Assembly (NCBI GenBank): GCA_003233175.1 | Contig: QIKY01000392.1 | Location: forward strand, 1-38,695 | Length of the DNA stretch: 38,695 nt | Reading direction: 5' to 3' | Source of the DNA: Planctomycetaceae bacterium | Lineage (GTDB): Bacteria > Planctomycetota > Planctomycetia > Pirellulales > Pirellulaceae | Shown: positions 1 to 38,695 of the stretch, piece by piece | Layout of the letters: each line of letters begins with the position of its first letter | Position numbering within the stretch: the first letter of the stretch is position 1 | Notes under the pieces: generated by a model | Told to the model about the DNA's origin: nothing | The model's input: only the letters and a program-made list of their open reading frames with translations | Database searches by the model: none | Made by a program: the position numbers and the translations under genes

Positions 1-30
1 CTCTGAGTGCTCTGTGCCCTCTGTGGCAAA
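1..30. repeat. Low-complexity CTCTG-rich dispersed repeat
   Basis: The window opens with a run of CTCTGTG/CTCTGTGGC-like units. A related purine-rich form (GGAACGGAGAGAACAGAG) forms an inverted pair at 29532-29738. It is non-coding and lies about 140 bases before the first gene start. It is cut by the window edge, so its full extent is unknown. Confidence 0.35.
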
Positions 31-125
31 TTGATTGCCTGATTTGTTCGCGGGAAATTTACTGCCCGCCGGCGTTTCAAAACGCTGATTGTCGAAAAAA
101 TCTTGTTGAAAAAACAAGTCAAAAC

Positions 126-140
126 CCGTGAACGGTTACG
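126..140. repeat. 15-bp motif CCGTGAACGGTTACG, copy 1
   Basis: CCGTGAACGGTTACG is the exact reverse complement of 29479-29493. A shorter copy lies at 29789-29800, at the 3' end of the permease gene. Here it sits about 30 bases upstream of the chosen start of the first gene. That argues against the longer reading from 103, which would translate the repeat. Confidence 0.45.
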
Positions 141-171
141 TTTTTTCCCACGCTCCCTAGGACACACTCGC

Positions 172-1380
172 ATGCTTCTCGGAAACATCAAACGTTGGAC
201 GTCCGCCGCTGTGTGTTTGGTTATTTGCCTCGTCAGTGTGAAGGCGGCGTCGGCGGCAACGTTGCAAAAGGCGGTGCGGGAGTTGGCGTTGGAAGTCAGC
301 CAAATGATGAAGGGCAACGGCGAATCGGAGATCACGATGGGCTCGTTCGATGGGCCGGTGAGTCCTCAAATTATCAAAAAAACGCTCAAGGAAGAGCTGG
401 AAAAGATCCGCGTGGGCAAACGTCCAGACGGAACCGCCCGGATGATCAAGGTCGACCCCGACGCCTTCTGGCGCGTCTCGGGCGATGTGGTCAAGGAGGC
501 GTCGGAGTCGGGCGTCGTGATCAGGCTGGAAACGCAAATCAAGGATGAAAACGGCAAGGTTTGGGGCACTTGGGAGCGCGTGATCACCACGACCGAGGAT
601 ATCGTCAGAATTGCCGCGCCGCCGCAATTGCAAACAGCGCCCACGCCGCGGGGAAGAGTTAATCCGGCGGCGCAGTACGCGGCGTTGCGGAAGGCGGTTA
701 TTAAACCGACGTTCGCGGCCCAGCCGGGACAAACCACCATTCGCCCCGCCGCTGGGAGTCCGTACCAAGTCGAGATTTTACAAAAGTCGGCCGGCGGCGA
801 ATATGAGCCCCGAACTCTGACCTCCAAACGCGGCAAGGCGAAAGTCGACCTGCGGGAAAACGATGTTTACGCGATTCGCGTTTATAATCACTCCGGCGCG
901 CCGGTGGGCGTGCAGGTGTTGGTCGATGGCATCAACATCTTCGCCTTCAGCAAACAGTATGGCCCCGGCTCGCCGTTCGCCCAGCGTTTTGGGGCCGACG
1001 TGAAATTCGTGCTCGCTCAGCCTCAAACCACGGTCACGGGCTGGCACAAGTTCAATGGCCCGGGCGGTTCGCAAGAATTTTTGATCACCGAATGGGGCGC
1101 GAGCGCCCAAGCTGTGACCGGCAACCGCGACGACACCAACCTGGGGACCATCACCGTGATGTTCTACTCGGCTTGGTTCGAAGGGCAGGAGCCTCCCGCC
1201 GACGAACCAGCAGCTTCGCGTTCGGGCGCATCGGGAACCGGCATCGGCGAAAGGACCGACAACCATTTCCGGGAGCGGCCGACGTACTTCGGAAAATTTC
1301 TCGGCAGCGTGAGCGTGCGGTATCTTCGTCCCGACATTCCGCTGAACGCCGCCTTGCTCGTCAATGCTCCGGCGCGGTAG
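172..1380 (+). CDS. Secreted protein of unknown function
   Basis: I do not recognise the family. The start at 172 was chosen because the next 29 residues form a clean signal peptide: K/R near the N-terminus, a hydrophobic core rich in V, C and L, and an AASAA cleavage region. The frame opens at 103, but that extension would be non-signal-like and would cover a dispersed repeat. The mature protein is about 373 residues. Its first 110 residues are mixed helix and strand and look like a periplasmic assembly domain (loosely like LpoB/CsgG-type N-termini; this is inference). A proline-rich linker follows. Then comes a beta-rich domain with VYAIRVYNHSG and VLVDGINIF stretches, a layout seen in planctomycete secreted proteins with Ig-like or jelly-roll folds. 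It is most likely periplasmic or surface-located. No operon partner is visible; more than 600 bases separate it from the next gene. Confidence 0.8.
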   Translation: MLLGNIKRWTSAAVCLVICLVSVKAASAATLQKAVRELALEVSQMMKGNGESEITMGSFDGPVSPQIIKKTLKEELEKIRVGKRPDGTARMIKVDPDAFWRVSGDVVKEASESGVVIRLETQIKDENGKVWGTWERVITTTEDIVRIAAPPQLQTAPTPRGRVNPAAQYAALRKAVIKPTFAAQPGQTTIRPAAGSPYQVEILQKSAGGEYEPRTLTSKRGKAKVDLRENDVYAIRVYNHSGAPVGVQVLVDGINIFAFSKQYGPGSPFAQRFGADVKFVLAQPQTTVTGWHKFNGPGGSQEFLITEWGASAQAVTGNRDDTNLGTITVMFYSAWFEGQEPPADEPAASRSGASGTGIGERTDNHFRERPTYFGKFLGSVSVRYLRPDIPLNAALLVNAPAR

Positions 1381-1388
1381 CGCCCATA

Positions 1389-1418
1389 TTGGAGTGTGCG
1401 TTTGAGCGTATTTTCGTC
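1389..1418. repeat. Half-copy of the TTGGAGTG hairpin family
   Basis: About 25 of 31 aligned positions match the left arm of the 35210-35276 hairpin, starting TTGGAGTGTGCG. No matching right arm follows, so this looks like a decayed single-arm copy. Confidence 0.4.
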
Positions 1419-1475
1419 GGTGTAGGGTGTTGCTGGCAACCACCAATGGCGTACGTTCCGCGTAGGCGATTCAAA

Positions 1476-1497
1476 GGGTGGTTGCAAGCAACCACCC
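1476..1497. repeat. Perfect 10-bp hairpin GGGTGGTTGC/GCAACCACCC
   Basis: The arms are GGGTGGTTGC (1476-1485) and GCAACCACCC (1488-1497) with a 2-base loop. A diverged version (GTGTTGCTGGCAACCAC) lies about 50 bases upstream. There is no T tract, so it is a weak terminator candidate and more probably a repeat relic. Confidence 0.4.
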
Positions 1498-1592
1498 TAC
1501 GGCGCGCAGCATTGGCGCGCCGTTGTCCGCCTGCGCTGCAAAGGCACAAAACCTTGGTTCGCTGTTGTGTAACCGGGCGGCGGCCAAGGAGC

Positions 1593-1620
1593 GCTCGAAC
1601 AATGAGCGTCGCCTTTCGCT
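1593..1620 (-). repeat. 28-base core repeat, copy A
   Basis: Its reverse complement matches 3522-3549 at 27 of 28 positions and also resembles 23404-23431. The core reads AGCGAAAGGCGACGCT followed by CATTGTTCGAGC. Only the core is kept here; the nested palindrome seen in copies B and C is missing. Confidence 0.55.
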
Positions 1621-2014
1621 CCGGTGTCAGTTGCTATCTTATGGTAATAGTATCGCGGGGTTGCGAGAGGTTGCCTGATGCTCGGCGCCACGCTACAACC
1701 AAGAACGACCTGGGCGGAGGCTAGGGCTCTGCCGAGGCGCAACCCGAGCGCCGCCCCAGGGGCCAAGAGCGGAGATGCAGCGGCCGCTGGTCGCTCCGCT
1801 CCTTTCGCTTCTTATCTCCGAGATTGGCGCCAAAGCGCTAAACCTTCGCGGGGCGAAGCCGCAAACCATTCGCTAACGCCAAGCAATCGATATTCCGCTT
1901 CACGCTGAACCAAGACAGCGGGAGCCGATGGAAAGGTGCTTCGCAATAATTGCACCATGCTCAGTTTGAAACGTACTTGATAATTCCCCACGATAGTGAA
2001 AATGAACTTGCCAT

Positions 2015-3319
2015 ATGGGTATCTTGATTCCTTTGATCGTCATCTTTTTTTCCTGCTTAATTATCTGGCGTGCATGCGACGGCTTTGAGGTGGCGTCGGA
2101 GTATCTTGGGCGCAATATGTCGGAAGGGGTGCGAGGCGGAACAATCAACGCCATCTCCAGTTCATTGCCCGAATTATTGACAACACTGATCGCGTTGTTT
2201 CTCATGTCCGATGTCGAAGGTTTCTCGATCGGACTCGGCACAACCGCCGGTAGCGCCTTATTCAACGGAATGATCATCCCGGCGGTCTGCATTTTGTCGG
2301 TCGTTGGCATGATGGTCTCTGGCGTTCGCGTCGATTCGGTCAACGTCTCCTTGAAAGTGCTGCTTCGCGACGGATTGACACTCATTTTTTGCGAGGTGAT
2401 ATTGATCATGACCATCAGCGGAAGTGTCCTGCACTGGTGGCAAGGATTGCTGCTCATGGCTTTGTACGCGGCGTATTTCTCGTACATGATTGGCTCGATG
2501 AAACGCGTTGATTCCAGTGCGAAAATTGAAAGTGCGGAAATTGAACACGAGCAAAACGATGACGAAGCCGATAACGACGACGAAACAAAGGGGCCCGTGG
2601 CTTCACTGTTCTATTGGCTTTCGCTCGGGCCGCTACTCGATTTGGAATTATTGCTCATTCGCGACCATCATCGCGAGCAGATGAAAAAAGAAAACTGGAA
2701 CGGCTGGCCGTTGCTGTTGGCTTCCGCCGGAATTATGGGCGTCGCCTGTTGGATGTTGGTTCAGGCGTGCGAGTGGTTGGGGACCGGCGGTGGAAACGCC
2801 GAACACGCCTACTATGAACTGTTCGGTTACCAACTATCGGGGCTGGGAATGCCCGCGATGTTCGTCGCCGTTATTTTCGCGTCCATGGCCACCAGCGTGC
2901 CGGACACGGTGATCTCGATTCGAGACGCCAGAGACGGAGACTACGACGATGCCGTCGCCAATGCTCTGGGAAGCAATGTTTTTGACATCTGCTTCGCACT
3001 CGGATTCCCGCTGTTTCTTTATACGTTGCTCCATGGCCCCATTCATATGGACCCGCAAACGGTCGCCTTCAGCGGCGAACTGTGTTTGCTATTGCTATTG
3101 CTCACTATCGTTGGCTTTGCCGTGTACTACATAGGTCGCCGCGGGACAACGCAAGAAGGCGTGCGTTACGTGGAAATGAAACGCGGCAAGGCGTTCATGC
3201 TGTTAGCCCTTTACGCGATATTTGCAACTTACATCGTGGCCCGAGGCATGGACGCTCGCTGGACAGAACCCATCGCTGCCTTGCTGCGCGCCGCAGTTGA
3301 GTTGTTGCCATCTCTATAG
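2015..3319 (+). CDS. CaCA-family sodium/calcium exchanger-like antiporter
   Basis: This is a polytopic inner-membrane protein of 434 residues with roughly ten hydrophobic helices. It has the two inverted alpha repeats of the Ca2+/cation antiporter superfamily. Alpha-1 is GGTINAISSSLPELLTTL with acidic Glu53. Alpha-2 is ASMATSVPDTVISIRDA with Asp297, followed by ANALGSNVFDICFALGFP. In known family members these acidic residues bind the exchanged cation, so Ca2+ extrusion driven by Na+ or H+ is expected. A strongly acidic cytosolic loop (about residues 167-190, rich in E, D and N) separates the halves and may sense cations; that is inference. No Shine-Dalgarno sequence is obvious, but 2015 is the first start in the frame and leads directly into helix 1. 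The gene stands alone. The substrate could also be K+ or Na+/H+, since the alpha-2 acid is Asp rather than Glu. Confidence 0.85.
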   Translation: MGILIPLIVIFFSCLIIWRACDGFEVASEYLGRNMSEGVRGGTINAISSSLPELLTTLIALFLMSDVEGFSIGLGTTAGSALFNGMIIPAVCILSVVGMMVSGVRVDSVNVSLKVLLRDGLTLIFCEVILIMTISGSVLHWWQGLLLMALYAAYFSYMIGSMKRVDSSAKIESAEIEHEQNDDEADNDDETKGPVASLFYWLSLGPLLDLELLLIRDHHREQMKKENWNGWPLLLASAGIMGVACWMLVQACEWLGTGGGNAEHAYYELFGYQLSGLGMPAMFVAVIFASMATSVPDTVISIRDARDGDYDDAVANALGSNVFDICFALGFPLFLYTLLHGPIHMDPQTVAFSGELCLLLLLLTIVGFAVYYIGRRGTTQEGVRYVEMKRGKAFMLLALYAIFATYIVARGMDARWTEPIAALLRAAVELLPSL

Positions 3320-3739
3320 GATACGGCGTTCGTTGCGATATTGGCCGTTTCACATTTACCGAATACAAGCACGAAGCGCAAGCGAGTGAATCAGCAAACG
3401 GTCATTCCCACGCAGGCGGGAACCCCAAAAACTCACTGACTCCCGCTACGTGCGGGTACGTTATTTTCCGCCGCTCGCCTAATAGTCGCCTTTCGCTTCC
3501 GCGAAAGAACGCTACTTTCGCAGCGAAAGGCGACGCTCCTTGTTCGAGCGGTCCTGGGCGACAACTATTCCTCCGCTATTCCTCCGCATCAGCGACAAAA
3601 ACCACTGATCAGTTATGTAAAAACACGCCGAAGCGTACGCTCCAACATGCGCCGGCGGCGTGGCGAGCTATTTGTGTAAAAGTGGTATGATGCCTGTGAG
3701 TTGGCACAAAACAACACCTTCCATGAGACGAGGCATGCA
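3320..3739. other. Gene-free spacer with stacked palindromic repeats
   Basis: No gene was seen. The spacer contains a CCCGC-TACGT-GCGGG hairpin (3442-3456), the 12-base string GCCGCTCGCCTA (3470-3481, also at 16550-16561), repeat copy B (3485-3549), and a right-arm remnant of the TTGGAGTG family (3630-3646). Several repeat families have accumulated in one spacer. Confidence 0.6.
3485..3549 (+). repeat. Nested palindromic repeat, copy B
   Basis: The outer arms GTCGCCTTTCGC (3485-3496) and GCGAAAGGCGAC (3523-3534) are perfect complements. Inside lies a second pair, GCGAAAG (3501-3507) and CTTTCGC (3515-3521). The tail GCTCCTTGTTCGAGC matches copies A (1593-1620) and C (23370-23431). Folded, it would give a hairpin within a hairpin. 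Confidence 0.65.
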
Positions 3740-4468
3740 ATGACGATGAACGGAAAAACGGCGTTGGTGGTGGGCGGCGGCACCGGAATTGGCTTAGCGA
3801 TTGCACAGGCATTTTCCGAAGCAGGCTGCAAAACGGCGATCGCCGGTCGGCGGGAAGAAACGCTTCGCCAAGCTTGTGAGGCTGCCGGCGCTGGGGGTTT
3901 GCTTTATCATACGGTCGATGTGGCCGACCGGGCGAGTGTGTTGGCATTGATAAAATGGGCTGAGAAAGAACTAGGGAAAATCGATATTTTCGTCAACTCG
4001 GCTGGCCTGAATATCCGCGACCGAACGCTCGCCGCGATGAAACCCGAAGAGTGGGATCATGTCTTGGCGGTCAACGCCACGGGCGCCTACAACTGCTTGT
4101 ATGCCGTTTTGCCGGGTATGCGCCAGCGGAGCGATGGGGTGGTGGTGAATATCTCTTCGATCGCGGGAAAACGAGCCGTGCCGCTGGGCGGCGTGGCCTA
4201 TAATGCGTCGAAATTCGCCATGACCGCCCTGGGAACGGCGGCTTGGTTGGAGGAAGCAAAAAATGGAATCCGGGTGACGAATGTGTATCCGGGCGAAGTG
4301 AATACTCCGATTTTGGAAAATCGTCCGGCGCCGGTGTCCGACGCACACAAGGCGGCCATTCTGCAGCCGCAAGACGTAGCCGCCATGGTGCTCGCGTTGG
4401 CGCAACTTCCGCCGCGCGCGCATGTGCCCGAGATCGTGATCAAGCCGTTGCAACAAGATTACGTTTGA
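3740..4468 (+). CDS. Short-chain dehydrogenase/reductase (SDR)
   Basis: This is a classical cytosolic NAD(P)-dependent SDR of 242 residues. The nucleotide-binding Rossmann motif GGGTGIG is at residues 12-18, the NSAG structural motif follows in mid-protein, and NISS precedes the catalytic YNASK with Tyr154 and Lys158. The PGEVNTP stretch after it is typical. Length is normal for classical SDRs (about 250). The ATG at 3740 was chosen because a GAGACGAGG ribosome-binding site lies just upstream and the Rossmann strand starts at once; a TTG at 3701 would add 13 unlikely residues. Residues after the nicotinamide loop fit a 3-oxoacyl-ACP-reductase-like or sugar/alcohol dehydrogenase, but the substrate cannot be read from sequence. 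cobL follows 132 bases downstream on the same strand, and no functional link is known. Confidence 0.85.
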   Translation: MTMNGKTALVVGGGTGIGLAIAQAFSEAGCKTAIAGRREETLRQACEAAGAGGLLYHTVDVADRASVLALIKWAEKELGKIDIFVNSAGLNIRDRTLAAMKPEEWDHVLAVNATGAYNCLYAVLPGMRQRSDGVVVNISSIAGKRAVPLGGVAYNASKFAMTALGTAAWLEEAKNGIRVTNVYPGEVNTPILENRPAPVSDAHKAAILQPQDVAAMVLALAQLPPRAHVPEIVIKPLQQDYV

Positions 4469-4600
4469 CAACGTTTATAATCTCAGCTTCTTGTCTTGAT
4501 CGCCGACACGCGCTGCGCGGCCTCTGTTGCGGCGCCGCACGATCACTTAAAATTCGCTGCATCGAAGTTACCACCGACGCGCCGCAGGAGAGGTGAAGCA

Positions 4601-5848
4601 GTGACCACGCCGGAAAAAGTTCAGATCGTGGGAATCGGCGACGATGGCCTGGCCGGGCTGACGGCCGCCGTTCGGGAAAAAATCGAAAAGGTCGAATTGC
4701 TGATCGGTTCGGCGCGTTTGCTGTCGCTGCTGCCGCAAACTTCGGCCGAGCGGCTGACGGTCGAAGGCGGGCTCGACGAGATCGTGGCAAAAATATCGGC
4801 CTCGCCGGAAAAGAAAACCGTGGTGCTCACCTCCGGCGATCCGCTCTTTTACGGTGTGGCCCGGTTCCTCTTTGAGCACTTGGGAAAAGACCGTTTTGAA
4901 GTCACGCCGAACGTGAGCACCATGCAGTTGGCGTTCGCCCGCGTGATGGAAAGTTGGGACGACGCCTACCTCACCAACCTGGCGAACCAACCGCTGGCGC
5001 GGGTCGTGGAGAGGATTCGCATCGCGGAAAAAGTCGGGCTGTTCACAACCGAGGAAAATTCGCCCAGCGTCATCGCGCAAAAACTGCTCGACCTACACAT
5101 CGATTACTTTCACGCGTATGTCTGTGAGAATCTTGGCTCGCCCGACGAACGAGTCACGCAGGGCGAATTGCGGGAGGTCGCGGGGCAGCAGTTCGCGCCG
5201 CTCAACGTGATGGTGCTGGTGCGAAAACCCGATACGCCCGACCGCCCGGTGGAAGCGGCCGGGCGGCGCCTCTTCGGCAACCCCGACGACGCCTTTCGCC
5301 AGTCGAAACCGAAACACGGTTTGCTCACCCCGGCGGAGGTGCGCGGCGTGGCTCTGGCGGAACTCGATCTGGGCTGCCGCAGCATTGTCTGGGATATCGG
5401 CGCCGGCAGCGGTTCGGTGGCGATTGAAGCCAGCCAGATCGCGTCTGAGGGAGCGGTGTACGCCATCGAAATGAATCCCGAAGATTACCAATTGCTGACC
5501 GCCAACGCGGAAGACTTCGGCGTGTTAAACCTGCACGCTGTTTTAGGCGCCGCGCCGGAAGCGTGGGCCGATCTGCCCGACCCCGATGCTATTTTCGTCG
5601 GCGGGACCGGCCGCATGGTCACCGATATCGTCACCCAGTCGCTCCAACGGCTCAAACCGGGCGGCCGAATTGTGGTCAACGTGGGCAGCGTGGAGAATGT
5701 TTCCAGCGTGTACGATGCCTTGTTCCAAGCCGTGGGTGAAGCCAACGCCTGGATGTTCAACATCGCCCGGGGCGTGTACCAATTGGAGCGGCTGCGTTTT
5801 GAATCGCTCAATCCCACGTTTCTCGTCGCGGCGAAAAAACCGGCGTGA
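4601..5848 (+). CDS. cobL: Precorrin-6Y C5,15-methyltransferase (decarboxylating), CbiE-CbiT fusion
   Basis: The enzyme methylates precorrin-6Y at C-5 and C-15 with S-adenosylmethionine and decarboxylates the acetate side chain, in cobalamin ring synthesis. The N-terminal half is a CbiE-type tetrapyrrole methylase: VQIVGIGDDGL near the start, the LTSGDPLFYG loop, and PNVSTMQLAFAR. The C-terminal half is a CbiT-type Rossmann methyltransferase: GLLTPAEVRG, then the SAM loop WDIGAGSGSVAIE near residue 265, and FVGGTGRM. The length of 415 residues fits the fused CobL/CbiET form. The GTG start at 4601 was preferred because AGGAGAGGTG precedes it and homology begins here; the frame also opens at 4496. 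No other cobalamin gene is in the window and no cobalamin riboswitch was seen upstream. The gene is an orphan, followed by a strong hairpin. Confidence 0.93.
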   Translation: MTTPEKVQIVGIGDDGLAGLTAAVREKIEKVELLIGSARLLSLLPQTSAERLTVEGGLDEIVAKISASPEKKTVVLTSGDPLFYGVARFLFEHLGKDRFEVTPNVSTMQLAFARVMESWDDAYLTNLANQPLARVVERIRIAEKVGLFTTEENSPSVIAQKLLDLHIDYFHAYVCENLGSPDERVTQGELREVAGQQFAPLNVMVLVRKPDTPDRPVEAAGRRLFGNPDDAFRQSKPKHGLLTPAEVRGVALAELDLGCRSIVWDIGAGSGSVAIEASQIASEGAVYAIEMNPEDYQLLTANAEDFGVLNLHAVLGAAPEAWADLPDPDAIFVGGTGRMVTDIVTQSLQRLKPGGRIVVNVGSVENVSSVYDALFQAVGEANAWMFNIARGVYQLERLRFESLNPTFLVAAKKPA

Positions 5849-5874
5849 GGCCGTAGTCGTGCGAAGCACAGTCC

Positions 5875-5907
5875 AGAAGCCCGGCTTTTTCAAAAAGCCG
5901 GGCTTCT
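5875..5907 (+). terminator. 16-bp perfect hairpin after cobL
   Basis: The arms AGAAGCCCGGCTTTTT and AAAAAGCCGGGCTTCT are perfect complements around one C. The stem is GC-rich in its middle and ends in A/T runs, so it could terminate on either strand. The same design recurs at 7159-7191 and 18372-18404, so it is also a dispersed repeat. Confidence 0.6.
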
Positions 5908-6210
5908 CGTTCGCCAATCGTTGATGGTTCTTTGGCGCGAATCCTTAACGGTCGTTCCGAAGCGCCCTGTTTTGGCGTTTCCCCGTTTAAGGAGGATGCG
6001 CCAAGCAGGAATATCTCTGTTGAGTTGTCTTTCCCACCGGGACGAAACAACTATACGCGTTGTGTCGTTTTGCGGATCGGTTCCTGGAAGAACTCACCAC
6101 CGCCGAGCGATGGCTCTCGCATGGGTTTGCAACATTGCAGCCCGACGTGCAGCCACATTCGTTGGCATGGATAGCAAATATTGTTTTGGGCAGCAAGGAG
6201 GCCCGATATC
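5908..6210. other. Spacer before the outer-membrane barrel gene
   Basis: No gene or clear promoter could be called. Several small open frames cross it, but none has coding character. AAGGAGG at about 6196-6202 serves as the ribosome-binding site of the next gene. Confidence 0.5.
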
Positions 6211-7110
6211 ATGAAGTTACGACTCTATTTACAGGCTGCGGTTTACTGCACGGTGGTACTGGGGGCATCGCTGGCGAACGCCGCAGACGTCAATTTCTCT
6301 AATGAGGAACAACGTTTTCGCGAGTTGGAGAAACGAATCAATTCGCTCGAGACGGCGAAATTCGATGCGATCAGCTACACAGACAGCAGCCGACACGGTG
6401 CCAATCACGTCGCAAACCACAGCGGCGCCAGTTGCGGCGCCAGCCCGAGCGCCGCGTGCAGGTCGGGCTCCTGCTGGCTGCACCCCCGCCCCACGGCGCA
6501 ATTCGACGCCGAGTTGGTGCTGCTTACCGCAAGTAATTCGGAAGCGCAAGTCAGTCATTCGCAGAATAACGTCAAGGCTGGCTTTCGCCTGGCGTATACC
6601 CGAGTGAATGAACGGGGGAATATATTCCGCGTCCGCTATTTCAATTTTGGAATCAACACGGAAGCGAACGCCAGCCGCTATGATCTGGAAATGGTTGACA
6701 CCGAAATCGGCCGTCGTTTCACTCTGGGCGGCGGCTTGCATGGCGAGTTCACCGCCGGTGTTCGCTATGCCTCTTACAACGAGCGCAACGAGTTGATGTA
6801 CAACAGCACCTTTGGGCCTCTGGTGGGCGTGCAGCTTCGCGGCCAAAAGTTCCTCCGCGGCACTTCGTTTGTCAACCTGCGTCATTCATTGCAATTTGGA
6901 GATGGCTTCGACTTCCAGAATGCTGCTACCCCCGGAACGTTCAGCATTACTGAGGTCCAACTCGGTCTTGAGTGGCGGCGTCCGTGCCGCATGGGCATGT
7001 TGGTCGTGCGAACAGCGCTGGAAGCCCAGTATTGGGGTGGCGTTCAGGATAACGACTCGGAAGATCTTGGCCTGATCGGCTCGGCCACTAGCATTGGCTT
7101 GGCCTATTAA
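6211..7110 (+). CDS. Outer-membrane beta-barrel protein (Lpg1974/MOMP-like)
   Basis: This is a 299-residue exported protein. A signal peptide (KLR N-region, hydrophobic core, ANAA cleavage near residue 25) is followed by a short predicted coiled coil (NEEQRFRELEKRINSLE). Next is a Cys/Ser/Ala-rich linker with four cysteines. The long C-terminal part has alternating polar and hydrophobic strands (FDAELVLL, FRVRYFNFG, FTAGVRYASY, FVNLRHSLQFG, VQLGLEWRR) and ends in an aromatic residue, GLAY. That is the pattern of an outer-membrane barrel. Planctomycete genomes encode many such proteins related to Legionella Lpg1974-type pore proteins; the family assignment is inference. The ATG at 6211 was chosen over an in-frame TTG at 6181 because AAGGAGG lies 8 bases upstream and the signal peptide starts here. 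Barrel strands may number 8 to 12. Confidence 0.72.
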   Translation: MKLRLYLQAAVYCTVVLGASLANAADVNFSNEEQRFRELEKRINSLETAKFDAISYTDSSRHGANHVANHSGASCGASPSAACRSGSCWLHPRPTAQFDAELVLLTASNSEAQVSHSQNNVKAGFRLAYTRVNERGNIFRVRYFNFGINTEANASRYDLEMVDTEIGRRFTLGGGLHGEFTAGVRYASYNERNELMYNSTFGPLVGVQLRGQKFLRGTSFVNLRHSLQFGDGFDFQNAATPGTFSITEVQLGLEWRRPCRMGMLVVRTALEAQYWGGVQDNDSEDLGLIGSATSIGLAY

Positions 7111-7158
7111 TCAATCTTGCAGAACTTGTCCCTGAACAAGTTCCAAACTGTCGCTCGG

Positions 7159-7191
7159 AAAAGCCCGGCATTTTCAAAATGCCGGGCTTTT
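7159..7191 (+). terminator. 16-bp perfect hairpin after the barrel gene
   Basis: AAAAGCCCGGCATTTT and AAAATGCCGGGCTTTT pair perfectly around a single C. Its centre differs from the 5875 hairpin (CATTTT versus CTTTTT), and the change is matched in both arms. It lies 49 bases after the barrel stop and before the PIG-L start. Confidence 0.6.
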
Positions 7192-7230
7192 ATACTTCCC
7201 GTATCTTCTTTTTCCGACCGGAACCGATGT

Positions 7231-7992
7231 ATGTCGAACGGCCCGCACGACGATTACCCCCAGCTTGCCGAGCCCCCGCTTGATGTGATTGCCGTTGGCG
7301 CGCATCCTGATGACGTGGAAATTGCTTGCGGCGGCACGCTGGCGAGTTTGGTGCGGCAGGGCTACCGCGTGGGCGTTATTGATCTTACCGATGGCGAACC
7401 GACGCCGCTCAGCCCTGGGCCCGAGGCGCGTGCGGAGGAAGCCCGCCGCGCCGCGGAAACACTGGGTGTGGAAATGCGCGTCACGCTCGACTTGCCGAAT
7501 CGTCGTCTGTTCGATTGCTTTGAAACGCGCGTGGCGCTGGCCAAGGAATTTCGCAAATACCGTCCCCGGTTGGTGATCGGTTTTGGAGACAAAACCCCCC
7601 TTGCCTCACCCGACCATTGGCAGGCCATGCAAATTACCGACGCCGCCGTTTTCTATTCCCGCCTCACCAAGTGGGACGACTATTTCGAAGGCCTGCCGGT
7701 GCATACGATTTCCAAGCAACTATATTTTCGCTTGGCGTTCGAGCCGGAAACACTCGCCGGCTACAGCAGCCATTTCACGATTGATATCAGCGACACGCTG
7801 GAAACCAAGCTGGAGAGCATTCGTTGTTACGAATCGCAATTCCCGCCGGAAAAGGCGTATGTATTTGATCGCGTGCGCGGCGCGGCCACCAATTCCGGCG
7901 CCGCCGCTGGTTTTCTCGCCGGTGAAGTTTTCGTCAATACGCGGCCGCTCGGCGCTCCCAACCTGATGCACCTTATGTTCCCCGCAGTTTGA
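7231..7992 (+). CDS. PIG-L family deacetylase, BshB1-like
   Basis: This is a zinc-dependent amide hydrolase of the LmbE/PIG-L family, 253 residues and cytosolic. The metal-binding motif AHPDDVE is at residues 24-30 (His25, Asp28). The third ligand is likely His129 in SPDHWQAMQ. These members remove an acetyl group from GlcNAc-type substrates. The ASPDHWQ motif and overall length resemble BshB1, which deacetylates GlcNAc-malate in bacillithiol synthesis; mycothiol-type MshB is less likely. The exact substrate is inferred. The start at 7231 follows the hairpin and directly precedes the conserved core; the frame is open from 7117 but would translate the hairpin. No BshA or BshC partner is visible. 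The gene faces the DUF1501 gene convergently. Confidence 0.8.
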
Positions 7993-8035
7993 CATTTACG
8001 TGAAAAACGGTTGGGTCATCGAGTGTTTCCGCCGC

Positions 8036-9496
8036 TTACGCCAAAATTTCCGGCACTAGGTTTCCATGCACGTCGGTCAAGCGAAACGGCCGGCCTTGGT
8101 AGGTGAAGGTCAGCCGTTTGTGGTCCAGCCCCAACAAGTGCAGAATGGTTGCTTGAATGTCGTGTATATGCACCGGCTGCTCGATAAGCCGGAAGCCGAG
8201 GTCGTCTGATTTTCCCATCGTGACGCCCGGCTTCACACCGCCGCCGGCCAGCCACATGGTGAACGCCTGAGGATGGTGGTCGCGTCCCAGGGTTCGATTC
8301 AAGGCGGCGCTGGCCTCCACCATGGGCGTGCGGCCGAATTCGCCGCCCCACACGATCAAGGTTTGGTCGAGCAGTCCGCGCTGTTTGAGGTCTTGGATGA
8401 GCGCCGCGATGGGCTGGTCGGTGAGGCCGCAATTTCGTTTGATGTTGCCTTCGACGTTGCTGTGGGCGTCCCAACCTTGGTGGTACACATTGATGAACCG
8501 CACGCCCCGCTCCACCAAACGCCGGGCCAGCAGGCAGTTGTTGGCGAACGATGTTTTCCCCGGCTGGGCGCCGTACATCGCCAGTGTTTGCTTCGATTCA
8601 CTGGCCAAGTCCACCAACTCCGGCGCGCGGGCTTGCATTCGATACGCGGTTTCATAGGAGTTGATGCGCGTCGTGATGTCGGGGTCGCCGATGATATCGG
8701 CCTGACGCCGGTTCAGCGATTGAATCAAATCGAGCGAACGCCGCTGCGCCGCCCGATCAACGCCAGCCGGGTTCGACACAAACAAAATCGGATCGCCCTG
8801 GCTTCGAAACGGCGCCCCGGCGTACGCGCCGGGTAGAAAACCGTTCGACCAATTCGCGGCGCCGCCGCTGGTTCCCCGCCCGGTGGCCAAGACCACAAAC
8901 GCCGGCAAATCGTTGGCTTCGCTTCCCAGGCCGTAGGTCACCCAGGCGCCCATGCTGGGCCGCCCCGGCAAACCGCTGCCGGTATTTAGAAAAAGCTGGG
9001 CCGGTGCGTGATTGAACTGGTCAGTGTGCATCGATTTGATGATCGCGATTTCGTCCACCACTTTGGCCAAGTGCGGCATGGCGCTCGATATCTCGGCTCC
9101 CGACTCACCATGCTTGGCGAACGAAAACCGAGGACCCAACAGCGAGGCGTCGCGGCGAATGAACGCGTAACGCTGGTCCTTGACGATTTCCGGCGGGATC
9201 GGCTTGCCCTCCAACTTGGCGAGCGTCGGCTTGTAATCGAACAGGTCGAGTTGGCTCGGCGCCCCGGCCATGAAGAGATAAATCACACTCTTGGCCTTGG
9301 CCGGAAAATGTGGCGGACGCGCCGCCAACGCGCCGCCCGCCAACTCATCAGCGGAGGCCGCTGGCGGATTCAATTCAGCAGCCAGCAAACTCGCCAAGGC
9401 AATTTTCCCCACGCCGACGCCGCACTGTTGAAAAAAATGGCGGCGGCCGGCGCGCCGTAACTTCGCGGCGATAAAATTATTTTCAGGTGTGTTCAT
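8036..9496 (-). CDS. DUF1501 protein (sulfatase-like, Tat-type signal)
   Basis: This is a 486-residue exported protein of the DUF1501 family, which has an alkaline-phosphatase/sulfatase-like fold. The N-terminus carries a twin-arginine-type signal (RRHFF at about 18-22, then a hydrophobic run with VGVGKIALASLLAA). The family hallmark FMAGAPSQLDLFDYKP follows at about residue 75, then MHTDQFNHAPAQLFLNTG and GRPSMGAWVTYGLGS, and GGEFGRTPM near the C-terminal third. It starts 4 bases after the stop of the upstream DUF1549 gene, so the two are surely one operon. This pair is a hallmark of planctomycetes and verrucomicrobia and occurs in many copies per genome. The biochemical role is unknown; involvement with complex polysaccharide use has been suggested. 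No classical sulfatase CxPSR motif is present. Confidence 0.92.
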   Translation of the reverse strand: MNTPENNFIAAKLRRAGRRHFFQQCGVGVGKIALASLLAAELNPPAASADELAGGALAARPPHFPAKAKSVIYLFMAGAPSQLDLFDYKPTLAKLEGKPIPPEIVKDQRYAFIRRDASLLGPRFSFAKHGESGAEISSAMPHLAKVVDEIAIIKSMHTDQFNHAPAQLFLNTGSGLPGRPSMGAWVTYGLGSEANDLPAFVVLATGRGTSGGAANWSNGFLPGAYAGAPFRSQGDPILFVSNPAGVDRAAQRRSLDLIQSLNRRQADIIGDPDITTRINSYETAYRMQARAPELVDLASESKQTLAMYGAQPGKTSFANNCLLARRLVERGVRFINVYHQGWDAHSNVEGNIKRNCGLTDQPIAALIQDLKQRGLLDQTLIVWGGEFGRTPMVEASAALNRTLGRDHHPQAFTMWLAGGGVKPGVTMGKSDDLGFRLIEQPVHIHDIQATILHLLGLDHKRLTFTYQGRPFRLTDVHGNLVPEILA

Positions 9497-9500
9497 GGTC

Positions 9501-12500
9501 TTATTTCGAGAGTGCGGCGTCGAGATTCAATAAGCTGCGGGCGACCAGCGTCCAGGCGGCCCAGGCAATGCGAGCGTCTTGATCGACATTTTCAGTTTTG
9601 GATTTATCGGCTGTAACCACGCCGAGAATTTTGGCCGTTCGATCGGGCGCGTCGGCCAAGGCGGCGCGTTCTTGCTGTTGGAAGGCGACAATCAATTGGA
9701 GTTCGTCCGGCTGGGGAGGGCGCGTGAGGCACTGCCGAAATAGGAACGCCGCCCGCTGCGGAGCGGCGTCTTGTTCGAGTGGCTGTTGCTGCAACGCTCG
9801 GCGGGCAAGCGCCCGCGCCGCCTGCATCACCACTTCGTCATTCAACATGGCCAACGCCTGCAGCGGCGTATTGGAAACATCGCGTCTTGGCACGCAGGCC
9901 TCACCGCTGGGAGCATCGAAAAGTCCAAACGCGGCATACGGCGCCGTGCGTTTGTTGAACGTATACAGCCCTCGGCGGTAGCGGTCTTCTCCCGCACTCA
10001 CCACCCATTTCAAGGGGCCGTACGCCGCTTCCGTAATGCCCGCCGGTTGGCTGGGAAACACGCTGGGGCCGCCCTGCTTCCCGCTCAGCAATCCGCTGTC
10101 AGCCAGTATGATATCTCGCACCGTTTCAGCAGACACCCGCCCTCGCGGACCTCGCGCCAACAGCCGATTTTCAGGATCTTGCCGCAACTGTTCCGCCGTC
10201 ACGCGAGACGACTGCCGATACGCCGCGCTGGTGACGATCAAGCGGTGCATCTGTTTGATCGACCAACCTTGGCTTTGAAACTCCACGGCCAACCAATCGA
10301 GCAATTTTGGGTGCGTGGGCGTTTCGCCCTGGAGGCCGAAGTCTTCCATGGTGCGCACGATGCCGCCGCCGAAGAACTCGCCCCATTGCCGGTTCATCAC
10401 GACACGCGCCGTGAGCGGATTGCGTTGGTCGACCAACCAACGAGCAAAACCCAGGCGGTTTCGCGGGAGGCCGGTCGGCCACGCATGCAACGACGCCGGA
10501 ACGCCGGGCGTCACCACTTCTCGGGGTTTGAGAAATTCACCTCGGTGATGGCGGTGCGTTTGCCGGGCGTGCTGCGGCGTTCGCTCTTGCATGACCAGCG
10601 ACGCCGGAAATTCAGGACGCTTCTTCCGCAAGGCTTCAATCTTGGCGCGTTGCTCGGCCAATTCCGGCGCTACACTCAAATAGTACGCTCGCAGTTGCCG
10701 CCGCTCGGCGTCTGACCAATCTTCGCGGGCGCGCAGCAAGATGCTTTCGATTTCAGCCGGCAGCGTGGTTGCTTGCGGGGCGGCGTCGCTGGTGAAGGAA
10801 ATGCGGAAACGGCCCAGCGTCATCTGATGGATGTACTGATTGTGGAGTTTGACGACCAGCCGTTGCTGGGCGCCGCTCGGCATGAACGTTTGCTCCAAAG
10901 GCAAGACAATATGATGCGCCCGGCCAACGCCCTCGCCAATCGACCAGCCGGTGTCGTACTTGCCGTCGATGGTCAGTTCGGCCGAACGCCCCTTCGGCGC
11001 GGCGTGGCTGTGCGTCGGCCGACGGAAAGCGATTTTCGTCGGCGAGCTTTCTTTTTCCGCGGTGTTCCGGGCGACAAACAGTTCCACTTCGCCCAGCAGA
11101 AAATCGCCCTTGGCGCCGGCGCCTGAATGAAAAATCGCCCGCCCCGGCCCGCCGGCGGGCAGGGAAGGATCGGGCAAGGCTTCCAGCCGCAAGGCGGTAA
11201 TCGGCGCGGCGCCGGCTGGCAGCTCCACCACATACGTATTGTTATTGGGGTTATCGCCGCTGACCAGCACCGACGCATCGGCTAATATCGTGAAGGTAAC
11301 GCTCTTGGTCGACGACAGACCCAGCGGACCGACCGACCGCCAATCGCGACACTGTTTCGCCGCCGACGCGGTCCAGGCTTCGAAGCACTGTTGCAAATTC
11401 CGGGCGCGACGCTCCGCCGCTGTTTTTCCGGAAGCGTCTTTATCGGGTACGCCGCCTTTACTGGAAGCATCGTCAGCGGGAAGCGGGAATTGGGTGGCCA
11501 AGGCCGCTAGGAGCGAGGAAATTTCTTCGTCTAGCCGGGCTCGCTCGGTGGCGATTTTTTGCGAACGCGTGGGAAGTTCGAGTTCGTCGGCGTTGTTCAA
11601 AAAGGCGAACATCTGGAAAAATTCTGTGTGGCTGATCGGATCGTATTTGTGCGAATGGCATTGGACGCAAGCCAGCGTGAGCCCCAGCCACGTGGCGCCG
11701 GTGGTGCTCACCCGGTCGACCAACGCGTAGTAACGAAACTCCTCCAGGTCGACGCCCCCTTCTTCGTTGAACATCGTGTTGCGATGGAAACCGGTGGCGA
11801 TGCGCTGTTCCAAGGTGGCATTGGGCAACATATCGCCCGCCAATTGTTCGACGGTGAATTGGTCGAACGGCAGGTCGGCGTTGTAGGCCTGGATCACCCA
11901 ATCGCGATACGGCCACATCGTGCGGGGCCGGTCTTTTTCGTAACCGTTGGTGTCGGAGTAACGCGCCAAATCGAGCCAACGTCGCGCCCAATACTCGCCA
12001 TATTGCGGCGAAGCCAACAGCCGGTCGACCAGGCGTTCATACGCGGCGGGTTGTTCGTCGGCCACGAACGCATCGGCTTCGGCGGGCGTGGGCGGCAAGC
12101 CGGTCAAGTCCAGATACGCACGTCTGGCCAAGGTGAATCGATCCGCCGGCGGCGAGGGTTTCCAGCCGGCGTCTTCCAAACGACGCAGCACGAAATGATC
12201 GATCGGATTGACCGGCCAGGCAGTCGCCTCGACTCGCGGAAGTTTCGGACGTTGCGGCGCAATGAACGACCAATGCTTGGTGTACTTGGCGCCGGCGGCA
12301 ATCCAACGGCGAACCAACTCCGCCTGCTCGCTGGTGATTTCGCGTTGCGAATCGGGCGGCGGCATGCGGAGGTCTTCGTCGTCGGTGGTGATGCGCAGAT
12401 AAAGTTCGCTCTGCTCCGGCTTGCCGGGCGCAATGGCCGCGCCGGAATCGCGCACCTGATAGGCGGCTTCGGGTAAATCGAGCCGCAACTCGGCCTCCCG

Positions 12501-12674
12501 CGCGTCTTCATCAGGACCATGGCATTGAAAACAGTTGGCCGCCAGAATCGGACGAATATCGCGACTGAAGTTGACATCATCCTCGGCTCGCAATTCACCC
12601 GCCAGCGGCAAGCAACCGAGCAAACAAGCGGCCAACAAACTCCGACTCACAACATGCAAATAACGGTGCGACAT
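9501..12674 (-). CDS. PSCyt1/DUF1549/DUF1553 secreted cytochrome-like protein
   Basis: This is a 1057-residue exported protein with the planctomycete-specific multi-domain plan. A signal peptide ends near residue 30 (LRAE). A PSCyt1 c-type-cytochrome-like domain carries CFQCH at 48-52 and a distal Met in RMPPP near 103. DUF1549 (about 155-365) includes RRWLDLARYSDTNGYE and a second heme-type motif CVQCH at 336-340. A middle region (about 400-700) looks like a carbohydrate-binding beta-sandwich. DUF1553 (about 730-1000) begins at NRLGFARWLVDQRNPLTARV and includes VRDIILADSGLLSGKQGGPSV. The two CxxCH motifs imply covalent heme and a redox role at the cell surface or in the periplasm. It is the first gene of the DUF1501 operon. 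A large hairpin lies just upstream of its start. Confidence 0.93.
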   Translation of the reverse strand: MSHRYLHVVSRSLLAACLLGCLPLAGELRAEDDVNFSRDIRPILAANCFQCHGPDEDAREAELRLDLPEAAYQVRDSGAAIAPGKPEQSELYLRITTDDEDLRMPPPDSQREITSEQAELVRRWIAAGAKYTKHWSFIAPQRPKLPRVEATAWPVNPIDHFVLRRLEDAGWKPSPPADRFTLARRAYLDLTGLPPTPAEADAFVADEQPAAYERLVDRLLASPQYGEYWARRWLDLARYSDTNGYEKDRPRTMWPYRDWVIQAYNADLPFDQFTVEQLAGDMLPNATLEQRIATGFHRNTMFNEEGGVDLEEFRYYALVDRVSTTGATWLGLTLACVQCHSHKYDPISHTEFFQMFAFLNNADELELPTRSQKIATERARLDEEISSLLAALATQFPLPADDASSKGGVPDKDASGKTAAERRARNLQQCFEAWTASAAKQCRDWRSVGPLGLSSTKSVTFTILADASVLVSGDNPNNNTYVVELPAGAAPITALRLEALPDPSLPAGGPGRAIFHSGAGAKGDFLLGEVELFVARNTAEKESSPTKIAFRRPTHSHAAPKGRSAELTIDGKYDTGWSIGEGVGRAHHIVLPLEQTFMPSGAQQRLVVKLHNQYIHQMTLGRFRISFTSDAAPQATTLPAEIESILLRAREDWSDAERRQLRAYYLSVAPELAEQRAKIEALRKKRPEFPASLVMQERTPQHARQTHRHHRGEFLKPREVVTPGVPASLHAWPTGLPRNRLGFARWLVDQRNPLTARVVMNRQWGEFFGGGIVRTMEDFGLQGETPTHPKLLDWLAVEFQSQGWSIKQMHRLIVTSAAYRQSSRVTAEQLRQDPENRLLARGPRGRVSAETVRDIILADSGLLSGKQGGPSVFPSQPAGITEAAYGPLKWVVSAGEDRYRRGLYTFNKRTAPYAAFGLFDAPSGEACVPRRDVSNTPLQALAMLNDEVVMQAARALARRALQQQPLEQDAAPQRAAFLFRQCLTRPPQPDELQLIVAFQQQERAALADAPDRTAKILGVVTADKSKTENVDQDARIAWAAWTLVARSLLNLDAALSK

Positions 12675-12760
12675 AAATCACTTGAAAGGGAAAGCGTTTG
12701 CGGTTTGAGAACAATGGCGGGAATGCTCAGGGTGCGATTCATTATAACACGGGCTCGCGC

Positions 12761-12866
12761 CGTTGGAGTTCATGCTTCAGCATGTTTTCGTTATAGAGCC
12801 CTACGAAAACATGCTGAAGCATGAACTCCAACGGTGGACGAAGCATGCTGAAGCATGAACTCCAAC
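12761..12866. repeat. 31-bp perfect hairpin plus extra right-arm copy (TTGGAGTT family)
   Basis: The left arm 12761-12791 and right arm 12803-12833 are exact complements of 31 bases with an 11-base loop. The left arm begins CGTTGGAGTTCATGC. A third piece (12841-12866) repeats the right-arm tail, GCATGCTGAAGCATGAACT, and ends two bases before the bioD stop. The hairpin lies between bioD and the DUF1549 operon, both on the minus strand, so it could terminate bioD transcription. It is related to 35210-35276. Confidence 0.75.
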
Positions 12867-12867
12867 C

Positions 12868-13554
12868 CTACAGCGACTTCCAGTCGATGTCGGTCGGCAG
12901 TTCATTGTCGCCGTGGCGCACATGCGCCAAAAGCGGGGGCGTGCAGCGCATGGCCAGTTGTTCGGCGTTGCTCGAAACGCTGGCGTCGGAGTTCGGGGGC
13001 CGGCAATCGTTGAGCACCACGCCCGCTATATCGAGGCCTTCGCGAAACGTGACCGCCGTGATCAGCGTTTGCAAGGTTTGATTGATAACGCCCAGTTCGT
13101 TGGCCGCCACGACAATCAGCGGATAACCGAAATCGTCGGCCAAATCGGCCACGTATTCATCGTCGCTCATCGGCGACATCAACCCACCGGCGCCTTCCAC
13201 CAACACGATATCGCAATGGCCGGTCCAGGCGGTAAGCCCATTGCGCAGCAGAGCGGGGTCGATTTCGACACCTTCAGCGCGGGCGGCCAAATGCGGCGCA
13301 AGCGGCGCCGCGAACGTTTGTGGACAAACCTCCGCCAACGACAACGGCCGCCCCGCCGCCTCCCAGAGTTGAACGGCGTCGTCGGAGAGCAACACGCCTT
13401 CGTGCAAATCGCAACCGCTGGCGGCCGGCTTGTAGACTCCCACGCTCAAACCATTGGCCCGCAGCCGACGAGCCAACAACGCGGTTACGTAGGTCTTGCC
13501 GACCTCTGTATTCACACCCGTGATGAACAGTCCGCGTGGTGGGTATGGGTCCAT
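12868..13554 (-). CDS. bioD: ATP-dependent dethiobiotin synthetase
   Basis: BioD closes the ureido ring of dethiobiotin from 7,8-diaminopelargonate, CO2 and ATP, in the cytosol, as the penultimate step of biotin synthesis. The protein has 228 residues, normal for the family. The modified P-loop GVNTEVGKT is at 13-21 (usually G-T-D-T-x-V-G-K-T; here Asn replaces Asp15). YKPAASG with the substrate-binding Lys follows, then VEGAGGLMSPM, and VVAANELGVINQTL for the nucleotide-base region. The start ATG at 13554 directly precedes the P-loop. No other bio gene is in the window, so it is an orphan. It is transcribed away from the hydrolase gene, with 132 bases between the two starts. Confidence 0.9.
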   Translation of the reverse strand: MDPYPPRGLFITGVNTEVGKTYVTALLARRLRANGLSVGVYKPAASGCDLHEGVLLSDDAVQLWEAAGRPLSLAEVCPQTFAAPLAPHLAARAEGVEIDPALLRNGLTAWTGHCDIVLVEGAGGLMSPMSDDEYVADLADDFGYPLIVVAANELGVINQTLQTLITAVTFREGLDIAGVVLNDCRPPNSDASVSSNAEQLAMRCTPPLLAHVRHGDNELPTDIDWKSL

Positions 13555-13686
13555 ATGAGCGTACGCTTTGTTTTCTACCAGGATAATCCGACCACGTTGT
13601 TGTATCGTTCTGGCCGGGCTGCGAGAATAGGGGCGTTACGCTCTGGGCTTCCCCTGGTCTGCCCCATTCCATTCTTCGGCCTCGCT

Positions 13687-14613
13687 ATGGGTCTCAAAAA
13701 CATGCACTTGAAAACGTTTTTTTTGTTTTTTCTGATGCTGGCGCCAGCCTCCTTTGCGGGAGCCGACGAAGCGAAACCTCTGTACGTGCAAACGAAGAAC
13801 ATCGTTTTCGCGGAAGAGTACGGCGTGGGCCTGCTGCTGGATGTTTTCCGGCCCACGGGAAAATCGAACGGGCTGGCGATTGTCGACGTGGTGAGCGGCT
13901 CGTGGCATTCGAATCGGGCCAAGCTGCGCGACCATAAAAGAGCCCAAATGTTCGACATTTTTTGCGGACGCGGCTTTACGGTGTTCGCCATTCGTCCTGG
14001 TTCGCTGCCCAAATTCACCGTGACCGAAATGGCGGCTCATGCGGCGGAGGGCGTTCGTTGGGTCAAGCAACACGCCCAAGAATACCAAATCGATCCTAAT
14101 CATTTGGGAATTACCGGCGCTTCGGCGGGTGGGCATTTGGCTTGCTTGGTCGCGGTCACGAACGGCCGCACCGCCGCAGAGGGCGCTTCCGCCGACGCCT
14201 CGGTGTGTGCGGCGGGCGTGTTTTTTCCGCCCACCGATTTCCTCGACTACGGCGGGATAAAAATTGAGGTTCGCGTCGACAACGGCCTCGGCGGTTTGCT
14301 GTGCAAACTGGCCTTTCCGTTGGGCGTCGAGCACCTCACCGACGAACAAATTGAGCAGCGTATTGTAAGTATTTCGCCGGCGCGGTTGGTGAAGGAAAAT
14401 GCGCCGCCCTTTTTGTTGATTCATGGCAGCGGCGATTTTATAGTGCCCCTGCAACAGTCGAAAAACATGCTCGCGGCGCTGCATGAGAAAAAGGTTCCCG
14501 CCGAACTGATCATCAAAAAATTGGGCGGGCACCCCTGGCCGACCATCCATGAGGAAGTGGAGGTGCTGGCGGACTGGTTCGAAAAGACCCTGGCCCCCGC
14601 GGCGTCTCCCTAG
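13687..14613 (+). CDS. Secreted alpha/beta hydrolase (esterase-like)
   Basis: The protein has 308 residues with an N-terminal signal peptide (KNMHLKTFFLFFLMLAPASFAGA) and an alpha/beta-hydrolase catalytic domain. The nucleophile elbow is GASAGGH with Ser146; LLIHGSGDFIVPL supplies the acidic residue; the catalytic His is likely in GGHPWPTIHEE. This is the layout of BD-FAE/acetyl-esterase-type enzymes, which often deacylate sugars in planctomycetes; the substrate is inferred. The start could be 13687 or the internal ATG at 13702, which gives a slightly more usual signal peptide; neither has a clear ribosome-binding site. The reading frame remains open upstream to 12913, but that part is antisense to bioD and is not believed. 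The gene diverges from bioD. Confidence 0.8.
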   Translation: MGLKNMHLKTFFLFFLMLAPASFAGADEAKPLYVQTKNIVFAEEYGVGLLLDVFRPTGKSNGLAIVDVVSGSWHSNRAKLRDHKRAQMFDIFCGRGFTVFAIRPGSLPKFTVTEMAAHAAEGVRWVKQHAQEYQIDPNHLGITGASAGGHLACLVAVTNGRTAAEGASADASVCAAGVFFPPTDFLDYGGIKIEVRVDNGLGGLLCKLAFPLGVEHLTDEQIEQRIVSISPARLVKENAPPFLLIHGSGDFIVPLQQSKNMLAALHEKKVPAELIIKKLGGHPWPTIHEEVEVLADWFEKTLAPAASP

Positions 14614-14650
14614 GACCGGAAATGTTGACTTTTTTTGATCCTAATCGGCC

Positions 14651-14679
14651 TTGTTTTCCAGGCGGCCTGTCGGTACTAT
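14651..14679 (+). promoter_or_regulatory. Sigma70-like promoter of the OmpA-like lipoprotein gene
   Basis: TTGTTT (14651-14656), a 17-base spacer and TACTAT (14674-14679) fit a housekeeping promoter. AGGAGG at 14719-14724 precedes the ATG at 14733 by 8 bases. This implies a leader of about 45 bases. Confidence 0.45.
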
Positions 14680-14732
14680 CCCCCCGCATTTTCTTCGGTG
14701 GGTGATTCTTGTGCTAGCAGGAGGCGTTCGAC

Positions 14733-15593
14733 ATGCGCCGCGTCGCGTGTTCAATTTGGTGGTTTCTTTGTGCGTGCCTGATGCTGGCGGGCTGTAATCA
14801 GAATCCGTATGGGGCGCAGTCCGCTGGTCTTCCGCCGCAGCAACAGAAGTACTTGGCGGGGGTCCAGCAGCTTGAACAACGGGCCCAACAGCTCGACACC
14901 AACAACAGCGACCTGCACACCCAGTTGGCCGATTCGCAGCGTCAAAACCAAGTGCTCGACGAGCAAATCGTATTATTGCAAAAGCAACTAGCCGATTCGG
15001 CCACGCAGCTTCGCACCAGCCAATTGGCCAACCGTGAAATGGAACTCACGATGAAGCGGGTTGAATTGGCGAAGTCGGAGGCCGACGAGCGCTCACAAAC
15101 GCTGCAAGCTTCCATGCGGCGGCGCGGCGGCGCAAGCATCACGGCGAACAACAGCTTGCAGCAGACCCTGCCGACGGTGAGCGCGCCGGGAGTGAGCATT
15201 CGGCGCGACGGCGATGTCGTGAGAATTGAAATCCCGGCTGATCAACTGTTCCCTCGCGGCGGTTCTCAACTATTACCCTCCGCCGCGACGGTGCTTGATC
15301 AGGTGGCCAACATCATTGCCGTGCAATATCCGAAACAGATCGTCGTGATCGAGGGGCACACCAGCAGTGAACCTCTGCTCGACAAACGTTTCGTCACGCA
15401 GCACGCATTATCCGCCGCGCAAGCCACCACGGTTTTCGAGCAACTGAGCCAGAGAAACCGCCTGCCCGCCAACCAATTGCGGATCATGGGGCAAGGCGCC
15501 GCCCACCCCTTGGTATCGAACGCGACGACCGCCGGTCTGGCGAAAAACCGCCGTCTGGAGTTGGTCGTCTATCCCGACCAATTCTCGAACTGA
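14733..15593 (+). CDS. OmpA-family peptidoglycan-associated lipoprotein
   Basis: This is a 286-residue lipoprotein. The lipobox LAGC places the lipidated Cys at residue 21. Residues 35-125 form a long predicted coiled coil rich in Gln, Leu and Asp. The C-terminal domain (about 150-283) is OmpA-like: LFPRGGSQLLPSA at its start, VVIEGHTSSEP in place of the common GHTD motif, then RLPANQLRIMGQG and KNRRLELVVYP. OmpA domains bind peptidoglycan, so the protein probably tethers outer membrane to wall; some planctomycetes have thin peptidoglycan. The Ser in GHTSSEP replaces the usual Asp that contacts diaminopimelate, so binding may differ. The start is fixed by the AGGAGG site. It is a single-gene unit with its own promoter. 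Confidence 0.88.
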   Translation: MRRVACSIWWFLCACLMLAGCNQNPYGAQSAGLPPQQQKYLAGVQQLEQRAQQLDTNNSDLHTQLADSQRQNQVLDEQIVLLQKQLADSATQLRTSQLANREMELTMKRVELAKSEADERSQTLQASMRRRGGASITANNSLQQTLPTVSAPGVSIRRDGDVVRIEIPADQLFPRGGSQLLPSAATVLDQVANIIAVQYPKQIVVIEGHTSSEPLLDKRFVTQHALSAAQATTVFEQLSQRNRLPANQLRIMGQGAAHPLVSNATTAGLAKNRRLELVVYPDQFSN

Positions 15594-15660
15594 AGCTGGC
15601 CCGGATAACGATTTCATGATGTTGAACGGCGCGGGCGGTTTATTTTCCGCGGGTTGCCTG

Positions 15661-16269
15661 TTATAGGTCCGCGAAATTCCGCAGAATTTTCAAGCCCTCA
15701 GCCTGACTTTTTTCAGGATGGAACTGTGTGGCGAAGAGGTTTTCGCGTTGGATCATCGCGCAGAACGGGCGATGATAATCGGCCTCAATCGCGACGACGT
15801 CGGCGTCAAGCGGGGCGGCGTAATACGAGTGGACGAAATAAAAATACGCACCTTCCTCGACGCCCCGCAATATCGGCGACGGCTGCCGAATAATGGCCTG
15901 ATTCCAGCCCATGTGCGGAACCTTGTACTCGCTGGGCAGATCAAACCGCACAACATCGCCGGGCAACACGCCCAGCCCTTCATGCTCGCCGTCTTCAAAA
16001 CTTCGTTCGAACAAGAGTTGGAGTCCCAGACAGATCCCCAAAAAAGGGCGATTCGCCGCAATGGCCTCTTGGAGCGGCGTTACTAAATCTCGGCGGCGTA
16101 ATTCGGCCATGGCGTCTTGAAAGGCGCCCACGCCGGGAAGCACCACTTTCTCCGCCGCGGCAATCACGGCAGGGTCGCTGCTGATCATCGCTTCGCGTCC
16201 CACTTTTTCAAAACCCTTTTGAACGCTGCGCAAGTTGCCCATCTGGTAGTCGACAATAACAATCATCAT
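15661..16269 (-). CDS. hisH: Imidazole glycerol phosphate synthase subunit HisH
   Basis: HisH is the glutaminase half of the HisF-HisH complex. It frees ammonia from glutamine for ring closure to imidazole glycerol phosphate in histidine synthesis. The protein has 202 residues. The class I amidotransferase triad is visible: Cys80 in GICLGLQLLFE, His184 and Glu186 in TQFHPEKSQ. The oxyanion region LPGVGAF (44-50) and the N-terminal VIVDYQMGNL are typical. The start is one of two adjacent ATG codons, with only a weak upstream ribosome-binding site. hisF is not nearby, so this is another orphan. It is divergent from the ThiO-like gene, with a 400-base spacer. Confidence 0.95.
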   Translation of the reverse strand: MMIVIVDYQMGNLRSVQKGFEKVGREAMISSDPAVIAAAEKVVLPGVGAFQDAMAELRRRDLVTPLQEAIAANRPFLGICLGLQLLFERSFEDGEHEGLGVLPGDVVRFDLPSEYKVPHMGWNQAIIRQPSPILRGVEEGAYFYFVHSYYAAPLDADVVAIEADYHRPFCAMIQRENLFATQFHPEKSQAEGLKILRNFADL

Positions 16270-16670
16270 TTACTCATTCAAATGCGAAACGAAGGAAGCC
16301 CGGCAATGACAAAGGCGCCGCTCAGCCTAGGCGGAAGCAGGAAAATAATCTACCGGTCTTGGGTGAGCGGCCGGCGCTCATTTTCGACACGTGTTCTTCC
16401 CATTTCAAGGCGGCCCCAATAATGTGCAACGCCGGAGAATCATCCTGGAAAGCGTTTCTCCAACGCGCGTTAGGCCTTGTGCGCATTCGAAAAACACGGA
16501 ATAGTGATCATGAAACGTTCCAAGGTGAGCGGCAGGCGTAAATTTACCTGCCGCTCGCCTAGGGAAGAGTGGATAGTTAAATCTCGGATTGGCTTCTGCA
16601 GCGGGACGTCGTTTTTCCACACTTGCTTAATCGTTCCCGTTTAGCGGCCCAACGACTGAATTGAGAAGCG
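16270..16670. other. Divergent spacer between hisH and thiO with two related hairpins
   Basis: The spacer has no gene. TGAGCG-GCCGG-CGCTCA (16364-16380) and GAGCGGCAGG/CCTGCCGCTC (16527-16556, 10-base loop) are two palindromes with similar arms. The second can be extended to 13 bp with one G-T pair. GCCGCTCGCCTA is shared with 3470-3481. Promoters for both flanking genes must lie here, but none could be assigned with confidence. Confidence 0.5.
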
Positions 16671-17786
16671 ATGTACGATTGCGTGATTGTCGGCGGCGGC
16701 GCCATTGGGTTGTCTTTGGCGTACGACCTAGTAGGGCATGGCCTGCGCGTGCGCGTGCTCGACCGAGGCCAGCCGGGCAGAGAGGCCTCTTGGGCCGGCG
16801 CCGGAATCTTGCCGCCGCCGGTCAGGCAAAACGCACAAGATCCGCTCGACCAACTGCGCGCCTTGAGTTCGCAACGGCACGAGCAGTGGGCCGCGCAGTT
16901 GCGTGAAGAAACCGGCGTCGATACCGGGTTCCGCCGTTGCGGTGGCGTTTATTTGGCGCGCAGCGCCGGTGAGCACGCGCTGCTGGCCGGCATGATGAGC
17001 GTGTGGAGCGAGCAGGGAATTCGCGCCGAACGCATCGACCGCGAAACGCTCTGCGAAATGGAGCCGGGGCTGCGCGGGCCGAACCTCGCCGAACGCTTCA
17101 AATCGGCTTACCTGATCCCCGACGAAATTCAAATTCGCAATCCTTGGCACATGCGTGCTTTGTTGCAGGCGTGTGAACTGCGCGGCGTGGAAGTATCGGG
17201 CCAATGCGGCGTGACCTCGTTCGAACGTGCGGAAGGGCGCATCGCGGCCGTGCAAACCGAGAACGAGCGTATCACCGCCAAGCAGTTTTGTATCGCCGCC
17301 GGGCCCTGGACGCGCCGTCTGTTGGCCACGCTTGGAATTGCCAACGGCGTGGAGCCGTATCGGGGGCAGATTGTCCTTTTTCGCTGCGAGAAACCGCCGC
17401 TGACGCGCGTCATCAATGAAGGGCCCCGTTATTTGGTCCCCCGCGACGACGGCCGCGTGCTTGCCGGTTCGACCGTGGAAGAAGTTGGCTTTGAAACAGG
17501 GAACACGCCCGAAGCTGTTGGAGAACTAACCGCGTTCGCCCACGAGTTGTGTCCGGCGTTGGCGGCTGCGCCGGTGGAAAAAACGTGGTCGGGCCTGCGG
17601 CCTGGAACGCAAGATGGGTATCCTTACATCGGCAAGGCGCCGGGCTGGGAAAATCTGTTCGTGGCGGCCGGGCATTTCCGCAGCGGCTTGCATCTTTCCA
17701 CGGGAACGGCGGTCGTGCTTGGTCGGCTGATGCGCGGCGAATCGCCGGAAATGGATCTGTTCCCCTTTCGCGTGGGCCGTGGCTGA
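16671..17786 (+). CDS. thiO: ThiO-like glycine oxidase (FAD-dependent)
   Basis: This is a 371-residue FAD-dependent amine oxidase of the DAO family. The FAD dinucleotide motif GGGAIG is at residues 8-13. ASWAGAGILPP shortly after it is characteristic of ThiO-type enzymes, which oxidise glycine to dehydroglycine for the thiazole ring of thiamine. The C-terminal WSGLRPGTQDGYPYIG and FVAAGHFRSGLHLSTGTA are the family's second FAD/substrate region. Other thiamine genes are not in the window. D-amino-acid or sarcosine oxidase activity cannot be excluded, but the motifs favour ThiO. The start at 16671 sits immediately before the beta-alpha-beta fold. Confidence 0.85.
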   Translation: MYDCVIVGGGAIGLSLAYDLVGHGLRVRVLDRGQPGREASWAGAGILPPPVRQNAQDPLDQLRALSSQRHEQWAAQLREETGVDTGFRRCGGVYLARSAGEHALLAGMMSVWSEQGIRAERIDRETLCEMEPGLRGPNLAERFKSAYLIPDEIQIRNPWHMRALLQACELRGVEVSGQCGVTSFERAEGRIAAVQTENERITAKQFCIAAGPWTRRLLATLGIANGVEPYRGQIVLFRCEKPPLTRVINEGPRYLVPRDDGRVLAGSTVEEVGFETGNTPEAVGELTAFAHELCPALAAAPVEKTWSGLRPGTQDGYPYIGKAPGWENLFVAAGHFRSGLHLSTGTAVVLGRLMRGESPEMDLFPFRVGRG

Positions 17787-17893
17787 GGCCGTCCGCCAAG
17801 ACACCGGAACACGGCGACGCGAAACGCTTGTTCCACCATTGTTCCTTAGCACCGTTCAAGAAATAGATAGTCTGATGTGCTGTTTTGCCCCAG

Positions 17894-17945
17894 TTGGGCG
17901 TTGAGCTTTAAGAGTGTGCTAGAGTTTAGCACCCACGCAAAGGAG
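17894..17945 (+). promoter_or_regulatory. Candidate promoter with dyad GTGCTA-N5-TAGCAC and strong ribosome-binding site
   Basis: TTGGGC (17894-17899), a 17-base spacer and TGCTAG (17917-17922) suggest a promoter. The last overlaps a perfect dyad GTGCTA GAGTT TAGCAC (17916-17932), which could be an operator. AAAGGAG (17939-17945) is spaced 7 bases from ATG 17953. The -10 box is a poor match to consensus. Confidence 0.35.
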
Positions 17946-17952
17946 AAACTCA

Positions 17953-18027
17953 ATGTCGAAAAGAACCAGTACGGCTGTGGCTGGCGCCTTCGCCGCGTCA
18001 GTAATTTTTGCAACTGCGCAAGTTTGA
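17953..18027 (+). CDS. 24-residue signal-peptide-like small ORF
   Basis: The ORF encodes 24 residues: a KR-containing N-region, a stretch rich in Ala and Val, and a stop right after a hydrophobic run ending FATAQV. It has one of the best ribosome-binding sites in the window, AAAGGAG seven bases upstream, and a possible promoter/operator. The product reads like a signal peptide or single-span membrane peptide with no mature domain. It is in frame with the small gene at 18106, but two stop codons (18025 and 18055) separate them. It may be a true micropeptide, a translated leader that controls the downstream gene, or the remnant of a broken exported protein. It is too short for family recognition. 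Confidence 0.4.
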   Translation: MSKRTSTAVAGAFAASVIFATAQV

Positions 18028-18105
18028 GTGATATCGGTGCGTGCTTGCGTACGATGAATGAGGGAGATCGACATACGGCAATTGGCGCCTTGGTGGAATA
18101 CAAAG

Positions 18106-18324
18106 ATGGAACTGTCTTCCCGTTTAACAATATTGGCAGCCAGCGCGCCCGGCGGTACAGCCCGCCAATATCGGGTGCAATGTATCTCGCATACGAGCGG
18201 CGAATGGCGCCTGCATTCCTCGTTCGCCAGCCTCGAATCGGCGTTGCAATGCGTGGCGGCTCTGGAAAAGGGCGGCCAGAAAGCCCGGCTGGTGCGTTAC
18301 GCTATTGCGCCCGCCGCCGCGTAA
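18106..18324 (+). CDS. Small protein of unknown function (72 residues)
   Basis: The ORF is short but has clear coding character: GC-rich third positions and a protein-like composition ending RYAIAPAAA. The middle reads RQYRVQCISHTSGEWRLHSSFASLESALQCVAALEKGGQKARLV, split here as a strand, a helix with ALQCVAALEKGG and a strand. That is reminiscent of a compact SPOR-like beta-alpha-beta unit (inference only). I recall similar short planctomycete proteins, but cannot name a family. An alternative start at 18058 adds 16 residues; neither has a strong ribosome-binding site. It is followed by a hairpin that looks like a terminator. Confidence 0.5.
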   Translation: MELSSRLTILAASAPGGTARQYRVQCISHTSGEWRLHSSFASLESALQCVAALEKGGQKARLVRYAIAPAAA

Positions 18325-18371
18325 CCGAACTAATGCTGCTCATGACGCATCGAACGACGACGCTCCGATCC

Positions 18372-18404
18372 AGAAGCCCGGCTTTTTGAAACAGCCGGGC
18401 TTCT
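18372..18404 (+). terminator. 12-bp hairpin of the AGAAGCCCGGC type
   Basis: AGAAGCCCGGCT (18372-18383) pairs perfectly with AGCCGGGCTTCT (18393-18404) across a 9-base loop. It is the third copy of the design found at 5875 and 7159, and lies 47 bases after the small gene's stop. Confidence 0.55.
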
Positions 18405-18443
18405 CACAGCAACGCTGGGTTGCTCCGGTTGAAGAATCAGCCA

Positions 18444-18571
18444 CCTGTTGTTTATACATAAGTTGTACGATGGCCTTCCAAGGCTGTCGAAACAGGGTCT
18501 TCCGGGAACAGACCGACGGCCTTGGAAGGCCATCGTACGTTGTCTCGGTGCATTTGCGTATAAACAACAGG
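18444..18571. repeat. 128-base bulged long hairpin
   Basis: The outer arms CCTGTTGTTTATAC (18444-18457) and GTATAAACAACAGG (18558-18571) are exact complements. The inner arms, 20 bases at 18465-18484 and 18519-18538, begin GTACGATGGCC and pair perfectly; pairing continues four more bases after one mismatch. An unpaired 19-base bulge lies on one side. The core CCGACGGCCTTGGAAGGCC recurs before queC (34142-34165). Confidence 0.7.
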
Positions 18572-18705
18572 CGGGTGCCTCGGCTGGCTTGGACAAAGCC
18601 ACCCGAACAGAGAGAAGCAATGCCGGGCGAAGGTTCATTCCACGAAGCCCGGCCCCGCAATGGGGCGAAATGAGAGTCGTAAGAAACGAGCCGTGCGGAA
18701 AAGAA

Positions 18706-18800
18706 AAAGGGGCCTCTGACGCGTCAAAAACAATTTGACGACGGCGAATGGCCAGGGGCAAGGCAAACCAGTTCGCGATTACAACGTCAGGGGCCCCTTT
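18706..18800. repeat. Imperfect inverted repeat AAAGGGGCC...
   Basis: AAAGGGGCCTCTGACG (18706-18721) and CGTCAGGGGCCCCTTT (18785-18800) pair at 15 of 16 positions across 63 bases. The right arm falls inside the doubtful ORF at 18748. Confidence 0.5.
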
Positions 18801-19017
18801 GGGCCAGCTATTGTGGTCAGCAGTGCTTGCGACCACGCTGCTCTTCAAAGCAGGTTTTGGGCCGAAATGCGATTGCCTCCAAGAAAATAAAGAACTGAAA
18901 CTGCAAGTCTTTATAGGTGCTGCATTTATAGTTTTTGTTTTTCTTGATCTGCTTGGCCCGCCACCAGAAAAAATCACCAGTGTACGATTTTGCGATCGAA
19001 AACATGTAGCGAAATAA
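18748..19017 (+). CDS. Possible small membrane protein (89 residues), doubtful
   Basis: The frame encodes two hydrophobic stretches (LLWSAVLATTLLF and LQVFIGAAFIVFVFLDLLG) separated by a short segment with two cysteines, so a two-span membrane protein is possible. Against it: no ribosome-binding site, base composition much more AT-rich than neighbours in its second half, and overlap with an inverted repeat arm. It may be laterally acquired or simply non-coding. Confidence 0.22.
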   Translation: MARGKANQFAITTSGAPLGQLLWSAVLATTLLFKAGFGPKCDCLQENKELKLQVFIGAAFIVFVFLDLLGPPPEKITSVRFCDRKHVAK

Positions 19018-19169
19018 TACATTGCGGCATTTTGCAGCACTTCCGCGTTTGGCGGAGTGTAGTACCGGCGGCGATGGCAGACGTTTATACTTCACACGGC
19101 CATATGCTCAGTATTAGCCACGTGAAGCACATCTACCGTTTCGTCGCTCAGGGAACGTTTGCGAAAATC

Positions 19170-20117
19170 ATGACGTTGGCAGTCCAACAATTGCCCGACT
19201 CCGCTCAAACTGTGTTGGTGGTTGTGAACCCGAACGCAGGCGCGTGGTCTGACGATGCGTCGATCGAAAAACTGGTAACTCTTTTGCGAGATAAGGGATA
19301 CGTCGTTGAAACGCTTTCTGAGGCCGAGCAATTGCATCGTTCGGCCGAGGAGCATCTTCGGCATGAGCGGCTTCGCGCCGTGGTGTCGGTCGGCGGCGAT
19401 GGCACGGCGGCGTGGGTGGTGAACGCGACGCCGCCCGGCGCGCCGATTGCAATTTATCCTAGGGGCACCGAAAATCTGTTGGCGAAGTATTTGGGCCTTG
19501 AAGCCAACCCCGCCGATGTCTTTCAGATGATCTGCGATGGCCGCACCGTATCGCTGGACGCAGGAAAAGCGGGAGACCGTGTGTTTCTGCTCATGCTGAG
19601 TTGCGGATTCGATGCGGAGGTGGTCCGGCAGGTTCATATGTCTCGGCGCGGCCACATCTGGAAATTTTCGTACATCAAACCAATTTGGCGCGCCTTGCGT
19701 ACATATAGTTATCCGGAAATACGGGTGCTTTCAGCCGGCGCCGAGGTGCAACGCGCGCGTTGGGCGTTTGTGGTCAATCTTCCTCGGTATGCGGCCGGAT
19801 TAAAAATCGCGCCGTTTGCCCAAGGCAACGATGGTTTACTGGATGTTTGTCTGTTCACCCGGGGCGGACTCTGGGCCGGGCTGACTTATTTAACCAGCGT
19901 TTTTTTTCAAACGCACGTACACCGCTCCGACTTCGAGCACCACCTTGCCAGCCGTATGAGAATTGAATCCGAGACGCCCGCTCCTTACCAACTCGATGGC
20001 GATTATGGCGGCGAACTCCCCGTTGAGGTGGAAGTATTGCCGTCTCGGCTGACACTCCTGGCGCCGCGTCATTGGGTGGAGCGACAACCCGGCGCCGTTG
20101 CGGAATCGTCGGGCTAA
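19170..20117 (+). CDS. DagK/YegS-family lipid kinase
   Basis: This is a 315-residue cytosolic or membrane-associated kinase of the diacylglycerol/sphingosine kinase-like family. [11 protein letters not shown] opens the nucleotide-binding domain (residues 14-24). GGDGT at 75-79 is the hallmark phosphate-binding motif. [13 protein letters not shown] (97-109) is the equivalent of the GTxNxLA motif. A beta-rich C-terminal domain follows (APYQLDGD near the end). Candidate substrates are diacylglycerol, undecaprenol or a sphingoid lipid; sequence does not decide. The start is uncertain: 19170 was chosen at the domain border, with AGGGAA 14 bases upstream; in-frame ATGs at 19074 and 19104 are alternatives. 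kdsA follows 22 bases downstream, suggesting an envelope-lipid operon. Confidence 0.85.
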
Positions 20118-20139
20118 TCTTTTTTTGGAACGAAAAACC

Positions 20140-20991
20140 GTGAATGCATCGCCCTCATCGCCGCCCAACACTGCGCGTGTTGGTCCTTATACTTGCGGCC
20201 CTGGCAATCCGCTCTTGGTGATTGCCGGCCCTTGCGTGCTGGAAGACGAAGCATCGGCCTTGCAAATCGCGTTCGCGCTGCAACAGACCTGCCGTGAATT
20301 GCCCGTGCAACTCGTATTCAAGGCTTCGTTCGACAAGGCGAATCGGACCAGCATCGATTCGTATCGGGGGCCGGGCCTGGAGAAAGGCTTGGCGATTCTT
20401 GCGCGGGTATCGCGGGAAACCGGGTTGCCTGTCACGACCGATATCCATGAGCCTTACCAGGCCGCGCCGGCGGGAGAGGTTTGCTCGCTGCTCCAAATAC
20501 CGGCCTTCCTGGCCCGCCAAACCGACCTCCTGGTGGCGGCGGCGAAAACCGGTTGCGCGGTGAACGTCAAAAAAGGGCAGTTCCTCGCCCCAGCCGACAT
20601 GCAATATGTTTTGAACAAACTCCGCGCCGCCGGTTGCCGCAACGCGCTGCTCTGCGAACGCGGCACTTTTTTTGGCTACGGCCGCTTGGTGAACGACATG
20701 CGCGCCCTGCCGGCCATGCGCGCCCTCGGCGCACCGGTGGTGTTCGACGCCACGCACAGCGTTCAAGAGCCCGGCGGCCAAGGTGGTTCGACCGGAGGGA
20801 ATCGCGCCATGGCGGAGCCCTTGGCGCGGGCCGCCGCCGCGATCGGCATTGACGGCCTGTTCGTGGAAACACATCCTGATCCTGATTCGTCGCCCAGCGA
20901 TGGTCCTAATATGGTTCCGCTCGACGCCATCGGCGGATTTTTGCAACGAGTCGTGAGTATTCGCGAACTCGTGGAGAGCTTTAACTCATGA
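20140..20991 (+). CDS. kdsA: 3-deoxy-8-phosphooctulonate synthase (KDO8P synthase)
   Basis: KdsA condenses phosphoenolpyruvate and arabinose-5-phosphate to Kdo-8-phosphate, the first committed step toward the Kdo of lipopolysaccharide. The protein has 283 residues, normal length. Signature stretches are [60 protein letters not shown] and [16 protein letters not shown]. Cys32 in GPCVLE, with the His of DATHSV, the Glu of ETHP and a late Asp, matches the metal-dependent class of the family (Aquifex type) rather than the Asn-containing E. coli type. The start is a GTG at 20140; an earlier TTG at 20098 would overlap the kinase. The next gene overlaps by 4 bases (ATGA), implying translational coupling. 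It is the middle gene of a three-gene operon. Confidence 0.95.
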
Positions 20992-22883
20992 GCGACGTTT
21001 CCGTATTTTCGAACCGCAACGCCCCGCCGCGCCCAACCTTTGGGGCGTTCGCCGCCGTTTTTTGGGGCGGCGTCCGCAGTGTTGCGCTGCTGTGTTTTTT
21101 GCTGACGCCAGCCGGTTGTGGGACATCCGCTCCGCCGATAAGCGGCCAACAGCAGAACGCTTTTAATGCGGCCAATAGCCTCGACACCGCCTTGGAAACC
21201 TTAAACAGGATCGATCAATTATCGATGGTGCGGGCCAGGCAGGAGGTTTTGTACCATCTCAACTCCTGGCTGGGCGCCCAGCCAGCCGAAGCGGCGAATT
21301 CCGCGGCTGGGCCTCGTTGGCGGGCCGACAAGCTCATCGCACGTCTCCCCCGGGCGATTCGAGAAGCGCCCAACTTGAAAGATTTGGACACACTTCGTTT
21401 TTTCCCCGAAGACGTCATCTATTTCCAGCAGGTGGTCTGGACGCGTGATATTTCGCAATGGGTGGCCGAGCGCGCCGACCGGCCCGAATTCTTGGACGCG
21501 GCGTCTGCTTCGAGCGGCGATCTTAACGCCGAACAAACCTATCAGTTGGCAATGGCCGCCGCGATTTTCGACTGGACGGTTCGCAATGTACGCTTGGAGG
21601 AAATGCCGCCCGAACCTGACGCGGAGAAAGCGGGGCCTTCCGCAACCGGGAGCGCCGCGCCGGCCGCCGCCCCGCCTTCTCTGCAAGCCCCGCCTTCTCT
21701 GCAAGCCCCGCCTTCTCTGCAAGGCCCGCCTTCTCTGCAAGGGCTGCCCGGCCCCGGCTACCAAAGGTATGTCTGGCAGACGCTCTTATTCGGCGTGGGC
21801 GACGCATTCGAGCGCGCCCGTGTTTTTATCGCCTTGGCTCGGCAGCAAGAGCTCGATGTCGTGATGCTGGGCGTGGAGCAGCGGTCGGGAAAGGTGCTGC
21901 CCTGGGTTCCCGCCGTGTTGCTCAACCAACAATTGTATCTGTTCGAGTCGGCTCTGGGGCTGCCGATCGCGAGAGCGAATGGAAAAGGAATCGCCACCTT
22001 GGTTGAGGCCGCCACCGACCCCCAAGTGCTCAACGGCCTCGACGTCGACAAATACAAGTACGCGGTGCGGGCCAACGGGATTCAAGACGTGGTGGCCATG
22101 ATCGATGCAGAGCCGGAAAGCCTGGCTAGGCGGTTTTACATTGTCGAACGCGCGCTAACCGGCGACAACCAAATGATTCTGACGGTTTCTCCATCTCGAC
22201 TCGCAAAACGATTGAGCAAGTGCGAACACCTTGACCACGAACGCACCCAAATTTGGCGCCTGCCCTTCGACACCATCATGTATCGAAGCGTGCTTGCGCA
22301 GCGGTTGGCGTTCGACCAACGTGTTCGCCAGCTATTCAGCGAAGAGGCGTTGTTCGCGCCCGCGACTCCCCTGGTGCTGGGGCGTTACGCACATTTTCGT
22401 GGCGATTTTTCTCAAACCGACGACACAACCGGCGCCGCGATGTATTACATGCAGTCGCGAATAGCCGAACGCGTGATCAGCGATCTTGATAAATCGCAAG
22501 ATGCGCGCAACGCTGTCGGCTTGGTGCGGTCGGCCAGCGATACCGACGACACCTGGCGTTTGAGCATTGCCGGCTCCCAGCTCATGATGCGAAAAGTCAA
22601 ACTGCTGGCTAGTCTTTACGCCGGGCTGGTGCAATATGAACAAGACAAATACGATATCGCGATCGATTGGCTGAAGGAGCGCACCATCAAACTCGACCCT
22701 GAAAGCCCGTGGTCGCGGGCCGCCGAATACAATTTGGCGCGCGCCTACGAAGCGTCAGGACGCTACGACGAAGCCCGCCAGATCTACCTCCATTCCACAT
22801 CGCCCCAGCAACATGGCGATCACTTGCGGGCGAGTCGGCTGCCCCAGAATGAAGCTTCGAAACCTGCGGCCGATGAGTCGTAA
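20988..22883 (+). CDS. Large putative lipoprotein, degenerate transglutaminase-like region and TPR tail
   Basis: This is a 631-residue envelope protein whose start overlaps the kdsA stop by 4 bases. A hydrophobic segment (31-43) ends PAGC with Cys44 as a probable lipidation site, though Pro at -3 makes the lipobox imperfect. A region at about 185-310 ([10 protein letters not shown], then [36 protein letters not shown]) resembles planctomycete transglutaminase-like domains. The usual catalytic Cys after RA/RC is not seen, so it is probably non-catalytic (inference). Four APPSLQ-type repeats lie at residues 228-251. The C-terminal 100 residues have TPR-like helices ([28 protein letters not shown]). 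Operon placement suggests an LPS- or envelope-related role. The exact function is unknown. Confidence 0.8.
21669..21740 (+). repeat. 4 x 18-bp tandem repeat within the lipoprotein gene
   Basis: Four consecutive 18-base units encode [18 protein letters not shown] and GPPSLQ. The first three are identical in DNA; the fourth differs in one base. The unit is a multiple of three, so the frame is kept whatever the copy number. Confidence 0.9.
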
Positions 22884-22912
22884 AACGGATGATCGGCGCA
22901 GGGCTGCTCGCT

Positions 22913-23098
22913 TTATCGCTCTTCCAAAGACAGCGCGGTGATGATTTCCTCGGCGCCAGGCGTGATTTTTCGGATCTTTTCGGCCAGCACGGCCTTTTCT
23001 GAAGTGCTCGCCTTGGGGGCGCGGACCTTGTATTGTGTAATTTTCTCGCGCCGCTTGCGGCGACGGCGAATCTCGCGTTTACGCTCACTAGCGGGCAC
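22913..23098 (-). CDS. Small basic protein, DUF6800-like
   Basis: This is a 61-residue protein with a very basic N-terminal half (ERKREIRRRRKRREKITQYK) and a helical second half (SEKAVLAEKIRKITPGAEEIITAL). It resembles a short planctomycete-specific family annotated as DUF6800; the family number is from memory and unchecked. The start is GTG at 23098, supported by AGGAG about 7 bases upstream on the minus strand. The basic arm suggests contact with nucleic acid or ribosomes, but no function is known. It is convergent with the kdsA operon, 29 bases beyond its stop. Confidence 0.72.
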   Translation of the reverse strand: MPASERKREIRRRRKRREKITQYKVRAPKASTSEKAVLAEKIRKITPGAEEIITALSLEER

Positions 23099-23150
23099 GA
23101 CACACTCCTGTTTTTCTTGTTAGACCTGAAAACAAACCAACCCGGCGTCC

Positions 23151-23178
23151 ACAATCCCACAGCCACAATCCCACAGCC
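23151..23178. repeat. Two tandem copies of ACAATCCCACAGCC
   Basis: ACAATCCCACAGCC is repeated exactly twice head to tail (14 + 14 bases), followed at once by CCACC-GGCT-GGTGG-like symmetry. It lies about 50 bases upstream of the DUF6800-like start on the opposite strand, so it could affect that promoter region. Confidence 0.6.
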
Positions 23179-23369
23179 ACCGGCTGGTGGAAAACCACTA
23201 TCTGCCGAAACCTCACAACGCCAAGCAGGTGCGTAGGTTACGTCAATTCGCTGGAAGCAGGCCAGACGACAACGCACACCCTATCACGCCGCCGCTGCGT
23301 CGTCAACGCATCTGGCGCCTCACCTGGCGAGGGAATCCCTGGGAGCATTTGAGAAATAATTGCCTTATC

Positions 23370-23431
23370 GTCGCCTTTCGCAGCGAAAGCAGCGTTCTTT
23401 CGCAGCGAAAGGCGACATTCCTTGTTCGAAC
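23370..23431 (+). repeat. Nested palindromic repeat, copy C
   Basis: The outer arms GTCGCCTTTCGC (23370-23381) and GCGAAAGGCGAC (23405-23416) enclose the inner arms GCGAAAG (23383-23389) and CTTTCGC (23397-23403). The tail ATTCCTTGTTCGAAC resembles copies A and B. The architecture is the same as 3485-3549, with shorter spacers. Confidence 0.65.
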
Positions 23432-23872
23432 GTTCCCTAGCCTGGGGCCCTTGATCAAGCCGGCTGTTGGTTGCCGCCGATTGTTCGCGGGCCCGATTTC
23501 TCACAACGTGCTGGGGCCTAATTGGCCGAAACGCCTGCATTGGCGAGAATTTCGCGGCCAAGGCAAGGGCCTGATTTACTTGTCAAGACGAATTTTTCAA
23601 ACTAACATGTAGCTTGCGTTTGAACAATTCCGGGAAAGGTTGCGTGCGCCCTGGTTCTGTTGTTGATAGATTTAAGTAGAAATAACAGGCCCCTTACCCT
23701 GTTGGCTGATTTTCCACCCGCAACTCGCGTGCCTCCGAGTCTCGTACTATGCCGCCGCCAAGCGAACGTGGGGGCCGCGTGAGGCGTTGGGGCGGTCGCG
23801 TGAGGCAATGTATTTTTTTACCCGCGGACCTAGTTCCAGCCGGGGTCATTTTACTATCGGGAGTCCTTCGAA

Positions 23873-24709
23873 ATGGTGGCCTGTAGCCGAACTATATTAT
23901 GTATCACACGGGGACTCCCAACGTTTGGTCTGGCCATTGTTGGTCTGGCCCTTGCTGGCTGGGTTTCACTCGCCGCCACGCAACTCAACGCCCAGGACCC
24001 CGTGCTGAGCGAACTCTATGGACGTGGCGTCCACCAATATTTTGCGGGGCATTATTCCGATGCCCACGAACTGTTGGACCTCACCATCAAGGAGGGCGAC
24101 CTCGATCCTCGCGCTTACTATTTTCGCGGCTTGTCGTACGCACGGCTTGGGCGTCCCGATGAAGCGAAGGCCGATTTCGCTCGTGCGGCGGAATTGGAAG
24201 TGATGAATACTCAAAGTGCGTTTAACGTGGGCCGCGCGTTGGAGCGTATTCAGGGCGGCGAGCGTTTGGAAATCGAACGCATTCGCCGCATGGCTCGGGT
24301 GGCTGCTCGCGGTAAAACGAAACGCAGGAGTCGAGCACGGTACGAACGGTTTAAGGAAGCCGAACCCCGCGTATTGCGCGGCGCGCCCACCGGGCCGTCG
24401 GCGCCGGGCGGCGCTCCTGCTATTCCTCCCGCAGCGCCGCTGGAAGGCAATGCCCAGCCGATACCGGATCCGTTTGGCGCTGGTGGTTTGGGAAGCGGCC
24501 AGGTAACGCCGGCCAAACCGGCTGCGCCGAAGCCAACTCCCGGCGCGCCTTCCAAGCCAATGCCTGTGGCGCCTGATGAAGATCCGTTTGGCAACGACGC
24601 CGATCCTTTTGGCGACAAGAATGATGCCCCGAAGGCAGATGCGGACACCGATCCCTTCGGAGACGCCCCCTCGCCTCCTCCGGCGGATGACGATGATCCT
24701 TTCAAATAA
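23873..24709 (+). CDS. Secreted TPR protein with DPF-rich acidic tail
   Basis: This is a 278-residue protein. An N-terminal hydrophobic segment (about 18-36, LAIVGLALAGWVSLAA) ends in a possible signal cleavage near QLNAQ. Two to three TPR-like repeats cover about residues 47-115 (GVHQYFAGHYSDAHELLDL, then PRAYYFRGLSYARLGRPDEAKADFARAAEL). A basic patch follows (RGKTKRRSRARYERFK, about 145-160). The last 110 residues are Pro/Ala-rich and acidic, with five DPF motifs (first at residue 199, the last at the C-terminus as DPFK). TPRs bind proteins; the tail is disordered and may carry short linear binding motifs. No partner is encoded nearby. The next gene is 183 bases away, past a hairpin terminator. 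Confidence 0.82.
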   Translation: MVACSRTILCITRGLPTFGLAIVGLALAGWVSLAATQLNAQDPVLSELYGRGVHQYFAGHYSDAHELLDLTIKEGDLDPRAYYFRGLSYARLGRPDEAKADFARAAELEVMNTQSAFNVGRALERIQGGERLEIERIRRMARVAARGKTKRRSRARYERFKEAEPRVLRGAPTGPSAPGGAPAIPPAAPLEGNAQPIPDPFGAGGLGSGQVTPAKPAAPKPTPGAPSKPMPVAPDEDPFGNDADPFGDKNDAPKADADTDPFGDAPSPPPADDDDPFK

Positions 24710-24835
24710 AGATGCTCCGTTCCAATAGACTGCGCCGTTTCTCGCCCGGCGCCGCAAAGGGCCGCGGGAATTTCGCACCGTTATTCTCAACAGATTGCGG
24801 GCGGAGCGTCGTGGTTTGAATTCACGGTAACAACC

Positions 24836-24868
24836 GCCGCCGACGGAAACTTTCCGCGGCGGCTTTTT
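24836..24868 (+). terminator. Rho-independent terminator after the TPR gene
   Basis: GCCGCCG(A)CGGA (24836-24847) pairs with TCCGCGGCGGC (24853-24863) with a single bulged A, then TTTTT at 24864-24868. It is GC-rich with a T tract, as expected of an intrinsic terminator. Confidence 0.7.
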
Positions 24869-24892
24869 CATGGTGCAAAGGTAACTTGTTTG

Positions 24893-27328
24893 ATGTCGTG
24901 TAATTTCTTGCTTGCTTCGAGGCGACGAGGATTTCTATTCTTGGCCGCGATCGCTTTTTGGATCGCTTTCTGGACCGACGGGTTTGGTTTTCTGGACGCA
25001 GTCCCACCATGTTCGGCGGCGCCGCAGATTCAGAATGTTTCGTTGCGAGGGCTGACGATCGGCCAGAAAACTCGTTTGGTATTGACCGGCCCCGGCTTGG
25101 CGGAACACCCGAGAATCGTGGCCGGCTTTCCAGCGACGGGGGAGGTTATTGTATCGAAGGCCAAACCCAATCAAATCGAGATCGAAATTGCGGTGTCGTC
25201 CGAGGCGAGTCCTGGCGTGTACGACCTGCGAATCGCCACTGAGAGCGGCATATCGAACGCCGTCGCGATCGGGCTCGACCACCTAAGGCAACTCCCCTTT
25301 TCCGACGAAATCGACGTCCTGCCGGTGGCGCTCCATGGCCAGCTTACGGGCGCTGGCATTTTGAAAACGAGTTTCAACGGCGCGAAGGGCCAGCATATTC
25401 TGATCGATGTCGAAGCGGCGCGTTTGGGCTCCAAGCTGCGGCCCGTAATTCGACTCTTGGATAGCGCCTCGCGGCAGTTGGCATGGTCGGCGGGGCATGC
25501 GCAGTTAGCGGGCGACGCCCGGTTGGAGTACGTGGTTCCGGCCGATGGCCAATACAGCGTCGTGCTGCACGACTTACTTTATAAGGGCGCCGCTCCTGGA
25601 TTTTTTCGACTCAAAATTGGCGATCTTCAAACGGCCGATATTGCCTTTCCGCCGGGCGTCGAGCGCGGCGTTTCGACAAGAGTGAGCCTGTTGTCTTTCT
25701 TCCCTGACCCGACGCGACTGACGAGCGTCGAGGTCATGGTTGACGGCCTGGCTCCGCTGGCGCCGGTAACCTTGCCCGGCTGGGCTAATCTGACGGGCTT
25801 ACAGCCCCGGTTGATGATCAGCGATCATGCTGAAGTGTTGGAAACAACCAGCCAAGATTCACAGCCGCAACTTATCGGCGCGGCGCCGGTGGCGGTCAAC
25901 GGCGGGCTCTCTTCGAAAGAAACCTCCGACGAATTCACGCTGACCGTAAAACCGGGCGCCAAACTACGAGCCGAGGTTTACGCCCAACGCATCGGTTCGC
26001 CACTCGATGCAGTGTTGACTGCACGCGACCCTTCCGGCAAGCAACTGACCAGCAACGACGATCAAGCCGACACGGCCGATCCCGCCATCAATATCGACGT
26101 TCCCGCCGGCGTCGAGAGAATTATTCTCTCGCTCAAAAGCTTGCAACCGGTGGCGAAAGGCAACGCGGTGTACCGCATCGAAATTCTCGACCGAACGCTG
26201 CCCGACTTCTCTCTGCAACTCGAAACCGACCGCCTGAATATACCGGCCGGCGCCACGCAAGTGCTGCGCGTGACCGCCGAACGTCGAGGATACGGCGGGC
26301 CGATCGCGCTTACCCTGCCCGGTTTGCCTGCCGGCGTCACCTTGAAAGGCGGCTTGATTCCCGCCGGTGCAACGGTCGGCCTGCTAACACTCACAGCCCC
26401 CGCCGACCAACCATCTTTTAGCAAAGGGGCTTTTGGCGAAGTGGTGGTGGTGGGGCGGGCCGACGCGCCGAACGCGAACATTGTGCGGATCGCCCGTCGG
26501 GCGGCGTCACCCAAAACACGCAGCCGTCCTTGGGCGCGCGAGAGCGTCGGCTGGTGTGTGGCGAAACCGGCGCCATTGGGCGTTGCTTGGGCGAATGGCT
26601 CGCCTCCGCAAGAGTTCTTTGCAGGCGTGAAAAACTCCGTCGGGCTCCAGCTTCTCCTAGATCAAAACGCGCAGGACGCCATTCGAGTTCGCATGCTGAC
26701 CACGCAGGTCGTCCCAAAAAAGAAAGTCAAAAAAGGTAATCGTGATGTTACCGTTGACGACGTCGAACGAACGCTTCGGCTGGAGGGAGCCCCTCAATTC
26801 AACGTCGGTTCCGAACCGGTTGCGGTGCAGGTGATTACTCCAGCCGATTTGCCGTTGAAACCGGTCAGCGTGGTGTTTATCGCCGAGTTGCTGGCCGCTG
26901 ACAAAAAAACCGTGTTGGCATCCGTAACCACGCCTGAATGCCAAGTGACCTTTCGCTCGCCCTTGCAGTTGCAGCTTCAAGGCGAACCGCAAGTGGAAGC
27001 CAAGGCGGGAGAGGGCGAAACCGGAACGCTGCAAGGCGCCATCTCGCGTCTTGGCGGCCTTGCCGGACCGGTAACCGTCACTCTGGAAGGGCTTCCCAAG
27101 GAATACCCCGCCCCGAAAGTGGTTGTATCCGCCGAAAGCGTTGATTTCAAACTGCCGGTGGCCTTTCCCTTCGGCGTCAAAGCGGGCGTGCTGAAAAACG
27201 TGAAGCTTGTCGCAACCGCCGCACCCGACCCCAAAGCCGAAAAAGCGGTGGTTCGCAGTAACGCCGTTTCTATCGCAGTAAACGTGGTCGCCGGAGAGAA
27301 ACCGCCGGAAAAAGAAGTCAAAAAATAG
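24893..27328 (+). CDS. Large secreted protein with PPC-like beta domains
   Basis: This is an exported protein of about 811 residues. Its N-terminal 45 residues hold a basic stretch and a hydrophobic core ([14 protein letters not shown]) and end near CSAAP. An IPT/TIG-like domain follows ([24 protein letters not shown]). Then come segments like bacterial pre-peptidase C-terminal (PPC) domains: [31 protein letters not shown], and later [33 protein letters not shown] with [18 protein letters not shown]. The C-terminal third is beta-rich. Planctomycetes commonly carry such proteins beside sulfatases; they are thought to bind surface glycans or proteins. ATG 24893 was preferred over the TTG at 24890. 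The sulfatase begins 46 bases after the stop, so the two are probably co-transcribed. Confidence 0.85.
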
Positions 27329-27374
27329 TCGAAGTACTTATATCCCAAACTTCCCACCACAACGAGAAAGAATT

Positions 27375-29435
27375 ATGCACCGCATCGGCGCCGCGTTCAT
27401 GCTCCTGCTGGTTTGCTTGGCTGCAACCGCCGCCAGAGCAGCCGATACACGTCCCAACATTCTGTTTATCATGGCGGACGACCACGGCTACCAAGCGATG
27501 AGTTGTTACGGTAGTAAGGTCAACCAAACGCCGAATCTTGACCGCATCGCGCGGGACGGCATGCGTTTTGATCGCTGCTTTGTCACGAACTCCATTTGCG
27601 GCCCTTCGCGGGCTGTTATTCTGACGGGAAAATACAGCCATTTGAACGGCTACATTCGCAACGGTCTGACGTTCAACGGCGAACAGCAAACCGTGGCCAA
27701 GCTGCTGCAAGCGGCGGGCTATCAAACCGCCATGGTCGGCAAGTGGCACCTGCGGAGCGAACCCACTGGCTTCGACTATTACGAAATTCTGGTCGGCCAG
27801 GGTCCCTATTACAATCCTCCCATGCGCACGCGCGAGGGCGTGGTCAAGCACACCGGCTACACCACCGATATCATCACCGACGTCGCCCTCGATTGGCTGA
27901 AGAAAAAACGCGACGCCGAAAAACCGTTTCTGCTGATGTACCAGCACAAGGCGCCGCATCGTAATTGGCAGCCCGGCCCCAAGTACCTGCACAAATACGA
28001 CGACGAAAAAATTCCCGAACCGGAAACACTTTTCGACGACTACAGCGGCCGCGGCACGCCCGCCCATACGCAAGAGATGACCGTCGCCCGGCACCTCTCG
28101 CCGTATGATCTTAAACTGGTTCCGCAGCGCAGTCTGAACAAGGAACAACACGCCGTCTGGGACAAAGCCTACGGCCCCAAGAATGCCGCGTTCAAAAAGG
28201 CCAACCTCGCCGGCGACGACCTCATCCGCTGGAAATACCAACGTTACGCCAAGGATTATTTGCGTTGTATTGCTTCGGTCGATGAAAACGTGGGCCGCGT
28301 GCTCGACTACCTCGACGATTCCGGTTTGGCGGATAATACCGTCGTATTTTATACCTCCGACCAAGGTTGGTACCTTGGCGAGCATGGCTGGTTCGACAAA
28401 CGTTGGATGTACGAAGAATCGTTCCGCACTCCGCTGCTAGTGCGTTGGCCCGGAAAAATCAAGCCGGGTTCGACCACGAACTCCCTGGCGATGAACCTCG
28501 ATTTCGCCGAAACGTTCCTCGACATTGCCGGCGCCGACATCCCGAAAAACATGCAAGGCGCCAGCCTCAAACCCATTTTCATGGGCCAAGAACCGCAAAA
28601 CTGGAGGAAGTCGCTCTACTACCACTATTACGAATTCCCCGGAGCCCACGCCGTGCAAAAACATTACGGCGTGCGAACCGACCGCTACAAACTGATTCAT
28701 TTCTACGAAGTGAAGGAGTGGGAGCTTTACGACCTAGAGAAAGATCCTCACGAAATGAAGAGCGTCTATGCCGACCCCCAATACGCCCAGGTTCGCGCCA
28801 CCCTGGAACAGGAACTGCAACGCCTGCGGAAACAATATCAAGACGATGGCTCGGTGATCAGCTTCGGCGCGCAGCGGGCGAAACGCGTCCGGCGGCGGTT
28901 GGCGGCGAGTTTTCCCGGCGGCGATGCTCCCGGAAAAACAGTGGTGCTCAACGGCAAGGGCGCCGCCTTGAGCATCAGTTCGCGGCAACTTAATCCTGAA
29001 TACAAACCGTTTTGCGTCGGCGCATGGTGCAAGCCGAGTGAAGGCTCCGGCGTGATTGCGGCCCAGGGCGGAGCAAGTCTGGGGTACAGCCTTTATCTGG
29101 AAGACGGCTCGCTTTGCTTCGCCATGCGCATCGGCGGCGGCTTGAAAAAAATCGTCGGCCCCAGCATTCACCTCAATCAATGGGTGCATGTGGCCGCCGT
29201 GCTCAACGCCCAGGGCGAAGCCCAAATTTACATCAATGGCCAAGCCGTCGCTGAACCGCTGGCCACGGGGTTCCTCACCGGCGTTCCGTCCGATTCGTTT
29301 AATATCGGGGCCGACGCCGGCTCCTTGGTTTCCGATTACAAAACGCCGCTGCCCTTTCACGGCGAACTGCGCGACGCCCGCCTTTACTGGGGGCCTGTCG
29401 ACCAAAAACTGCTCGCCCGCTGGTCGCAACTCTGA
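27375..29435 (+). CDS. Secreted sulfatase with C-terminal LamG-like domain
   Basis: This is a 686-residue exported enzyme. A signal peptide covers residues 1-23 (cleaved near ARA-AD). Type I sulfatase features follow: [12 protein letters not shown] with paired Asp35/Asp36 for the metal; the maturation motif C75-G-P-S-R79, in which Cys becomes formylglycine; GKWHL; and [13 protein letters not shown] further on. The catalytic part runs to about residue 500. The last 190 residues form a concanavalin-like/LamG domain ([11 protein letters not shown]-type start, [22 protein letters not shown]), likely glycan-binding. It removes sulfate esters from polysaccharides outside the cytoplasm; the exact sugar is unknown. 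It sits downstream of the PPC-like protein. No anaerobic maturase or FGE gene is visible in the window. Confidence 0.95.
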
Positions 29436-29478
29436 ACGGCGCCCGCAACTCTTTGGGAGCCTGCCGCTAAAGATATTT

Positions 29479-29493
29479 CGTAACCGTTCACGG
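29479..29493. repeat. 15-bp motif, copy 2 (reverse orientation)
   Basis: CGTAACCGTTCACGG is the exact reverse complement of 126-140. The related 12-base string at 29789-29800 lies at the permease stop codon. Confidence 0.45.
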
Positions 29494-29531
29494 AGTTTGC
29501 TTGGAACGTTCATTATTACGCTGGCTTGATT

Positions 29532-29738
29532 GAACAGGAGGGAACGGAGAGAACAGAGAATCTTGTTTGTTTCCTCGTTTCCTCCGCCTGAAAGGCATAT
29601 CGATGCATGCTTTGTTTTCCTCCGCAAACTATGACGCACGACGTTTCCAGACGGACGGCGTTTCCAGATTGATCCTGCCCGGCGCCAACACCGAATGATT
29701 CCGCACTTTTCTCTGTTTCCTCCGTTCTCTCCTGTTCC
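29532..29738. repeat. Imperfect inverted AGAG-type repeat
   Basis: GAACAGGAGGGAACGGAG (starting at 29532) and its continuation to 29560 pair with 29709-29738 at roughly 26 of 29 positions, across about 150 bases. It is similar in style to the CTCTGTG run at the window start. Confidence 0.5.
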
Positions 29739-29785
29739 ATAATGCGAGCGAAAACGGAGGGTTGCGTTCCTGCGGCCGGGGAAAA

Positions 29786-31171
29786 TCATGAACGGTTACG
29801 ATATTTCCTGCCGGCCTTGAAAATAATGCGGCGTTCGCTGTAGAGCAGTTCAGCCGCCACGACGAACAGATAAAACCCGCCAATACAACACAGACTCGCC
29901 TTGTCTGTTTTCCACAGAAAAAGAATTAATAGAATCCAGCAGGAGAACGAAAGAATCAGCCCCAACAACGGCGCCAGCGGATTGATATCAAGCTGTCTTC
30001 GCAGCCGCAGGGCCGACAAATTGATCAAGGAAAAAATCAGCAGGAACGTAGCGCTGGCGAACGACGAGATGATAGTCAGGTTGGCGGTGTTTACGAACAA
30101 AATCGCCGTCGCGGTGATCAACACAAGACTCAGCCAGGGGATGTCTTTGTGGCGCTCTTTCAACGAAAAAGCTTTCGGCAGGGCTTCCTCTTGCGCCATC
30201 ACCATGCCCAACCGCGCCGTGCCGAACAGCGTGGCGTTGATCGCGGACGCCGTCGAGAGCAACGCCGCCAGACCGATCAGGAGGAAACCGGCTTGGCCGA
30301 GAAACGGTTTCGCCGCCACCGCCAGCGCATACTCCTTGTATTTGATGATTTCTTCCGGCAACAAGTTGCCCACCGCCACCAGCGACACCAAGATGTAAAT
30401 CGCGACCGTGATTCCGATCGAAATAAATATGCCTCGCGAAAGATCGCGAGCCGGGTCTTGCATTTCGTTGACCGCATTGGGGATCAACTCGAATCCTTCG
30501 TAGGCCACGAAAATTAAGGCCGCGCCCATCACCACGCCCAGCTCTCCCTTGTTGAACACCGGCAGCACGTAATCGCGGCGGAGGTACGCCAGCCCGATCA
30601 CGGCGAACAGCCCCAAAAACATCACCTTCACCATCACGATGATATCTTCGCTCTTGCCGGCCGCTTGCACGCCGTAAAGATTGACGCCCAAAAACGCCAG
30701 CAAAATCAACGAAGCCAACAGGTGTTGTGTTGCGTTATGACCCGCGCCATCGCCCAACATGGCGGATCCATATACGCCGAACGTGTAAGCGTACAACGAC
30801 AACGTGCCGATGTAGCCAACCAGCAACACCCAGCCGCCCATCCCCGCAACGTTAGCAGATTTGAAAGCGTGCTCCAGATAGGTAAAACTCCCTCCATCGG
30901 AGTGAAACGCTAGGCCCAACTTGGTGTAGGAATATCCGGTCAAGATCGCGATCACGCCGCCAATCGCGAAGGCAATCGGGGCTGCGTGTCCAGCCTCCTG
31001 AATGGCCAGCCCCAGCACCGAAAATATGCCGCCGCCCACCATGCCGCCCACGCCCATGGCCACGACTTCTTTCAGACCAAGTTTTTCCTGACGCGGCTGG
31101 CGTAAATCTTTTTCAAGACCATCCTCCGAGGTTGCCTTAGGAGAGCCGAACGAGTTGCCGTGTTGTTGCAT
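29786..31171 (-). CDS. APC-superfamily amino acid permease
   Basis: This is a 461-residue inner-membrane transporter with about twelve hydrophobic helices. The first helix carries VVAMGVGGMVGGGIFSVLGLA, the unwound GxGxxGxGIF-type substrate/ion-binding loop of APC transporters. VAYEGFELIPNAVNEMQDPARDLSRGI is the typical helix 6 and following loop. It probably imports an amino acid or amine with H+ or Na+; the substrate is not readable. The frame is open from 31450, but the first 93 residues have no membrane or domain character, so the ATG at 31171, shortly before helix 1, was preferred; its ribosome-binding site is weak. A promoter candidate lies 230 bases upstream. Its last residues, YRNRS, are encoded by a copy of a dispersed repeat. 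Confidence 0.9.
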   Translation of the reverse strand: MQQHGNSFGSPKATSEDGLEKDLRQPRQEKLGLKEVVAMGVGGMVGGGIFSVLGLAIQEAGHAAPIAFAIGGVIAILTGYSYTKLGLAFHSDGGSFTYLEHAFKSANVAGMGGWVLLVGYIGTLSLYAYTFGVYGSAMLGDGAGHNATQHLLASLILLAFLGVNLYGVQAAGKSEDIIVMVKVMFLGLFAVIGLAYLRRDYVLPVFNKGELGVVMGAALIFVAYEGFELIPNAVNEMQDPARDLSRGIFISIGITVAIYILVSLVAVGNLLPEEIIKYKEYALAVAAKPFLGQAGFLLIGLAALLSTASAINATLFGTARLGMVMAQEEALPKAFSLKERHKDIPWLSLVLITATAILFVNTANLTIISSFASATFLLIFSLINLSALRLRRQLDINPLAPLLGLILSFSCWILLILFLWKTDKASLCCIGGFYLFVVAAELLYSERRIIFKAGRKYRNRS

Positions 31172-31404
31172 TGCAGTTCCGTAAATCTGAAAAAAGGGTC
31201 GGCGGTTTTGGCGGGCGCCTGCGAGCAGCGATTGCCGATTGCAGATTTCGCAATGCCCCTGTTCGGTATCAGCATGGGAGCGGCCGTAATAAGTGGTTCC
31301 GATTCCGTTAATCGTGTGGGCATGAGTCGGCGGCTCCAAGTGTTGCATGACCAATGGTTGCGTGAAAGGCCCAGAAGTCTCATTGGAATTTGAATCGGGA
31401 TGGC

Positions 31405-31432
31405 ATTCTAACGCGATTGGCCTACGCAGCAA
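31405..31432 (-). promoter_or_regulatory. Promoter candidate for the permease gene
   Basis: On the minus strand TTGCTG (31432-31427), a 16-base spacer and TAGAAT (31410-31405) match a housekeeping promoter well in the -10. It would give a leader of about 225 bases before the ATG at 31171, long enough for regulation, though no known riboswitch was recognised there. Confidence 0.42.
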
Positions 31433-31433
31433 G

Positions 31434-31454
31434 AAAAAACCCGCTCTCAAGCGG
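31434..31454 (-). terminator. Short minus-strand terminator-like hairpin
   Basis: On the minus strand CCGCT-TGAG-AGCGG is followed by G and six T. The stem is only 5 bp, so efficiency is doubtful. It directly precedes the permease promoter and could insulate it from antisense transcripts. Confidence 0.3.
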
Positions 31455-31605
31455 CGGGCGAATGCGTATCGAAATGCGCATCCGATGGCCGCAGCGCCGA
31501 GGATATGTTACGCTGCGCAGCGGTAGCACGGCGCCGGCGAACCATCGGTTTTGCAGCAGTGGTTTTGCAGCGGCGTCTGGGCGTTTTTTTTACGATGAGA
31601 CGCAA

Positions 31606-32613
31606 ATGGCCAAAACATCGCCCCATTATTTTGTGTTTGATATTGAAAGCGTCGCCGATGGACGTCTGGTGGCCGAAGTGCGCTACCCAGGCGAGTCGTT
31701 GACGGCCATTGAGGCGGTCAACCGGTTTCGCGCCGAACTGATGGAGCAGTACAACAGCGATTTCATCCCGTACACTTTTCAAGTGCCGATATCGGTGGCG
31801 GTCGCGAAGGTGGCCGCCGATTTTCGCCTGCTTGATTTGGTCGTGCTCGATGCGCCGAAGTTTCGTCCGCCGAATATCACGCGCGATTTCTGGCGTGGCT
31901 GGACAGCCTACAAACAACCCACGCTCGTGACCTTCAACGGCCGCACGTTCGATATTCCCCTGATGGAATTGGCCGCCTTTCGCTTTGGCGTCAGCGCGCC
32001 GGAGTGGTTCCAATCGCAGGGGCCGGCCTACACGCATCCTCGCAATCGGTACAACGGCCGATCTCACTTCGACCTCCACGACCTACTCACCAATTTCGGC
32101 GCTTCGCGCTTTCGCGGCGGCTTGAATCTGGCCGCGAACATTCTGGGAAAACCCGGAAAAATGGCAGTGCAGGGCCACATGGTGCAAGACATGTACGACG
32201 AAGGGCGGCTGGCGGAAATCAACGACTACTGCCGCTGTGACGTGCTCGACACCTATTTCGTCTTGCTCCGCTGCCAGGTGATGAGCGGCGGGCTGTCGCT
32301 CAACGCCGAACAGCAACTCGTCGGCGAAGTGCGGCTCTGGCTGGAGCAGCGGGCGGCCGACATTCCCGTCTACGCCGACTATCTTGAAGGCTGGGGGAAT
32401 TGGGAGAATCCCTGGGAGACGCCCGCCGAAGAACTTGAACCGGCTGAGAGCGAGAGCAAACCGGTTGAAGCCAAACTGGTTGAAGCGGAATTGGCCGAGG
32501 AAAATCCCCCGCCCGCCGCCAGCGGCGAGGCAGCGCCGCAAACGGAAAAGAGCGAGTCCGACCCGGCCGAGAGCGGCGTTACAGAACCCGCCTCGAACGA
32601 CACTCCGACGTAG
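31606..32613 (+). CDS. Predicted 3'-5' exonuclease, PolB-like (DEDDy)
   Basis: This is a 335-residue cytosolic nuclease-like protein. The exonuclease motifs of the DnaQ/DEDD fold are visible: ExoI in FDIES (Asp12, Glu14), ExoII in VTFNGRTFDIPLM, and ExoIII in INDYCRCDVLDTYFVL with the Tyr-x3-Asp spacing. It belongs with the stand-alone PolB-like exonucleases that resemble the proofreading domain of family B polymerases but lack a polymerase domain. The last 75 residues are Glu/Pro/Ala-rich and probably disordered. The ATG at 31606 begins 11 residues before ExoI; the frame is open from 31390, but without domain support. It is likely involved in DNA repair. Divergent from the permease, convergent with the M19 peptidase. 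Confidence 0.88.
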   Translation: MAKTSPHYFVFDIESVADGRLVAEVRYPGESLTAIEAVNRFRAELMEQYNSDFIPYTFQVPISVAVAKVAADFRLLDLVVLDAPKFRPPNITRDFWRGWTAYKQPTLVTFNGRTFDIPLMELAAFRFGVSAPEWFQSQGPAYTHPRNRYNGRSHFDLHDLLTNFGASRFRGGLNLAANILGKPGKMAVQGHMVQDMYDEGRLAEINDYCRCDVLDTYFVLLRCQVMSGGLSLNAEQQLVGEVRLWLEQRAADIPVYADYLEGWGNWENPWETPAEELEPAESESKPVEAKLVEAELAEENPPPAASGEAAPQTEKSESDPAESGVTEPASNDTPT

Positions 32614-32717
32614 CCAGCGGCGTTATCAGCATTTCCGAGATTTGGGAATGAAGCACCTGGAGTATGCTGCGCACGGCTAGCATTGGCTCGTTAAACGGAT
32701 GAAATGGCGCCATTTTT

Positions 32718-34040
32718 TCACGTGGCGGCTTCCAGCGTTTTTCGGGCGACGCGCATCACATTGCCGCCAATGATTTGCCGGATGGCGTCGTCGTCGTGGC
32801 CGCGCTGCACCAAGCCAACAGTGAATAGCGGCCAGTTGGTCCAAGCCAAGCTGTTGGTGGCGGCGGCGGTTGTTTTGTAGTCGTCGCGCGGCCAAAGCGA
32901 GCGAAAATCGGTTCGCAGTCGGCGTAGGCGGGGCGCCTTTTTGTTCTCCGCCGCCGAATTCTGGGAGGAATAAGCGACATCCGTCCCGATGGCCACGTGC
33001 TCGGCGCCGAACGTTTTGACCACATGATCGATATGATTCAAAAATACGCCGATATCGCCGCTGCCGCGCAGGAAGCGCGGAATGCAACAGATGCCAATGT
33101 AGCCGCCGGAATCGGCGATGGCCCGGAGAATGTTATCGGGCTTGCTGCGAAAATGGGGGTAAATGGCGCCGCAGGTGCTATGGCTGGCGACCACCGGTTG
33201 TTCGGAAACCTGGGCCGACTCCAAACTCGTTTGCCAGCCGGAATGGGCGCAGTCGGGAATCACGCCGACCCGATTCATTTCTTGCACCGCGCTGCGGCCG
33301 AAGTCGCTCAAGCCGGCATTCGTTTTTTCGCCGCAGCCATCGCCGATCATATTCCGACGCTGGTACGTGAGGTGCATCATGCGAATGCCGAGTTGGCTGA
33401 AAATACGCAGGTAACGGAGTTCGTCGGAAACGGAAATCCATTGCTGGGTGAGCGGCACGCCGTTGCCGGTCAGATACAAACAATGCCGCTGTTGCTTGTG
33501 GGCGGCGATAATATCATCGGGCACGGCGGCCTTGGAAACGAAGCCTCGCAGCAGGTCGGTGGCGAAGGTAAACCGCGCCAGCCGTTTGATCAGCCGTAGC
33601 GGATCTTGCCCTTCTTCGCCGGCGTTTTGAAAAATACAAGTGACTCCCGAAGCTCGCCAGGCGTCTCGATATTCTTGCTGTTCGATGGGGTCGGTTACGT
33701 AGCGCGTCATGCTCATTTCTTCGCGCAAGTCTTTCAATTCGATGGCCGAAGCGCCGGCCGCAAACGCCGCCGCCAACTTGTCGCCGTCAATCGCGGCGCG
33801 GGGCGAGAAGCCGTAGGAATCGAACACCAAAGACTCCGCATGCAGCCGCAATCCGCGCTCCAGCTCTCGGGGCGTGGGCTTGAGAATGCGTAACGCCGCT
33901 TCGCGATAGGCTTGAATCTTGGGGTTCAGACGCTGGGTCAGCTTCGCCACCGCCGGGCCGCTGTTTTGTTCGGCGGCGCCGGCCACGCCGCCAGCCAGTG
34001 AAATTGCGGCGGCCGATTGCAAGAAGGTGCGTCTGTCCAT
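32718..34040 (-). CDS. Membrane dipeptidase (peptidase family M19), exported
   Basis: This is a 440-residue protein of the renal-dipeptidase-like M19 family. The N-terminus [23 protein letters not shown] is a twin-arginine-type signal, so it should be exported folded. Metal-site and core motifs include LVFDSYGF (in place of the common DGHxD), [36 protein letters not shown] and VAIGTDVAY. The His in ASHS and the Asp in GTD are typical zinc/active-site residues. The first DGHxD motif is altered to DSY, so the metal site may be incomplete. Substrates are dipeptides or related amides, possibly D-amino-acid-containing wall peptides. It sits opposite queC, with 161 bases between the two starts. Confidence 0.85.
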
Positions 34041-34141
34041 GGTGCGTCTTTCTGATGTTTGGAAACTGCAACGCGGGGAGCGAACTTGAAAACCATCCTA
34101 CTTTTTGGTCGGGGGGAAAAATAGTATGCTCCAGGAGCAAA

Positions 34142-34165
34142 CCGACGGCCTTGGAAGGCCATCGT
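34142..34165. repeat. Palindromic core CCGACGGCCTTGGAAGGCC shared with 18444-18571
   Basis: A 24-base match to the right inner arm of the 18444-18571 hairpin, including the palindrome GGCCTTGGAAGGCC. A TGTATAAACA piece follows at a similar distance in both places. It lies 36 bases before the queC start, so it is in its leader. Confidence 0.55.
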
Positions 34166-34201
34166 CGCTCCGCCTGGGTGTATAAACACAGTCTACTTAT
34201 C

Positions 34202-34900
34202 ATGCCTTCATCACCACGTTGTGTCGTGCTACTGAGCGGCGGCCTCGATTCCACCACCACGCTGGCGTTGGCGCGAAGCCAAGGTTTTGCGCTGCACGCC
34301 ATCACATTCCGCTACGGACAGCGGCACGAAAACGAAATTGACGCCGCCCGCCGCATAGCGGACGTTTTTCAGGTGGCGGAGCATATTGTGGTCGATCTCG
34401 ATTTGCGGCAGTTTGGCGGTTCGGCGCTGACCTCCGATATTGCCGTCCCCAAGCGGCGGGCGGTGGAGGAAATGTCGAACGGCATTCCCGTGACCTATGT
34501 ACCGGCGCGCAACACGGTATTTCTTTCCTTCGCCTTGGCCTGGGCGGAAACGTTAAAGACCGGCGATATTTTCATCGGCGTCAACGCGGTCGACTACAGC
34601 GGCTACCCCGACTGCCGTCCTGAATACATTGCGGCTTACCAGCAGATGGCCAACCTGGCCACCAAGACCGGCGTGGAACAGACCTGCCCCGTACGGATAC
34701 ACACTCCGCTGATCGATTTGACGAAAGCCGAAATCATCGCCCTAGGGCTGAAGCACGGCATCGACTACAGCCTGACCACCAGCTGTTACGATCCGCTCCC
34801 AACGGGCGCCTGCGGTTCGTGCGACGCCTGTTTGCTGCGACTGCGAGGCTTCGCCGAAAACAACCGGCCCGACCCGGCGCCCTACGCGCAACAACCGTAA
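34202..34900 (+). CDS. queC: 7-cyano-7-deazaguanine synthase
   Basis: QueC converts 7-carboxy-7-deazaguanine to 7-cyano-7-deazaguanine (preQ0) with ATP and ammonia, in queuosine synthesis. The protein has 232 residues. The PP-loop SGGLDST is at 12-18. [10 protein letters not shown] and [17 protein letters not shown] are family hallmarks. The C-terminal zinc site has Cys195, Cys204, Cys207 and Cys210 ([13 protein letters not shown]). The ATG at 34202 directly precedes the PP-loop; the frame opens earlier, at 33998, but that part overlaps the M19 signal region. No other que gene is nearby. It could also serve deazaguanine DNA modification, but no such partner genes are here. Confidence 0.95.
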
Positions 34901-35078
34901 GACACTCGGTTGCTCGGCGATGCCACGCGTATTCGACAGCTTCGCGCAGCCCGATAATGGACACGCACCCGGCCGCGTCCCCAAAAAAGCGGGCGGGCCG
35001 CAGTGGAACTTGGTACCTGTCCAAGATCGATTCCGTGCAATGGTGTTCTGGAATTCCCGCCAAGCCGGAGGCTTGCCA

Positions 35079-35362
35079 GCCATTAGCCGGTGGTCGAGCG
35101 CAGCGAACACCACCGGTAGGCTGCCGCAACGAACGATGCATCTCGGCGGGATGCCAGACGCGGCGGGCGCGAGAAACGCCTCGAAACAACGCCGTCATTT
35201 GCGCCGCCCACCGTTGGAGTGTACGCTTTAGCGTGCTTTCGTCTCGGACGCACGCTAAAGCGTACACTCCAACGGTGAGCGGCTGGCATCCTTTCAGGAT
35301 GCGGAATGTCGCGGCCTCGATACTCCGGTGGTGTTCGCTGCGCTCGACCACCGGCTAATGGC
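35079..35362. repeat. Perfect 38-bp inverted repeat enclosing another hairpin
   Basis: The left arm 35079-35116 and right arm 35325-35362 are exact complements of 38 bases (left arm starts GCCATTAGCCGGTGGTCGAG). The 208-base interior contains the 27-bp hairpin 35210-35276. The ends are not flanked by an obvious target duplication, and no transposase is present. Confidence 0.85.
35210..35276. repeat. 27-bp perfect hairpin of the TTGGAGTG family
   Basis: The left arm 35210-35236 and right arm 35250-35276 are exact complements with a 13-base loop. The left arm begins ACCGTTGGAGTGTACGC. Twenty-four of 30 positions match the 12761 hairpin's left arm, and every difference is compensated in the right arm. 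Confidence 0.8.
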
Positions 35363-35845
35363 TTTTATCCTTCCAGGATATGGAATCAAATATTTGCCGG
35401 CATCTGAAAAATACGGAATAGTTTTTGGACAGGAACTAAATCGTGGCCGACGCCTCTAAAGAAATAGGGCCGCATGGGAAGATGTGAGGTGAACTTATCC
35501 GGGTGCTGGTGCCGTTTGCGGTGGGACGGTTGTCGGCTGCCGCAAGACTTATGCTGCTTGGCGGCCGGTAACACCGCCCCCCAAAGTGGTTGTTCTTGAC
35601 GGTCTGGCGCGGAAAAACCGAACCTTCGGTGGCGAAAGGCGTGGGGCGGGTAGGATATCGCGTGGCAATTCAAGACGTCGTAATTACAATGCAAGAAGAC
35701 GCATCGCTCATTTTTTTCGTGAATTTCGCCGCATGTCTCCCTAGAATTCACGTTGAGCGCGGGTCTGCTTCTCCTCTCAAATGGAATGCTCGCTCTTAAC
35801 CAGACCGTGAAACGTCCTGCTGTTTTCTGACGAGGCGAAATCTGC

Positions 35846-38551
35846 ATGCCCTTTCTCCGCAGTGCGAAAAAACGAAAATCGAGAACTGGAAAATCGCGAA
35901 CCGGGCGCGGCCGGTCGGCGCGGCGAACGCTTCGGTGCGAGGCGTTGGAATCTCGCAACCTGCTCACGGCAACGCCCTTCGGCGCCACTCCGAACGACAC
36001 GGCGGAGTACCTTCTGGGCGATGTGCTGGTGAACGTCGTTTTCATGGAGTCTGACGGAACCATCGACCCCAACGCCCGCGATTGGTCGCAGCAGCAAAAG
36101 ACGGACGTCAAAAACAAGGTGATGGAGGGCGTCAATTGGTGGAAAGACACGCTGGCCGCTCAAAATAGCGTCCACGAACTGAACTTCCAATTCGATTTCA
36201 CCAACGCCGATACGCCCATTCAAACGGGCTACGAACCGATCAACAACACGTCGAACACGTTCAGTTCCTGGATCAACGACTTTTTCGGTGAAGTGGGATT
36301 CGACCAGACGAACAGTTTTAGCGACAACATTCGCGCCTACAACAACGCCCAGCGCGTGGCCAACGACGCCGATTGGTCGTTCACGATTTTTGTCGTCAAC
36401 TCGCCCGATACCCCCAACGACACCTTCGCGCCGGGCGGCAGTTTTTCGCGGGCCTTCGCTTTTGCCGGCGGACGATTTTTCATCGCTCCCTCCGGCCGCC
36501 CCGCCAGCACGTTCACCCACGAACTGGGGCATATGTTCTGGGCCCGCGATGAATACGCCGGCGGCAGTACGTACTCCGCCAAACGGGGTTATTACAACGC
36601 GCAAAACCTGAACGCCGCCAACAATCCCGCTCCAGGCTTTGTGCAACAGCCAAGCGTCATGGCGACGGGCTCATTGCTCCAAACCGCCTTCGACACCAAC
36701 ACCAATGCCGCCGCCACGTTGGAAATGGTCGGCTGGCGAGATTCCGACAACAACGGAATTTTCGACGTACTCGATGTTCCGCTCACCCTCACCGGTTCCG
36801 GCGCCTACGACCCGCTCACTCGCCTGTACCGATTCGTCGGCTCTTCGTCGGTCCAGACATTGGCCAACCAGAATAGCAGCGGCCTGCAAAGCGATATCAC
36901 GATCAATCAAGTCAGCCGGGTGCAATATCGTATCGATGGCGGAGCCTGGATCGACCAAAGCGTTTATAATGCGTCGTTCGCCGATATTGATATCACGATT
37001 GGGCCGCTTCCGGCCGGGTTTCAAAATATTGAAATCCGCACCATCGACGATAAAACGAACGAGCCGGGTGAAGTAGGAGTGATGTCGCCGATTTTTCAAG
37101 GCGGCCCCAACGACCCCGCGATTTCGTTTGACCAAGGCATACGAGGTTTCGTCTATCAAGACGGCAACGGCAACGCCCAACGCGACGCCAGCGACGCTCC
37201 GCTGGTCGGCTGGACGGTTGAAGTTCTTTCCTCCGCCGGCCAACCGTTGAACACCAGCGGCAACCTGGAGCCCGACAACTACGCCGACGCCACGAACGTT
37301 TCGTCGATTATTCCCACCGCCACGCTCTCGGCGGGCGGCTTCAACGTTCTGGGCAGTGAAGTTCGAGCGTCGGCTGGCACGGTCGCACCCGTTGGAAATA
37401 AAGTTTTTGGAAACCGCACCGCCGGCGGTTGGGGCGTGGAGTGGTCTAATTTGTTCGCCGAACTGACGATTGAATTCTCCACGCCGGTTTCGCGGTTGGA
37501 TCTTGACGCCATCGGCAACAGCGCCGACGATTTCGCCCGCATCGAGATTTTTGACGCCAACTTCCAGTCGCTGGGCCGTTACACGACCGCCGCCTTGGGC
37601 GTCAGCCAGACGGAAACGATGTCGTTCAATCGGGCCAACGCCGATATCAAATTTGCTATCGCGAAAGGCCACTCCAACACCACTGTGTTGCTCGACAACC
37701 TCCGCTTCGGCGCGCAGACAATCGTCCAGACCGACGCCAATGGAGCGTATTGGGTGCAAGGCCTGGACGCCGGTTCGTACCAGGTGCAAATCTCGCCGCC
37801 CGCCGGTTGGGAAACCACCACGCCGGGCGGTAGTTCGCAACTTGTCGTGTTGCCGGACGCGGGCGCGGTTGACGCCGCCTTCGGCGTTCGCCCCCAATGG
37901 CAAAACGCCAACAACGCACTCGATGTGAACAACGACGGCTTGGTCGATATCAAAGATCTGCTGGGAATCGTATCGCATTTGCGAAGCAGCGGCATCGGCC
38001 CGTTGCCCACTGGGCAGCCGGGCCCGAATGGTCCTTTTGTCGACGTGAACGCCGACGGGCAAGCCAACATCTTGGACCTCTTGGACGTGATTACGTTCCT
38101 CCGCGCCAGCGCCGGCGGCTCGGAAGGCGAACAGATATTCGATCTCGACACGCTCTTCGCCACGGAAGATGTTGCGAATACGAACGACGTCGCCAACCTG
38201 CGCCAGATGACACCCGATTCGTTCGCGCCGGACGCCGCTTCGTCTTTCTTAGGGCGAGCATTGAAACAAAAGTACGAGGGCCTGCCGAGGCCGTCGGTTT
38301 ACAAGGCCCCCCAGCACACGACGTCTTTGGAAGGCCAGCGTACGGGCGGGGTCGCTATTCAAAACATGTCCTGGGGGCGAAAACAGTTTGCCGCTTACGC
38401 GTTTTCGCTCGGCCGCCGCGAACGCAGGTTGGCGTCCGACATTGCAACGGCCGACGCTTGGGAGCAAATGCTCACTGGCATCGCCGACGATGTTTCCATG
38501 CGTGATATTGCAATCTCTGAAGAAGCCGCGTTTCTCAACTCCGCCAACTGA
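35846..38551 (+). CDS. Large secreted dockerin-bearing metalloprotease-like protein
   Basis: This is a 901-residue protein. The N-terminus is not a classical signal peptide. It is a basic stretch (KKRKSRTGKSRTGRGRSARR) followed by LRCEALESRNLLTA, the LEPR-XLL-type segment found on many large planctomycete surface proteins. A protease-like domain follows, with HELGH at 225-229 and nearby Asp235-Glu236 (HExxHxxxxxDE, unlike the usual HExxHxxGxxH). An Ig-like domain starts at about residue 350. An SdrD/Cna-B-like domain begins GFVYQDGNGNAQRD (about 432), and a YWVQGLDAGSYQVQISPP segment lies near 632. Two dockerin type I repeats are at about 691 (DVNNDGLVDIKDLLGIV) and 731 (DVNADGQANILDLLDVI), Ca2+-binding. 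The remainder is a basic C-terminus. The gene is single, preceded by a large repeat island and followed by a group II intron end. Confidence 0.85.
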   Translation: MPFLRSAKKRKSRTGKSRTGRGRSARRTLRCEALESRNLLTATPFGATPNDTAEYLLGDVLVNVVFMESDGTIDPNARDWSQQQKTDVKNKVMEGVNWWKDTLAAQNSVHELNFQFDFTNADTPIQTGYEPINNTSNTFSSWINDFFGEVGFDQTNSFSDNIRAYNNAQRVANDADWSFTIFVVNSPDTPNDTFAPGGSFSRAFAFAGGRFFIAPSGRPASTFTHELGHMFWARDEYAGGSTYSAKRGYYNAQNLNAANNPAPGFVQQPSVMATGSLLQTAFDTNTNAAATLEMVGWRDSDNNGIFDVLDVPLTLTGSGAYDPLTRLYRFVGSSSVQTLANQNSSGLQSDITINQVSRVQYRIDGGAWIDQSVYNASFADIDITIGPLPAGFQNIEIRTIDDKTNEPGEVGVMSPIFQGGPNDPAISFDQGIRGFVYQDGNGNAQRDASDAPLVGWTVEVLSSAGQPLNTSGNLEPDNYADATNVSSIIPTATLSAGGFNVLGSEVRASAGTVAPVGNKVFGNRTAGGWGVEWSNLFAELTIEFSTPVSRLDLDAIGNSADDFARIEIFDANFQSLGRYTTAALGVSQTETMSFNRANADIKFAIAKGHSNTTVLLDNLRFGAQTIVQTDANGAYWVQGLDAGSYQVQISPPAGWETTTPGGSSQLVVLPDAGAVDAAFGVRPQWQNANNALDVNNDGLVDIKDLLGIVSHLRSSGIGPLPTGQPGPNGPFVDVNADGQANILDLLDVITFLRASAGGSEGEQIFDLDTLFATEDVANTNDVANLRQMTPDSFAPDAASSFLGRALKQKYEGLPRPSVYKAPQHTTSLEGQRTGGVAIQNMSWGRKQFAAYAFSLGRRERRLASDIATADAWEQMLTGIADDVSMRDIAISEEAAFLNSAN

Positions 38552-38606
38552 GCCATCGTCCTGCATGGCGGCGGAGGATTTACCAACGGTATTTTTTCCA
38601 GTCGCC
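38552..38606. other. Short spacer between the dockerin gene and the intron end
   Basis: Fifty-five bases with no clear intrinsic terminator. On the minus strand this is the exon directly after the intron's 3' splice site, starting GGCGACTGG. Confidence 0.4.
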
Positions 38607-38695
38607 ATCGAGTAGGGTGAGCCGCGGGGATCAGCCGCGACTCAGCCCTCTCACAGAACCGTACGTACGGGTCCGTATACGGCTCCTGTTTCAAG
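38607..38695 (-). mobile_element. 3' end of a group II intron (domains V and VI), body beyond the window
   Basis: On the minus strand, 38685-38656 reads as a domain V hairpin. It starts GAGCCGTATAC, ends GTACGTACGGTTC, has the AGC catalytic triad and a CG bulge on the 3' side, and its upper stem is shortened (30 bases instead of the usual 34). Domain VI follows at 38655-38607. It contains a 10-bp stem (TGAGTCGCGG with CCGCGGCTCA) and the 3' end CCCTACTCGAT. The presumed branch-point A is 7 bases from the end, as in known group II introns. The 3' end is thus 38607. The reverse transcriptase ORF and domains I-IV would lie to the right of 38695. Confidence 0.78.

Follow-up and report, generated by a model that had tools for sequence, protein, structure and literature searches.

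Perfectly paired hairpins in a Planctomycetaceae genome as probable REP doublets of a GGAG-tagged family

Introduction

The REPINs of Pseudomonas fluorescens are inverted REP doublets that form hairpins and are associated with REP-associated tyrosine transposases (RAYTs); the doublet is mobile and better conserved than the singlets, and compensatory changes have been noted in it (Bertels and Rainey, 2011; PMC3116915). In the parts of Di Nocera et al. (2013; PMC3733652) drawn upon here, the GTAG-tagged REPs are described as having short stems and TY loops, as forming subfamilies with alternative complementary stem residues and as occurring in head-to-head homo- and heterodimers and with flanking RAYT genes. 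The same parts place GTAG-tagged REPs in O. terrae and in Planctomycetes, including R. baltica with its many tyrosine transposase genes and their repeats, and describe CGTC-tagged REPs as high-copy head-to-head dimers in genomes without a flanked transposase.

Here we analyze the window, a stretch of 38,695 nucleotides of a Planctomycetaceae bacterium (contig QIKY01000392.1), together with the genome to which it belongs (G000) and a sister genome (G001) with 93-96% identity to the window. The window contains two hairpins that are very probably REP doublets (REPINs/BIMEs) of one GGAG-tagged family, arranged head to head, inserted as units and most likely moved by a RAYT.

Hairpins and REP units in the window

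A search of the window for inverted repeats recovered, at 32 and 27 bp, both perfectly paired hairpins of an earlier, sequence-only reading, along with its six compensated differences. Hairpin 1 has 32-nt arms that are 100% complementary and spaced by 11 nt, while hairpin 2 has a perfect 27-bp core within 39-nt arms (35203-35241/35245-35283; 92%), and an alignment of the two left arms over 32 positions shows six differences, each of them compensated (Table 1). Each hairpin arm is one REP unit of ~23 nt, GTTGGAGT-NNANGC-TTNA-GCNTG, which from 5' to 3' consists of a (CC)GTTGGAGT tail bearing the tag GGAG and a mini-hairpin whose stem of 5-6 bp closes a TTNA loop. The half-copies of the sequence-only reading are real; they are lone, degenerate REP units, which support its suggestion that the family also decays.

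Two observations go beyond that reading: the absence of the 421-bp composite from the sister genome, and a third unit beside hairpin 1. A single base pair separates REP unit 3 from the stop codon of a minus-strand gene (12868-13554) that encodes an AAA_26 domain and that we take to be dethiobiotin-synthetase-like. The unit is common to the orthologous site of G000 and G001, and the DNA beside it differs.

Table 1. Features of the repeat family in the window, and sites occupied in the window's genome (G000) but empty or nearly empty in the sister genome (G001).
Feature	Position	Strand	Remark
REP unit 1, hairpin 1 left arm	12762..12784	+	subfamily TTCATGC..GCATG; paired arm reaches 12760-12791
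Hairpin 1 loop, between paired arms	12792..12802		11 nt
REP unit 2, hairpin 1 right arm	12810..12832	-	paired arm 12803-12834
REP unit 3	12844..12866	-	subfamily as units 1 and 2; almost identical; direct repeat of unit 2
REP unit, hairpin 2 left arm	35213..35235	+	subfamily GTACGC..GCGTG; perfect arm 35210-35236
REP unit, hairpin 2 right arm	35251..35273	-	perfect arm 35250-35276
Composite repeat with hairpin 2	35011..35431		421 bp; missing at the orthologous site of G001; GGAACT flanks at 35005-35010 and 35432-35437
Lone degenerate REP unit ATTGGAGTGTGCGTTTGAGCGTA	about 1388..1410	+	
Lone degenerate REP unit GTTGGAGCGTACGCTTCGGCGTG	about 3624..3646	-	
Site	C103:3124		76 bp in G000, -3 in G001
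Site	C347:1735		111 in G000, -9 in G001
Site	C5:37535		96 in G000, 3 in G001
Site	C5:42193		147 in G000, -4 in G001
Site	C76:13271		108 in G000, 12 in G001
Hairpin 2 site			421 in G000, -6 in G001

Other repeats in the window include a further 25-bp inverted repeat, GTACGATGGCCTTCCAAGGCTGTCG (18465-18489/18514-18538; 96%), which is located within larger 20-bp arms (18438/18558) and looks like a repeat family separate from the GGAG REPs. An 18-bp tandem repeat, GCCCCGCCTTCTCTGCAA, is present in four copies (21669-21740) within a long ORF (20988-22883), and an inverted repeat of 45 nt (29516-29560/29709-29753; 82%) has a spacing of 148 nt.

Copy number and comparison with described REP families

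Across the 440 contigs (5.99 Mb) of the whole genome, the degenerate unit pattern GTTGGAGTNNANGCTTNAGCNTG matches exactly at 344 sites and its reversed form at none, a copy number far above chance. Dimer and subfamily statistics were obtained from 1.21 Mb of the genome, a sample biased to contigs with copies, in which 226 units have at most three mismatches and fall mainly into the stem subfamilies TTCATGC..GCATG (77), GTACGC..GCGTG (54), TTCACGC..GCGTG (37) and TTCAGCC..GGCTG (23). Neighboring units in this sample form 79 head-to-head pairs, which are hairpin-capable inverted doublets as in REPINs, and 20 head-to-tail but no tail-to-tail pairs. Paired units have on average 0.57 mismatches to the consensus, compared with 0.98 for lone units.

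GTAG-type REPs are high-copy imperfect palindromes of 20-40 nt with a stem of 5-9 bp and a loop of 2-4 nt, and the unit described here, with its 23 nt, 5-6 bp stem, TTNA loop and 344 copies, lies within these bounds. As in P. fluorescens REPINs, the inverted doublets form hairpins, are mobile, are closer to the consensus than singlets, show compensatory changes and are associated with a RAYT; unlike in those REPINs, the units have a GGAG tag and TTNA loops, many doublets are heterodimers and the partner RAYT is found in relatives rather than in the same genome. The family shares with the CGTC-tagged REPs the high-copy head-to-head dimers without a flanked transposase in their own genome, but its tag is different and a transposase partner exists in relatives. 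The GGAG-tagged REP/REPIN family is new, although compensatory changes and homo- and heterodimers have already been described for REPs; GGAG lies outside the degenerate tags named in the text of PMC3733652, and the family, being set apart by that text description, could match a listed R. baltica family.

Covariation within units and between arms

To measure covariation, 203 copies were gathered by the tail CCGTTGGAG alone. At stem pair 12-21, 89% of them have a Watson-Crick pair compared with the 36% that column composition predicts, and all of CG, TA, GC and AT are in use; at pair 13-20, the corresponding figures are 90% and 66%, with GC and CG in use. At both pairs, the subfamilies differ by complementary stem residues, as those of the GTAG-type REPs do. 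The copies are related by transposition, so that these counts are not independent events; despite this kinship, the four pair types at 12-21 imply at least three separate double changes.

The 79 head-to-head dimers separate pairing within a unit from pairing between arms. Pair 12-21 is Watson-Crick in 147 of the 158 arms, where 60 would be expected, while the two arms agree at column 12 in 41 of the 79 dimers (29.5 expected) and at column 21 in 38 (30.2 expected). Both arms have sound stems but do not match each other in 40 dimers, 32 match in both senses and seven have a broken stem. What is constrained is the 5-6 bp stem-loop of the individual arm rather than the 27-32 bp arm-to-arm duplex. 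Consequently, the selection on hairpin structure put forward in the sequence-only reading holds for the stem within each arm but not for the long duplex. The compensation seen between the two hairpins of the window reflects a comparison of two homodimers, each from its own stem subfamily. Perfect pairing with compensated differences can therefore arise without selection on a long hairpin when both arms derive from a mobile unit with a small covarying stem.

That selection acts on the long arm-to-arm hairpin itself, as a structure in RNA or DNA such as a 3'-end stabilizer, a bidirectional terminator or a cruciform, and that compensatory mutation keeps it is very improbable. Hairpin 1 does lie just downstream of a stop codon, its predicted RNA fold is strong (-70.3 kcal/mol, z -11.4), TTTT follows each unit, the units score as terminator-like and homodimers exceed those in shuffles. 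However, 49 of the 79 dimers are heterodimers, with arms from different stem subfamilies and no arm-to-arm compensation; the sister species lacks dimers at orthologous sites; and an Rfam search matched no family. Uncompensated mutations, against which the sequence-only reading had set the maintenance of structure, also occur: two copies common to G000 and G001 (C36:10853 and C36:13698) carry uncompensated stem or loop changes. At single sites, the long hairpin may possibly serve as a terminator or mRNA stabilizer.

Homodimers account for 30 of the 79 dimers versus 16.4 in shuffles. This excess is in line with the suggestion of the sequence-only reading that one arm is repeatedly re-copied, but is explained at least as well by amplification of whole dimers. 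Of all the explanations weighed here, the one we hold least probable is that inverted duplication or hairpin-templated repair repeatedly overwrites one arm in place with the sequence of its partner, without transposition: heterodimers predominate, the most frequent combination (17 dimers) joins two different subfamilies, and both arms come and go together at the empty sites described below.

Insertion of whole dimers

Fifteen clusters have matching flanks in G001, and six of them are occupied in G000 but empty or nearly empty in G001 (Table 1). The cluster C1:35369 was dropped from the empty sites, as the flanks that seemed orthologous are repeats with 87-88% identity. Since dimers are present or absent at otherwise continuous sites, with both arms appearing or vanishing together, the dimers insert; gain versus loss at any single site is a matter of interpretation. 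Together with the greater degeneracy of single units, this presence and absence indicates that the whole dimer behaves as a mobile unit, as in REPINs.

In some cases, dimers moved as part of a larger composite repeat. The composite carrying hairpin 2 has TGTCCAA terminal inverted ends and internal inverted 39-mers (35078-35116/35325-35363), and has many partial or full relatives in G000 and G001, some of which contain no REP dimer. A very improbable explanation is that the dimers are ordinary MITEs of DDE transposons, with the REP arms as the terminal inverted repeats of a cut-and-paste element. The GGAACT duplicates around the composite would suit such an element, as would a GGTGCGG...CCGCACC block with an AGTAA duplicate in which the C347 dimer sits. 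Composite copies without the dimer, however, imply that the REP dimer is a separate insertion nested in the composite; the stand-alone dimers show no constant duplication, their junction offsets being -3, 3, -4 and 12 in the few cases available; and the REP design goes with RAYT genes.

A partner RAYT subfamily in related genomes

The five Y1 genes in the window's genome are flanked by other repeats (GGTGGCCCAGGTTCTTGAACCTGGG, ATTCACTCGCTTGCGCTTCGGGCTGGTAT, GTGCCACTGGCTTTGCCAGTG and GGGGTCAGGACTC) and were rejected as partners. The Y1 loci found by Pfam in 60 relatives did not include a partner subfamily with GTTGGAG REPs, which surfaced only at a relaxed E-value. One relative (G068) has a RAYT-like gene that contains a single in-frame TGA and lies between GTTGGAG REPs, and an N-terminally truncated homologue of this gene in another relative (G212) has GTTGGAGTTCAGGCTTTAGCCTG units directly on both sides; the flanking units at both genes are GTTGGAGTTCA. 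Of 397 genomes of the order that were searched, 19 contain this HUH/Y1 transposase subfamily.

Each of the 21 subfamily loci tested has two or more hairpins of the form tag(GGAG/GGTG/GTAG)-T-stem-TTNA-stem within 700 bp, compared with none of 48 other Y1 loci (0.00 in shuffled flanks). This relaxed pattern was written after the loci had been seen, so that 21/21 is descriptive, with the controls guarding against looseness. A stricter test of the flanking hairpins gave 12/21 subfamily loci, 1/48 other Y1 loci and 0.10 in shuffled flanks. While the tag of the family described here is GGAG, the REPs beside the partner subfamily in relatives carry GGAG, GGTG or GTAG. The subfamily, with tags and stems that vary by genome, offers a natural series for how RAYTs recognize REPs.

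In the partner proteins, the HYH and NY motifs are invariant, with NY downstream. Their best match is the RAYT family NF047646 (REP_Tyr_transpos), with which they share both motifs but from which they diverge, several scoring just under the cut-off of 80 bits: three of the four intact members tested score 67-72 bits and the G068 gene 77. The latter is also under the Pfam Y1_Tnp cut-off.

Mobilization of this REP family by a RAYT is predicted from these associations. A RAYT of the partner subfamily would recognize the tail and the mini-hairpin, probably in single-stranded DNA, and may copy or move the whole dimer. Its recognition would preserve the stem of each unit, while whole-dimer amplification would make both arms alike; the inserted copies would then decay neutrally. 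Several points count against the REPIN/RAYT explanation: the tag, which is GGAG and not GTAG; the flanking RAYT gene, which accompanies GTAG-type REPs but was found here in relatives only; the other repeats around the five Y1 genes of the window's genome; and the movement of some dimers within larger composites. No member of the partner subfamily was detected at E <= 1e-20 in G000 or G001, both of which are incomplete and fragmented assemblies; given this incompleteness, and since assemblies tend to break at genes flanked by REPs, the result is no proof of absence.

A more tentative idea, to which we give well below even chances, is that these are orphan REPINs: hundreds of dimers in two sister species, some inserted after the divergence, with a matching RAYT in neither assembly, that would be mobilized in trans by some other transposase or would outlive a recently lost RAYT, with one RAYT subfamily using tags beyond GTAG (GGAG and GGTG).

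Two other genes near REPs were set aside. In a Verrucomicrobiales contig, a Y1 gene next to a REP (L196) carries terminal repeats of its own and was dismissed as a chance neighbor; in the sister genome, the decayed C-terminus of a RAYT close to a REP (L399) appears to belong to a different RAYT type.

Four Y1/RAYT-like genes of the window's genome, L033, L034, L035 and L032 (G000:C140, C91, C65 and C130, respectively), each have a different repeat family around them. At L032, the GGGGTCAGGACTC ends agree with GGGGWSAS, the motif published for TIRYT elements. At L033 (about 1312-1345), a RAYT with GGTGGCCCAGG repeats begins directly beside a GTTGGGGTGTACGCTT unit that is truncated, as though the RAYT had inserted into that REP. 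In another genome (L396; G338:C423), a RAYT relative precedes a tandem array in which the alternating REPs, of CTTTGGAGTGCGG type, recur about every 125 bp.

Distribution

The GGAG-tagged REP family is widespread in Planctomycetota and, by pattern, also occurs in Verrucomicrobiota and Lentisphaerae, and its design is tied to the one RAYT subfamily. Among the matches listed, the unit pattern is found in contigs named Planctomycetota (Stieleria tagensis, Pirellulaceae and Fimbriiglobus), Verrucomicrobiota and Lentisphaerae. Within the order, the pattern is patchy, occurring in 9 of 397 genomes, and this patchiness among relatives fits the gain and loss of a mobile family.
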